Shown here piece after piece: positions 1 through 57,500 of a DNA stretch of 57,500 bases. The notes beneath the pieces are model-generated. The model had not been told where the DNA came from. It ran no database searches and worked only from the letters and a program-made list of their open reading frames with translations. The position numbers and the translations under genes are program-made. Location of the stretch: positions 1 to 57,500 of the forward strand of contig NZ_CP009170.1 of assembly GCF_000763575.1 (NCBI RefSeq), written 5' to 3'. Each line of letters begins with the position of its first letter. The first letter of the stretch is position 1. The DNA is from Thermoanaerobacter kivui. GTDB lineage: Bacteria; Bacillota; Thermoanaerobacteria; Thermoanaerobacterales; Thermoanaerobacteraceae.

Positions 1-100
1 ATTAACTTATCAATAATTAACTTATACCAGATAACATACTATGCCACCCTTTTTCGTAAGTTATCCACATTTCTTATTGAATGTCTTAGGAGGTCATACA
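1..100 (+). promoter_or_regulatory. dnaA upstream region with DnaA box
   Basis: AT-rich stretch ahead of dnaA. A canonical DnaA box, TTATCCACA, lies at 61-69. The 10-mer ATTAACTTAT is repeated directly at 1-10 and 16-25. A ribosome binding site AGGAGGT sits at 89-95, six bases before the ATG at 101. The DnaA box next to dnaA is compatible with autoregulation or with one part of a bipartite origin. The region is cut by the window edge, so its full extent is unknown. Confidence 0.6.
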
Positions 101-1432
101 ATGTATGGAGATCATCGTCAAGTATGGGAGAGAATAGTGGAGGTCATCAAAAGTAAACTTACCCCCACCAGTTACAACACTTGGCTAGTTCATATAAAGC
201 CACTAGCAATCATTGATAATGTACTTTTTTTAAGCACTCCAAACAGTTTTACAAAAAATATAATAAATGGAAGATATATAAACATAATTCACGACGCTGC
301 ATCAAAAGCCACTAACAAACTCTATAACATAAAAATACTGTCTGAAGACGAAGAAGAATACAGAGAAATCAAGGAATCAGTAGAAAAAGAAATATTAAAC
401 GAATCAACAACCCTAAGTACCTTAAATCCTAAATATACTTTTGACACCTTTGTGGTAGGGAACAGTAACAAACTTGCTCACGCCGCTTGTCTTGCAGTAG
501 CACAAGCTCCTGCAAAAGCTTACAATCCCCTATTTATTTACGGCGGTGTAGGACTTGGAAAAACTCACCTAATGCACGCCATAGGCCACTTTATCAACAA
601 ACATCACAGTGGTTATAAAATAATGTACGTTACCTCAGAAACGTTTACAAATGAATTGGTAAATTCAATAAAAGACGACAAAAATGAAGAATTTAGAAAC
701 AAATACAGAAATATTGACGTACTTCTAATAGACGATATTCAATTTATAGCTAAAAAAGAAAGGACGCAAGAAGAGTTTTTCCATACTTTTAATACGCTTT
801 ATGAGGCTAACAAGCAAATAGTTATTTCAAGCGACAGACCTCCAAAAGAAATACCTACTTTAGAAGAAAGGCTGAGGTCAAGATTTGAATGGGGCTTAAT
901 AGCTGATATACAACCTCCAGATTATGAGACAAGAATAGCAATACTAAAGAAAAAAGCTCAAACAGAAAATCTCAACATACCTGATGAAGTTTTAGCGTAT
1001 GTAGCAGAGAAAATCCAATCAAACATAAGGGAATTAGAAGGCGCCTTGATAAGAATTGTAGCTTTTTCAAACTTAACAAAATCGAACATAGACTTAGAAC
1101 TCACCAAACACGCTTTAAAAGAAATTGTCTCTAACAAAACAAGGCAGATAACTGTCAAGCTCATACAAGAAGAAGTTTGTAAATACTACAATATAAAATT
1201 AGAAGATTTCAAGTCTCGCAAAAGAACTAAAAATATAGCATATCCTCGACAAATAGCCATGTATTTAGCAAGAGAATTGACAGATTTATCACTTCCTAAA
1301 ATAGGAGAAGAGTTTGGAAAAGACCATACCACTGTAATACATGCATATGAAAAAATTTCTAATGAAATAAAACAAGACGAACTCCTTTCTCGTCAAATTG
1401 AAGAACTTAAAAAAAGAATCAAAGGTTTTTAA
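101..1432 (+). CDS. dnaA: Chromosomal replication initiator DnaA
   Basis: DnaA binds DnaA boxes at oriC, melts the origin and helps load the replicative helicase; it also acts as a transcription factor. The 443-residue product has the usual four-domain layout: an N-terminal oligomerisation domain, a variable linker near residues 85-110, an AAA+ module with Walker [10 protein letters not shown] near 148-156 and Walker B LLIDDIQF near 208-215, and a C-terminal helix-turn-helix with the signature [14 protein letters not shown]. The ATG at 101 is chosen over an upstream in-frame ATG at 41 because AGGAGGT sits correctly before it and known DnaA proteins begin at this position. dnaN follows after an origin-like spacer. 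Identification is certain. Confidence 0.98.
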
Positions 1433-1480
1433 CATATAAACGGGGATAACCCTGTTTATATGTTTTAAAATTTTTTGTCT
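1432..1480 (+). terminator. Intrinsic terminator after dnaA
   Basis: A long perfect-looking hairpin starts at the dnaA stop codon: ACATATAAAC and GTTTATATGT arms, with GGG/CCC closer to a small ATAA loop, followed by a T-rich run near 1471-1477. Confidence 0.8.
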
Positions 1481-1666
1481 GTGAATAATGTTGATATTTT
1501 TTTAAAACTGTCTAAAACTTATCCACAGACACCTTTCGACATTTTATTTGGTTTAGAACCCATTACTCACAAAATAACATTTTCTATTACTATGACTACT
1601 AAATTATATCTTTTTATTTTATGCTTGAGCTGCAAGAAATATTCTAAATAACAGGAGTGAAAAAAA
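1433..1666 (+). other. dnaA-dnaN spacer, probable oriC element
   Basis: 234-base gene-free spacer. DnaA-box matches are TTATCCACA at 1519-1527 (perfect), TGTGAATAA at 1480-1488 (reverse-strand TTATTCACA) and TTACTCACA at 1563-1571 (one mismatch from TTATNCACA). Around them are runs of A/T suited to DNA unwinding. In many Firmicutes the origin lies on one or both sides of dnaA; this spacer is the better candidate here. The dnaN ribosome binding site AGGAGTG is at 1652-1658. Confidence 0.65.
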
Positions 1667-2779
1667 ATGAAATTTGCGTGTGATAAAAATTCATTATCAG
1701 AAGGAGTAAATACTGCTATAAGGGGGGTATCCTCCCGCACAACTCTTCCAATACTTCAAGGTATAAAACTAACAGCTCTAAAAGATTTTGTCAAACTTTC
1801 TGGAACAGATTTAGATATAGGAATAGAATGTGAAATTCCTGCAACAATAGAACAAGAAGGAGAAGTAGTTGTACCTGCAAAAATTTTCTCTGAACTGGTA
1901 AGGAAATTACCAGAAGGAGAAGTTAGTATAAAAACTAATTCTGAGAATATTGTCGATATTACCTGCGAAAGTATAAATTTTACAATTTCAGGAAGTGATG
2001 CAGTCGAATTTCCTGAAATTCCTGAAGTATCAAGAGAAAACTCTTTTAGGTTAACTCAAAATCCTTTAAAAGACATGATAAGGAAAACAATATTTTGTAT
2101 TGCACAGGAACAAACGAGGCCTATTCTCACAGGAGTTTTATTTGAGGTGTTTCAAAATGAAATAAAAGCAGTTGCTTTAGACGGATTTAGAATGGCAGTT
2201 TATTCATATACCAGTGAGGAGAAGTTTTTTGAAGAAGAATCAGAAAAATATTCCATAGTGATACCCGGAAAAACTTTAGAGGAGATATACAGGATTTTAA
2301 AAGATGAAGACAGTGAAATAGACATATACCATACTTCCAACCAGGTGCTGTTTCAAATAGAAAACACAAAAGTAATATCAAGGCTTTTAGAAGGAAATTA
2401 TATAAATTACAATGCAGTTTTGCCAAAAGACCACAAAACGCAGGTAAGAGTTAAAAAAGAGGATTTAATGGAAAGCATTGAAAGAGCATCTCTCATAGCT
2501 GAGAGCAAAAATAACCTGGTTAAGTTTGAAATTGGAGATAAATTTATCACTGTTTCTTCTAATTCTGAAAAAGGTAAAATGGTAGAAAAGATTGAAGTAG
2601 TAGTAAAAGGAATGTTTCTCGAAATAGCGTTTAATTCAAGGTATTTACTTGAGTCTTTAAGAGCTATTGATGAAGAAGAGATAGAGCTTCATTTTATAAA
2701 TAGCATAAATCCGTTAATAATAAGACCGATAGGGAGTAAAGATTATCTATACATGATACTTCCTGTAAAGCTTAACTGA
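1667..2779 (+). CDS. dnaN: DNA polymerase III beta subunit (sliding clamp)
   Basis: DnaN forms the ring-shaped clamp that tethers DNA polymerase III to template DNA and recruits many repair enzymes. The 370-residue product starts MKFACDKNSLSEGVN and ends MILPVKLN, the typical clamp C-terminus, and has the length expected for three clamp domains. The ATG at 1667 has the Shine-Dalgarno AGGAGTG eight bases upstream. It follows dnaA and precedes yaaA and recF, the standard Firmicute origin order. Confidence 0.97.
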   Translation: MKFACDKNSLSEGVNTAIRGVSSRTTLPILQGIKLTALKDFVKLSGTDLDIGIECEIPATIEQEGEVVVPAKIFSELVRKLPEGEVSIKTNSENIVDITCESINFTISGSDAVEFPEIPEVSRENSFRLTQNPLKDMIRKTIFCIAQEQTRPILTGVLFEVFQNEIKAVALDGFRMAVYSYTSEEKFFEEESEKYSIVIPGKTLEEIYRILKDEDSEIDIYHTSNQVLFQIENTKVISRLLEGNYINYNAVLPKDHKTQVRVKKEDLMESIERASLIAESKNNLVKFEIGDKFITVSSNSEKGKMVEKIEVVVKGMFLEIAFNSRYLLESLRAIDEEEIELHFINSINPLIIRPIGSKDYLYMILPVKLN

Positions 2780-2796
2780 CAAGAGGTGGCTTATTT

Positions 2797-3003
2797 ATGA
2801 TAGAAGTTGCTATAACAACTGACTATATCACTTTAGGACAGTTTTTGAAGTATGTGAAGGTGTGTGAAACAGGAGGTCAAGCAAAACAACTTATTTTAGA
2901 TGGAAAAGTAAAAGTTAATGGAGCTATTGAATTAAAACGAGGGAAAAAGCTCCGCAAAAATGATATAATTGAGGTAGAAGGCAAAATTTACGTTATAAAG
3001 TGA
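2797..3003 (+). CDS. yaaA: S4-domain RNA-binding protein YaaA/RlbA
   Basis: A 68-residue protein made almost wholly of an S4 RNA-binding domain (TLGQFLKYVKVCETGGQAKQLILDGKVKVNG). In Bacillus this gene sits between dnaN and recF and its product is linked to ribosome assembly; the exact role is unclear. It starts 17 bases after dnaN with AGAGGTGG as the ribosome binding site, and its stop is only a few bases from recF, so the three genes are probably cotranscribed. Confidence 0.9.
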   Translation: MIEVAITTDYITLGQFLKYVKVCETGGQAKQLILDGKVKVNGAIELKRGKKLRKNDIIEVEGKIYVIK

Positions 3004-3013
3004 GGAATTGAGC

Positions 3014-4102
3014 TTGTATATAAGGGAGCTTTTTGTTGACAATTTTAGAAATCTGCAAAAGCAAAAAGTAGAATTTTGTGATGGAGTCAACATATTGTAC
3101 GGATTAAATGCTCAAGGAAAAAGTAATCTTTTAGAGAGCATTAGGATTCTTAGCATGGGAAGGTCTTTCAGAGGAAGCAAGACAACTGAATTGATAAAGT
3201 TTGGAGAGGATTATTTTTACATAAGAGCTTTGGTACAGCAAGACAATGAGGACAAAAAAATAGAATTTGCTTACAAAAAAAATGAAAACAAAGTAATAAA
3301 GATTAACGGCAATAAACTAAAATCTGCTTCTGAGCTTTTGGGTCATTTTTTGACAGTTATTTTTTCCCCAGAAGATTTAAATATAATAAAAGAAGGGCCT
3401 TCCCATCGCAGAAAATACATAGATTCTTGTATTTCCATAGTAAGAAAAAGTTATCTTTACAACATAATCCAATATAATAAAATATTAGCTAACAGAAATA
3501 AAGTGTTAAAGAGCATAAAAGAAGGAAAAGGAAGAGAAATTTTAGAAGTTTTTGATGAACAGCTTGTAGACTATGGGTCAAAAATTATTTTGACGAGACA
3601 ACAATACATAAAGACTATGGAGTCTTACGTTAAAAAAATTTTATCTGAAATATCAAAGGAATCCGTTGACATTGTTTATTTAAATAGCATAGGTCTTAAA
3701 GAGATGACTGAGGAAGAAATCATAAAAAATAAATTAAAAGAAAAGCTTGCAAAAAATATAGATTTAGATTTAAAGTACCTTACAACTCAGACAGGACCTC
3801 ATAGAGAAGATTTTAAAATTTTGATAAACGGATATGACTCGAGAATTTATTCTTCACAAGGGCAACAGAGGACTCTCGCTTTATGTCTTAAACTTACGGA
3901 ATTTGAAATTTTAAAGAGTGAGACAAATAAACGACCAGTGCTTCTTTTAGACGATGTGATGTCAGAACTAGATGACAAAAGAAAAAGATACGTTTTAGAA
4001 AAACTTAAGGGTTTCCAGACCTTTATAACTCATACCAATAAAAATGACCTTAAAGGAGATTGTTATTTTGAGATAAAAAATGGGGTTGTAATTAAGGAAT
4101 AG
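3014..4102 (+). CDS. recF: DNA replication and repair protein RecF
   Basis: RecF is an SMC-like ATPase that, with RecO and RecR, loads RecA at single-strand gaps. Walker A (GLNAQGKSNLLE) is near residues 29-40, the ABC signature (SSQGQQRTLAL) near residues 279-289 and Walker B (VLLLDDVMSELD) near residues 311-322. Two in-frame TTG codons could start it, at 3008 and 3014. The one at 3014 (MYIRELFVDNF) is chosen because GAGGA at 3002-3006 lies seven bases before it but only one base before the other. That gives 362 residues, normal for the family. recR is also in this window at 53.9 kb. Confidence 0.95.
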   Translation: MYIRELFVDNFRNLQKQKVEFCDGVNILYGLNAQGKSNLLESIRILSMGRSFRGSKTTELIKFGEDYFYIRALVQQDNEDKKIEFAYKKNENKVIKINGNKLKSASELLGHFLTVIFSPEDLNIIKEGPSHRRKYIDSCISIVRKSYLYNIIQYNKILANRNKVLKSIKEGKGREILEVFDEQLVDYGSKIILTRQQYIKTMESYVKKILSEISKESVDIVYLNSIGLKEMTEEEIIKNKLKEKLAKNIDLDLKYLTTQTGPHREDFKILINGYDSRIYSSQGQQRTLALCLKLTEFEILKSETNKRPVLLLDDVMSELDDKRKRYVLEKLKGFQTFITHTNKNDLKGDCYFEIKNGVVIKE

Positions 4103-4113
4103 GGGGTTTTTGA

Positions 4114-4371
4114 ATGTATATCCATTTAGGTGGTAACGTCGTAGTCCCAGATAAAGACATCATAGCTATTTTTGACATAAGTGTTGTCACTACTTCTGAT
4201 GCAACAGTTCAATTTTTAAAAATATCAGAAGAAGAAGGGTTTGTGGTGAGGATTTCTGATGAAAAGCCAAAATCTTTTATAATCACAGAGAGAGATAAAA
4301 AGAGCATAATTTACATGTCACCAATTTCTACTTTTACTCTCATAAAAAGAACTCAAAAAATAGAAGAATAA
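4114..4371 (+). CDS. remB: Extracellular matrix regulator RemB/YaaB (DUF370)
   Basis: An 85-residue DUF370 protein beginning MYIHLGGNVVVPDKDIIAIFDI. In Bacillus subtilis RemB (YaaB) lies at the same place between recF and gyrB and is paired functionally with RemA in biofilm gene control. The gene follows recF by 11 bases with AGGGGG as the ribosome binding site. In this window the operon ends here, because a strong hairpin and the convergent gatD follow directly. The family assignment is solid; the role in this organism is not known. Confidence 0.88.
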   Translation: MYIHLGGNVVVPDKDIIAIFDISVVTTSDATVQFLKISEEEGFVVRISDEKPKSFIITERDKKSIIYMSPISTFTLIKRTQKIEE

Positions 4372-4402
4372 AAATAGAGGGATTATACCTCTATTTTTTT
4401 AT
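4371..4402. terminator. Bidirectional terminator between remB and gatD
   Basis: AAAATAGAGG and CCTCTATTTT arms flank an 8-base loop and continue into seven T on the plus strand and A/T on the minus strand. It separates two convergent operons and overlaps the last codons of gatD. Confidence 0.8.
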
Positions 4403-5122
4403 GAATCTTTTTATTATTGATTGTTTAGCTGTTTTTTCTAAAGAGTCATCTAATGGTACTAATTCTATTTTTCCGTATTTTCTTTTCAAAGCGCTTAAAA
4501 TGAGGTAGTCTGCAAATTCAGGATTTTTAGGTAAGACAGGGCCGTGGAGATATGTTCCATACACATTTTTATACACACAACCCTCTGTTTTGTCTTCTCC
4601 GTTGTTTCCACTTCCAATTATTATTTTACCAAGAGGTTTTGCTTTTCCAATATAAGTTTTTCCAGAATGGTTTTCAAAACCCACCATTTTAAAAGCTTTT
4701 TCATTTATATTTACTTCGATTACTACATTTCCAATCATCCTTTTGGTACCAGCTACAGTCCACACGTCTAATACACCCACGCCTTTTAATTTATCACCTT
4801 TTGCGGTTTGGTAATAATTCCCTAAAAGTTGATATCCGCCGCATATACCTAATACTGTCAAGCCGTCTTCAATAGCTGTTTTGAGATTTTTGCCCTTTTT
4901 AATTGTCAGGTCATCGCTTACCATTTTTTGTTCTCTATCAGATCCGCCTCCTAAAAAAAGTATATCTACATCGGCAAAATTTGTGTTTGTGTCTACTGTA
5001 ATCGGCTTTATTTCGACTTCAATATTTCGCCATTCGCATCTTCTTTTTAATGCCAAAATATTTCCTCTGTCTCCGTATAAATTCAGTATGTCTGGATACA
5101 TGTGGCCAATGACAAGTTTCAT
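4391..5122 (-). CDS. gatD: Lipid II isoglutaminyl synthase, glutaminase subunit GatD
   Basis: GatD is the class I glutamine amidotransferase partner of MurT; together they amidate the D-glutamate of lipid II to D-isoglutamine, which most Gram-positives need for peptidoglycan cross-linking. The 243-residue product has the nucleophile motif LGICGGYQLLG near residue 94 and a His in YGTYLHGP near 193. The start overlaps the murT stop by four bases (ATGA), showing tight translational coupling and a fixed subunit ratio. Confidence 0.93.
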   Translation of the reverse strand: MKLVIGHMYPDILNLYGDRGNILALKRRCEWRNIEVEIKPITVDTNTNFADVDILFLGGGSDREQKMVSDDLTIKKGKNLKTAIEDGLTVLGICGGYQLLGNYYQTAKGDKLKGVGVLDVWTVAGTKRMIGNVVIEVNINEKAFKMVGFENHSGKTYIGKAKPLGKIIIGSGNNGEDKTEGCVYKNVYGTYLHGPVLPKNPEFADYLILSALKRKYGKIELVPLDDSLEKTAKQSIIKRFIKK

Positions 5123-6477
5123 TTTTTAGCCTCCTGCGATTTTAAGTATTTATTTACATCATAAAGGGATGTATAATTGGGAAGTACTGCTATTAATTCT
5201 TCCTTAGTTAGTTCAGATATTGTATCAAGAGCTTTATCTACAGAGTTTAAAACTTTTATTTTATTAATATCAAAGTTTGCATATTTCAGTCTTACTGCCA
5301 TGTCCTCAGCTCTTAAACCAGAGGTTATTATATAGTTCACCTTTGTTTTTGATAAAAATTCTTCTATGTTTACATCCCACAGCCATGACACATCTCTTCC
5401 GTCTGCGTAATTGTCGTTTATAAATATAACGAGGTTTAAAGGTTTGTTAAATTCTGACAGCATGTTTAAGGTGCTTTCAAAACCTATTGGATTTTTAATG
5501 AGATTTATTATTGCTTTTTTGCCTTTTATATAGGTTTTTTGCAGTCTTCCTTCTATTGGCCAATAATCTTGTATTGCTTCTATTATGCTATCTATGTTTA
5601 TATTCAATAAAATGCTAGTAGAAATTGCGGCTAACAGGTTGTATACATTATAAAACCCTATTAATTTGCTTTTGATTGGCAATACTGCATTTTTGTAAAA
5701 CAATTTAAAACTTATCCCCTCTTCGCTTAAAGCTATGTCAGTTGCTTTAAAGTGAAGGTCAGGTCTTTTTTTGCCGCAATTAGGGCAATAATAATCCCCC
5801 AGTTGTCCATAATATACTCTTTTATAAATATATTTTGTCCCGCAGACAGGACAGTATTTTTGTTCAAAAGATGTAGAAGTGTTTGAATTATTTAAATTAC
5901 TCTCTACACCGTAATATATTACTTTTAAACTTAAATTGTCACCTATTGAAGCTGTAAAAGGTTCATCAGCGTTTAATAGAACTATAGAATCTTCAGGCAG
6001 TTTTAAAAGGGCTTCTTTTACTTTTTCTACTGTTGTGTCCAATTCTCCATATCTATCTAGCTGGTCTCTAAAAAAATTTGTTATCACTACAATGTTAGGT
6101 TTTACTTCTTCAATGATTACAGGCATGTTGGCTTCATCTACTTCGAAAACAGCTGCATTTTTATTTAAATTACCTAAAAAATTGCTATTTTTTATTAAGG
6201 CTGTGGCAATTCCAGTTTTCATATTTGCTCCTTCTTTGTTGTGTACAACACTTTTCCCAGAAGTGGTCAAAATATGGGCTATTAATCCAGAAGTTGTAGT
6301 TTTGCCATTTGTACCTGTTATTATTACTTTGTTTTCTTTTATAGGTTCAATTAACTTTTTTATTAATTTAGAATCAGATTTAAGAGCTATTTTTCCAGGT
6401 AAAGATGTTCCACCTTTTCCTGTCATTTTACAAGATATGTTCACAAGTTTACCTAAGTTAACACTTAAAAATTTCAT
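5119..6477 (-). CDS. murT: Lipid II isoglutaminyl synthase, ligase subunit MurT
   Basis: MurT is the Mur-ligase-like subunit that activates lipid II glutamate with ATP and accepts ammonia from GatD. The 452 residues show the P-loop VIITGTNGKTTTSGL near 50-64, a cysteine-rich insertion (CPVCGTKY and CPNCGKKRP, near 206-235) typical of MurT zinc-ribbon insertions, and a C-terminal DUF1727 domain with the segment INDNYADGRDVSWLWDV. It overlaps gatD and lies 13 bases after csaA, so csaA-murT-gatD probably form one transcript. Confidence 0.93.
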   Translation of the reverse strand: MKFLSVNLGKLVNISCKMTGKGGTSLPGKIALKSDSKLIKKLIEPIKENKVIITGTNGKTTTSGLIAHILTTSGKSVVHNKEGANMKTGIATALIKNSNFLGNLNKNAAVFEVDEANMPVIIEEVKPNIVVITNFFRDQLDRYGELDTTVEKVKEALLKLPEDSIVLLNADEPFTASIGDNLSLKVIYYGVESNLNNSNTSTSFEQKYCPVCGTKYIYKRVYYGQLGDYYCPNCGKKRPDLHFKATDIALSEEGISFKLFYKNAVLPIKSKLIGFYNVYNLLAAISTSILLNINIDSIIEAIQDYWPIEGRLQKTYIKGKKAIINLIKNPIGFESTLNMLSEFNKPLNLVIFINDNYADGRDVSWLWDVNIEEFLSKTKVNYIITSGLRAEDMAVRLKYANFDINKIKVLNSVDKALDTISELTKEELIAVLPNYTSLYDVNKYLKSQEAKK

Positions 6478-6490
6478 TTTTTACCACCTT

Positions 6491-6820
6491 CTAGTAAATT
6501 TTATTCCCTATTTTTACTTCTCTTTCTGGCTGAAGCAATACTACATTTCCTTCTTCATCATCTACCCCTAGTACTAAAACTTCGGATACGAAGTCTGCAA
6601 TTTGTTTGGGTGGAAAATTTACTACACACACTACTAATTTATTGTACAAATCTTCTTTTTTATATAGCTTTGTTATTTGAGCGCTAGACTTTTTAATACC
6701 TAATTCACCAAAGTCAATTTTTAACTTGTAAGCAGGTTTTTTTGCTTTAGGGAAGTCTTCAACTTCAATTATCCTTCCTACTCTTATGTCAAGTTTTAAA
6801 AAATCTTCATAAGTAGCCAT
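6491..6820 (-). CDS. csaA: tRNA-binding-domain protein CsaA
   Basis: A 109-residue protein consisting of a tRNA-binding OB fold like those of CsaA and the C-terminus of methionyl-tRNA synthetase (FLKLDIRVGRIIEVEDFPKA, then VVNFPPKQIADFVSEVLVLG). CsaA is described as a small dimeric chaperone linked to protein export in Bacillus. The ATG at 6820 is preferred to one three codons upstream at 6829, because GAGGTG lies six bases from it but only one base from the upstream one. It is first in the minus-strand operon with murT and gatD; the functional link is not obvious. Confidence 0.88.
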   Translation of the reverse strand: MATYEDFLKLDIRVGRIIEVEDFPKAKKPAYKLKIDFGELGIKKSSAQITKLYKKEDLYNKLVVCVVNFPPKQIADFVSEVLVLGVDDEEGNVVLLQPEREVKIGNKIY

Positions 6821-6835
6821 TGCATTCACCTCAAT

Positions 6836-8939
<2,104 letters not shown>

Positions 8940-8953
8940 AAGAGGTGAAGTAG

Positions 8954-11380
8954 ATGAGTGAAGAAAAAGAGAAAGTAATCCCAGTAGACATTGAAGATGA
9001 AATGAAAAAATCTTATATAGATTATGCGATGAGTGTAATTGTTGGAAGGGCACTGCCAGATGTGAGAGATGGTTTAAAACCAGTTCATAGAAGGATTCTC
9101 TATGCTATGAATGAGTTGGGATTAACTCCTGACAAGCCCTATAAAAAGAGCGTTGCAGTTGTTGGTGAAGTGTTAGGGAAATACCATCCTCATGGCGATG
9201 CGGCTGTTTATGATACTTTAGTGAGACTAGCACAGGATTTTTCAATGAGAGAAACTTTGATAGATGGGCACGGAAACTTTGGAAGCATAGATGGAGACCC
9301 TCCAGCTGCCATGAGGTATACAGAGGCGAGGCTTTCAAAAATTGCCCTTGAAATGCTTACAGATATAAATAAAGAAACAGTAGATTTTGTGCCAAACTTT
9401 GACGAGACTTTAAAAGAACCAGTTGTGCTTCCTTCTCGATTTCCTAATCTTTTAGTCAATGGTTCTCAAGGCATTGCTGTAGGTATGGCTACCAACATTC
9501 CTCCTCACAATTTAGGAGAAGTCATAGATGGCATTGTCGCTTATATAGACAATCCTTATATTTCAGTAGATGAACTGATGAAATATATAAAGGGACCTGA
9601 CTTTCCTACAGGAGGAATAATTCTAGGAAGAGACGGTATAAAAGAGACTTATGAGACAGGAAGAGGTAAAATTGTCGTTAGGGCAAAGGCAGAAATTGAA
9701 GAACATCACGGTAAGATGAGAATCGTAATTACTGAGATTCCCTATATGGTGCTTAAAGCTAAGTTAATTGAAAAAATAGCTGAGTTAGTCCGTGACAAGC
9801 ACATAGAAGGGATTTCTGATTTGAGAGATGAATCTGATAGGAATGGAATGAAAATTGTAATAGAACTAAAAAGAGATGTCAATCCAAAGGTGATACTTAA
9901 TAAACTTTACATGCACACACAAATGCAACAGACTTTTGGAGCTATAATGTTAGCTCTTGTAGATGGAGAGCCAAAAATATTAAATTTAAAGCAGATTATA
10001 GAAAAGTATGTAGATCATCAAGCAGATGTTGTAACGAGAAGGACCAAGTTTGACTTAAGAAGAGCGGAAGAAAGAGCCCATATTTTAGAAGGATTAAAAA
10101 TCGCTCTTGACCACATTGATGAAGTGATAAATATAATAAGAAGTTCGAAGACAGAAGCAATTGCTAAGCAAAATTTAATGGACAAGTTTGGGTTAAGCGA
10201 AAAACAAGCACAAGCGATAGTTGACATGAGATTAGGAAGGTTGACTGGGCTTGAAAGGCAAAAAGTAGAAGATGAGCTTAAGGAGTTAATTGAAAAGATA
10301 AAAGAATTAAAGGAAATTTTGGCAGATGAAAGAAAAGTGCTGGAAATAATCAAAAAAGAGCTTTTGGAAATAAAAGATAAATATGCTACTCCGAGAAAGA
10401 CAAGCATTGTGGCAAAAGAAGAAGAGTTAGATTTAGAGGATTTGGTTCAATTGGAAGATGTTGTAGTGACAATGACACACTATGGATATATAAAGAGAAT
10501 GCCTCTTGATATTTATAAAGCTCAAAAACGTGGAGGGAAAGGCATATTAGGTATATCTACAAGAGAAGATGACTTTGTAGAGGATATATTTATCACTACA
10601 ACTCATGACAGACTGTTGTTCTTTACAAACAAAGGGAAGGTATATAGTTTAAGGACAATAGACATTCCTGAAACAGGAAGACAAGCAAAAGGCACGGCTA
10701 TTGTCAATCTCATACAAATAGCTCAAGGAGAGAAAGTCACAGCGGTTATTCCTCTTAAAAAGTCAGAAGATATTAAATATGTTGTTATGTGTACTAAAAG
10801 AGGCATAATAAAAAAGACTTCTATAGAAGAATTCAGGTCAATTAAAAGAAATGGTATAATAGCTATTACATTGGAGGAGAATGACGAGCTTATAAATACA
10901 AAATTAACAAATGGAGAAAGAGAAATAATTATAGGAACTGCTAAAGGCTATGCTATAAGGTTCAATGAAAAAGACATAAGGCCTATGGGAAGAGTGGCAA
11001 AGGGTGTAATAGCTATTTCCTTGAGAGAAGATGATGAAGTGGTAGAAATGGACCTTGTTCACCCGGGTAGCGAAATTTTGGTAGTTACAGAAAAAGGATT
11101 TGGAAAAAGAACTGATTTAGAGGAATACAGGCTTCAAACAAGAGCGGGAAAAGGAATAATTGCAATAAGACTTAGTGAAAAAACTGGTAAATTAGTATCT
11201 ATAAGGTCGGTAAATCCGGAAGATGAGTTTATGATAATTTCTGCAAATGGAATTCTTATAAGAATGAAGGTGTCTGAAATATCTAAGATGCACAGAGACA
11301 CGAGAGGTGTAACTCTTATGAAGCTGGATGATGGTGACAGGGTTGTTTCTACCGCGAGAATAAACAATGAGGAAACTTAA
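8954..11380 (+). CDS. gyrA: DNA gyrase subunit A
   Basis: GyrA carries the breakage-reunion activity of gyrase. The 808-residue product has the winged-helix region with the quinolone-resistance segment [14 protein letters not shown] and the catalytic tyrosine in [10 protein letters not shown] near residue 122. The C-terminal beta-pinwheel includes the GyrA box QKRGGKGI near 520, diagnostic of gyrase rather than topoisomerase IV. It is cotranscribed with gyrB. The ribosome binding site AGAGGTG lies before the ATG. Confidence 0.97.
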
Positions 11381-11407
11381 AAAACCCTAAACTTTAAGGG
11401 CTTTTTA
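11379..11407 (+). terminator. gyrA terminator
   Basis: AAAACCCT and AGGGCTTTTT arms with an 8-base loop right after the gyrA stop, ending in five T. The stem is short, so termination may be partial. Confidence 0.5.
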
Positions 11408-11416
11408 AATTAACGA

Positions 11417-11454
11417 CAAACCCCACTTTCTATACATGTAAAAAGTGGGGTTTG
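11417..11454. terminator. Hairpin between convergent gyrA and pycB
   Basis: A perfect 13-base inverted repeat, CAAACCCCACTTT at 11417-11429 and its complement at 11442-11454, with a 12-base loop. It lies just after the pycB stop on the minus strand and probably ends that operon, though no clean T-run follows on either strand. Confidence 0.6.
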
Positions 11455-11465
11455 ATTTATACAGA

Positions 11466-13532
11466 TTATGTGGTTTTCTCCAAAGGCTGAAGTACAAAAA
11501 GGAGTTGCCCTTCTCCTACCATCTGGTTTACTTTTACACAGATTTCCGCAATCTGAGCATCAAAAGGTGCAAGGATAGGATTTTCCATCTTCATGGCTTC
11601 AATGTTGGCAATTTCCTCTCCTTTACGTACTATGTCTCCCACCTTTAAAGTTCCTCTTTGGGGATTGCCAATTCTCCAGACTGTTCCATTAATAGGTGAG
11701 CCTATCTCATTGGGTTTAGTGGCCCTTCTGATTTCTGTTTTCCTAGCTCTTGGGGTTTCCACGTTGAAAACCTTGGTCTTGTTGTTTACCTTCAAAACTA
11801 CATGGATTACGCCATCTGTCTCATTGCCAATGGATACAAGCTCAATAGTGTAGGGTTTGTCATCAAGCTCAAAATCCACCTTATCACCTGGTTTTTTTAA
11901 ACCTTCTCTCCATACCTTAGTTGGAAGAACTAAAGGTGCATCTCCGTATTTTTCACGAAATTTAATAAAATCTATGGCATCCTTGGGGTGCATGAGATAA
12001 AGGATGAATTCTTCTTCAGTGGCAGGTCTTCCAAGTTCTTCGTCTAATTGTTTTCTCAAGGTGGATAAATCTTCATCAGGAATGCTCTCAAGAGGTGAGG
12101 TTTCTTTTCTTTCTTTTATTTTCTCCTGCCATTCATCTCCAAAGGTACTCTGATAAACCCAGTCTGCTGGCCAGCCCACAGGAAGCATTCCATAATGCCC
12201 TAAAATGAGATTTTTGAAATCACCAGGTGCGCCTCTAAAAAGGGTAAGAAGCTCTGCCTGCTCTTCAGGCTCCATGGCATTAAAATTCTGATTCTTTTCT
12301 TCCACAAATTTTCTTAAAAGCCCTATCACATGCTTAATTCCTGCTTCTCCCTTTTCTTTGGCATATTTGTTAACAATGCCACTGCATGTAACCCAGGTAA
12401 TCTGGGAACCAGGAGTTACATCAAAATATTTCACAATCTGGTTGTAAAGGGACATGACTTCAAGGATATAGGGCATCAAAAAAAGGAAACCTCCCTTTTC
12501 TGCTTGTTCAAAAGAGCTTGGGAAAGCCCCACCTGGCATTTTATGCCTTGTAACCATGTGATCAAAGCCTTTAAAGGGAGACTCTGCCCATTCATAATCC
12601 CTGATCCATTCCCTTACTTTCTGAACAGCTTTCTCCGCAGAGGATCTATTTAAGTGAACAGGGATGCCTTCTTCTCTGAGCATGGCTTCCACAGCTAAAA
12701 TAGGGGAATGCCCGTAAAACCTGACAATGGTATCCTCTTCCACGTCAAGGATTTTGGCACCAGCCCTGGCTGCAGCTAAAAGAACCGGTATTGCAAGCCC
12801 ATCTGTAATATGTCTGTGATAGTTTATGACAAGCTCGGGATACTTCTGCTTTATGGCATCAATAAGCTCAGTGATACTTTTAACAGTCCCCACTCCTGCC
12901 ATGTCTTTTATGCAGAGAATGATTTCATCAACTCCTCCACAAAGAGCCACAATTTCATCTACTACCTTTAGATAATATTGAGTATCAAACCAGGGGGCAA
13001 CTGTGTAGGAGATGGCAGGCTCAAAAAGACGTTCTCTTTTCATCACTACCTCAGCCACAGTCCGCATATTCCTTACATCATTTAAAAAGGAAAAGCACCT
13101 CCAGACATCTATGTCCACTACACTTACCACATGTTCAATAATATTTTTTGGATAAGGTCTGTATCCCCATAGATTGGTTTCACGGATAAGAGTCTGCAAA
13201 AGAACATTGGGCATAAGTTTTCTTAAAATAGCAATCTCCTCAAAAGGACTCTCTCTTCTATTCATGATACCCACATGCCATCTTGCACCCCCGTGACATT
13301 CAGCAGAAAAAAGCCCCATTTCATTGTAATAGGGAGCAAGTGTTTCGAGGTCATATATTCGGAGACGATTTTTATAGTCAGACTGTCCAGCATCACGCAT
13401 GCCCACAGAAACAAAACAAACCCCAGGAAGTTCTCTTACCTTCTGTACAATTTCCCTGGGACTTATCCCAGGTCTAACAAATATCCATGAATTCTGATTA
13501 TTTTCAGTTTTCTGGTTATTAAATATTACCAT
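11466..13532 (-). CDS. pycB: Pyruvate carboxylase-like subunit B (carboxyltransferase plus biotin carrier)
   Basis: The 688-residue product joins a carboxyltransferase TIM barrel, a conserved carboxylase domain and a C-terminal biotinyl domain with the biotin lysine in IEAMKMENP near residue 653. It would move carboxyl from biotin to an alpha-keto acid, most likely pyruvate to oxaloacetate. The motifs are divergent: MRDAGQSDYKNRL in place of RDAHQSL-type sequence, HRHITDG in place of HTHDTSG, and HKMPGGAFPSS as the MPGG segment. The HxH metal pair is kept. It follows pycA by 19 bases with AAAGGAGGAG as binding site. The coding sequence looks richer in GC than its neighbours, which suggests acquisition. 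Oxaloacetate decarboxylase or another keto-acid carboxylase remains possible. Confidence 0.75.
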   Translation of the reverse strand: MVIFNNQKTENNQNSWIFVRPGISPREIVQKVRELPGVCFVSVGMRDAGQSDYKNRLRIYDLETLAPYYNEMGLFSAECHGGARWHVGIMNRRESPFEEIAILRKLMPNVLLQTLIRETNLWGYRPYPKNIIEHVVSVVDIDVWRCFSFLNDVRNMRTVAEVVMKRERLFEPAISYTVAPWFDTQYYLKVVDEIVALCGGVDEIILCIKDMAGVGTVKSITELIDAIKQKYPELVINYHRHITDGLAIPVLLAAARAGAKILDVEEDTIVRFYGHSPILAVEAMLREEGIPVHLNRSSAEKAVQKVREWIRDYEWAESPFKGFDHMVTRHKMPGGAFPSSFEQAEKGGFLFLMPYILEVMSLYNQIVKYFDVTPGSQITWVTCSGIVNKYAKEKGEAGIKHVIGLLRKFVEEKNQNFNAMEPEEQAELLTLFRGAPGDFKNLILGHYGMLPVGWPADWVYQSTFGDEWQEKIKERKETSPLESIPDEDLSTLRKQLDEELGRPATEEEFILYLMHPKDAIDFIKFREKYGDAPLVLPTKVWREGLKKPGDKVDFELDDKPYTIELVSIGNETDGVIHVVLKVNNKTKVFNVETPRARKTEIRRATKPNEIGSPINGTVWRIGNPQRGTLKVGDIVRKGEEIANIEAMKMENPILAPFDAQIAEICVKVNQMVGEGQLLFVLQPLEKTT

Positions 13533-13551
13533 AACACTCCTCCTTTACAGG

Positions 13552-15009
13552 TTACATCCAACTCTGTGGTCCAAGGGCTGAAACCATAGCAATATACTGG
13601 GCAATCTTCAAAGCCTCATCATCAGTGGTTTTTTCCTTAAACATGGAAAGAAGTTCTTCAAAATGCTCTTCAATGAATCTGGTTGAAAACTCACCTTCAA
13701 TGAATTTGGGATGCCTTATAATACTCAAAAGTAAAGGTGCGTTGGTTTTAATACCCTCAACTCTCAGTCCTCTACTTAAAGCTCTATCCATAACTCTTAT
13801 AGCATCATATCTATCTGTTCCTGCACTCATAACAAGCGTGATAAGTGAGTCGTAATAAGGTGGAACATCAGCTCCTTCATAAACTCCAGATGCTGCTCTG
13901 ATTCCAGGTCCCTGAGGTATCTCCAAACGAGTAATGGAACCAAAAGAAGGGCTGAAAGTTCTTGGATCCTCTGCATTAACACGCACTTCCATAGCCCAAC
14001 GGTTGGGATGAATATCTTCCTGAGTAAAGGGAAGCTTTTTCCCTTCAGCTATATCTATCATCAAACTTACAATATCAAGTCCAGTGATTAGCTCTGTAAC
14101 ACCATGTTCCACCTGCAAACGGGTATTCACTTCAAGGAAATAAAATTGCTGGGTTTTGGAGTCGAAAATAAATTCCACAGTTCCTGCAGAATAATAACCT
14201 ATTTTACGCATAAGCCTTACAGCTGTAAAACAGATTTCCTGCCTCAGTGAAGGATCAAGTGTAGGAGATGGAGCTTCTTCAATAATTTTCTGATTTCTTC
14301 TCTGGATGGTGCATTCTCTTTCAAATAAATGAACCACATTTCCATATTGATCTGCAATTACTTGAACTTCTATATGACGTCCTCTTTCAATATATTTTTC
14401 AACTAAGAGAGTATCGTCACCAAAAGCCTTTTTTGCTTCAGAACGAGCTTTTTCAAGAGCAACAGATAATTCTTCTTCACTTTCCACCTTTACCATTCCC
14501 TTCCCACCACCACCTGCAGCAGCCTTAATCATAATAGGAAAAGTAATCTCTTCTTCTTTCATCCAGCGTAAAACTTCTTCCGTACTTTTCACGTTAGAAA
14601 TTCCAGGAATGGTGGGAACGTTTGCTCTTTGAGCAATTTTTTTAGCTCTGGTTTTATCACCCATAAGTTCTATAACTTTAGGAGGTGGACCAATCCAAAT
14701 AAGGCCTGCATCCTGCACAGCCTGAGCAAATTTAGGATTCTCTGCTAGAAAACCCCATCCAGGATGAATGGCATCTGCCCCGGTTTTAAGAGCTGCGTCA
14801 ATTATTTTTTCCATGTTGAGATAAGAATCGGTTGGCGGACCTTCACCTATGTGTATAGCTTCATCTGCTAAAAATACATGATACGCCAGTCTGTCAGGAG
14901 TACTGTAAACAGCTACCGTTTTAATTTTCTTATCCCTACAGGTATTCATAACTCTTACTGCAGGAACTCCTCTATTGGCTACCAAAATCTTATTTATAAG
15001 CCTTTTCAT
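13552..15009 (-). CDS. pycA: Biotin carboxylase subunit (pyruvate carboxylase subunit A)
   Basis: The 485-residue protein is an ATP-grasp biotin carboxylase that carboxylates the biotin on the partner carrier domain. Visible are KILVANRGVPAVRV at the N-terminus, the glycine loop KAAAGGGGKGM near 160-170, FERECTIQRRNQK near 230-242 and EVNTRLQVEHGVTE near 290-303 (family consensus usually has HP instead of HG). The ATG at 15009 has AAAGGAGG upstream; an open frame begins 12 codons earlier without one. It heads a two-gene operon with pycB. Acetyl-CoA carboxylase AccC is less likely because the partner is a keto-acid carboxyltransferase. Confidence 0.82.
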   Translation of the reverse strand: MKRLINKILVANRGVPAVRVMNTCRDKKIKTVAVYSTPDRLAYHVFLADEAIHIGEGPPTDSYLNMEKIIDAALKTGADAIHPGWGFLAENPKFAQAVQDAGLIWIGPPPKVIELMGDKTRAKKIAQRANVPTIPGISNVKSTEEVLRWMKEEEITFPIMIKAAAGGGGKGMVKVESEEELSVALEKARSEAKKAFGDDTLLVEKYIERGRHIEVQVIADQYGNVVHLFERECTIQRRNQKIIEEAPSPTLDPSLRQEICFTAVRLMRKIGYYSAGTVEFIFDSKTQQFYFLEVNTRLQVEHGVTELITGLDIVSLMIDIAEGKKLPFTQEDIHPNRWAMEVRVNAEDPRTFSPSFGSITRLEIPQGPGIRAASGVYEGADVPPYYDSLITLVMSAGTDRYDAIRVMDRALSRGLRVEGIKTNAPLLLSIIRHPKFIEGEFSTRFIEEHFEELLSMFKEKTTDDEALKIAQYIAMVSALGPQSWM

Positions 15010-15098
15010 AGTATACCTCCTTTGTTTCCTAAACAAAATTTTCATAAAGAAAAAAGAATATTTTTAAATGACCTTTTCAGAATTAAGGTAATACTGGG

Positions 15099-15127
15099 TG
15101 TTAGCCCAAATAATAATATTGCTAACC
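15099..15127. promoter_or_regulatory. Inverted repeat upstream of pycA, possible operator
   Basis: TGTTAGC at 15099-15105 and GCTAACC at 15121-15127 are separated by 15 bases. Half-site sequence and spacing resemble the Gram-positive BirA operator pattern (TGTTAAC-type half-sites about 15 apart), with G replacing A in each half. Biotin repression of a biotin enzyme would make sense but is only inferred. Confidence 0.3.
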
Positions 15128-15172
15128 AAGGCTTACAACTTAAATTTATGATATCAATAAAATAAAACTGAG

Positions 15173-15390
15173 TCAATGATAAATTAAACAAAGCCTTTTA
15201 TTGACCAATTTGAGGAAAAATAATATAATTCCAGAGGTGCTCAAATTGAAGCATTGTATGAACTTGAAAAAAGTAGGGCTTAAGGCTGAGCCATCTATTA
15301 CTAAGCCATCTTTTTCTAAAAAATATTTTGTATTACGACCAGATCCACAGACCAAATCAAGAATTTTTCCACCTTGGATGGAGAATTAAT
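15173..15390 (-). pseudogene. Remnant of a SAM-dependent methyltransferase
   Basis: On the minus strand an uninterrupted stretch reads GGKILDLVCGSGRNTKYF followed by LEKDGLVIDGSALSP. This is motif I of a class I methyltransferase (D-L-x-C-G-S-G) and the following acidic loop. An in-frame stop precedes it, and the reading frame ends after about 60 residues without the rest of the fold. No start codon or ribosome binding site is visible. It is a scar between the carboxylase operon and the ilv promoter. Confidence 0.6.
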
Positions 15391-15510
15391 AAAAAGACAT
15401 GCAAAAACAATTTTTAACGATAGTTTAAAAAGAGCAATTTTTTTGGAAGGTATTTAAAATTTTTTAGTAAATGTAAACGATGGATTATTTAAAATTTACA
15501 AATAATTTAG

Positions 15511-15539
15511 TTGACTAAAGTAAAATATGCTGTTAAAAT
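15511..15539 (+). promoter_or_regulatory. ilv-leu operon promoter
   Basis: TTGACT at 15511-15516, a 17-base spacer and TAAAAT at 15534-15539 form a near-consensus sigma-A promoter, with the start expected near 15546. The -10 lies inside the left arm of a perfect 13-base inverted repeat (15526-15538 and 15567-15579). Confidence 0.75.
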
Positions 15540-15579
15540 AACAAGTAACTTTAACTGGATTTACTTTTTTAACAGCATA
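15526..15579. repeat. Perfect 13-bp inverted repeat across the ilv start site
   Basis: TATGCTGTTAAAA at 15526-15538 is matched by TTTTAACAGCATA at 15567-15579, 28 bases apart. The left arm covers the -10 box and the right arm lies 20-30 bases into the transcript. It could be an operator pair for a repressor. Confidence 0.6.
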
Positions 15580-15846
15580 CAGGATAAAAAGCGATGAAGG
15601 TGAGGGGTATGCGTGGAGGCTCAAGAGAGCCGGTGGGTGGTGCAAACCGGTGCCGAGGCGCATATTAGATCGCTCTGGAGCTGTATAGCTGAACGGCATG
15701 TAGCTTATTAGGCTATACCGGGATTACCCGTTACAGGTCAAGTTGTAAAACTTGGTGAGGCTATTGCCGTGAGGTAATAGCGAAAACAGGTGGTACCGCG
15801 TGGAGAAAATCCCCGCCCTGTGGCTCAGGGCGGGGAATGATTTTTT
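15580..15846 (+). ncRNA. T-box riboswitch leader of the ilv-leu operon
   Basis: The leader ends with the T-box sequence AGGTGGTACCGCG at 15788-15800 and a terminator hairpin CCCCGCCCTG/CAGGGCGGGG at 15811-15835 followed by T6. The base of stem I pairs AGCGAT (15590-15595) with ATCGCT near 15670, and a second helix pairs TATGCG with CGCATA. This leaves TTAG in the specifier position, so the likely specifier is UUA (leucine), with AUU (isoleucine) the alternative. Uncharged tRNA would stabilise the antiterminator and turn on branched-chain amino acid synthesis. Confidence 0.88.
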
Positions 15847-15861
15847 AGGGGGTGATATGAT

Positions 15862-17360
<1,499 letters not shown>

Positions 17361-17379
17361 ATAAGGAGGTAGATAGGCG

Positions 17380-18573
17380 ATGGGGGTCAAAAGAGTCATT
17401 GTTTTTGACACTACGTTACGAGATGGTGAGCAGACTCCTGGTGTCAACTTTAACATTAACGATAAATTTGAAATAGCAAAACAGTTGGTATCTTTAGGAG
17501 TGGATGTTATAGAGGCAGGATTTCCAGCGGCTTCTAATGGAGACTTTGAATCAGTCAAAAATATAGCTGATAAATTGAAAGGTGTTACGGTTGCTGCAAT
17601 GGCAAGGTCTGTAAAAGAGGATATAGACAGAGCTAGCAGCGCTTTGAAAAATGCTGAAAGGTCGAGATTACACGTTTTTATCGCAACTTCTGATATACAT
17701 CTTAAATACAAACTTAAGATGTCAAGAGAAGAAATGCTTAAAAGAGCCGTTGAAATGATGAAATACGCAAAAGGAAAATTTGATGAGATTCAATTTTCAG
17801 CAGAAGATGCTTCAAGAACTGATTGGGACTTTTTGGTAAAAGTTTTTAGTGAGGTAATTGATGCAGGAGCAAATGTAATAAATGTGCCCGATACTGTAGG
17901 TTATGCGATGCCAAGAGAATTTGGAGAGCTTATAAAATACATTCGAAATAATGTTCCCAACATCGATGGAGTAATGATAAGTGCTCATTGTCACAACGAT
18001 TTGGGGATGGCAGTGGCGAATTCTTTATCTGCCATAGAAAATGGTGCAACTCAGGTAGAAGTAACAGTAAACGGAATAGGAGAGAGGGCGGGAAATGCAG
18101 CTATGGAAGAGGTAGTAATGGCTTTAAATACGAGAAAAGACTATTTTGGTCTTGTTCACGGGATAAACACAAAAGAGATATATAACACAAGCAAATTGGT
18201 AAGTGAACTTACAGGAATTAAACTCCAACCTAATAAAGCAATTGTAGGTGCTAATGCTTTTAGGCATCAGGCGGGAATTCACCAACATGGAGTTATAAAC
18301 AACAGAGCTACCTATGAAATAATGAAACCAGAAGATATTGGAATAATCCCAGATACTTTTGCATTAGGCAAGCTTTCAGGAAGAAATGCTTTTGAATTGA
18401 AAGTCAGACAATTGGGGTACAATCTTTCACCAGGAGAGTTAAATGATGCTTTTAGAAGGTTTAAAGATTTGGCAGACAGAAAAAAGGTCATTATCGATGA
18501 GGATATAAGATTTGTGGTAGAGGAGACATTAGAAGAGTTTAGAAGTTTTAAGGAGGGAGAAGCGTGGGCTTAA
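17380..18573 (+). CDS. leuA: 2-isopropylmalate synthase
   Basis: LeuA condenses acetyl-CoA with 2-ketoisovalerate, the first committed step of leucine synthesis. The 397-residue product has the HMGL-like TIM barrel ([16 protein letters not shown] at the N-terminus, the catalytic [14 protein letters not shown] near 206-219, and [19 protein letters not shown]). At 397 residues it is shorter than the usual roughly 510-residue LeuA and lacks the C-terminal leucine-binding regulatory domain. That makes it resemble the short LeuA or homocitrate synthase-like forms, so feedback by leucine through this domain is not expected. Context with leuCDB supports the leucine role. It overlaps leuC by 10 bases. 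Confidence 0.9.
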
Positions 18574-19817
18574 CATTGACACAAAAGATATTTTCAGCAA
18601 AAGTTGGTAGAGAAGTCAAAGCAGGGGAGTTAATAGAAGTAGATGTAGATATGGTGTTAGGTAATGACGTCACTGCTCCTGTTGCTATAAAGGAGTTTGA
18701 AAAGATAGGAAAAGAAGTGTTTGATAAGACTAAAATCGCTCTTGTTCCTGACCATTTTGTCCCTAATAAGGACATAAAATCGGCGGAGCAAGTCAATATA
18801 GTAAGGAAATTTGCTAAAAAACACGGTATAGTAAATTTCTTTGAAGTAGGGCAAATGGGAATAGAGCACGCACTTTTACCCGAAAAAGGACTTGTGCTTC
18901 CTGGAGATGTTGTCATAGGTGCTGATTCCCATACTTGTACCTATGGGGCTCTTACCTGTTTTTCTACAGGAATTGGAAGCACTGACATGGCGGCGGCAAT
19001 GGCGACAGGCAAGGCGTGGTTTAAAGTACCGGAAGCTATAAAATTTGTGTTAAAAGGCAATTTACAAAAATGGGTAAGTGGAAAAGATGTTATCTTGTAT
19101 ATAATCGGGAAAATAGGAGTTGACGGAGCTTTATACAAATCTATGGAATTTACAGGAAACATAAAAGCTTTGTCAATTGACGATAGATTCACAATTGCCA
19201 ATATGGCGATTGAAGCAGGGGCTAAAAACGGTATTTTCGATTTTGACGAAATTACCGAAGCATATGTTAAAGGGAGAGCAAAAAGAGAATACAAAGTATT
19301 TGAAAGAGATGAAAATGCTGAGTACAGCGAGGTTTATGAGATAAATTTAGATGAAATAAGGCCTCAAGTAGCATTTCCTCATTTACCAGAAAATACTAAA
19401 AATATTGATGAGGTTGGAAAAGTGAAAATAGACCAAGTGGTTATTGGTTCTTGCACCAATGGACGTATATCAGACATGGAGATAGCTTATAAGATATTGA
19501 AAGGCAAAAAGGTTCATCCTGATGTAAGACTTTTAATTTTTCCTGCAACACAGGAAATATACTTAGAATGTGTTAAAAGAGGTTACATCGAAGAGTTTAT
19601 AAAAGCAGGTGCGGCAGTTTCTACTCCTACTTGTGGCCCTTGCCTTGGAGGGCATATGGGAATTCTGGCTAAAGGAGAAAGGGCGTTAGCTACTACTAAC
19701 AGAAATTTTGTAGGAAGAATGGGACATCCTGAGAGTGAAGTATACCTTTCAAGTCCAGCTGTTGCGGCGGCTTCGGCTATTGCAGGATATATCGTAAGTC
19801 CAGAGGAGGTAGAGTGA
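18564..19817 (+). CDS. leuC: 3-isopropylmalate dehydratase large subunit
   Basis: LeuC carries the 4Fe-4S cluster of isopropylmalate isomerase. The 417 residues start with GTG inside the end of leuA and show [15 protein letters not shown] near 118, the cluster cysteines in [16 protein letters not shown] near 297 and [13 protein letters not shown] near 354. This is the aconitase-type archaeal/thermophile form, shorter than the enterobacterial LeuC. The stop overlaps the leuD start. LeuC and LeuD form a heterodimer. Confidence 0.95.
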
Positions 19818-20299
19818 TGCAAGGGAAAGCTATAAAATACGGAGACAATATAGATACTGATGTCATAATACCAGCAAGGTATTTAAACACATCAGACCCA
19901 CAAGAATTAGCACAGCATTGCATGGAAGATTTAGACAAAGAGTTTAAAAACAAAGTTCAAGAAGGAGATATACTGGTTGTAGGTGAAAATTTTGGTAGTG
20001 GTTCTTCCAGAGAGCACGCGCCAATCGCTATTAAAGCATCTGGTATATCCTGTATAATTGCAAAATCTTTTGCGAGAATTTTTTACAGAAATGCTATAAA
20101 TATAGGGCTTCCGATATTAGAGTGTAGAGAAGCGGTGGAGGGCATTGAAGAAGGTGATATTGTTTTGGTTGATACAGATAATGGCAGCATAAAAAATTTG
20201 ACTAAAGGAACAGAATTTAAAGCTCAACCCTTTCCTGACTTCATAAAAGAAATAATGAAATATGGTGGACTTATAAATTATGTCAGAGAGAAGGTGTGA
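19817..20299 (+). CDS. leuD: 3-isopropylmalate dehydratase small subunit
   Basis: LeuD is the swivelling-domain partner of LeuC. The 160-residue product begins [23 protein letters not shown] and has the signature [15 protein letters not shown] near 56-70. GTG at 19814 is also in frame; ATG at 19817 is chosen because GAGGAGGT lies six bases before it and other short LeuD proteins begin here. Its stop lies within a few bases of leuB, keeping the operon tightly coupled. Confidence 0.95.
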
Positions 20300-20301
20300 C
20301 A

Positions 20302-21369
20302 TTGTTTAAAATTGCTGTTTTGCCTGGTGATGGAATTGGACCTGAAGTCATAGAAGAAGGGTTAAAAGTTTTGTCTGCTATAGAAGACAAGTACAAACTT
20401 AAGTTTGATGTAAAAAAGTATCCTTTTGGGGGAGAAGCTATAGATAAATATGGTGTTCCCTATCCAGAAGAGACAAAAAATGCATGTCTTTCCAGCGATG
20501 TTGTTCTTTTGGGAGCGGTAGGAGGTCCTAAATGGGATGACCTTGAAGGAGATAAAAGGCCAGAGGCGGGTCTTCTGGCCTTAAGAAAAAGCCTAGGGGT
20601 TTATGCAAATCTAAGGCCTGCTGTTCTTTATCCTCCTTTAAAAGAAGCTTCTCCTTTAAAAAACGAGTTATTACAAGAGGGTTTAGATATTCTTGTGGTA
20701 AGAGAACTTACTGGTGGTATTTATTTTGGACCAAGGGCTACAATCGCTATAGACTATGGTTTTAAGGCTTATGATACAGAAGTGTACCAGACTTCAGAGA
20801 TAGAAAGGATAGCGGTTATTGCCTTTGAAGCGGCTTTAAAGAGGAAAAAGAAAGTCACTTCTGTAGACAAGGCAAACATTTTAGATTCTTCAAGATTGTG
20901 GAGAAAAACAGTGGAAGAAATAAGTAAAAGATATCCTGAAGTAGAATTAAACCACATGTACGTAGATAATTGTGCTATGCAACTAATTAAAAATCCTTCT
21001 CAATTTGATGTAATTCTCACTTCCAATATGTTTGGCGATATATTAAGTGACGAGGCTTCCCAACTTACAGGTTCTATAGGTATGCTTCCTTCTGCTAGCT
21101 TAAGAGAAGATAAAGTGGGACTTTATGAACCTATACACGGTTCTGCTCCAGATATTGCTGGAACAAAGAAGGCCAATCCTTTAGCTACAATATTGTCAGT
21201 TGCTATGATGCTGGAATATTCTTTTGACCTTATAGATGCTGCTAATGACATAAAGGATGCAGTAAATAAAGTTTTAGAGGCAGGTTATAGGACTTTTGAT
21301 TTAGGAAAAGGAATAATTTTAAATACTCAGGAGATGGGAGATAAAGTGGTAGAGTATGTAAAGGGGTGA
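20302..21369 (+). CDS. leuB: 3-isopropylmalate dehydrogenase
   Basis: LeuB oxidatively decarboxylates 3-isopropylmalate with NAD. The 355-residue product starts [21 protein letters not shown] and has the family signature [32 protein letters not shown] (residues near 220-250; Asp residues bind the metal) and the cofactor loop [12 protein letters not shown]. The TTG at 20302 has AGAAGG seven bases upstream; a GTG two codons earlier has no room for one. It overlaps the ilvD region closely. Confidence 0.94.
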
Positions 21370-21374
21370 GGAGA

Positions 21375-23045
21375 ATGATAAGCGATAGCATAAAAAAGGG
21401 AGTTGAAAAGGCGCCGCATAGGTCACTTTTATATGCTTTAGGCTTGACTTATGAAGAGATAAAAAGGCCTATTATAGGAGTTGCAAACTCAAAAAATGAA
21501 ATTATACCAGGTCATATGCATTTAGACAAAATAGCTGAAGCTGTAAAAGCAGGCATCAGAATGGCAGGAGGAACCCCTATAGAGTTTTCCACTATTGGTG
21601 TTTGTGATGGCATTGCCATGAACCATAAAGGTATGAAATACTCTTTAGGGAGTAGAGAACTTATTGCAGATAGCATTGAAATCATGGCAATGGCCCACGG
21701 TTTTGACGGGCTTGTGCTTATACCTAATTGCGACAAAATAGTGCCGGGAATGCTTATGGCAGCAGCACGACTTAATATTCCTGCAATAGTTGTAAGCGGA
21801 GGCCCAATGCTTGCAGGAAATTATAATGGAGATACCTGTGATTTGAGCAGTGTTTTTGAGGCGGTAGGGGCTCACAAGGTTGGTAAAATCACTGAGGAAG
21901 ACCTATACAGGATAGAGCTTAACGCTTGCCCTACCTGTGGTTCCTGCTCTGGTATGTTTACCGCAAATACTATGAATTGCTTGACAGAAGCTTTAGGAAT
22001 GGGACTTCCAGGAAATGGCACAATTCCAGCTGTTTATTCTGAAAGGATAAGACTTGCAAAACAAGCTGGAATGAAAATCATGGAGCTTGTAGAGAGAGGA
22101 ATTAAACCTTCCGATATACTTACAAAAGAGGCATTTATAAACGCCTTTAGTTTAGACATGGCTTTAGGTGGTTCTACAAATACAGTATTGCACTTAAAAG
22201 CTATAGCTCATGAGGCAGGGGTAGATATACCTTTAAATGAGATTAATGAGATTAGTACAATAGTACCTAATTTATGTAAATTAAGTCCTGCAGGGAAATA
22301 CCACATAGAGGACCTTTATTTTGCAGGCGGAATTTCAGCTGTTTTAAAAGAGCTGACGAAAGCTGATCTCATAAATACTGAAGTGTTAACAGTTACAGGA
22401 AAGACATTGGGAGAGAATATAAAAGACGCGAAAATTTTAAATCATGATGTGATAAGGCCAATAGACAACCCTTACAGCAGTACTGGAGGTCTTGCGATAC
22501 TGTACGGGAACATTGCAAGAGAAGGAGCTGTTGTAAAAGCATCTGCTGTAGCAAAAGAGATGTTAAGACATGAAGGACCAGCAAAGGTATTTAATTCTGA
22601 AGAAGAGGCTATTGAAGCAATATATGGTGGGAAAATACAGAAAGGCGATGTGGTAGTAATAAGATACGAAGGTCCAAAAGGTGGGCCGGGAATGAGAGAA
22701 ATGTTAAGTCCTACTTCAGCCCTTGCAGGTATGGGACTTGACAAAGATGTCGCTCTTATAACAGACGGTAGATTTTCAGGTGCAACAAGAGGAGCTTCCA
22801 TAGGACACGTCTCTCCGGAAGCTATGGAAGGAGGAGAAATAGCGATTATTGAAGATGGGGATATTATTGAAATTGATATTCCCGCAAGAAAAATTAATGT
22901 GAAATTAACTGATGAGGAGATTAAAGAAAGAATGAAAAGATGGGTAAGACCTGAACCAAAGATAAAAACTGGTTATATGGCAAGATATGCAGAACAGGTG
23001 ACTTCTGCAAATACAGGTGCAGTTTTTAAGGGGGGAGGTATATGA
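21375..23045 (+). CDS. ilvD: Dihydroxy-acid dehydratase
   Basis: IlvD dehydrates the dihydroxy acids to 2-keto acids with an iron-sulfur cluster. The 556-residue product has [18 protein letters not shown] near 115-132, the cluster motif [24 protein letters not shown] near 185 and [16 protein letters not shown] near 461. The ATG at 21375 ([18 protein letters not shown]) is chosen as the usual family start, behind AAGGGGTGAGG; a GTG three codons upstream overlaps the leuB stop. Its stop overlaps the ilvB ATG (ATGA). Confidence 0.96.
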
Positions 23046-24706
23046 AGTTAAAAGGAGCGCAAGTAGTTATAGAAGTTTTAAAAGAGATGGGCGTTGATAC
23101 TATATTTGGCATACCAGGAGGAGCAGTTATTCCCATTTATGATGCTCTTTATGACTCTGATATAAGGCATATTTTAGCTACTCACGAGCAAATGGCAGCC
23201 CATATGGCAGATGGTTATGCAAGAGTTACGGGAAGGGTAGGGGTTTGCTTTGCTACCTCTGGCCCCGGTTCTACCAATCTTGTAACGGGTATAGCTAATG
23301 CTTATATGGATTCAGTACCTGTTGTGGCGATAACAGGACAGGTTCCTACAAATCTCATAGGGAAAGACGCTTTTCAAGAGGTTGACATAACAGGAATTAC
23401 AATGCCTATAACTAAACACAACTTTATTGTAAAGTCTCCTGATAAACTGGCAGATACAATAAGGCAGGCATTTGCAATAGCCAAAAGTGGAAGGCCTGGT
23501 CCTGTGTTAGTAGATATTCCAAAAGATATACAAAACGCCGATATAGAATATGTAAAAGGAATAGGAGATAGTATTGATATAAAAAACGATATCAATGGAG
23601 TAGTTTCGCAAAAAGAATTAGACAAAGCTATAGAGCTTATTTTGCAAAGTAAAAAACCTGTAATCTTTGCAGGAGGAGGAGTGATTTGGGGAGAAGCATC
23701 AGAGGAACTTATAGAATTTGCAGAGAAGACCAATATACCTGTTGCTACTTCTTTAATGGGGTTAGGATGCTTTCCAGAAGACCATCCTTTGTCATTAGGT
23801 CTTATTGGCATGCATGGAAGCAGATTTGCAAATTTGGCTGTGTATAAATCAGACCTTGTGATAGCAATAGGGACGAGATTTAGCGACAGAGTTGCTGGCA
23901 AAGCAGGGGGACTTGCTCCCAATGCTAAAATAATCCATATTGATATAGATCCTGCAGAATTAGGGAAAAATATAGAAGTAGATGTAGCAGTTATAGGCAA
24001 AGTTAAAGAAGCATTGAAACTTTTAACGGATAAACTTCCATTCATTGAAAGAAAAGAATGGTTAGAGGAAATTTCTTTCTTGAGAGAAAAGCACGGATTG
24101 AAGTATAAAAACGATGAAGTTTTGAGGCCTCAGTGGATAGTAGAAAAAATTCAACAGCTTTCAAACGATGACCTTATAATAGCCACTGAAGTGGGACAAA
24201 ATCAAATGTGGGCTGCGCAGTATTATAAATTTAAACAGCCCAGGACTTTTGTTACCTCAGGAGGACTAGGGACAATGGGCTTTGGGCTTCCTGCTGCAAT
24301 AGGTGCACAAGTGGGAAAGCCAGATAAAAGAGTTGTAAACATTGCAGGTGATGGAAGTTTAAGAATGAATATACATGCACTGGAAACTGCTGCTGTATAT
24401 AATATTCCGGTTATAACGGTACTACTCAACAACCAAACTTTAGGAATGGTAAGACAGTGGCAAAATCTTTTGTATGACAAGAGATTTTCGCAGACAGATT
24501 TGAACGCAAATTTGAATTTTGCTAAGCTTGCAAATGACTTTGGAGTAGAAGGAATAAGAGTTACAACAAAGGAAGAATTCGAAAAAGCTTTTAGAAAAGC
24601 CTATAGCGAAAATAGACCTTTTATGATAGAATGTATTATAGACAAAGATGAGATGGTGCTTCCTTTTATTCCTGCAGGTGGTACTGTTGAAAATACAATT
24701 GGATAA
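23042..24706 (+). CDS. ilvB: Acetolactate synthase large (catalytic) subunit
   Basis: IlvB makes acetolactate and acetohydroxybutyrate using thiamine diphosphate, magnesium and FAD. The 554 residues show the catalytic glutamate in [17 protein letters not shown] near 46-62, the FAD-binding middle domain and the ThDP motif [22 protein letters not shown] near 438-459 with GDGS...N. It is the last ilv gene; only about 4-5 bases after its stop an FMN riboswitch begins. AHAS needs FAD, so this adjacency to riboflavin genes may be meaningful. Confidence 0.96.
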
Positions 24707-24710
24707 AACC

Positions 24711-24884
24711 TTCGGGGATCGGTGAAATTCCGTACCGGCGGTATAGCCCGCGAGCCTTTTGGCAGACTCGGTGAAATTCCGAGGCCGACAGTTAAAGTCT
24801 GGATGGGAGAAGGAGAAATATTCCCCAGGGAATATATTCTCTGGGGTTTTTTAACCCTGAAGGTTTAACCTTCAGGATTTTTTA
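24711..24884 (+). ncRNA. FMN riboswitch (RFN element) with terminators
   Basis: The conserved RFN core is present: GGGATCGGTGAAATTCC, ACCGGCGGTATAGCCCGCGAGCC, GCAGACTCGGTGAAATTCCG and GCCGACAGTTAAAGTCTGGATG, ending with GAGAAGGAG near 24815. Two hairpins follow. One is CCCCAG/CTGGGG at 24823-24846 with T6; the other pairs CCTGAAGGTT with AACCTTCAGG at 24857-24877, followed by six T. FMN binding should favour termination and lower the rib genes. It begins directly after ilvB and no separate promoter is obvious in front. Confidence 0.95.
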
Positions 24885-24901
24885 GTACAGGAGGGATTAA
24901 A

Positions 24902-25984
24902 TTGGAAGAATATATGGAAAGGGCTTTAACACTGGCTGAAAAAGGATGGGGATACACAAACCCTAATCCGCTTGTGGGTGCTGTAATAGTTAAAAATGGC
25001 AAAATAATTGGTGAGGGTTATCATGAATATTTTGGAGGCCCACATGCTGAAGTAAATGCATTAAAAAATGCAGTTGAAGATGTTACAGGTTCTACTATGT
25101 TTGTAACACTTGAACCTTGTAGCCATTATGGCAAAACGCCTCCTTGTGTTGAAGAAATAATTAAATCTGGCATTAAGAGAGTATATATAGCGATGGAAGA
25201 CCCAAATCCTAAAGTTAGCGGGAACGGTATAAAAAGGTTAAAAGAGGCGGGAATAGAAGTACATGTGGGGATGATGGAGAAAGAAGCGAGGAAACTCAAC
25301 GAAATATTTGTTAAATATATTACGACAAAATTTCCCTTTGTGATATTAAAATCTGCTATGAGTATTGATGGTAAGATTGCTTGTTATAATGGAAATTCTA
25401 AATGGATTACAAATGAGAAATCAAGAAAATTTGCTCATAAAATAAGAGGACGTGTATCCGCGATTATGGTTGGGGTAAATACAGTAATTAAGGATAACCC
25501 AATGCTTACAACAAGGTTGGAGGGGTATAAAAATCCTGTAAGGATTATTGTGGATAGTAGAGGTAGAACGCCATTTGCCTCAAATGTAATAAGAGACAAA
25601 GCGGCAAAAACGATAATTGCTACAACAGAACTTATGCCAAACAGTGTAAAAAAGAAACTTGAAGGTATGGATATTGAAGTTATTATATTAAAAAACGACA
25701 ATGGAAAAGTACCTTTAAAAGAGCTAATGATAAAACTTGGAGAGAGGGGGATTGATAGTGTATTGATTGAAGGCGGTGGGACATTAAATTGGTCTGCACT
25801 TAAAGAGGGAATTGTTGATAAAGTTATGTTTTTTATATCACCTAGAATAATAGGAGGAAAAAATGCTTTAACACCTGTAGAAGGTATAGGTTTTTCGGAT
25901 ATAGGAAATTCAATAGAATTAAAAGATGTGGAGATTGATAGAATAGATGATGATATACTAATAACAGCATATGTAAGAAAGTAG
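24902..25984 (+). CDS. ribD: Riboflavin biosynthesis deaminase/reductase RibD
   Basis: RibD deaminates and reduces the pyrimidine made from GTP in riboflavin synthesis. The 360-residue product has an N-terminal CDA-type deaminase domain with HAEVNAL near 50 and the zinc cysteines in EPCSHYGKTPPC near 74-85. A C-terminal DHFR-like reductase domain includes SIDGKIACYNGNSKWI and the glycine-rich EGGGTLNWSAL. The start is TTG at 24902, six bases after CAGGAGGG. First gene of the rib operon under the FMN riboswitch. Confidence 0.96.
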   Translation: MEEYMERALTLAEKGWGYTNPNPLVGAVIVKNGKIIGEGYHEYFGGPHAEVNALKNAVEDVTGSTMFVTLEPCSHYGKTPPCVEEIIKSGIKRVYIAMEDPNPKVSGNGIKRLKEAGIEVHVGMMEKEARKLNEIFVKYITTKFPFVILKSAMSIDGKIACYNGNSKWITNEKSRKFAHKIRGRVSAIMVGVNTVIKDNPMLTTRLEGYKNPVRIIVDSRGRTPFASNVIRDKAAKTIIATTELMPNSVKKKLEGMDIEVIILKNDNGKVPLKELMIKLGERGIDSVLIEGGGTLNWSALKEGIVDKVMFFISPRIIGGKNALTPVEGIGFSDIGNSIELKDVEIDRIDDDILITAYVRK

Positions 25985-25994
25985 GTTATGGCGT

Positions 25995-26618
25995 ATGTTT
26001 ACTGGAATTATAGAAGAAACAGGAACTGTTAAAAATATTATACATGGTACTTTTACAAAAATTGTTATAAAATGTAGTAAAGTCCTTGAGGGAACAAAAA
26101 TAGGTGATAGTATAGCAGTTAACGGTGTATGTTTAACTGTTACTAATATGTCAAACGAAAGTTTTGCAGCTGACGTTATGCCTGAAACCTTGAGAGCAAG
26201 CAATTTAAAAGATTTAAAAATTGGAAGCATTGTCAATCTGGAAAGAGCACTTCAAGTTGGAAGGAGAATGGGTGGGCATATCGTAACTGGTCATATAGAT
26301 TGCGTTGGAAAAATCATAGACAAAAGGCAGGAAAAAAATGCTTTTATATTTAAGATAGCTATCAATAAAGAATTTACAAAATACATTGCCCGTAAGGGAA
26401 GTATTGCGGTTGATGGTATAAGTTTAACGGTTGTTGAGGATGGATATGATTATTTTACTGTTTCAGTTATTCCACATACAATGCTTAAGACCACATTGGG
26501 TTATAAAGGTGTAGGAGATAGTGTAAATATCGAAGTTGATATACTTTCTAAGTATGTAGAAAAACTAATAGGGAAAAAGGATATAAAAGATTTATTAAAA
26601 GAAAATGGATTTATATAG
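25995..26618 (+). CDS. ribE: Riboflavin synthase alpha chain
   Basis: RibE dismutates two 6,7-dimethyl-8-ribityllumazine molecules to riboflavin. The 207 residues contain two homologous lumazine-binding barrels. The first begins MFTGIIEETGTV and carries IAVNGVCLTV; the second carries GGHIVTGHIDCVG and IAVDGISLTVV. The product forms the trimer that associates with RibH. It follows ribD by 10 bases and precedes ribBA by 37 bases. Confidence 0.96.
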   Translation: MFTGIIEETGTVKNIIHGTFTKIVIKCSKVLEGTKIGDSIAVNGVCLTVTNMSNESFAADVMPETLRASNLKDLKIGSIVNLERALQVGRRMGGHIVTGHIDCVGKIIDKRQEKNAFIFKIAINKEFTKYIARKGSIAVDGISLTVVEDGYDYFTVSVIPHTMLKTTLGYKGVGDSVNIEVDILSKYVEKLIGKKDIKDLLKENGFI

Positions 26619-26655
26619 ATGCTGATGACTTCTCTAAGTTAAGGAGGAAAGACCG

Positions 26656-27846
26656 ATGTTTGATAGGATAGAAGATGCAATAGAAGATATAAAGCAAGGG
26701 AAAATGATTATTGTGGTAGATGATGAAAATAGGGAAAATGAAGGCGACTTAGTTATGGCAGCAGAAAAAGTTACAGGAGAACACATTAATTTTATGATAA
26801 AATATGGACGGGGTCTTGTATGTGTTCCAATGACAGAAAAAAGACTTAATGACCTTGGCATTTACCAAATGGTTGAGAATAACACTGACCATAAAGAAAC
26901 TGCTTTTACTGTATCTGTAGATTATAAAGAATGTACCACTGGTATTTCTGCATTTGAAAGAGCACTGACGGTGAAGAAATTAGTAGATGATAATTCAAAG
27001 CCAGAAGATTTTACAAAGCCGGGACATATTTTTCCTTTAAGAGCCAAAGATGGTGGCGTCTTAGTAAGAGCAGGACATACAGAAGCAGCTGTAGACCTTG
27101 CAGTTCTTGCAGGACTCAAACCCGCTGGAGTAATATGCGAAATCATAAAAGACGATGGAAATATGGCAAGGTTGCCTGACCTTTTGGAGTTTGCAAAAAA
27201 ATTTGGGTTGAGGATTATATCTATTGAAGATTTAATAGAGTACAGAATGAAAAATGAAATACTTGTGAGAAGGGTAGCACAGGCGAAACTTCCAACAAAA
27301 CATGGGAATTTTGAAATTGTCGGGTATGAAGAAATATTAACAGGAAAACAGCATGTAGCTCTGATTAAAGGAGACATAAATAGGGACCCTGTACTTGTGA
27401 GGATACATTCTGAATGTCTTACAGGGGATATATTGGGGTCATTAAGATGTGACTGTGGTGACCAGCTTCATGCGGCAATGGAAAGAATAGGACAGGAAGG
27501 AGGAGTACTAGTCTATCTGAGACAGGAAGGAAGGGGTATAGGACTTTTAAACAAGATTAAGGCGTATCATTTGCAGGATCAAGGGTTTGATACTGTTGAA
27601 GCGAATATTAAGCTTGGTTTTCCACCTGATTTAAGAGAATACAGCATAGCTGCACAGATTTTGAAAGATATGGGGGTTAAAAAGATAAGGATTATGACAA
27701 ATAATCCACAGAAAATTAGGGAATTATCAGAATGTGGACTTGAGGTTGTAGAAAGGGTTTCTATAGAAATTTGTCCAAATCATTATAATGAAAAATACCT
27801 CAAAACAAAAAAGGAAAAAATGGGACATCTAATTTTGGAAGTGTAA
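26656..27846 (+). CDS. ribBA: Bifunctional DHBP synthase / GTP cyclohydrolase II
   Basis: RibBA supplies both precursors of riboflavin. Residues 1-200 are the 3,4-dihydroxy-2-butanone-4-phosphate synthase ([18 protein letters not shown] near 23-40, then the T-x-G-x-S region [10 protein letters not shown]). Residues 205-396 are GTP cyclohydrolase II with the zinc site [18 protein letters not shown] near 254-271 and the arginine loop [16 protein letters not shown]. The ribosome binding site AAGGAGGAAAG lies before the ATG. Fusion order is the normal one. Confidence 0.96.
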
Positions 27847-27923
27847 AATGCTACAAAGAAATAAATTGAATGTGATTATCAAGTATATAATGAAAGATTA
27901 TTAATAAGGAGAGTGTATAGTTT

Positions 27924-28388
27924 ATGAAAATATATGAAGGAAAACTTATAGCAGAAGGAAAGAAATTTGGAATTGTGGTAAGCAGATTCAATGAATTTAT
28001 AACGAACAAACTTCTCGAAGGGGCACTTGATGCTTTAAAAAGGCATGGTGCTTTAAATGAAGACATTGAAATTGCGTGGGTACCTGGAGCATTTGAAATA
28101 CCACTTATAGCTAAAAAGATGGCTGAATCTAAAAGATATGATGCAGTAATTGCACTTGGAGCAGTGATAAGAGGAGAGACACCCCATTTTGATTACGTTG
28201 CAAATGAGGTATCAAAAGGTATTGCAAAAGTATCACTTGACACAGATGTTCCGGTTATATTCGGCGTTCTTACCACAGATACAATTGAGCAAGCTATTGT
28301 AAGGGCGGGAACAAAAGGTGGGAATAAAGGTTTTGAGGCAGCCGTTACAGCAATAGAGATGGCAAATCTAATGGATGAAATAAAATAA
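27924..28388 (+). CDS. ribH: 6,7-dimethyl-8-ribityllumazine synthase
   Basis: RibH condenses the pyrimidine intermediate with DHBP to lumazine and usually forms icosahedral shells. The 154 residues carry [42 protein letters not shown] near 52-68, the substrate loop [22 protein letters not shown] near 80-101 with the catalytic His, and [19 protein letters not shown] at the end. It is the last rib gene; a strong bidirectional terminator follows. Confidence 0.96.
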
Positions 28389-28408
28389 GGGCAAAATGCC
28401 CTTATTTT
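28382..28408. terminator. Bidirectional terminator between ribH and ytvI
   Basis: AAAATAAGGGC and GCCCTTATTTT form a perfect 11-base stem with a 5-base loop. It overlaps the end of ribH and the ytvI stop codon and serves two convergent genes. Confidence 0.88.
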
Positions 28409-29471
28409 ATTTCCAAGGAGGGATAATTTCTGCTTTTTGAAGAGCTTTAAATACTACCACAAATACAGGTCCTATTATAAGTCCTAAAGCACCAAAAAGT
28501 TTTACACCTATAAACATAGATAAAAGCGTAACAAGAGGATGAAGTCCTATACTCTCACCTACGATCTTAGGCTCTATCATCTGCCTCACAACTACCACCA
28601 AGCCGTACAGTATTAAAAGATATATTCCTACCATGTAGTTTTTCATTATGATGTTATAAAGAGCCCATGGTATCATGACAGCACCAGAACCTAGTACGGG
28701 CAATGCATCTACAATGGTTACAAGAAGACCCAATAAAAATGGATAGTCAAAACCTATCATTGCAAGACCTATGGACACCTGTAAAAATGTTATAAGCATT
28801 ATTGTGGCAGCTGCCCTAAGATAGCCGAAAAATGTCTTTAAAAGGTCTACCTGAATATTTTTTGCATGCTGTGCCCAATGAGATGGAATCTGCCTCTTTA
28901 TAAAATCCAGTATAAGCTGCTTATCTTTGCTTATAAAAAAAGTAGCAACAAGTGTTATCAAAGTCATAAAAAAGAAATTGGGCAGTTTTGTCGCAAAATT
29001 CAAAAGCCATGTAGCGAGATTTTTTGCAAATAATGATATGTAGTTTAATATAGACTGCATATTGCTTTCAATAAGGGATGTGATATTTGGTGGCAATGAT
29101 ATGTAATACATTCTTATTCTGTCAACAAGATTTAAAATTATGTCATTAATAGTATTTGCATAATTTGTGCTTATTTCCGCAAGAGAACTTAGTTCATATA
29201 TAAGTTGTGTTATTGATATTGCAATAAGTGATCCTATCACACCTATTAATATCAAAAGTAAAATAAAGGATGCTAATCCTCTCGGCACCTTTAATTTTTT
29301 CTCTAAGAAATTTACACCAGGATCGATTATCACAGAGAGAAGCAAAGCCACTACAAATGGCATCAAGAAAGGAATAATTTTAAATATGATTAAGTAAAAT
29401 ATAATAAAGACAGCAACAATGAGCAGTGTTTTTTTTATTATATCACCGTATCTCAATAGAAAATTATTCAC
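28407..29471 (-). CDS. ytvI: AI-2E family membrane protein, sporulation YtvI-like
   Basis: A 354-residue polytopic membrane protein of the AI-2 exporter (AI-2E/PerM) family. About seven hydrophobic segments are visible: IVAVFIIFYLIIFKIIPFLMP near 20-40, GLASFILLLILIGVIGSLIAI near 65-85, FFMTLITLVATFFI near 165-180 and several between 205 and 340, with the family PxLGxxxxxxP pattern (VDALPVLGSGAVMIPWAL) near 245. The length and N-terminus match the YtvI sporulation group, whose function is unknown. The ribosome binding site is AAGGAGG. A DNA origin of this call is recognition only; another AI-2E paralogue is possible. Confidence 0.8.
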   Translation of the reverse strand: MNNFLLRYGDIIKKTLLIVAVFIIFYLIIFKIIPFLMPFVVALLLSVIIDPGVNFLEKKLKVPRGLASFILLLILIGVIGSLIAISITQLIYELSSLAEISTNYANTINDIILNLVDRIRMYYISLPPNITSLIESNMQSILNYISLFAKNLATWLLNFATKLPNFFFMTLITLVATFFISKDKQLILDFIKRQIPSHWAQHAKNIQVDLLKTFFGYLRAAATIMLITFLQVSIGLAMIGFDYPFLLGLLVTIVDALPVLGSGAVMIPWALYNIIMKNYMVGIYLLILYGLVVVVRQMIEPKIVGESIGLHPLVTLLSMFIGVKLFGALGLIIGPVFVVVFKALQKAEIIPPWK

Positions 29472-29551
29472 CGTTTTGACCTCCTTCCTTTTTATTATAA
29501 TATGAGAATTGATAAAAGTCTATCATTAAGAGTAATTGTTGACTGTAATAA

Positions 29552-29575
29552 AAAAATCCGCCGAAACGGATTTTT
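29552..29575. terminator. Hairpin terminator
   Basis: AAAAATCCG and CGGATTTTT form a 9-base stem with a 6-base loop, bidirectional. On the minus strand it lies directly after the short broken gene at 29574-29744. Confidence 0.75.
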
Positions 29576-29744
29576 AAAGGGCGGTTTTTATTTTTGCTAT
29601 TTCTTTTGATTTTTGCGCAAGTTCCTTTCGCGTTATGATTCCTTTTTCTACTAATAAATCTATTAGAGAAAGTAAAGCCAACAAGTTTTTGTACTCTGTA
29701 TCTTTTATTTCTGCTAAATCTAAAAGATATTATATCTCTCTCAT
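29574..29744 (-). pseudogene. Small hypothetical gene with in-frame stop at codon 5
   Basis: On the minus strand a ribosome binding site (GGGAGAG) is followed after seven bases by ATG AGA GAG ATA and then TAA. In the same frame the reading continues without stop for 51 codons as YLLDLAEIKDTEYKNLLALL and SLIDLLVEKGIITRKELAQK, ending KSKEIAKIKTAL at a true stop next to a terminator. The conserved-looking helical peptide and well-placed start suggest a 56-residue protein broken by one nonsense change. I do not recognise a named family. A sequencing error or a downstream alternative start could explain it. Confidence 0.55.
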
Positions 29745-29850
29745 TTTACATCTCTCCCAAATAATTCTTTAATTTTATTATTGACATATATTAGAAAAAT
29801 ATGCAGAAGGGATAAAAAAATTAGAATTTGTTTGAAGTTTATGTTATAAT

Positions 29851-29859
29851 ATCACTGTA
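29851..29859 (+). promoter_or_regulatory. Extended -10 element before lepB
   Basis: TGTTATAAT, a TGn-extended -10, lies near 29844-29855, about 30 bases before the lepB start. No convincing -35 is seen 17 bases upstream. The rest of 29745-29881 shows no gene. Confidence 0.4.
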
Positions 29860-29881
29860 CTTTTAAGTGAGGAGAGTAAAT

Positions 29882-30412
29882 ATGAGCAAAGATGTGCGAA
29901 GAGAAATATTAAGCTGGATACTGACTATAGCTCTTGCTTTTTTAATTGCAATGTTTATAAGAACTTATGTTTTTGAATTGGTGGATGTACCTACGGGTTC
30001 AATGTTAAATACTATTCATGTAAATGATAAATTCATTGTAAACAAATTTATATACAGGTTTGAACCTATAAGAAGAGGAGACATTGTCGTATTTCGCTTT
30101 CCCGACGACCCAAAAGTAAATTTTGTAAAGAGAGTTATAGGGATAGGTGGAGATGTGATTGAAATAAAAAATGGAGTTTTAATAAGAAATGGCAAGGTGG
30201 TGGAAGAGCCTTATATAAAAGAACCCATGAAAGGAAATTTTGGCCCTTATGTAGTTCCTCCCAATCATTATTTCATGTTGGGAGATAACAGAAACCAGTC
30301 TTTAGATAGTAGGTTTTGGAAACATAAATATGTATCTAAAGATCAGATTTTGGGAAAAATAGTTTTTAGAATTTGGCCTCCCGATCGTATAGGTTCTATG
30401 GAAGGAAAATAG
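29882..30412 (+). CDS. lepB: Signal peptidase I
   Basis: LepB removes signal peptides from exported proteins on the outer face of the membrane. The 176-residue product has one N-terminal membrane anchor (ILSWILTIALAFLIAMFI near 9-26), the catalytic serine in PTGSMLNTIHVND near 38-50, the catalytic lysine in FVKRVIGIGGD near 82-92 and box D/E GDNRNQSLDSRFWK near 140-153. It is the short Gram-positive type. The ATG at 29882 is chosen over one five codons upstream because GTGAGGAG precedes it. Confidence 0.95.
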   Translation: MSKDVRREILSWILTIALAFLIAMFIRTYVFELVDVPTGSMLNTIHVNDKFIVNKFIYRFEPIRRGDIVVFRFPDDPKVNFVKRVIGIGGDVIEIKNGVLIRNGKVVEEPYIKEPMKGNFGPYVVPPNHYFMLGDNRNQSLDSRFWKHKYVSKDQILGKIVFRIWPPDRIGSMEGK

Positions 30413-30416
30413 ACTA

Positions 30417-30445
30417 TTGAAATTAATTTGGTTAAGTAGTATAAT
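30417..30445 (+). promoter_or_regulatory. serS promoter
   Basis: TTGAAA at 30417-30422, 17-base spacer, TATAAT at 30440-30445. Transcription should begin near 30452, just before the T-box leader. Confidence 0.8.
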
Positions 30446-30451
30446 ATTAGC

Positions 30452-30673
30452 CAAACATAATATTATTGCAATGAAGGGACGAGTAGTAAGTATAAACTTT
30501 TAAGAGAGCTGGTGGTGGGTGCGAACCAGTAAGTTTTACTTATGAATTCCATCCCGGAGCTAAGGTGTAATGACCTTCGGGCGACCGTTAAATCATGTGG
30601 AGGGCTTATTTTAAGCCGAAAGAGGGTGGCAACGCGGTATTCCCGTCCCTTTGTGGGATGGGAATTATTTTTT
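30452..30673 (+). ncRNA. T-box riboswitch of serS
   Basis: The T-box sequence AGGGTGGCAACGCGG is at 30623-30637 and a terminator hairpin ATTCCCGTCCC/GGGATGGGAAT at 30639-30665 is followed by a T-run. Stem I shows AGTAGT on the 5' side and GAATTCCATCCC on the 3' side; the specifier is therefore UCC, a serine codon, followed by the usual purine. This fits control of seryl-tRNA synthetase by uncharged tRNA-Ser(GGA), whose gene is at 45.1 kb in this window. Confidence 0.95.
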
Positions 30674-30688
30674 AGGGAGGTGTGTTAG

Positions 30689-31960
<1,272 letters not shown>

Positions 31961-31996
31961 ATGTATTATATTCAAATATTATACTTCTAAAGCATA

Positions 31997-32025
31997 TTGA
32001 CAACATTGCTGGTGTATGATATACT
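31997..32025 (+). promoter_or_regulatory. Promoter of the tRNA-Ser pair
   Basis: TTGACA at 31997-32002, a 17-base spacer and TATACT at 32020-32025, 18 bases before the first tRNA. Near-consensus strong promoter. Confidence 0.85.
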
Positions 32026-32042
32026 TTATATCGTCCCAGCAG

Positions 32043-32133
<91 letters not shown>

Positions 32134-32163
32134 AAGTTAATATTTCTTATGAGCAACCAGCGT

Positions 32164-32257
32164 GGAGAAGTACCCAAGATGGTGAAGGGGCGGTCCTGCT
32201 AAGACTGTAGGTCGGGGATAACCCGGCGCGAGGGTTCGAGTCCCTCCTTCTCCGCCA
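32164..32257 (+). tRNA. tRNA-Ser (GCU)
   Basis: Acceptor GGAGAAG pairs with CTTCTCC. The loop CTGCTAA gives anticodon GCT for AGC/AGU codons. A long variable arm and encoded CCA are present. It is 32 bases after the first tRNA-Ser and shares its promoter. Confidence 0.96.
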
Positions 32258-32283
32258 TTTTAATGTGTGGTTGCTCTATTTTA

Positions 32284-33507
32284 TTATTTTTTATCTTTTC
32301 CAAGTATTACTGTCACATCTACATTTGCATCAGGTGAGATATCTTTTTCTACATTGGTTATAAAAAGTGTTTTTGCAACTTTTTTAGCTTTTTCTTCATT
32401 AGTTTTTGCATATACGTGGGAAGAAGTAAAAGTCATACCAATGACGTTTCCGATTTTCACAACGTCAAAACCCTCATTTTTTAAAACTTCAGCGTACTTT
32501 GTGGCAAGCCCTGGTATTCCTGCACCGTTTAACACTTCTACTTTTATGTTTTTGTTTTCTGCAACTGCAAAAGATGTTGTTGAAGTAATCGGGGTGGAGG
32601 CGTCAGTGCTAAAAAGCTCTTTTACTATTTCTTGAACTTTTAAGTTGTCTACAAAGAAATAACTGGTATTTCCTTCATACCGGCCTTCTCCAGGAAGTAT
32701 TCTTGCGTCCATTGCTGAAGGCTTGTTTTTTATAAATTCATAGGCGTACTCTGTAATGTCAGAAGCAGATAAGTCCGTTTTTAAGTATTGACTTAATGTT
32801 ACTGCAAGAGATGGCAGTTTTGGCAATATTGAATGTTCTGATATTTTTTTTAAAAAAGCGTTGAGGAATTCATGCTGTGCCTTTATCCTGCCAAGGTCGC
32901 CCTCCGCATAACCATGCCTGTATCTTACAAACTGAATTGCCTTTTCTCCATCTAATACTTGCCTTCCCTTTTTTAAATTTATGTGAAGAGGGGGATTTGC
33001 TCTTTTATCGTCGTATTTCATGTCAAAAGGGACATCAACTTCTACTCCCCCAATTGTATCTATTATTTTTTTAAAGCCATCGTAATTTAAAATTACGTAA
33101 TTGTCTATTTTGATGTCCAATAAATTTTCTACTGCTTTTTTTAATCCTTGTATTTTTTCCTCAGAAAATGCGGCATTTATTTTTTTCTCTTTTGGGGCGT
33201 TAAATCCAGGCCTTGGATAGTATGTATCTCTTGGAATTGATAATACATTTACTTTTTTATTTGCAGGGTCATAGTTTATTACAAAAATAGTATCTGATAA
33301 ATTGTTTTCATCACTGCCCACAAAAAGAATGTTTTTCCTTTCTATAGCTTGCTCTTTATTTTGAGACTCATTTTTACTAACGGTAGAAGTATTTTTTTTA
33401 TTTGAAGCAGGGACATGAATATTTTTATAAAATATATAAGTTGCAACACCAATAGAGAGAGCGATACCTATTATAGTAAAAATTATTATTTTTAATATCT
33501 TTTTCAT
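32284..33507 (-). CDS. LytR-CpsA-Psr family protein with LytR_C domain
   Basis: LCP enzymes transfer teichoic acids or other glycopolymers from undecaprenyl carriers to peptidoglycan, outside the membrane. The 407-residue product has a short cytoplasmic tail, one membrane helix (IIIFTIIGIALSIGVATYIFY near 7-27), a Ser/Asn/Lys-rich linker and the LCP domain. In that domain the arginine motif SIPRDTYYPRPGFN lies near 90 and VRYRHGYAEGDLGRIKAQHEFL near 183-204. A C-terminal LytR_C domain (VEVLNGAGIPGLATKYAEVLKNEGFDV) follows near 320-346. The ATG at 33507 has GGGAGGAAAATTC before it. The exact polymer is not shown. Confidence 0.9.
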   Translation of the reverse strand: MKKILKIIIFTIIGIALSIGVATYIFYKNIHVPASNKKNTSTVSKNESQNKEQAIERKNILFVGSDENNLSDTIFVINYDPANKKVNVLSIPRDTYYPRPGFNAPKEKKINAAFSEEKIQGLKKAVENLLDIKIDNYVILNYDGFKKIIDTIGGVEVDVPFDMKYDDKRANPPLHINLKKGRQVLDGEKAIQFVRYRHGYAEGDLGRIKAQHEFLNAFLKKISEHSILPKLPSLAVTLSQYLKTDLSASDITEYAYEFIKNKPSAMDARILPGEGRYEGNTSYFFVDNLKVQEIVKELFSTDASTPITSTTSFAVAENKNIKVEVLNGAGIPGLATKYAEVLKNEGFDVVKIGNVIGMTFTSSHVYAKTNEEKAKKVAKTLFITNVEKDISPDANVDVTVILGKDKK

Positions 33508-33710
33508 GAATTTTCCTCCCGTAATTGCCATATAAATCTTTTGTTTATACAATGAATATATAGCATTTTAAAATATAAAAGTCAATTAATAGAATGTTAC
33601 AAGTTATTAAATATTTATTAAATTTATCATCCCTTGTTTATTTTAAGACTAAATATCAAGATTGTGATATAATTAATAAAGGAAAAAGTTATAAAAAAGG
33701 GGTGCTAGGT

Positions 33711-36440
33711 TTGAAAAGACCTAATATTTTCTTAATTTCTTCGATTATTTTATTTTTTATAATTATAGGAATTATTGTTGGATTTATAAACCTCATAGTG
33801 GATTTTGAGTGGTTTTCTGATTTACATTATCTTGATGTATTTTTTAAAAAATTTTTGACTCAACTTTCAATGGGCATTCCGATTTTCATTCTTGTATTTA
33901 TGGTGTTGTACTTTTACACAAACAAGATAATAAGAGATTATGTTAACTTTGCACAGGATATAATTGTTAAAAAGAATGTTAATTTATATAGAAAATTGGG
34001 TATTGCTATTTCTTTATTAACTGCACTATTTATAACGCTATATACAGCGACGAATTGGTGGAATGATTTGCTGTTTTTTATAAATTATGTAGATTTCAAT
34101 GAAACCGATCCAATATTCCATAAAGATATTAGCTTCTACATGTTTAAGTTACCGCTGTTTTATGATATTTATAATCTATTAATTGTGTTTATACCTGTAA
34201 TGATGGTTGTAACGATAGTTGCTTATGGACTAATGTACTTGTCTGACAAAACGAGGTTTTATGAGATTTCAGACAGAGACGGAAATTTGTTTAAAGCCAT
34301 TTATAATAAAGACATTTTAATAAAGGCATTTAAAGAAGTTGCCCTCTTGGGATTTGTCTTTTTTGTACTCATAGGTATAGGGTATTATTTAAAGGCTTAT
34401 AAACTTTTGTATTCCACAAAAGGTATAGTTTTTGGAGCAACTTATACTGATATCCACGTTTCACTGCAGTTTTACAAGGCACTTGTAATGGCTTCTTTTG
34501 TAGCGGCTGTTTTACTTTTGATAGGATTTTATAGAAAAAATATAAAATATGTAGCGGCTGCTCCTGCTATTATAATAATTTTAGCAGCGGTTATGGCTAT
34601 TGCTGAAACAGCCGTTCAAAGTTTGATTGTTTCTCCCAATGAATTGAACAAAGAGAAAAAATATATAGGCTATAACATTGAATATACCAAAAAGGCTTTT
34701 GGCTTGGACAGAGTAACAGAAAAAAATTATGACATGAAAAAAGAGTTAACCCCTAAAGTTTTGGAAGAAAATAAAGCTACTATTGACAATATAATGATTA
34801 ATGACTATAGACCGGTTAAGCAAGCTTACAATCAATTACAAGCGATAAGACTTTATTACAAATTTAACGACATTGACATAGATAGATATATAATAAATGG
34901 AAAGTACAGACAAGTATTCTTATCAGCGAGGGAAATGGACCACGATAGTTTATCTCCTCAAGCAAAAACTTGGATAAATTTGCATTTAAAGTATACTCAT
35001 GGCTACGGTGTGGTGATGTCGTTAGTTAATGATGTTACACCCACAGGGCAACCGGATATGATAATCAAAAACATTCCACCTTATACTACTACTGATATAA
35101 AAATTGATAGACCTGAAATTTACTTTGGAGAACTTACTAACAATTATGCTATTGTAAATACAAAAACGGGAGAATTTGATTATCCTTCTGGAGACAAAAA
35201 TGTTCAGACAAATTATAAAGGAACTACAGGTATACCTATGACATTTATAAATAGAATACTTTTTAGCATATATACGAAAGATGCGAGAATTTTATTATCT
35301 ACGGACATAACAAAAGACAGCAAAATATTAATATACCGCAATATTATAGAAAGAGTTTCTAAAATAGCTCCTTTCTTGCTCTATGATGATGACCCTTACA
35401 TTGTAATAGATAACGGTAAATTATATTGGATAATAGACGCTTACACTTATTCTGCCAATTATCCATATTCTCAGCCTTATGGGAATATGGGAATCAATTA
35501 TATAAGAAATTCTGTGAAAGTAGTAGTAGATGCTTATAATGGAGACGTAAAGTACTATATTTCAGATAAAAGTGATCCTTTAATAAAAGTATATAGCAAA
35601 ATCTTCCCTACATTATTTAGAGATATAAAAGAAATGCCTCATAGTTTGAAACGACATATAAGGTATCCTCAATTTTTATTTGACATTCAAGCAGAGGTTT
35701 ATAAAAATTATCACATGACTGACCCACAAGTGTTTTACAATAAAGAAGACGCATGGGATATTGCAAAAGAAAAATTTGAAGATAAAATAGAATATCAAGA
35801 ATCTCAATACTTGATAATGAGACTACCAGGGGAAAGTAAAGAAGAATACATTTTGATGATACCTTATACTCCTGCGACAAAAGCCAACATGGTGGCGTGG
35901 ATGGCAGCGAGGATGGACGGGGATAATTACGGAAGACTTATTGTGTACAAATTTTCTAAAAACACAATTGTATATGGACCTTTGCAAATAGAAAACATGA
36001 TTGACCAAGACCCTAATATTTCTAAAGAGTTAAGTTTGTGGAACCAGCAAGGCTCAACAGTCAGCAGAGGGAATCTCCTTTCAATACCAATCGATGACTC
36101 CATGCTTTATGTAGAGCCTTTGTATATACAATCGCAAAATCAAAATGCATTGCCAGAAGTAAAGAGGGTTATTGTAGCTTATAAAGACCAGATTGCAATG
36201 GAAGATACTTTAAAAAATGCTTTAAATAAACTGTTTAACATAAATACTCAGCTAATACCTCAGCAAAATGTGCCTTCAAATACAGCAAATGATACACAAA
36301 AGCAGCTTATAGAGAAGGCTCATGAAACATATCAAAACGCCATGGAAGCAGTTCAAAAAGGAAAATGGGCTGATTTTGGAAAATATATGGAGGAATTAAG
36401 GAAGATATTAGATGAATTAAATAAAAGTGTGAAAAAATAA
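33711..36440 (+). CDS. UPF0182 family large membrane protein
   Basis: A 909-residue UPF0182 (COG1615) protein. The first about 310 residues hold seven hydrophobic segments, beginning NIFLISSIILFFIIIGIIVGF; the remaining 600 residues are predicted soluble and probably extracytoplasmic, with the family region EIYFGELTNNYAIVNT and TGIPMTFINRILFSI. The C-terminus is low-complexity and helical (IEKAHETYQNAMEAVQKGKW). The function of the family is unknown. The likely start is TTG at 33711 behind AAAGGGGTG; an open frame runs 39 codons further upstream without a good site. Nothing suggests an operon; tRNA-Arg follows. Confidence 0.85.
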   Translation: MKRPNIFLISSIILFFIIIGIIVGFINLIVDFEWFSDLHYLDVFFKKFLTQLSMGIPIFILVFMVLYFYTNKIIRDYVNFAQDIIVKKNVNLYRKLGIAISLLTALFITLYTATNWWNDLLFFINYVDFNETDPIFHKDISFYMFKLPLFYDIYNLLIVFIPVMMVVTIVAYGLMYLSDKTRFYEISDRDGNLFKAIYNKDILIKAFKEVALLGFVFFVLIGIGYYLKAYKLLYSTKGIVFGATYTDIHVSLQFYKALVMASFVAAVLLLIGFYRKNIKYVAAAPAIIIILAAVMAIAETAVQSLIVSPNELNKEKKYIGYNIEYTKKAFGLDRVTEKNYDMKKELTPKVLEENKATIDNIMINDYRPVKQAYNQLQAIRLYYKFNDIDIDRYIINGKYRQVFLSAREMDHDSLSPQAKTWINLHLKYTHGYGVVMSLVNDVTPTGQPDMIIKNIPPYTTTDIKIDRPEIYFGELTNNYAIVNTKTGEFDYPSGDKNVQTNYKGTTGIPMTFINRILFSIYTKDARILLSTDITKDSKILIYRNIIERVSKIAPFLLYDDDPYIVIDNGKLYWIIDAYTYSANYPYSQPYGNMGINYIRNSVKVVVDAYNGDVKYYISDKSDPLIKVYSKIFPTLFRDIKEMPHSLKRHIRYPQFLFDIQAEVYKNYHMTDPQVFYNKEDAWDIAKEKFEDKIEYQESQYLIMRLPGESKEEYILMIPYTPATKANMVAWMAARMDGDNYGRLIVYKFSKNTIVYGPLQIENMIDQDPNISKELSLWNQQGSTVSRGNLLSIPIDDSMLYVEPLYIQSQNQNALPEVKRVIVAYKDQIAMEDTLKNALNKLFNINTQLIPQQNVPSNTANDTQKQLIEKAHETYQNAMEAVQKGKWADFGKYMEELRKILDELNKSVKK

Positions 36441-36470
36441 TATAAGGGAAATAAAGCAAGCTAATTGCAA

Positions 36471-36500
36471 TTGAAATTAAAATGTGTTATTATATATTAT
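36471..36500 (+). promoter_or_regulatory. tRNA-Arg promoter
   Basis: TTGAAA at 36471-36476, an 18-base spacer and TATTAT at 36495-36500, eight bases before the tRNA. The short distance agrees with a tRNA promoter. Confidence 0.6.
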
Positions 36501-36507
36501 AGCTTAG

Positions 36508-36584
36508 GCGCCCGTAGCTCAGTTGGATAGAGTGTTTGACTACGAATCAAAAGGTCGGGGGTTCGAATCCCTCCGGGCGCACCA
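36508..36584 (+). tRNA. tRNA-Arg (ACG)
   Basis: Acceptor GCGCCCG pairs with CGGGCGC. D-loop AGCTCAGTTGGATAGAG, anticodon loop CTACGAA with anticodon ACG, T-loop GGTTCGAATCC and encoded CCA are all present. Confidence 0.97.
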
Positions 36585-36602
36585 GTATTTATGCGAAGTT
36601 GA

Positions 36603-36632
36603 GGGTATCGGCATTGTATCGATACCCTTTTT
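36603..36632 (+). terminator. Terminator after tRNA-Arg
   Basis: GGGTATCG and CGATACCC arms, 9-base loop, then TTTTT. It marks the left edge of the accessory zone. Confidence 0.85.
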
Positions 36633-36647
36633 GTGTGCTTTGTGTTC

Positions 36648-36800
36648 TTATACATTTTTTTGGGGGATGGGTCTTGAATATATTTTATTAAGTGAGACTA
36701 ATCCACTAATTAATACTAAAAGGCCCCCTATTATTAGTACAATCCGAACCCCAAAAACTTTTGTTGCAAAGCCACCAAAAACTAAAGAAATACAAAAATT
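36648..36800 (-). pseudogene. C-terminal remnant of an MFS transporter
   Basis: The minus strand reads NFCISLVFGGFATKVFGVRI then VLIIGGLLVLISGLVSLNKI, ending YSRPIPQKNV at a stop. A GG-x-x-x-K-x-F-G-x-R loop followed by a long hydrophobic helix is typical of the last transmembrane pair of MFS drug or siderophore exporters. No start codon or N-terminal part lies upstream on this strand; tandem GGGGTT...ACCCT hairpin-like sequence follows at about 36800-36850. It could be the missing end of the MFS fragment at 46.99-47.70 kb, which is on the other strand. Confidence 0.6.
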
Positions 36801-36936
36801 AGGGTCAAGAAAACCCCTTCTTCAGCCTTTAGGCCGTCAAAGGGTCTTCTTAACCCCAATTTTTAAATCACCTTGTGACAGGTAAGGTACATCTATATAT
36901 AGATAATCATAACCACTGCTGCCTGTTAAAAAGTAA

Positions 36937-37713
36937 CTAATTATCTGACCACCTGGGTTCACGTTTTTCCAAGAAGGCCATTATTCCTTCTTGGGCATCC
37001 GCTGTAGTAGTATTCAAGGAAACAACTTCGGTAGCGTAGTTTAAAGCTTGAAAATCCTCCATGTTGATTTGCTGGTAAAAAGCTTTCTTGCCGACACCAA
37101 TAGCAGATAAGCTGTAGCGGGCAATCTTACTGGCCAGCTCCTTGGTAGCTGCTTCCAGCTCGCTCGATGGCACTACTTTATTTACCAGACCATAAATTAG
37201 AGCATCCTGAGCTGACATAAACTCGCCAGTTAAAAGCATTTCCATGGCTTTTTTTCTTCCAATGTTGCGACTTAAGAAAACCGCAGGCGTTGTACAAAAT
37301 AGTCCTATTTTCACTCCCGGTGTGGCAAACTGAGCATCTTCCGCTGCCACAGCCAGATCAGCCGCTGCAACCAGCTGACAGCCAGCAGCCGTAGCTATGC
37401 CATGAACCTGGGCTATTATCGGCTGAGGAATTTCACGGATGGCCCGCATGGTCAAAAAACATGTTTGAAAAATCTCAAGGACATCCTGGGGAGAACCATC
37501 GGCAATTTCCTTTAAATCGTGTCCAGCAGAAAAGATTTTGCCGATGCCTTTCAGTACAACTACCTTAACTTTTTTCTCCTGCCCAATTTTCAGTAAAAGG
37601 GCCGTTAATTCTTCCAACAGGGCCCGAGAAAGGGCATTGCGTTTTTCAGGCCGATTGAGGGAAATAAAACCGATTTTTTCTTCTTCCTCATAGAGAAGAT
37701 ATTGAAGACTCAT
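36937..37713 (-). CDS. Enoyl-CoA hydratase-like protein lacking catalytic glutamates
   Basis: A 258-residue crotonase-fold protein. The oxyanion-hole segments FSAGHDLKEI near 62-71 and HGIATAAGCQLVAAADLAVA near 104-123 are clear, as is PGVKIGLFCTTPAVFLSR near 132-149. The two hydratase glutamates are replaced: Q stands in GCQL where GCEL is usual, and G in TPGVKIG where PEI is usual. Ordinary hydration is therefore unlikely; the protein resembles the ECHDC3-like branch. Its coding sequence appears richer in GC than the core genes and it lies alone in the accessory zone, suggesting transfer. A strong minus-strand promoter lies at 37892-37920. Confidence 0.78.
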   Translation of the reverse strand: MSLQYLLYEEEEKIGFISLNRPEKRNALSRALLEELTALLLKIGQEKKVKVVVLKGIGKIFSAGHDLKEIADGSPQDVLEIFQTCFLTMRAIREIPQPIIAQVHGIATAAGCQLVAAADLAVAAEDAQFATPGVKIGLFCTTPAVFLSRNIGRKKAMEMLLTGEFMSAQDALIYGLVNKVVPSSELEAATKELASKIARYSLSAIGVGKKAFYQQINMEDFQALNYATEVVSLNTTTADAQEGIMAFLEKREPRWSDN

Positions 37714-37737
37714 ATAGGAACACCATCCCTTAGTATA

Positions 37738-37851
37738 TTAACCCGCATAGGGAATACAGTCAAACTTACTGGTCCACACCTCAAAAACCGGTTTGTCATA
37801 GTAAATAGCTGCATTTTTCAGGTTTCTTACCTTCAAAAAGGAGATCTTCAT
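37738..37851 (-). CDS. Possible small ORF ahead of the enoyl-CoA hydratase-like gene
   Basis: An ATG frame of 37 codons on the minus strand (MKISFLKVRNLKNAAIYY, ending FDCIPYAG) fills most of the leader between the promoter and the hydratase-like gene. There is no good ribosome binding site and no family is recognised. It could be a degraded gene end or non-coding. Confidence 0.22.
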   Translation of the reverse strand: MKISFLKVRNLKNAAIYYDKPVFEVWTSKFDCIPYAG

Positions 37852-37891
37852 AATCTCGATACAATTCTATAAATTTCCTTATTTTATTAAT

Positions 37892-37920
37892 ATAATACCA
37901 AAAAAACTTTTTGCTGTCAA
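37892..37920 (-). promoter_or_regulatory. Minus-strand promoter for the enoyl-CoA hydratase-like gene
   Basis: On the minus strand TTGACA (37915-37920), a 17-base spacer and TATTAT (37892-37897) form a near-consensus promoter. The predicted leader is about 170 bases. Confidence 0.7.
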
Positions 37921-38073
37921 CAAGTTATTCAATATGGATAGTGTTAAGTAGAAGTTTCCAATTTTTCTTTGTTTATTCATCCTATATAACCATATATGCT
38001 ATATTATGGAAATTATCATAGGAAAATCTTTTTTCTATTATTTTGGGATATAGGTATACAAAGCTACTGTGAT

Positions 38074-38406
38074 ATGCCCGTTGTAAACGGCGGTATGGAA
38101 GCGGTCGGAGAAATAAACAAAATAAAAGGAGAAAATATATCCGACAGTGAAATTGATTTAATTATTGAAGCCGTAAAAAATGTGAAACTGTTAGACCATG
38201 AAGAATGGAAAAAGAAACACGATAAGGAAAAAGAAAAAGAAATAGAAAAGAGCAAAATGAGCTATCAGGTTGTAACAGGGAAAACCTCGGGCGGTAAAAT
38301 GTACGTAAGAGTTATCGGCACAAAAGATGATGCCGAAAAAGTTGCAGAAGAATATAAAAAAACAAACTTACTTATTATTTCTTTTTATTTCTCTCGTTCT
38401 GTGTAA
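38074..38406 (+). CDS. Hypothetical protein, probably a gene fragment
   Basis: An open frame with coding character runs from about MPVVNGGMEAVGEINK to the stop at 38406; the frame is open further upstream but looks non-coding there. The middle is highly charged (residues about 35-65, EEWKKKHDKEKEKEIEK) and the end, MYVRVIGTKDDAEKVAEEYKK, resembles the SPOR-like tail seen in cell-wall hydrolases. No ribosome binding site precedes the ATG at 38074. I do not recognise it; a phage or wall-protein fragment is most likely. Confidence 0.35.
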   Translation: MPVVNGGMEAVGEINKIKGENISDSEIDLIIEAVKNVKLLDHEEWKKKHDKEKEKEIEKSKMSYQVVTGKTSGGKMYVRVIGTKDDAEKVAEEYKKTNLLIISFYFSRSV

Positions 38407-38466
38407 ATTCTAGAAATTCTAAAAGGCTTTTAGCAGATGGCCGTAAAGGTCCTCACATTTTTCATG

Positions 38467-39777
38467 CTATTTACTCATAAACACATCATTAACCCTATCT
38501 TGTAAATATACTTTATAATATTTCCCCGCTGTTATTTGATTATATAAATCATATCCCTCATCAATGCAAGCCTTACATGCATCCCTTGGAATAGAAATGG
38601 CAAATATCTCAACGCCCCAATCAGAACGCGATTGAATTGTATTAACACCTGAGCAATTGGGGCATACCTTAAATTTCTGGATTTGTGTTTCATGTATTCC
38701 ATCAGTATCATAATATATACTTCTGGGCCTCAATATATATTGTTGGTTTTTAATGGTTTCTCTACGAATATCCTCGCGTCTTAGCCAACGGTTGTAAATC
38801 TCATCACATAATCTCTTTATATATTCAGTAATCTCTGGCGATTGTTTGAGTTTTTCAGGATCATAGTCTGGTTCTCTTACATGAGAATAGTCAAGCCCTG
38901 TCATAGCAAGAATTATACCTAGATTTACATAAGGAAGTGCTCCTTCAATTGAATATCCACCTTCTAACACTGCAATATCGGGATTCAATCTATGGGTTAG
39001 CTCTGCATAACCGTGAGCAGTAAACTTCATATTTGTAATAGGATCTGTATAGTGGTTATCTTGACCTGCAGAATTAATAATAAGGTCAGGTTTATATTCT
39101 TTTAATATAGGTATCACCAGATTATCAAGTACATAGAGAAAACCTTCTTCGCCCGTTTCTGGTGGCAAAGGTATATTTATGTTATATCCTATGGCTGACG
39201 GACCTCCAAATTCATCAATAAAACCCGTACCAGGATAAAGAGTCCTTCCATCCTGATGAAAGGATATGTAGAGAGTATCTTTATCATTCCAATATATATC
39301 CTGGGTACCATCACCATGATGGCAGTCTGTATCCACTATGGCTACTTTTTTATTCCCAAATCTTTGTCTTATATTTTCCAGCATAACAGCTTCTATATTA
39401 ATGATGCAAAAACCCCTATCTCCAAATACCACCCTTTGAGCATGATGTCCCGGCGGCCTTACTATAGCAAAGGCCTTATCTACTTCTTTTTTCATAACTG
39501 CTTCGGCAGCTTTTATAGCACCCCCTGCAGATATAAGATGAGATTGGGTTACCCTTGTCATTACATCAGGTACACAAAAATGCACTCTCTCAATATCTTT
39601 TTCAGTAGCTATACCAGGATTATAAAATTTTATTCCCTCAAGATCAGCTATTCCTTCTTCGAATACCTGATCTTGAGTATACAAGAGCCTTTCTTCACGC
39701 TCTGGGTGTGTAGGGCTTATTGCCCAATCAAAAGCCGGAAAAAATACAAGACCCACTTTGTTTTTAGCCTTCAACAT
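38467..39777 (-). CDS. Histone deacetylase-family amidohydrolase with C-terminal zinc ribbon
   Basis: A 436-residue member of the arginase/deacetylase superfamily, which removes acetyl groups from acetyl-lysine or acetyl-polyamines with a zinc ion. The catalytic tandem His is in RPPGHHAQ near 107-114. The metal ligands lie in VDTDCHHGDGTQDIYW near 147-162 (Asp and His) and in SAGQDNHYTDP near 240-250. Residues about 375-410 add a C-x2-C and C-x2-C pair (CPNCSG ... CKAC), which looks like a zinc ribbon and is uncommon in the family. The start, with GAGAGGTG before the ATG, overlaps the end of the hydantoinase gene by 14 bases, so the two are translationally coupled. Confidence 0.85.
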   Translation of the reverse strand: MLKAKNKVGLVFFPAFDWAISPTHPEREERLLYTQDQVFEEGIADLEGIKFYNPGIATEKDIERVHFCVPDVMTRVTQSHLISAGGAIKAAEAVMKKEVDKAFAIVRPPGHHAQRVVFGDRGFCIINIEAVMLENIRQRFGNKKVAIVDTDCHHGDGTQDIYWNDKDTLYISFHQDGRTLYPGTGFIDEFGGPSAIGYNINIPLPPETGEEGFLYVLDNLVIPILKEYKPDLIINSAGQDNHYTDPITNMKFTAHGYAELTHRLNPDIAVLEGGYSIEGALPYVNLGIILAMTGLDYSHVREPDYDPEKLKQSPEITEYIKRLCDEIYNRWLRREDIRRETIKNQQYILRPRSIYYDTDGIHETQIQKFKVCPNCSGVNTIQSRSDWGVEIFAISIPRDACKACIDEGYDLYNQITAGKYYKVYLQDRVNDVFMSK

Positions 39778-41443
39778 GATTTACACCTCTCATTTCATAC
39801 AATAATCCAGGCTTTATCTGAGCTCTCACCCTTATATTTTTACCACAAGTATAGAAACCTCTTACCATATTGAAACTCGACTTTTCTGTTATTTCACCCT
39901 CAACTTTCTTATCAGAAGCTCCTACGACGGAAGCCATCTCTTTTAAAATTTCCAACGCTTTTTGTTCAGCTTTTTCTATAGTAAAGTCTCTGCCAATTTT
40001 CTCATATATCCCCATCTCAGGTACTGAAAGTTTTCCTTCAGCAGTATCAGCTAAAACTGTTACTTCAGCAGTTGGCTTAGCAAGAGCTGCTCCTATTGCA
40101 TTGGCTATCTCATAGTTTTCTGGAACATAGCAAGGAAGATTAAATTCTTTTTCTAATAAAGGAGCTAAAGCCTTAGCGGGCCCCCCTATGATAGAAATAT
40201 ACTTAGGTTTTAATTTTTTCCCATATAACAGTTCTTTTACTGTATAAACGGGTCGACTGTTAATTTCAACAAGAATGTCATTTACCTCTTGTTTTATTAT
40301 ATCTCCCATTTTTTTGTAAATAAGTTTTGCAGTTGCCTTCGCATCTAGTTGTAATTTTTCTCCCAAATCTTTCATCGCTGAAATTGCCCGTTCTTTATCG
40401 CCAAAATCTAGGAGACCTAACACTATCATAGCATCACTAGGGGTAGGTACTAAACCACCTATCGCCATCGGAGGTCCTTCACGGTGAGGCCCTATTTTTA
40501 TTTCACCATTCTCAACATGTATTGCACTGTCCCCTCCAAGGCCTATAGAAACACTATAAATTGCTCTTACCAATGTATTATAATTAGCTATTTTTATACC
40601 AAACGGCTCAAAAAGTGGAACCCCATCCGCCACAAAAGAGATGTCTGTTGTAGTACCGCCAATATCCAAAAGAACCCCATCTTTATTGCCAGGATTAAAA
40701 GCGAGAGCTCCCATTAGACTAGCAGCAGGTCCTGACAAAATAGTATTTACCGGATATTTCTGTGCTGCCTCCAAACTTATGGTACCGCCATCGGCTTTCA
40801 GGACATTGACAGGAACATTGATATTTTCTTTTTTCATGGTCTCTTTTATACTTTCGCAAAATGTTCTAAAGACGTGATATACTGCAGAATTTAAGTAGGA
40901 AGTGTAAACTCTCCGTGGAAAGTTTAGCCTTCCTGAAAGAGTGTGTCCCATAGTCACAGGAGAAAATTTATCCTCCAAAAACTTGCAAATTTTTATTTCA
41001 TGTATAGGATTTCTGACAGAAAATTTAGCTACAACTGCACATGCTTCTATATTCTTTTCCTTGAATTTTATCACAGCTTCTTGTATTTCCTCCGGTTTAA
41101 AGGATTTTATTTCTCTACCGCGATGGTCCACATATCCTGTAATAAAAATATTCTCGCTTCCACATGCCAAAAAAGAAGGTTCCATGCCTGGACCACTTTC
41201 TATAATCATGCCAACAGGGGCAGTTTTACCTTCTACAATAGCATTTGTTGATATAGTTGTACTTAAATTTATATGACTAATACTTGAGATATCCTTACCT
41301 TTAAGCAGGTGATTTAAAGTTTCCCATATGGATCCAAATAAATTAGTGTGATCAGTAGGAGTCTTAACCGCATCTATAATATTGCCCCTATCAATAATTA
41401 CGGCATCAACATGGGTTCCTCCCATATCCAATCCCACAATCAA
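39764..41443 (-). CDS. Hydantoinase/oxoprolinase family protein (HyuA-like)
   Basis: A 559-residue protein of the hydantoinase A/acetone carboxylase beta/5-oxoprolinase group, ATP-dependent amide or imide ring hydrolases with an actin-like fold. The N-terminal phosphate loop MIVGLDMGGTHVDAVIID, the second phosphate motif VLLDIGGTTTDISFVADGVP near 245-264 and IGGPAKALAPLLE near 405 are visible. It is shorter than typical HyuA and no HyuB partner lies nearby. The start is TTG at 41443 with AGGGGGT upstream. The only neighbour in the operon is the deacetylase-family gene. The substrate cannot be told. Confidence 0.82.
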   Translation of the reverse strand: MIVGLDMGGTHVDAVIIDRGNIIDAVKTPTDHTNLFGSIWETLNHLLKGKDISSISHINLSTTISTNAIVEGKTAPVGMIIESGPGMEPSFLACGSENIFITGYVDHRGREIKSFKPEEIQEAVIKFKEKNIEACAVVAKFSVRNPIHEIKICKFLEDKFSPVTMGHTLSGRLNFPRRVYTSYLNSAVYHVFRTFCESIKETMKKENINVPVNVLKADGGTISLEAAQKYPVNTILSGPAASLMGALAFNPGNKDGVLLDIGGTTTDISFVADGVPLFEPFGIKIANYNTLVRAIYSVSIGLGGDSAIHVENGEIKIGPHREGPPMAIGGLVPTPSDAMIVLGLLDFGDKERAISAMKDLGEKLQLDAKATAKLIYKKMGDIIKQEVNDILVEINSRPVYTVKELLYGKKLKPKYISIIGGPAKALAPLLEKEFNLPCYVPENYEIANAIGAALAKPTAEVTVLADTAEGKLSVPEMGIYEKIGRDFTIEKAEQKALEILKEMASVVGASDKKVEGEITEKSSFNMVRGFYTCGKNIRVRAQIKPGLLYEMRGVNHVEG

Positions 41444-41904
41444 TTTTTATACCCCCTATCTCCATATTTTGTGTAACAACTGTCCATGTTTAGCAAAATA
41501 CATATCATGAAAGAAGGCATTATACATTTATTCACAAGTCTTTGAACTCTTTTTATTAATCTATCTTCCTTTATTTATTTAAGTATTCTGTGAATTTTTG
41601 AAGTTCCTTAAAACCTTTAAAATTTTGTATATTACTTTAACATAAGCATTTGTGTTTTGTGAAATTTGTCGAAGTGTCCTATGATAATAAGAAAATACCT
41701 TTTTCGTATATCGATGTACAACTACATTATATCACATAGTAAAATAAAATGAACAAATTTCAAGACAAAAACTTCCGAAATTTCTCCAAAAGTATTTACC
41801 AGTTATATCTTTCACAAATCTAATGTTTATTATATTTTAACTTATCTTATCAAATACATCTGTCAAATATAGATTAAATAAGTCAAAGAGATGTCAGGAA
41901 TCTC
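41444..41904. other. Gene-free stretch upstream of the hydantoinase gene
   Basis: No gene recognised in 461 AT-rich bases. On the minus strand an extended -10, TGATATAAT, lies at 41726-41734 and could start a leader of about 275 bases for the hydantoinase-deacetylase operon. An imperfect inverted pair, GTTTTGTGAAATTTG near 41657-41671 and CAAATTTC...ACAAAAAC near 41754-41772, surrounds it. Confidence 0.4.
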
Positions 41905-42060
41905 CTATTTATATTTACTCCCAAGGTATTGCATTGTGTCATTGTTGATGGGATACGTTCTTGCAATACCGTGGTCATGGCCGTTAAAAACAACATCTAC
42001 ATGATATTTATCAAATATAGGTGTAAATGCTTTTTTAATATCCTCATTTGTTCTTGTTGC
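41905..42060 (-). pseudogene. C-terminal remnant of a metallophosphoesterase
   Basis: The minus strand reads TNEDIKKAFTPIFDKYHVDV then VFNGHDHGIARTYPI, ending at a stop at 41905. GHDH with the preceding hydrophobic strand VDVVFNGHDH is the last metal motif of calcineurin-like or purple-acid phosphatases. An in-frame stop and the 3' end of phoA lie immediately upstream, so the N-terminal part is gone. Confidence 0.75.
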
Positions 42061-43552
42061 TTAATGAATAAGTCTGGCCGTCTGTGTCGGACACGCAGCC
42101 TTTATGTAAGTGTAAAGTGAGGGCCTCGTTTGATTCCTTCTTACCCCAAAATAACTTTATACGATGAGAAGGATATAAAAAAAGGGAACCGGAAAGGCTC
42201 CCCATCTTTATATTTTTATCCAACCCCATAGCCTGCATCATTAATTTAAAGATGTCTGTATTGTCTATGTGCCCTGTAAAGGCCTCAGCATACGGGCCAT
42301 AAGCCATTATTGGGACATCTGTACCGGTATGGGCCGTGGAAGTCCAGCCGAGTAACGCCCTCCTGCTCACGATATCGGCGCACATGTTTGCTACCGCAGA
42401 CGGATTTTTATCTTTTTCCTTAAAGGCGTTTAACATCAGTATCATTTCGTCGATTGTGAGGTCTTCAATGCCAAGGTACTGGGAGAAGACCTGCTTTATG
42501 TTGTCGGGGGTTAGTTTGGAAGCTATGACGTCTGCGATAGAATTCTTCTGCCGCTTTAGTATTTCGGGCTTGAAGTTATACTGCCCGTAGCCGCCAATGG
42601 ACAACCCGCCGGTCTCGTGGTCTGCTGTGACTATTACCAGGGTATTCTTGCGGTCTTTTGCGAAATCCAGAGCGATTTTAACTGCTTCGTCGAAAGCTAG
42701 AACGTCTCTTGCCACCGCTGCCCCATCGTGGGTGTGGGCTGCATGGTCGATTCGTCCGCCCTCTACCATGAGGAAAAAGCCGTCCTTATCCTTACTTAAA
42801 ATCTCTATTGCCTTTTTCGTCATATCAGCCAGGCTGGGTTCCCTCTTCGGATCTCTATCCATTTCATAGCTGAGATGGCTCATTTTGAAAAAGCCCAGCA
42901 ATTTGCCCTCGGTCACTTTAAGCATTTCATCCTTGTTTTCAACGACTGTATAACCCATCTTTTTAGCCTCGGTTATTAGGTTCCGATCGTCTTCTCTCTT
43001 ACCACCCTGTTCCTTGGGAATAAAGTGCTGCTTTCCGCCTCCGAGGAGAACGTCCACCTTATGATTCAGTATATCCACCGCTATTTTGTTTTCGGCGTTC
43101 CTGTCCGCATTGTGAGCCGCAAACACCGCTGGAGTCGCGTGGGTTATCCTTGTGGTCGTCACGAGGCCGGTGGCTTTGCCCTTCTTCTGGGCGATTTCCA
43201 GGATAGTCTCAACGGGCTTTTTATTAACATCGACGCTTATGGCGGCATTGTAAGTCTTTACTCCCGTGGCGATGGCGGTGCCGGCCGCCGCCGAGTCGGT
43301 CACCCACTTTTCAGCAGGGTCGTTGGGGTAAGTGGAGACGGTACCATTATAGGTGAACCCGTCCATGGTCAGCGCGTTTCCCTTGAAAATGCGCCCTAAT
43401 GTTAAATGTCCGTAACCCATGCCATCTCCGATGAAAAGGATCACGTTTTTTGCCGGAGGAGCAGCTTCGGCAACCGTGTATATATGAGATGTTGCTGCTA
43501 AAAAAGATACCGCTATTACTAAAACAATAAAGAAAGATAAAAATTTTTTCAT
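42044..43552 (-). CDS. phoA: Alkaline phosphatase (secreted)
   Basis: A 502-residue alkaline phosphatase that releases phosphate from organic monoesters outside the cell. A signal peptide is visible at residues 1-31 (KKFLSFFIVLVIAVSFLAATS, cleavage near AEAA). Metal and catalytic motifs are VILFIGDGMGYG near 38-49, the nucleophile serine in WVTDSAAAGTAIATGVKT near 87-104, VEGGRIDHAAHTHDGAA near 262-278 and TADHETGG near 309-316. The last about 30 residues (from KESNEALTLHLHKG) run into the decayed metallophosphoesterase and may be a fused tail. GC content is visibly higher than the core genes, which suggests transfer. A Pho-box array lies upstream. Confidence 0.92.
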   Translation of the reverse strand: MKKFLSFFIVLVIAVSFLAATSHIYTVAEAAPPAKNVILFIGDGMGYGHLTLGRIFKGNALTMDGFTYNGTVSTYPNDPAEKWVTDSAAAGTAIATGVKTYNAAISVDVNKKPVETILEIAQKKGKATGLVTTTRITHATPAVFAAHNADRNAENKIAVDILNHKVDVLLGGGKQHFIPKEQGGKREDDRNLITEAKKMGYTVVENKDEMLKVTEGKLLGFFKMSHLSYEMDRDPKREPSLADMTKKAIEILSKDKDGFFLMVEGGRIDHAAHTHDGAAVARDVLAFDEAVKIALDFAKDRKNTLVIVTADHETGGLSIGGYGQYNFKPEILKRQKNSIADVIASKLTPDNIKQVFSQYLGIEDLTIDEMILMLNAFKEKDKNPSAVANMCADIVSRRALLGWTSTAHTGTDVPIMAYGPYAEAFTGHIDNTDIFKLMMQAMGLDKNIKMGSLSGSLFLYPSHRIKLFWGKKESNEALTLHLHKGCVSDTDGQTYSLSNKNK

Positions 43553-43600
43553 ATTTTTTCCTCCCTCCTTTTGATTTCAATTATTATAATAGCACTTTGG

Positions 43601-43659
43601 TGTTAAAATTTTATTATATTTATGTTAAATATGTTAAAATATTGTTAAGATAAGGTTAA
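43601..43659 (-). promoter_or_regulatory. Pho-box array and promoter of phoA
   Basis: On the minus strand four TTAACA/TTAACC hexamers occur at 43654-43659, 43643-43648, 43632-43637 and 43623-43628, start-to-start 11, 11 and 9 bases. Four bases after the last one comes TATAAT (43613-43618). PhoP boxes in Gram-positives are tandem TT(A/T/C)ACA repeats about 11 apart placed over the -35 region of PhoP-activated genes. A fifth TTAACA at 43601-43606 and a second TATAAT at 43583-43588 lie further downstream. Confidence 0.8.
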
Positions 43660-43680
43660 AATTCCGTACTAGCCCCCTAA

Positions 43681-44374
43681 AAGATTCTTAGTGTAAAATA
43701 AATGTAGGGATCGAGATGGAAAAAAAGACTCCCTCCTCTTGGTAAGAAAATAGAGATGGATTAAAATTAATAGATGTGGAAGAAAACAATACCAATGAGG
43801 AGGGAGAAAATGACTAATATTATAGTAGAATTTATAAAACTTTTCGAGCGTGTAAAGGAAGATAGGATAAAAATATTAGAAGGAGAAATAGATTTAGTAT
43901 ACATTCGATGAATGTAAAAGAAGGGTTAGATATATACTGCAGTTAAAGGAGCCATAGTAAGCAAAGCCACAGAAGTTTTATATGAGAAAGCATCAGAGAT
44001 GGTATTAGGAAAAGAAAAAGTAAGCCGTCAAACAGTCATGAATATCGTGAGAGAATTCAAAGATTAGTAGGAGAGTACATAGAACAAAACTTTGATACAG
44101 ACAAGATAGAGAAAATATACCTAATAAGGAGATGGAGCACAGTGGATAAAAGAAGGGTTAGAATGGATACCGAATGCTAGTTTTGTGTTGGACAGATTTC
44201 ATTTACTGAAGAATGTAAGAAAGATAGCAAGAGGGAATGAGAGGACTTTTAAAGAGATAGTAGAAGCAATAGATGGGAAAGACAAAAATAGATTTGAAGA
44301 GATTGTCATTGCTAAATTTCTCGATTCTTATTAAAATAATTTTCCCTACAAATTCTTGACACCATCTTATTTTT
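43681..44374 (+). mobile_element. Decayed ISLre2-family element
   Basis: The ends resemble the intact ISLre2 copy at 47.7 kb: GTGTAAAATAAATGTAGGGA near 43691-43710 and, inverted at the right, TCCCTACAAATTCTTGACACC near 44343-44363. Between them only about 490 bases of transposase remain, roughly a third of a full copy. It lies between phoA and tadA. Confidence 0.7.
43810..44300 (+). pseudogene. Degenerate ISLre2 transposase (UPF0236)
   Basis: Starts with GGAGGG and ATG, giving MTNIIVEFIKLFERVKEDRI, then hits a stop near 43909. Later pieces in shifting frames match the intact copy: KATEVLYEKASEMVLGKEKV, then GDGAQWIKEGLEWIPNASFV with LDRFHLLKN (the intact copy has [25 protein letters not shown]). 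Several frameshifts and an internal deletion make it inactive. Confidence 0.78.
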
Positions 44375-44382
44375 AGCTGCAC

Positions 44383-44411
44383 TTGACACTTCAATAATTC
44401 TCTGATAAAAT
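44383..44411 (+). promoter_or_regulatory. tadA promoter
   Basis: TTGACA at 44383-44388, 17-base spacer, TAAAAT at 44406-44411. It sits just outside the right end of the decayed IS. Confidence 0.75.
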
Positions 44412-44481
44412 ACCTTTATGCAGAGTACAGATCAAAAACCATAGGTTGATTTTATGTATATGCCTATTTACGGTGGATTGT

Positions 44482-44928
44482 ATGATTAATAAATTCATGG
44501 AAGCTGCTATTTTAGAGGCGAAGAAAAGTTACCAACTTGGAGAAGTACCTGTTGGAGCTGTTATTGTAAAAGGTAGACAAATAATTGGAAGAGGATTTAA
44601 TCAAAAAGAATCTGCAAATGATGCAACAGCCCATGCAGAAATATTAGCTATAAGAGAGGCTTGTAAAACTCTTGGCAGCTGGAGACTGGATGACTGCAGT
44701 ATGTATGTCACTTTAGAGCCTTGTCCCATGTGTGCTGGAGCTATTTTAGAGGCTCGCATAAAAAGAGTATATATAGGTGCAGAAAGCGATAAATCTGGTG
44801 CTGCAGGTACAGTAGTTGATATTTTAAATAACAGCTATTTAGGAAGTAAAACAGAAGTGTATTTTGGAATAATGGAAGAAGAGTGCAAAACTCTTTTAAA
44901 AGATTTCTTTGAAAATTTAAGGAGATAA
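44482..44928 (+). CDS. tadA: tRNA-specific adenosine-34 deaminase
   Basis: TadA converts A34 to inosine in tRNA-Arg(ACG), letting one tRNA read CGU, CGC and CGA. The 148-residue product has the deaminase zinc motif HAEILAIREAC near 53 and EPCPMCAGAILEARI near 83-97. The ATG at 44482 follows GGTGG; an upstream ATG frame exists but no good site. Its substrate, tRNA-Arg(ACG), is encoded at 36.5 kb. tRNA-Ser genes follow directly. Confidence 0.96.
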   Translation: MINKFMEAAILEAKKSYQLGEVPVGAVIVKGRQIIGRGFNQKESANDATAHAEILAIREACKTLGSWRLDDCSMYVTLEPCPMCAGAILEARIKRVYIGAESDKSGAAGTVVDILNNSYLGSKTEVYFGIMEEECKTLLKDFFENLRR

Positions 44929-44932
44929 GTGC

Positions 44933-45023
44933 GGAGAGATGGCTGAGTGGTCGAAAGCGCTCGCCTCGAAAGCGAGTGGGCGAATTTTTCGCCTCGTGAG
45001 TTCGAATCTCACTCTCTCCGCCA
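44933..45023 (+). tRNA. tRNA-Ser (CGA)
   Basis: Acceptor GGAGAGA pairs with TCTCTCC. Anticodon loop CTCGAAA gives CGA. It has a long variable arm GGGCGAATTTTTCGCC, T-loop AGTTCGAATCT and encoded CCA. It begins four bases after the tadA stop. Confidence 0.96.
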
Positions 45024-45078
45024 TGAAAATTGAATAAAACGGTGGAGTAATTATATGGGTTGAAGTCCAGTAAAACGT

Positions 45079-45172
45079 GGAGAGATGACCGAGTGGACGA
45101 AGGTGCACGACTGGAAATCGTGTGTACCCTTTAAAAGGGGTACCGAGGGTTCGAATCCCTCTCTCTCCGCCA
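45079..45172 (+). tRNA. tRNA-Ser (GGA)
   Basis: Acceptor GGAGAGA pairs with TCTCTCC. Anticodon loop CTGGAAA gives GGA. Long variable arm GTACCCTTTAAAAGGGGTAC, T-loop GGTTCGAATCC, encoded CCA. This is the isoacceptor matching the UCC specifier of the serS T-box. Confidence 0.96.
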
Positions 45173-45303
45173 TTTTCATAAATTTTCAAAACGAAAAAAT
45201 CGTAGGTTACAGCAAATAAACTCTTACAGAAACCGCAAAAACACGACTGAGTGAAAAAAAATTGAATAACCTACAAAGAATCGTGTGTACATATTTCCGA
45301 CAC

Positions 45304-45342
45304 AACCATCTCCCTAAAAGGAAAAGGAGGAGGTGGTTTTTT
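45304..45342 (+). terminator. Hairpin terminator after the tRNA-Ser pair
   Basis: AACCATCTCC pairs with GGAGGTGGTT (with G-T pairs) over a 15-base loop, followed by T4. A separate inverted pair, GTAGGTTA at 45202-45209 and TAACCTAC at 45267-45274, precedes it, possibly an old IS end. Confidence 0.6.
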
Positions 45343-45343
45343 G

Positions 45344-45666
45344 TTGTTTAAATTTGCAATAGAGGAGTTTATAGTTGATATGATTAATTCAAGAGATTAT
45401 GTTGATGTTGTAGAATAGCTAAAAACATTTCCTAATATAAAAACAGTTTCAAGAGATGGCTCTATGTCATACCGCAATGCAATAAAAGAGGCACATCCTG
45501 ATACGATACAAGTAAGTGACCGGTTTCATCTTCTTAAAAATCTTGCTCAGTATTGTAAAGACTATATTATGAAAACTTTAAATCAAAAAGTTTCCGTGCC
45601 TTTACCTTCTATTCCAATGAAAAATGCTGATAAAGCAGATACAATGAAAGATTCTGCAATTATAAA
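45344..45666 (+). pseudogene. Fragment of an ISL3-family transposase
   Basis: The frame reads FAIEEFIVDMINSRDYVDVVE, then an in-frame TAG where related transposases have tryptophan, then LKTFPNIKTVSRDGSMSYRN and PDTIQVSDRFHLLKNLAQYC. SRD-GS-x-Y and the DRFHLLKN block are the catalytic-region landmarks of ISL3 transposases. Both the N-terminal zinc-finger part and the C-terminus are missing. The right end is cut by the IS4-like element that begins near 45667. Confidence 0.75.
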
Positions 45667-46988
45667 CTATAGATGAGAAAATTTAATAACAAATATTACC
45701 ATTAGATAGATACACTTTATCTAAGCCAATTTTAGTTGCTCAAAAATCTCATCGATAGGTATATTATTTTTAGCTTGATCATAGTTCCATTGAATACGCT
45801 GCTTTTGTACATCTTTACGAACTATAACTATTCCACAACCAAATTGACAATATTTATCACTTGAAACTGTACAATACAGGTATGTCAATGATATAAGACA
45901 TAATAACCTATCTATTGATTTTGTAGAGCGTACTCGATATGTATTTAAGCCAAGGTTGTTCTTTGTCTGCCTGAAAAAAATCTCTATGGGTCACCTCTGA
46001 CTGTAGTAATTTAGAATAGTCTCAGTATTTAGTTCAGTATCAGTGCATAAAAATGCATGTAGAGCTTTTTGATTTTTAAAAGCTTTTTCAGGCCAGCATA
46101 TTAGAACTACAGCATTATCTATCCCATTTAAAGCACCTTCATAACGATATACCCAGTAATTAGAACCTTTCACTGTAACGAGGTGAACTTCGTTCTTATC
46201 AATATACTGGGCAAAGTCTTTTATCTGGATGCGAATCCCTTTGGGATATATAATGCGGTTGATTTTAAGCGCACCAATAAGATGATAGCCTTGCTTAAAG
46301 TGTGCATTAATTACTTTTTCATTTGCAAACCAGGAATCACAAAGACCATATGCTGGCCCTTTGGGTATCGGGAGTGTTGATACCATAATGTAGTATGGCA
46401 ATACTATTCTGCCACAAGATATCACCATAGCAAGAAATTGATGGTCCCAAACCTGTTTTCCTTTTAAATGCGATTGATGAAATCCTGTTGCTTGAATAGG
46501 ATGTTTAGCCTGTAACGAAGGCTTGGTCTTTTCAGCAATAGTATCATCAAATATCACAAACAAAGGACTTTTATGGGTTGAGAAAGTTGATAAATAATAC
46601 GAATAACTTCTCGCCTTATAGCTCTCCATGCATATTCTATATTCCAAACACCTTGGCTTAAAAATTTGCCAAAGGTAGTTCTATGACAATGTGCAAAGCT
46701 TAAATTAACAATATCAGTAACAGTGCCACTGTAACCTTTTTGAACAGCAGCGATAATAAATTCCACAATATGGCGAATAACAGGTTTGGTGAAGTATAGC
46801 ATAAAATTTAATTTAAAAAGGTACTGGTAAATTGCTGAGTTTTCTGTTATTCTATTATCATGAGACATATGCTCCACTCCTGTTATTGATTTTTTTGTGG
46901 TAATTAAAGTTATATCACAGAAGTGAGCATTTGTCTCTATAATTTTATTATGTGGAATTTATTGTAATCGTATTTTCTCATCTATAGT
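45667..46988 (-). mobile_element. IS4-like insertion sequence, inactive
   Basis: Perfect 16-base terminal inverted repeats, CTATAGATGAGAAAAT at 45667-45682 and its complement at 46973-46988, enclose one broken transposase on the minus strand. Total length about 1.32 kb. The repeat similarity continues imperfectly outward into GCAATTATA/TATAATTAC, so the exact ends and the target duplication are uncertain. Confidence 0.8.
45721..46877 (-). pseudogene. Broken IS4-family transposase
   Basis: The N-terminal part (46554-46877, MSHDNRITENSAIYQYLFKL) and the main part (45991-46647) are in different frames, so a frameshift lies near 46.57-46.60 kb. The main part carries the first catalytic Asp in FVIFDDTIAEKTKPS and a second Asp in GLCDSWFANEK. 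At 45991-45993 a TGA stands where the YREK motif needs tryptophan: YYSQR-stop-PIEIFFRQTKNNLG. Reading past it gives a normal C-terminus to a TAG at 45721. Two lesions make the gene inactive. Confidence 0.85.
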
Positions 46989-46989
46989 A

Positions 46990-47697
46990 TAATTACTTTT
47001 TTGATGTCTACTTTAAACACCTTTTTAAACCTGCAAGCACAGCGATAATTCCAGACATAGTAAAAAAAGATTATTTAATATCTGCAAACTCTTTAAGTGA
47101 AACTGCTGCTAATCTGATTAACATAGTTGGAGTTGATATTAGGAGGTATTTTATTTGCTTTATTTAATCCTGTATTCTTATTTGTTGCTAATGGAATTTC
47201 CTTTATTTTATCCGGAATTTTTGAAATGTTTATCAATGTAAATTACGAGCAAAATATGAGTTTAAGCGAATCTGAACAGGTTATAAATAGTGTAGAAAAT
47301 AAAAATCTATTCAGTCAGTTTTTGGATGGCTTACGTGTAATTAAAAGCAATAAATTTTTGCTTTTTTATTGCTATTATAGGCGGAGGTGTTATTTATTTT
47401 TAGCACCAATATCTTTATACATACCACTTTACACAAAAAATATTCTGAACCTTTCCAGCACATTTTATGGAATTATTAGCTCGGCGATTACAGTTGGAGG
47501 ATTATTTGGGTCATTAGCCTTATTAGTATTCGGAAAAAGGGTAAATAAAAAATTTTTTATTGTATCAGGATTTATTTTTCAAGGGATATCTTTAATTATG
47601 TTTGGATTAATTCAAAATTTTATAGGTGGATTTGTTTCATTAATGATTTTAGGGATTGCATTAAGTAAAATCCTTTCGTATAATATCTATCCTATTT
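46990..47697 (+). pseudogene. MFS transporter, internal fragment with frameshifts
   Basis: The first part reads FKHLFKPASTAIIPDIVKKDY and ANSLSETAANLINIVG, the typical middle of MFS_3-type (EntS-like) exporters. The frame then shifts near 47.13 kb into LGGILFALFNPVFLFVANGI, and a further +1/-1 pair near 47.35-47.40 kb disrupts the stretch that should read IGGGVIYF. The last recognisable part is SSTFYGIISSAITVGGLFGS through IALSKILSYNIYPIFVQ, where the ISLre2 element begins at 47698. The N-terminus is missing (left edge is the IS4-like element) and the C-terminus is not on the far side of the ISLre2 copy. Confidence 0.8.
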
Positions 47698-49307
47698 TTG
47701 TACAACATAGTGTAAAATTATCGTAGGATTTTTTAAGTGATAAAAAACAAGAGACAACCCCTGTGATAAAATAGATTATGGAAAACAAAACAATACAGAA
47801 AGGGGTGTCTCTTGTGAAAAAAAATATCTTTGAGGATATTATACTACAAAATGCTCTAAATTTCACTAAGGAAGTAGTAGAAATTTTTGGTGATTTATTA
47901 AATAAAGGAATGAATATTACAGAGCTTGCAGCAAGGATAAAGGAACTGACGGACAAACTAGGTAGAGAGGCAATAGAAGCAATTATTGAAGAGTTAGATA
48001 GGATAATAAAAGAAGATAAGAGAAGGAAAGAAAAATGGGTAGTAGAGAGGAAAGATAAAAAGAGATTAACGACAATCCTTGGGGATATAGAATATGAGAG
48101 GACATATTACAAATCCAGAGAGGATGGAAGATATACATACTTGATAGATGATGCATTAGAGATAGGACGGCACGATAGGATAGAGAAGGGAGTAAAAATA
48201 AAGTTAGTAGAAAACGCGATAGAAGAATCATATGAGAGAAGTAGTAAAAAAGCATGTCCAGAGGAGTTAAGTAAACAGACGGTATTAAACGCAATAAGGG
48301 AAATAGGAGAAGTAGAAGTAAAGAGAGAAATAAAAGAGAAGAAAGAGGTAAGGGTATTATACATAGAAGCAGATGAAGACCATGTGCCTTTGCAAGATGG
48401 CAGCAATGAAACACCGCGATTGATATACATACATGAAGGTAAAGAAGAGAAAAATGGTAGAAATGTACTGAGAAATGTGCATTACAAAGCATATGTAGGA
48501 GAGAAACCTGAAGACATATGGATAGATGTAGCAAATTACATAGAAGACAATTACAAAGAAGAGAAGATAGAGAAGATATACATAGCAGGAGATGGGGCAC
48601 CGTGGATAAAAGAGGGATTAAAATGGATATTAAAATCAAGGTTTGTGTTAGACAGATATCATTTAAACAAATACGTATTAAAAGCAACATCAAAAGAGCC
48701 AAAGTATAGAGATAAGATATGGAGAGCAATAAATGAAGGGAATAAAGAAGGAGTGAAGAAGGTATTTGATGAGCTAATAAAGGCAGCAGAGGAAGAGAGA
48801 GAGAAAGAGAAGATAAAAGAAGCAAGGAAATACATACTAAACAATTGGGAAGGAATAGTGATATACAACAAAGACGAAGATGTAATAGGGTGCAGTGCAG
48901 AAGGGCATATAAGCCATGTATTTTCAGCCAGATTAAGCAGGAATCCACTAGGGTGGAGTAGAGAAGGATTAAAGTTAATGGCGAAATTAAGGGTATTCAG
49001 CAAGAATGGAGGAGACTTAAGAGAAGCAGAATGGGGTAAGAAAAAGAATATCAATGCTGGGAGTTATAATTTAACGAAGAAGCAAATAAAAGAAGCGGTA
49101 AGGAGAGTTAAAACGTCTACAAATGAAAAAATAAACAATATTACGGTTTTGAATATAGGGAAAGTAACGCCAATATATAGGGTTTTAAGAGCATTAAAAT
49201 ATGCACAAGTTATATAAAAAGCATGATAAGTTGAAGTATGAAATTAACTAAGTTTCAGGGGTTGTCTTAAAAAAATCCTACAGTATCTTGACACTATCTT
49301 TGTACAA
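47698..49307 (+). mobile_element. ISLre2-family insertion sequence, apparently intact
   Basis: The left end begins TTGTACAACATAGTGTAAAA and, read inverted, the right end begins TTGTACAAAGATAGTGTCAA; both continue to GTAGGATTTTTTAAG about 40 bases in, giving imperfect terminal inverted repeats. A single full transposase gene lies between. No matching 8-9 bp duplication of the flanks was seen (left flank ATCCTATTT, right flank TTGGTTATT). It interrupts the MFS pseudogene and ends 63 bases before the SRP RNA gene. Confidence 0.85.
47814..49217 (+). CDS. ISLre2-family transposase (UPF0236)
   Basis: The 467-residue product has the UPF0236 layout: a helical N-terminus ([20 protein letters not shown]), the segment [20 protein letters not shown] near 88-107, the catalytic-core stretch [12 protein letters not shown] near 187-198, [15 protein letters not shown] near 262-276 and [14 protein letters not shown] near 279-292, and the C-terminal [10 protein letters not shown]-like segment [27 protein letters not shown]. 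The start is GTG at 47814 behind AAAGGGGTG; an ATG 12 codons upstream is in frame. No internal stops were seen, so it may be active. Confidence 0.88.
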
Positions 49308-49314
49308 TTGGTTA

Positions 49315-49343
49315 TTGCCAATGTATTTTTTATGTGATATACT
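49315..49343 (+). promoter_or_regulatory. SRP RNA promoter
   Basis: TTGCCA at 49315-49320, 17-base spacer and TATACT at 49338-49343. It starts eight bases outside the right end of the ISLre2 element. Confidence 0.7.
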
Positions 49344-49370
49344 TAAATTACACACAAGGTAATAATTCTT

Positions 49371-49641
49371 GGCCGTACTAGATGGGGAGGTAGCGGTGCC
49401 CTGTAACCTGCAATCCGCTATAGCAGGGTCGAAGTCCCAGGCTGAGGCCTGACCATTGTAAGGTCTGGCATAAGTAAGTGGTGTTGATGCTTGAGTCCTG
49501 CGCAACGGAAATTTGCGAACCCCGTCAGGTCCGGAAGGAAGCAGCGGTAAGCAAACACTTCCGTGTGCCGCAGGGGCGCTTGAGTGGAGCTAACTGCTTA
49601 TGTAACGCTTATGGTGGCAGGTCGAAGCTGGGTGTACGGCC
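49371..49641 (+). ncRNA. ffs: Signal recognition particle RNA, large Firmicute type
   Basis: About 271 nt. The 5' end GGCCGTAC pairs with GTACGGCC at the 3' end. The Alu-domain part GGGAGGTAGCGGTGCCCTGTAACC is near the 5' end and the universal S-domain hairpin GTCAGGTCCGGAAGGAAGCAGC is near 49525-49546. This long form with an Alu domain is that of Bacillus and many Clostridia. It pairs with Ffh to target membrane proteins. Confidence 0.96.
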
Positions 49642-49657
49642 TTTTATTTTTTCCATT

Positions 49658-49697
49658 CTTTTAAGAATTTCTTTATGTAGCCCTTCTTAAAAGTTTT
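49658..49697 (+). terminator. Hairpin after ffs
   Basis: CTTTTAAGAA at 49658-49667 and TTCTTAAAAG at 49684-49693, 16-base loop, then TTTT. A first T-rich run (CCTTTTATTTTTT) follows the RNA itself at 49640-49652. Confidence 0.6.
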
Positions 49698-49776
49698 CAT
49701 TTAAGTTTTTGTGCGTTTTATCCGAAAATAATATAGGGAATTTGTTTTCTACAAAAGAAGAAAGTTGGAGGATATT

Positions 49777-51672
49777 ATGTTAAGTGATTATAAGAAAAAA
49801 CTATTCGTTGTTTTATTTGGTTTATCGATAACCGTTTACATATTGTCTATTGCGCATTTTTTATCAGGATTTGAAAACAAAGTTTTTATCGGTAGCATAA
49901 TTTTATTAATCTCAATGGGGATGTCTGCTGTTTTGTCTAAAAAGCTATCTCAGCCACTTGAAAAATTAAATGAAGGTGTAAAGAGAATATCTCAGGGGGA
50001 TTTTAGATATCGCTTAAATATTACCGATTCAAAGGAATTTGTAGAGATTTCAAAAAATTTCAACTCTATGGCAAGGGATTTATCACAAAGTTACGTGAAA
50101 TTAAAAGAGCAAACAGAAAATTTGATTCGCCAAAATGAAGAATTGCAAGAGTTTAATGCGGAGTTGGAAGCCTCATATGAGCAGTTAGAAGTTCTTACCC
50201 ATGAGTTAGAAATTTCTGAAAGAAAATATAGATTGTTAGTTGATAATATCAAAGACATTTTGTGGGTGACTGACAAAAATTTTATTATTGAATTTGTCAA
50301 TTCGAGAATTGTAAGGTATTTGAATTACACACCTCAAGAGTTGTTAGGGAAAAGTCTATTGGAAATTGTTGATGAAGAAAGCAAAGAGACATTAAAAGAC
50401 ATGATGGCAGGAAAAATCAATTTTTCAGAGATTAATTTTAGAAGTAAAGATGGTTTGTTGGTCATAACAGAAACTCACGTAAAAAGGCTTAAAGTTAACG
50501 GAGATGTGGTAGGAATACAAGGTATTTCCAGGGATATTACAGAGATGTATCAAGTTAAACAGCAAATAGTTGAAAAAAACAATGAAATTTTGGCTATCAG
50601 TGATGTAGGAAGGCTTTTGACATCAGGAAGTGACATGAAAGAAGTGTTAAATAATATTGTGGAAAAGGTTGCAAATATACTCAATTCACCCCTATGTACC
50701 ATAAGAGAGTATGATAAAGAGTCAAGAAAGTTTGTTTTACTTATAAAAGGCGGGGAGCTTAAAGATTATCTTATTTCAAGTGAAATAGAATTGCCACAGG
50801 AAGATGTTAATGATTTGGTGAATTTGAAAGAAATAAAAATAAAGGATGTTGACGAGTTTCCACATGATAAAAATATAACCCCTATTTTTGCTTCCAAAGA
50901 AGTCTTTTCTGTGGTTATTGTGCCTTTAGTCTCCCGAAATGAAATGATCGGAATATTGAACGTATGGACTGCTACTAAGACAATAAAAAACATGAGCTTG
51001 TTAAGGTCGATTGCGAGTGCAGTTTCCGTTGCAATTGAAAATTCTAAGCTTTATGAAGAAATTAAAAAGTTATATATAAAGACGATAGAGGCTCTTGCTT
51101 ATGCAGTTGAAGCAAAAGACGTTTACACGAAAGGGCATTCAATGAGAGTGTCTCAATATGCTGCTTTGATAGGAGAATATATGGGGCTTTCAAGAGAAAA
51201 AGTAGAACAACTTAGAATTGCTGGGATATTACATGATATAGGAAAGATAGGTATTTCAGATGTTATTCTTTTAAAGGCGGGAAAACTTACAGATGAAGAA
51301 TATAAGGTAATTAAAAGTCATCCAGAAATATCAAGAAGAATTTTAATGCCCATAGATCTGCCGGAAGAGATATTAGAGGCTGTTTCAAAGCATCATGAAA
51401 GGTACGACGGAAAAGGATATCCTTATGGGATCAAAGGTGAAGAAATTCCTATAGAAGCGGCGATACTTGGGGTGGCAGATGCTTTTGATGCCATGACATC
51501 AGATAGGTCGTACAGAAAAGGGATGAATATTGAAGAGGCTATAAACGAACTTTTAAAGTATAAAGGCACTCAATTCCATCCTGAGGTGGTAGATGCGTTT
51601 ATTTCCCTTTATATGAACAAAAAGCAGAGATTAGAAGAGATAAAAAATCAGATTTTTACAAACGTTTCTTAA
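49777..51672 (+). CDS. PAS/GAF/HD-GYP signalling protein
   Basis: A 631-residue membrane-anchored protein likely to degrade cyclic di-GMP. In order it has two membrane helices (residues about 8-50), a HAMP domain (KKLSQPLEKLNEGVKRISQGDF), a coiled coil near 100-145, a PAS domain (ILWVTDKNFIIEFVNSRIVRYL near 165), a GAF domain near 270-420 and an HD-GYP domain. The metal motif is AGILHDIGKIGISD near 484-497, with HHERYDGKGYPYGIKGEEIP near 540-559. The GYP triad is GYP, as in active phosphodiesterases. The ATG at 49777 has GGAGG before it. It stands alone between ffs and the RNA candidate. Confidence 0.9.
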   Translation: MLSDYKKKLFVVLFGLSITVYILSIAHFLSGFENKVFIGSIILLISMGMSAVLSKKLSQPLEKLNEGVKRISQGDFRYRLNITDSKEFVEISKNFNSMARDLSQSYVKLKEQTENLIRQNEELQEFNAELEASYEQLEVLTHELEISERKYRLLVDNIKDILWVTDKNFIIEFVNSRIVRYLNYTPQELLGKSLLEIVDEESKETLKDMMAGKINFSEINFRSKDGLLVITETHVKRLKVNGDVVGIQGISRDITEMYQVKQQIVEKNNEILAISDVGRLLTSGSDMKEVLNNIVEKVANILNSPLCTIREYDKESRKFVLLIKGGELKDYLISSEIELPQEDVNDLVNLKEIKIKDVDEFPHDKNITPIFASKEVFSVVIVPLVSRNEMIGILNVWTATKTIKNMSLLRSIASAVSVAIENSKLYEEIKKLYIKTIEALAYAVEAKDVYTKGHSMRVSQYAALIGEYMGLSREKVEQLRIAGILHDIGKIGISDVILLKAGKLTDEEYKVIKSHPEISRRILMPIDLPEEILEAVSKHHERYDGKGYPYGIKGEEIPIEAAILGVADAFDAMTSDRSYRKGMNIEEAINELLKYKGTQFHPEVVDAFISLYMNKKQRLEEIKNQIFTNVS

Positions 51673-51693
51673 AAGATATAGAAATATATCTTT
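51671..51693. repeat. 23-nt hairpin repeat, copy 1
   Basis: AAAAGATATAG followed by AAATATATCTTT forms a 9-base stem with a GAAA loop and overlaps the HD-GYP gene stop codon. An identical copy lies at 51878-51900. Confidence 0.8.
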
Positions 51694-51877
51694 CAGACTG
51701 TCGACAAAGTTTTTTTAATAAGTCTCCGCTTTTATACGTAAGGTGCATCGCGGAAGCATCTTAGTGTGTCCCCTCTGTCCAAAACGAGCCATAGACACGA
51801 CTTAGATATGTGAGCCTGCACCCAACATAAAAGCAAGAGACTTTAAATTACTTACAAAAAGGTTTGTCAAGAAACTA
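51694..51877 (+). ncRNA. Structured RNA candidate between the HD-GYP gene and dnaX (6S-like)
   Basis: A 184-base gene-free stretch can fold into one long interrupted helix. Nested pairs are GACAAA/TTTGTC, AAGTCTC/GAGACTT, GCTTTTAT/ATAAAAGC and GGTGCA/TGCACC. GTGTC/GACAC closes a terminal loop that contains CCCCTCTGTCC. The overall rod with a central bubble is the shape of 6S RNA, the RNA polymerase regulator. I cannot confirm the family from sequence alone. A terminator hairpin follows. A possible promoter, TTTACA-16-TATAGA (51655-51682), lies before it. Confidence 0.5.
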
Positions 51878-51907
51878 AAAAGATATAGAAATATATCTTT
51901 TTTTTTG
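51878..51907 (+). terminator. Terminator of the RNA candidate (hairpin repeat copy 2)
   Basis: The second copy of the 23-nt hairpin is followed by a run of nine T (the last three bases of the stem are also T), so here it works as an intrinsic terminator. The first copy lacks the T-run. Confidence 0.85.
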
Positions 51908-51937
51908 TTACAATTGAATATAACGAGGTGTTAAAGC

Positions 51938-53503
51938 ATGTATCAGTCTTTATATAGAAGGTATAGGCCCAAAAGCTTTAAAGAGGTGGTGGGGCAAGAT
52001 CATATTGTAAAAACTTTGAAAAATCAGATAAAATTCAATAAAATAGGGCATGCCTATCTTTTTAGCGGTACAAGGGGTACAGGAAAGACTAGTGTAGCTA
52101 AGATTTTTGCAAAAGCGATTAATTGTTTAAATAATACAGATGGAGAACCTTGTAATTCTTGCGAAGTTTGCCAATCCATCAATAACAATACTACGATGGA
52201 TATTTTGGAAATTGATGCTGCTTCTAACAACAGTGTAAATGATGTAAGAGAATTACGGGAATCTGTTATTTATTCTCCTTCTTTGACAAAATATAAAGTA
52301 TATATAATTGACGAAGTGCATATGCTTTCTACGGGAGCTTTCAATGCTCTTTTAAAAACATTGGAAGAACCTCCTCCTCATGTGATTTTTATTCTTGCTA
52401 CTACTGAACCTGATAAATTGCCTGATACTATTTTGTCAAGGTGTCAAAGGTTTGACTTTAAGAGAATACCTACGCGGTTAATTGCTCAAAATCTTGATAG
52501 AATTTGCAATGACAGTAGAATAAAAATCGAAGAAAAGGGGCTTAAAACTATTGCCCTCTATGGAAATGGTTCTATGAGAGATGCTATAAGTATTTTAGAA
52601 CAGTGCGCTTCTTACAAGGAAGACCTTATAACTTATGAAGATGTATGTGAGATGTTGGGTGTAGCTAATGATGAAATGTTGTTTTTACTTTTAGAGTATA
52701 TAAATGCTAAGGATGCTACATCTTCATTGAAACAGTTGGATAAAATTTTATCCTATGGAGTTGATATAGGAAATTTTTTAAAATCTTTAATTTCTATTTT
52801 GAGAGACATGGTAATTTATAAAACAGGAGGAGAGGAGTTAGAAGGGATTTTATACAATGACAGTGAAACGATAAAAGGAAAATCCCAAAACTTTGGAACA
52901 GCGTTTTTGACTAATGCTTTAGAAAAATTTATAAATTTACAGAGAGAAATTAAATATGCTATTTCTCCGGTAACTCTTTTAGAGGTTACTATTTTGAGAT
53001 TGATAAAACAGGAAATTTCTTATGATATGATGAGTTTATTGGCCCGTGTAGAACAGCTGGAAGAAAAATTGAAGCAGGGTCAAATATTTATTAAAAACTC
53101 TGAACAAGAGGCAAAAAATCAAAAGGAAGAAATAAAAAATTTTAAAAGAGAAAGGGAGGAAGGGCAAAAAAATATCTTGCCTCAGCAAGAAGACATAGAT
53201 TTGGATAAGGTGTGGAATGAAGTCAAAGAAATAGTGAAAAGAGAAAGGATAGCAGTATATACTTTTATGAAAAAAGGTGTTCCTTATTTAAAAAACGGGG
53301 CAATTGTGTTAGAATATCCTGAGGAGTATTCTTTCTTAAAGGATGAGCTAAGTAAAGTAGAAAATAAAACTTTTATTGAAAAGATACTTAAAAAAGTAGC
53401 GGGGAAAGAGCTTTCTTTGAAGTTTGAACTAAAAAAAAATGAAGAAGAATTGCTCATAAAACAGGTTAAAGAGCTTTTTGGAGAGGATATAGAAATAATA
53501 TAA
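51938..53503 (+). CDS. dnaX: DNA polymerase III subunits gamma and tau
   Basis: DnaX is the clamp-loader ATPase of the replisome. The 521-residue protein has Walker A GTRGTGKTSVAK near 42-53, a four-cysteine zinc site (C-x8-C-x2-C-x2-C in CLNNTDGEPCNSCEVC) near 63-79, Walker B IIDEVHML near 124 and sensor 1 LATTEPDKLPDTILSRCQRF near 152-171. The C-terminal third is charged and variable, as in tau. A7 at 53166-53172 inside that third (codons CAA AAA AAT) could allow -1 slippage. The ribosome binding site is GAGGTG. ybaB and recR follow, the usual trio. Confidence 0.96.
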   Translation: MYQSLYRRYRPKSFKEVVGQDHIVKTLKNQIKFNKIGHAYLFSGTRGTGKTSVAKIFAKAINCLNNTDGEPCNSCEVCQSINNNTTMDILEIDAASNNSVNDVRELRESVIYSPSLTKYKVYIIDEVHMLSTGAFNALLKTLEEPPPHVIFILATTEPDKLPDTILSRCQRFDFKRIPTRLIAQNLDRICNDSRIKIEEKGLKTIALYGNGSMRDAISILEQCASYKEDLITYEDVCEMLGVANDEMLFLLLEYINAKDATSSLKQLDKILSYGVDIGNFLKSLISILRDMVIYKTGGEELEGILYNDSETIKGKSQNFGTAFLTNALEKFINLQREIKYAISPVTLLEVTILRLIKQEISYDMMSLLARVEQLEEKLKQGQIFIKNSEQEAKNQKEEIKNFKREREEGQKNILPQQEDIDLDKVWNEVKEIVKRERIAVYTFMKKGVPYLKNGAIVLEYPEEYSFLKDELSKVENKTFIEKILKKVAGKELSLKFELKKNEEELLIKQVKELFGEDIEII

Positions 53504-53581
53504 AATTTATTTTTCACAAATACTTTAATGAGGCATATAAATATTTTATAAAGAAAATAAAATTTAGGAGGTTATATTATT

Positions 53582-53917
53582 ATGGCAAAAGGCGGTTTTC
53601 CGGGCGGGTTTAACATAAATAATATGATTAAACAAGCCCAGCAAATGCAGGAAGAAATGAAGAAAATGCAAGAAGAATTAGCACAAAAAACTGTAGAAGC
53701 TACATCTGGCGGTGGTATGGTAAAGGTAGTGGCTAATGGCAGAAAAGAGCTTGTAAGTATTGAAATAAACCCTGATGTGGTCGATAAAGACGATGTTGAA
53801 ATGTTAGAAGACCTTGTATTAGCAGCAGTTAATCAGGCTTTAAGAAATGCAGAAGAGATGATCGCTTCTGAAATGGCAAAAATAACTGGAGGGTTAAATA
53901 TTCCTGGATTGTTTTGA
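53582..53917 (+). CDS. ybaB: YbaB/EbfC nucleoid-associated protein
   Basis: A small DNA-binding protein of 111 residues that sits between dnaX and recR in most bacteria. It starts [20 protein letters not shown], then a long helix ([20 protein letters not shown]), the strand block [20 protein letters not shown], and ends GLNIPGLF. The ribosome binding site AGGAGG precedes the ATG. Its role is thought to be in nucleoid structure or recombination; that is family knowledge. Confidence 0.95.
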
Positions 53918-53926
53918 GGTGAAATA

Positions 53927-54526
53927 ATGAACTGTTATTCTGCATCCATAGCTAAGCTTATAGATGAACTGTCAAAATTACCTGGTATAGGAACTAAGAC
54001 TGCTCAAAGGCTTGCTTTTTTTATAATAAACATGCCTTTGGAAGAGGTAAAAAGTTTATCACAGGCTATTATTGAGGCAAAAGAGAAAATAAGGTATTGT
54101 AAAATTTGTTATAACATAACAGACACTGAAATATGTAACATATGTAGCGATAAAGAAAGAGACCATTCGCTTATATGCGTAGTTTCTCATCCTATGGATG
54201 TTGTCGCGATGGAAAAAACCCGTGAATATAAAGGTGTATATCACGTACTCCATGGAGTCATTTCACCAATGGAGGGAGTGGGGCCAGAGGATATAAAAAT
54301 TAAAGAACTTTTGGACAGAGTCAAAAACGGAAATGTCAAAGAAGTCATACTTGCGACAAATCCGGATATAGAAGGAGAAGCGACAGCAATGTACATTGCT
54401 AAACTTTTAAAGCCGTTAAGAATAAAGGTTACAAGAATTGCTCATGGTGTGCCAGTAGGCGGTGACCTTGAATACACTGATGTTGTAACTCTTTCAAGGG
54501 CTCTTGAAGGCAGAAGGGAATTGTAA
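53927..54526 (+). CDS. recR: Recombination protein RecR
   Basis: RecR works with RecF and RecO to load RecA at gaps. The 199 residues have an N-terminal helix-hairpin-helix ([19 protein letters not shown] near 14-32), a four-cysteine zinc finger (C-x2-C...C-x2-[17 protein letters not shown] near 57-72) and a toprim domain ([14 protein letters not shown], then [18 protein letters not shown] near 145-162). The ATG is 10 bases after the ybaB stop. Confidence 0.96.
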
Positions 54527-54533
54527 AAAGATA

Positions 54534-54562
54534 TTGCATTTTCATTTGTACTTTATTATAAT
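54534..54562 (+). promoter_or_regulatory. Promoter of the fluoride riboswitch operon
   Basis: TTGCAT at 54534-54539, 17-base spacer, TATAAT at 54557-54562. It lies just after recR; the riboswitch begins about eight bases downstream. Confidence 0.75.
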
Positions 54563-54569
54563 AAACAAC

Positions 54570-54653
54570 GTGAGGCGATGGAGCTCGCCATAAATGCGGA
54601 AACGCTGATGGCTCCTATTAGGATGTGATATAAGGCCTAATAGGGGCTTTTTA
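54570..54653 (+). ncRNA. Fluoride riboswitch (crcB motif)
   Basis: GGCGATGGAGCTCGCC at 54574-54589, followed by ATAAATGCGGAAACGCTGATGGCTCCTA, is the crcB pseudoknot core. A terminator is formed by GCTCCTATTAGG and CCTAATAGGGGC with a T-run at 54648-54652. Fluoride should prevent the terminator and switch on the two crcB genes. Confidence 0.95.
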
Positions 54654-54688
54654 TTGTCCAAAAATCTAAACAGAAAGGGGAAGTTTTC

Positions 54689-55093
54689 ATGGAATACATC
54701 TATATAGGGATTGGCGGGTTTTTTGGAGCCGTACTGAGATATTCAATAACAATTTACTTTACAAAGATGTATCACACTGCATTTCCCTTTGAAACTTTTA
54801 TAATAAACATTTTAGGTTCGTTTTTGTTAAGTTTTATTGCTAATTTTACTATGGATGAGTACAAGGTAAATACTAATTTGAGATTAGGGATAACAACAGG
54901 ATTTATTGGGGCTTTTACAACATTTTCTACTTTTAGTATGGAAACAATAAATTTATTAAAAGCAGGGAAAGATTATATTGCTCTAAGTTATATGATTTTA
55001 TCAATATTTGGTGGTCTTTTAATGTCTTATTTAGGATTTGAATTTGCTGACAAAACTTTTGACTTACTAAAGGAGAGGGAGGAAGAACAGTGA
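54689..55093 (+). CDS. crcB: Fluoride channel CrcB/Fluc, subunit 1
   Basis: A 134-residue Fluc-type fluoride exporter with four hydrophobic segments. The start IGIGGFFGAVLRYSITIY has the conserved G-x-x-R-Y; ETFIINILGSFLLSF near 38-52 has the N-x-x-G motif, and GFIGAFTTFSTFSMET near 76-91 has the T-F-S-T-F-S core that lines the pore. AAAGGGG lies before the ATG. Its stop overlaps the next gene start, and the fluoride riboswitch controls it. It probably forms a heterodimer with the second gene. Confidence 0.94.
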   Translation: MEYIYIGIGGFFGAVLRYSITIYFTKMYHTAFPFETFIINILGSFLLSFIANFTMDEYKVNTNLRLGITTGFIGAFTTFSTFSMETINLLKAGKDYIALSYMILSIFGGLLMSYLGFEFADKTFDLLKEREEEQ

Positions 55094-55473
55094 CAAGTAT
55101 ACTATATGTGGGAATTGGAGGAATTTTTGGAGCAATATTGAGATATGAAATATCGCGGCATATAAAGGAAAACCGAGAGATAGTTATTCCTATCGAAACT
55201 TTTATTATAAATGTATTAGGTGCGTTTTTATTAAACTTTTTGTCAAGTCCTAAAATAAATGTAGATTTAAGCTATGATGTTAAACTTTTTTTGACAATAG
55301 GATTTCTAGGTGCTTTTACAACATATTCAACTTTTTCACATGAGACAGTAGACTTGATCAAGAACAAAAAATATTTTCATGCATTTATATACATGTCATT
55401 GACAATTATATTTGGACTGATAGGGGGAATATTGGGATATTATGTTGGATTTTATCTAGGAAATTTAATTTAG
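55090..55473 (+). CDS. crcB: Fluoride channel CrcB/Fluc, subunit 2
   Basis: The 127-residue partner has the same four-helix layout with IGGIFGAILRYEISRH, ETFIINVLGAFLLNF and GFLGAFTTYSTFSHET. Its start GTG at 55090 overlaps the end of the first subunit by four bases. Paired short Fluc genes usually encode an obligate heterodimer in antiparallel orientation. Confidence in family is high; the heterodimer is inferred from context. Confidence 0.94.
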   Translation: MTSILYVGIGGIFGAILRYEISRHIKENREIVIPIETFIINVLGAFLLNFLSSPKINVDLSYDVKLFLTIGFLGAFTTYSTFSHETVDLIKNKKYFHAFIYMSLTIIFGLIGGILGYYVGFYLGNLI

Positions 55474-55527
55474 TTAGTGTATAATATATATTAGTTGAAA
55501 ATAAATATCGGTTAGGAGGAATAAAAT

Positions 55528-56700
55528 GTGAATTTGAATTATAATAATCTGCTGTCCGCTTTATCTTTGGTCCTTGACGTACAAGAGTATAAAAATATGG
55601 GACATGCAAGAAAGGTGGCTTATATTTCTCTAAGGATTTCCGAGATGCTGAATTTGGATGAAGAAGAAACAAAAAAAGTATACTATTCTGCTTTTTTACA
55701 TGATATAGGGAAAGGGGATATATACGAAGACTTTGACACAGATGAATGGTGGAAACACAGTGAAAGAGGAAGTGAGATTGTAAAGAAACTGCCTTTTGGA
55801 GAAAATTTTTCGGATATTATAAGATATCATCATGAAAATTACGATGGAAGCGGACATTTTGAGTTGAATGGCGATTCTATCCCTTTAGGAGCTCAGATTG
55901 TTTTCATCTCTGACCAATTTGATATACGTTATGCTTCATTAATTGGAATAGAAAACGAATATAACATTCGTTTTAATATTAAAGAATTTATAAAAAGCAA
56001 TACTAGGAAAATGTTTAATCCCATTGTGTCCAAAGCACTACTTGATCTTACAAACCAAGAAAAATTTTGGTTAGATTATAAATTCTTTGATATAAAAAGT
56101 ATATTAAAAACGATTGAGCCTAAAGACACACTTTCAATAGGAATTGATGAATTGGAGGATATAGCAGAGGCTTTTGCTCAGATTATCGATAACAGAAGCC
56201 GATTTACATATAACCATTCCAGAGGTATTTCAAACTTAGCTTATAAAATGGCTAAAGTGATAGGCTATGATGAAGAGATGACCAGAAAAATAAAAATTGC
56301 GGCGTTACTTCATGACCTTGGAAAGTTAGCTGTACCTAATTCTATTCTTGACAAACCGGATAAGCTTACTGAAGAGGAATTTATGGTTATAAAATCTCAT
56401 ACCTATTATACTAAAAAAATACTCAAAGAAATAAGAGAAATAGATGATATAGCAGAGTGGGGTGCAAATCATCACGAAAAATTAGATGGAAGCGGGTATC
56501 CTGAAGGATTAAAAGGAGACGAAATTGGCGAAATCGATAGGCATATGGCGGTTTGTGACATGTATCAAGCATTAACAGAAGACAGGCCCTATAGAAAAGG
56601 TCTTGAGCCAAAAGAAGCGATAGATATTATTTCAAAATCAGTAAAAAATAACAAAGTAAGTGGGAAATCTTTAGAAATTTTAAAAGAAGTAGTGTTTTAA
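55528..56700 (+). CDS. Protein with two HD domains, C-terminal HD-GYP
   Basis: A 390-residue soluble protein. The N-terminal half has an HD domain (GHARKVAYISLRISEMLNLD, FLHDIGKGDIYEDF near 68-81, HHENYDGSGHFELNGDSIPLGAQI). The C-terminal half has a fuller HD-GYP domain (NHSRGISNLAYKMAKVIGYD, ALLHDLGKLAVPNSILD near 260-276, HHEKLDGSGYPEGLKGDEIG near 312-331). The first HD lacks the GYP triad. Cyclic di-GMP or another cyclic dinucleotide is the likely substrate. The start GTG at 55528 has AGGAGGA seven bases before it. Confidence 0.85.
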   Translation: MNLNYNNLLSALSLVLDVQEYKNMGHARKVAYISLRISEMLNLDEEETKKVYYSAFLHDIGKGDIYEDFDTDEWWKHSERGSEIVKKLPFGENFSDIIRYHHENYDGSGHFELNGDSIPLGAQIVFISDQFDIRYASLIGIENEYNIRFNIKEFIKSNTRKMFNPIVSKALLDLTNQEKFWLDYKFFDIKSILKTIEPKDTLSIGIDELEDIAEAFAQIIDNRSRFTYNHSRGISNLAYKMAKVIGYDEEMTRKIKIAALLHDLGKLAVPNSILDKPDKLTEEEFMVIKSHTYYTKKILKEIREIDDIAEWGANHHEKLDGSGYPEGLKGDEIGEIDRHMAVCDMYQALTEDRPYRKGLEPKEAIDIISKSVKNNKVSGKSLEILKEVVF

Positions 56701-56707
56701 TGTATAC

Positions 56708-56738
56708 TCAACCGTATTTTGGGTCATAATACGGTTGA
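56708..56738 (+). promoter_or_regulatory. Hairpin directly before the yaaL ribosome binding site
   Basis: TCAACCGTATT at 56708-56718 and AATACGGTTGA at 56728-56738 form a perfect 11-base stem with a 9-base loop. The yaaL Shine-Dalgarno GAGGAGG starts at the end of the right arm (56737-56743). No T-run follows, so it may influence translation rather than terminate. Confidence 0.55.
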
Positions 56739-56749
56739 GGAGGTATATT

Positions 56750-57025
56750 ATGGGAATGTTGTTTGAGTACTTAAAAGAAATAGCTGCGACAAAAAACATA
56801 TATGATAATTACAGCAATGAGGCTTATCAACTTGTTAATGAGGTAAAACAAACAGTAAAAGAATTAAAAGATGCAGAAATTTATTTTCAGAATGTAACAG
56901 ACCCTGACCTTGTGGACTACGCCATATACAGATTAGAGAGCTTAAAAAGAAAGTACATATATTTATTGAAAAAAGCAAAAAAAGAGGGAATAAATTTTGA
57001 TAATTTTTCGTCCCTCCTATCATAA
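56750..57025 (+). CDS. yaaL: YaaL-like DUF2508 protein
   Basis: A 91-residue helical protein (LFEYLKEIAATKNIYDNYSN, then YLLKKAKKEGINFDNF) of the YaaL/DUF2508 family. In Bacillus subtilis yaaL lies between recR and bofA; here the double-HD and fluoride genes are inserted between. Function unknown. ATG at 56750 follows GAGGAGG by six bases. Confidence 0.8.
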   Translation: MGMLFEYLKEIAATKNIYDNYSNEAYQLVNEVKQTVKELKDAEIYFQNVTDPDLVDYAIYRLESLKRKYIYLLKKAKKEGINFDNFSSLLS

Positions 57026-57033
57026 TTTGTCCT

Positions 57034-57076
57034 CCCCCTAAGTATAAATATACCAGTAGACTCTTAGGGGGTTTTT
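57034..57076 (+). terminator. Hairpin before bofA
   Basis: CCCCCTAAG at 57034-57042 and CTTAGGGGG at 57063-57071 form a perfect 9-base stem with a 20-base loop, followed by T5 at 57072-57076. The right arm also supplies the bofA Shine-Dalgarno, so termination and translation start overlap. Confidence 0.65.
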
Positions 57077-57078
57077 GT

Positions 57079-57351
57079 ATGAATATAAGCATTGAATACA
57101 ATATAATCATTGCTTACTTAATTGGCTTGTTTTTACTTTATCTTTTAGGATGGTTATTAGTAGTTCCAAGAAAAATTTTGCTAAGAATTATAATAAATGG
57201 AATTATTGGCGGCTTAATTTTGTTTATTATCAATTTGATAGGAAAATCTCTTGGATTATATATTGCTATAAATCCTGTGACTGCTCTTGTTGTAGGCTTT
57301 TTGGGTATTCCAGGAATTATCCTTTTGATAATTTTGCAGCATATTGTTTGA
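57079..57351 (+). CDS. bofA: Pro-sigma-K processing inhibitor BofA
   Basis: BofA holds the SpoIVFB protease inactive in the forespore outer membrane until a signal arrives, so that sigma-K matures late in sporulation. The 90-residue product has hydrophobic segments at about 7-29 and 35-57, with the family tail NPVTALVVGFLGIPGIILLIIL. ATG at 57079 follows AGGGGG by seven bases. Supports a spore-forming host. Confidence 0.9.
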   Translation: MNISIEYNIIIAYLIGLFLLYLLGWLLVVPRKILLRIIINGIIGGLILFIINLIGKSLGLYIAINPVTALVVGFLGIPGIILLIILQHIV

Positions 57352-57432
57352 AATCACTACAAAAATAAACAGTTTAAATAAGCCTCCTTTTTGGAATAAT
57401 AATTGTGTAAAAAAGATAAAAGGAGGATTATT

Positions 57433-57500
57433 ATGACTGTTAAGAGTGATATGGAAAAAGCTATTGCAGCCGCACAATCGGCTCTCGGAACTTACGCTCA
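57433..57500 (+). CDS. DUF1657 small protein, partial (cut by window end)
   Basis: The first 22 codons read MTVKSDMEKAIAAAQSALGTYA behind AGGAGG. This start matches the DUF1657 family of small spore-associated proteins, often found with spoVA-type genes in thermophilic spore-formers. The rest lies beyond the window. Confidence 0.75.
   Translation, partial: MTVKSDMEKAIAAAQSALGTYA

Follow-up and report, generated by a model that had tools for sequence, protein, structure and literature searches.

The window, i.e., the 57,500 nucleotides of Thermoanaerobacter kivui DNA analyzed here, contains two overlapping genes on the minus strand, which encode a protein of the histone deacetylase (HDAC) family and a HyuA-type protein:

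38467-39777, minus strand: HDAC-family gene; 436 aa, ATG start; zinc amidohydrolase with an extra C-terminal domain (PF00850, 5e-65)
39764-41443, minus strand: hyuA-type gene; 559 aa, TTG start; ATP-binding (alpha/kinase) subunit lacking the C-terminal domain usual in HyuA
39764-39777, minus strand: overlap of both reading frames; 14 bp, from the ORF coordinates

Both reading frames and the 14 shared bases reported in the initial annotation were confirmed, and a plausible ribosome site is present upstream of both starts (hyuA TTG and hdac ATG). Based on Pfam, the HDAC protein matches PF00850 with 220 bits (cut-off 27.9), and the HyuA protein matches PF05378 (1e-32) and PF01968 (7e-53); in the 2.40-Mb T. 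kivui genome, these two are the sole PF00850 and PF01968 proteins. The HyuA protein had been described as short and without HyuB nearby; consistently, HyuB (PF02538) has no match in the whole genome and not merely around the pair. Because the neighbors of the pair in the window are genes for an enoyl-CoA hydratase and an alkaline phosphatase, the local context is uninformative. At the Rfam gathering threshold, no riboswitch or other RNA leader was detected at the pair.

The HDAC protein belongs to a sharply defined subfamily (42 homologues at 49-88% identity) that has kept all the catalytic residues of the HDAC family (H111, H112, D151, H153, D240 and Y275, invariant in 42 sequences) and in which a long N-terminal motif (FPAFDW...HPERE) is also invariant. 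By comparison with the family (HDAC8 D178/H180), we take D151 and H153 to be metal ligands. The features of the protein map as follows:

39442-39447, minus strand: catalytic His pair H111-H112; invariant in 42/42
39310-39333, minus strand: metal-binding stretch DTDCHHGD, D149-D156; D149, D151, H153, H154 and D156 invariant
39052-39063, minus strand: subfamily signature QDNH, residues 239-242, holding the third metal ligand D240; all four invariant in 42/42
38953-38955, minus strand: transition-state tyrosine Y275; invariant
38470-38769, minus strand: extra C-terminal domain, residues 337-436; not covered by the structural match to known HDACs; pLDDT about 89-98
38566-38664, minus strand: zinc-ribbon-like four-Cys motif C372-x2-C375 ... 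C401-x2-C404; all four Cys invariant in 42/42

Residues 5-333 of the structural model (pLDDT 90.3) match HdaH (Z 42.1, rmsd 2.0 Å over 321 residues), and the rows of the structural alignment span residues 5-336 only, leaving the C-terminal domain outside. No Pfam family matches this domain of ~100 aa above cut-off, and the sub-threshold matches are of the zinc-ribbon and DnaJ types only. Its C-x2-C/C-x2-C arrangement, pointed out previously, is borne out by the invariance of Cys 372, 375, 401 and 404 in the 42 homologues, and the motif is predicted to bind zinc. Like the class-II-like deacylases Kdac1, HdaH and HDAH, the protein has the HDAC fold (Z about 42, rmsd 2.0 Å, 321 residues) and the full set of catalytic residues; however, identity to these proteins is about 30%, and the T. 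kivui protein differs in the invariant QDNH and FPAFDW...HPERE motifs, in the added ~100-aa four-Cys domain and in being always found together with HyuA. The main text of a recent survey of bacterial deacylase clusters (Graf et al. 2024, PMC11532494) neither discusses the pair nor mentions any Clostridia, Thermoanaerobacter or Desulfo species.

In the HyuA protein, the nucleotide-binding motifs are likewise intact:

41405-41428, minus strand: phosphate motif DMGGTHVD, residues 6-13; D6, G8, G9 and D13 invariant in 29 homologues
40643-40666, minus strand: phosphate motif DIGGTTTD, residues 260-267; D260, G262, G263, T264, T265 and D267 invariant in 29 homologues
40175-40186, minus strand: adenosine motif GGPA, residues 420-423; G420 and P422 invariant, G421 in 27/29
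39818-39874, minus strand: conserved C-terminal tail FNMVRGFYTCGKNIRVRAQ, residues 524-542; F524 and R538 invariant, most others nearly so

The top structural match of the HyuA model (pLDDT 90.6) is acetone carboxylase beta (5svc_B; Z 35.1, rmsd 4.1 Å over 513 residues); the match to 5l9w_b has a Z of 26.0 and an rmsd of 5.8 Å over 508 residues, and the other best matches are Apc, caprolactamase alpha and N-methylhydantoinase. While the acetone and acetophenone carboxylases (Acx, Apc) thus give the best matches, identity is about 20% and the pair lacks their carboxylase partner subunits. The HyuAB, OplAB and CapAB systems have in common with the pair a HyuA-type alpha subunit with DxGGT and DxGGTxTD motifs, an arrangement of two genes with alpha first and a second zinc site, which is expected here. 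In contrast to these systems, the alpha subunit of the pair is about 130 residues shorter and without PF19278, and the partner is not HyuB but a protein of the unrelated HDAC fold. PF19278 is present in the canonical HyuA encoded beside HyuB in one genome (G049); in three members of the HyuA subfamily studied here, it had no match at E 1. The conserved tail at residues 524-542 is a candidate partner-binding element. A HyuA-type protein of another kind, of ~650 aa and also without PF19278, is encoded in a genome without a HyuB match (G103, L194:2300-4264), and proteins of this type occur in several sampled genomes.

In an even sample of 249 genomes from the window's phylum, the HDAC subfamily is present in 102 (leaving out G038, which has a different HDAC) and the HyuA subfamily in 100 (omitting nine genomes that match only longer HyuA relatives, at ≤262 bits). 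Conservation of the two genes as neighbors had been set beforehand as the point on which the proposed link could fail; 99 genomes carry both genes, always on the same contig and adjacent, and co-occurrence gave a Fisher p of about 7e-65 before the exceptions were resolved. Contig ends or a deletion remnant account for the four genomes that seem to hold one gene alone: the HyuA end (G126) or the HDAC end (G133) is at a contig edge, the HDAC runs into the contig end (G239), and in G216 (L192:5425-6370, minus strand) the HyuA start (residues 1-76) is fused by a deletion to the HDAC end (from residue 205), which is either a remnant of both genes or an assembly error. The pairing is also exclusive. 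Among the loci of >6 kb from the first genome searches, the HDAC cluster is found in 73 and the HyuA cluster in 70, and the next-commonest neighbor is found in ≤12. An overlapping or touching pair, with an overlap of 4-29 bases in most homologous loci, recurs across many families and several phyla, which far exceeds chance, and adjacency is kept in the few lineages in which the gene order is swapped (L087/L088, L190). A few loci fit less well: no HyuA is seen within the 1.7-1.9 kb of sequence covered upstream in L055 and L076, and in L080 hyuA and hdac are 1.8 kb apart. The genus of T. kivui itself is patchy, with the HDAC in 3/10 genomes, including T. kivui. HyuB (PF02538) is missing from 82 of the 102 pair genomes and, where present, lies elsewhere in the genome and never near the pair. 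Judging by the named taxa, the carriers of the pair are presumably anaerobes. In three genomes (G198, G221 and G264), the HyuA match crosses one TGA, which is probably its own stop codon ahead of the overlapping HDAC start.

Altogether, these findings strongly support a single functional unit made up of the two genes. The initial annotation had proposed two amide hydrolases of one pathway, with a cyclic or N-acylated compound as a possible substrate; the conserved adjacency upholds the unit, but not the two hydrolases, since HyuA is an activator. HyuA-type subunits are ASKHA-fold, ATP-dependent activators that normally need a metal subunit for hydrolysis (PMC8453981, PMC5214803). Caprolactamase and related enzymes work in two steps: alpha transfers a phosphate to the substrate or to bicarbonate, and the reaction is then completed at a zinc or manganese site in another subunit. 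In the known family, this separate Asp-His-Asp-His zinc/manganese subunit couples or hydrolyzes, the alpha gene comes first, and the activated intermediate probably travels through a tunnel in caprolactamase-type enzymes (PMC8453981, PMC5214803). With the alpha subunit present, the beta subunit absent, and a zinc amidohydrolase as the invariable partner, the simplest reading is that the metal subunit has been replaced. We therefore suggest, with a probability of roughly 45%, that the pair is an obligate two-subunit, ATP-driven amidohydrolase of anaerobes in which the HDAC replaces HyuB, and that it has a housekeeping or repair job. According to this model, the HyuA-type subunit would bind ATP and phosphorylate to activate a carbonyl (or bicarbonate), like the alpha subunits of hydantoinase, 5-oxoprolinase and caprolactamase; the HDAC-type subunit would provide the zinc site that opens or hydrolyzes the activated amide in place of HyuB; the four-Cys domain and the shortened HyuA C-terminus would probably serve in docking or substrate recognition; and the role would be stand-alone housekeeping or damage repair rather than a catabolic pathway. 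The pairing, its exclusiveness, the intact active-site residues of both proteins and the lack of HyuB are observed, whereas the physical complex, its use of ATP, the order of the chemistry and the class of substrate are inferred. Several points speak against a two-subunit enzyme: HDAC and HyuB are unrelated folds, and a HyuA-HDAC interface would therefore need to evolve anew; bacterial HDACs work without ATP; and none of the candidate substrates has support.

In keeping with the initial annotation, which knew of no described system made up of these two proteins, we found no paper on a HyuA-HDAC pair in the open-access literature. Each fold is known, and it is their obligate combination that appears to be new. 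Because the pair is so tightly bound and widespread among anaerobes, it almost certainly represents a real enzyme with a general job that does not yet have a name. If the HDAC replaces HyuB, the pair would, to our knowledge, be the first case of an HDAC-superfamily member powered by ATP and of a hydantoinase-family enzyme whose metal subunit has been swapped. Routine annotation would then also need correcting, since "histone deacetylase" and "hydantoinase" would name two parts of one enzyme in these genomes.

Alternatively, the two proteins could be separate enzymes of one short pathway that form no complex, with acyl removal followed by an ATP-dependent step on the product. Both active sites look complete, and translational coupling by itself suits pathway partners. 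However, genes of one pathway are usually joined in some lineages by a transporter, a regulator or more enzymes, and now and then stand alone; neither is seen here, and HyuA by itself has no hydrolytic subunit, making this explanation rather unlikely.

A different kind of explanation is that the pair acts on a base, a tRNA modification or a translation factor, which it would alter or repair, with the Cys domain binding nucleic acid. Of 40 family representatives, 15 have mutS and mutL on either side of the pair, in an operon with the order miaB - ylbF/ymcA - mutS - hyuA - hdac - mutL - PF04445 protein - miaA - hfq, mostly with small gaps or overlaps. In Thermodesulfobacteriota-type loci, the next gene after hdac is often rlmN (Desulfarculales/Syntrophobacteraceae-type loci) or epmA (Desulfobacterales), and uvdE, dprA, argS, hflX and mazG are isolated neighbors in single cases. 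An action on nucleic acid or translation would explain the mutS-mutL-miaA-miaB operon and the rlmN/epmA adjacency. Based on trees, however, the mutS-mutL placement was most plausibly inherited from the ancestor of one large section of the family and abandoned a few times; having essentially one origin, it is not repeated independent evidence. Moreover, outside this arrangement the neighbors vary, and many are unrelated. The context thus hints at nucleic-acid or translation upkeep through few independent events. In the operon, the HDAC-HyuA evolutionary distances have the highest correlation of all gene pairs (r 0.77), which, with a small sample (n 15) and partly vertical descent, is weakly consistent with the two-subunit reading.

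The obvious tRNA hydantoin also fails a test of co-occurrence with the pair. TcdA-type enzymes form cyclic t6A, a hydantoin, at tRNA position 37 (PMC13139853), and T. kivui carries a TcdA-like gene next to aspS. Across the genomes, TcdA shows no association with the pair, being present in 75/102 pair genomes versus 103/147 others (p 0.57), and the 27 of 102 pair genomes that lack it argue that cyclic t6A is not an obligate substrate. We consider the nucleic-acid explanation unlikely. Its combination with the proposed subunit swap, namely, a new class of ATP-driven zinc amidohydrolase (hydantoinase alpha kinase plus HDAC) that mends or edits a nucleic acid or a translation component in anaerobes and ancestrally resided in the mutS-mutL-miaA-miaB operon, we consider decidedly unlikely; its target might be, for instance, a damaged base or a modified one near tRNA position 37.

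HyuA could instead serve the HDAC as an ATP-dependent activator, reactivase or chaperone, with the HDAC alone acting on acyl-lysine proteins or acylated small molecules. Reactivases and dehydratase activators of the ASKHA fold are among the weaker structural matches, and the HDAC domain is class-II-like and close to Kdac1 and HdaH. Nevertheless, the closest HyuA structures are alpha-type subunits of hydantoinases and ketone carboxylases rather than activators, and both Pfam domains of the hydantoinase family score above cut-off, so that we regard this role as very unlikely.

Finally, we regard it as highly improbable that the pair functionally replaces PxpABC by hydrolyzing 5-oxoproline, which arises spontaneously in all cells (PMC13274462), or a similar cyclized amino acid: PxpA (PF03746) is absent from the T. 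kivui genome and is found in 21/102 pair genomes versus 54/147 others (p 0.0075, kinship ignored), but this anti-correlation is mild, is based on counts that ignore relatedness, and includes 21 genomes with both PxpA and the pair. A link to AmmeMemoRadiSam, considered from a radical-SAM neighbor in two related loci (L039 and L042), was rejected; Memo (PF01875) has no visible tie to the pair.

Several minor observations were made at and around the pair. Genes for protein-L-isoaspartate methyltransferase adjoin it in two distant lineages (L034:5657-6232 and L154:4640-5242), possibly as a hint at damage repair or by chance. In the window, the alkaline phosphatase encoded beside the pair has a C-terminus that looks altered, and directly after its gene, at 41900-42040 (minus strand), lies a remnant reading ...KAFTPIFDKYHVDVVFNGHDHGIARTYPI..., apparently a metallophosphoesterase end. 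Two overlapping frames at 45991-46877 (minus strand) resemble a broken transposase, the longer one without a Pfam match at 1e-8. The window also contains RNAs at the Rfam gathering level:

15585-15823: T-box
30462-30653: T-box
24704-24818: FMN riboswitch
54565-54624: fluoride riboswitch
49373-49639: large SRP RNA
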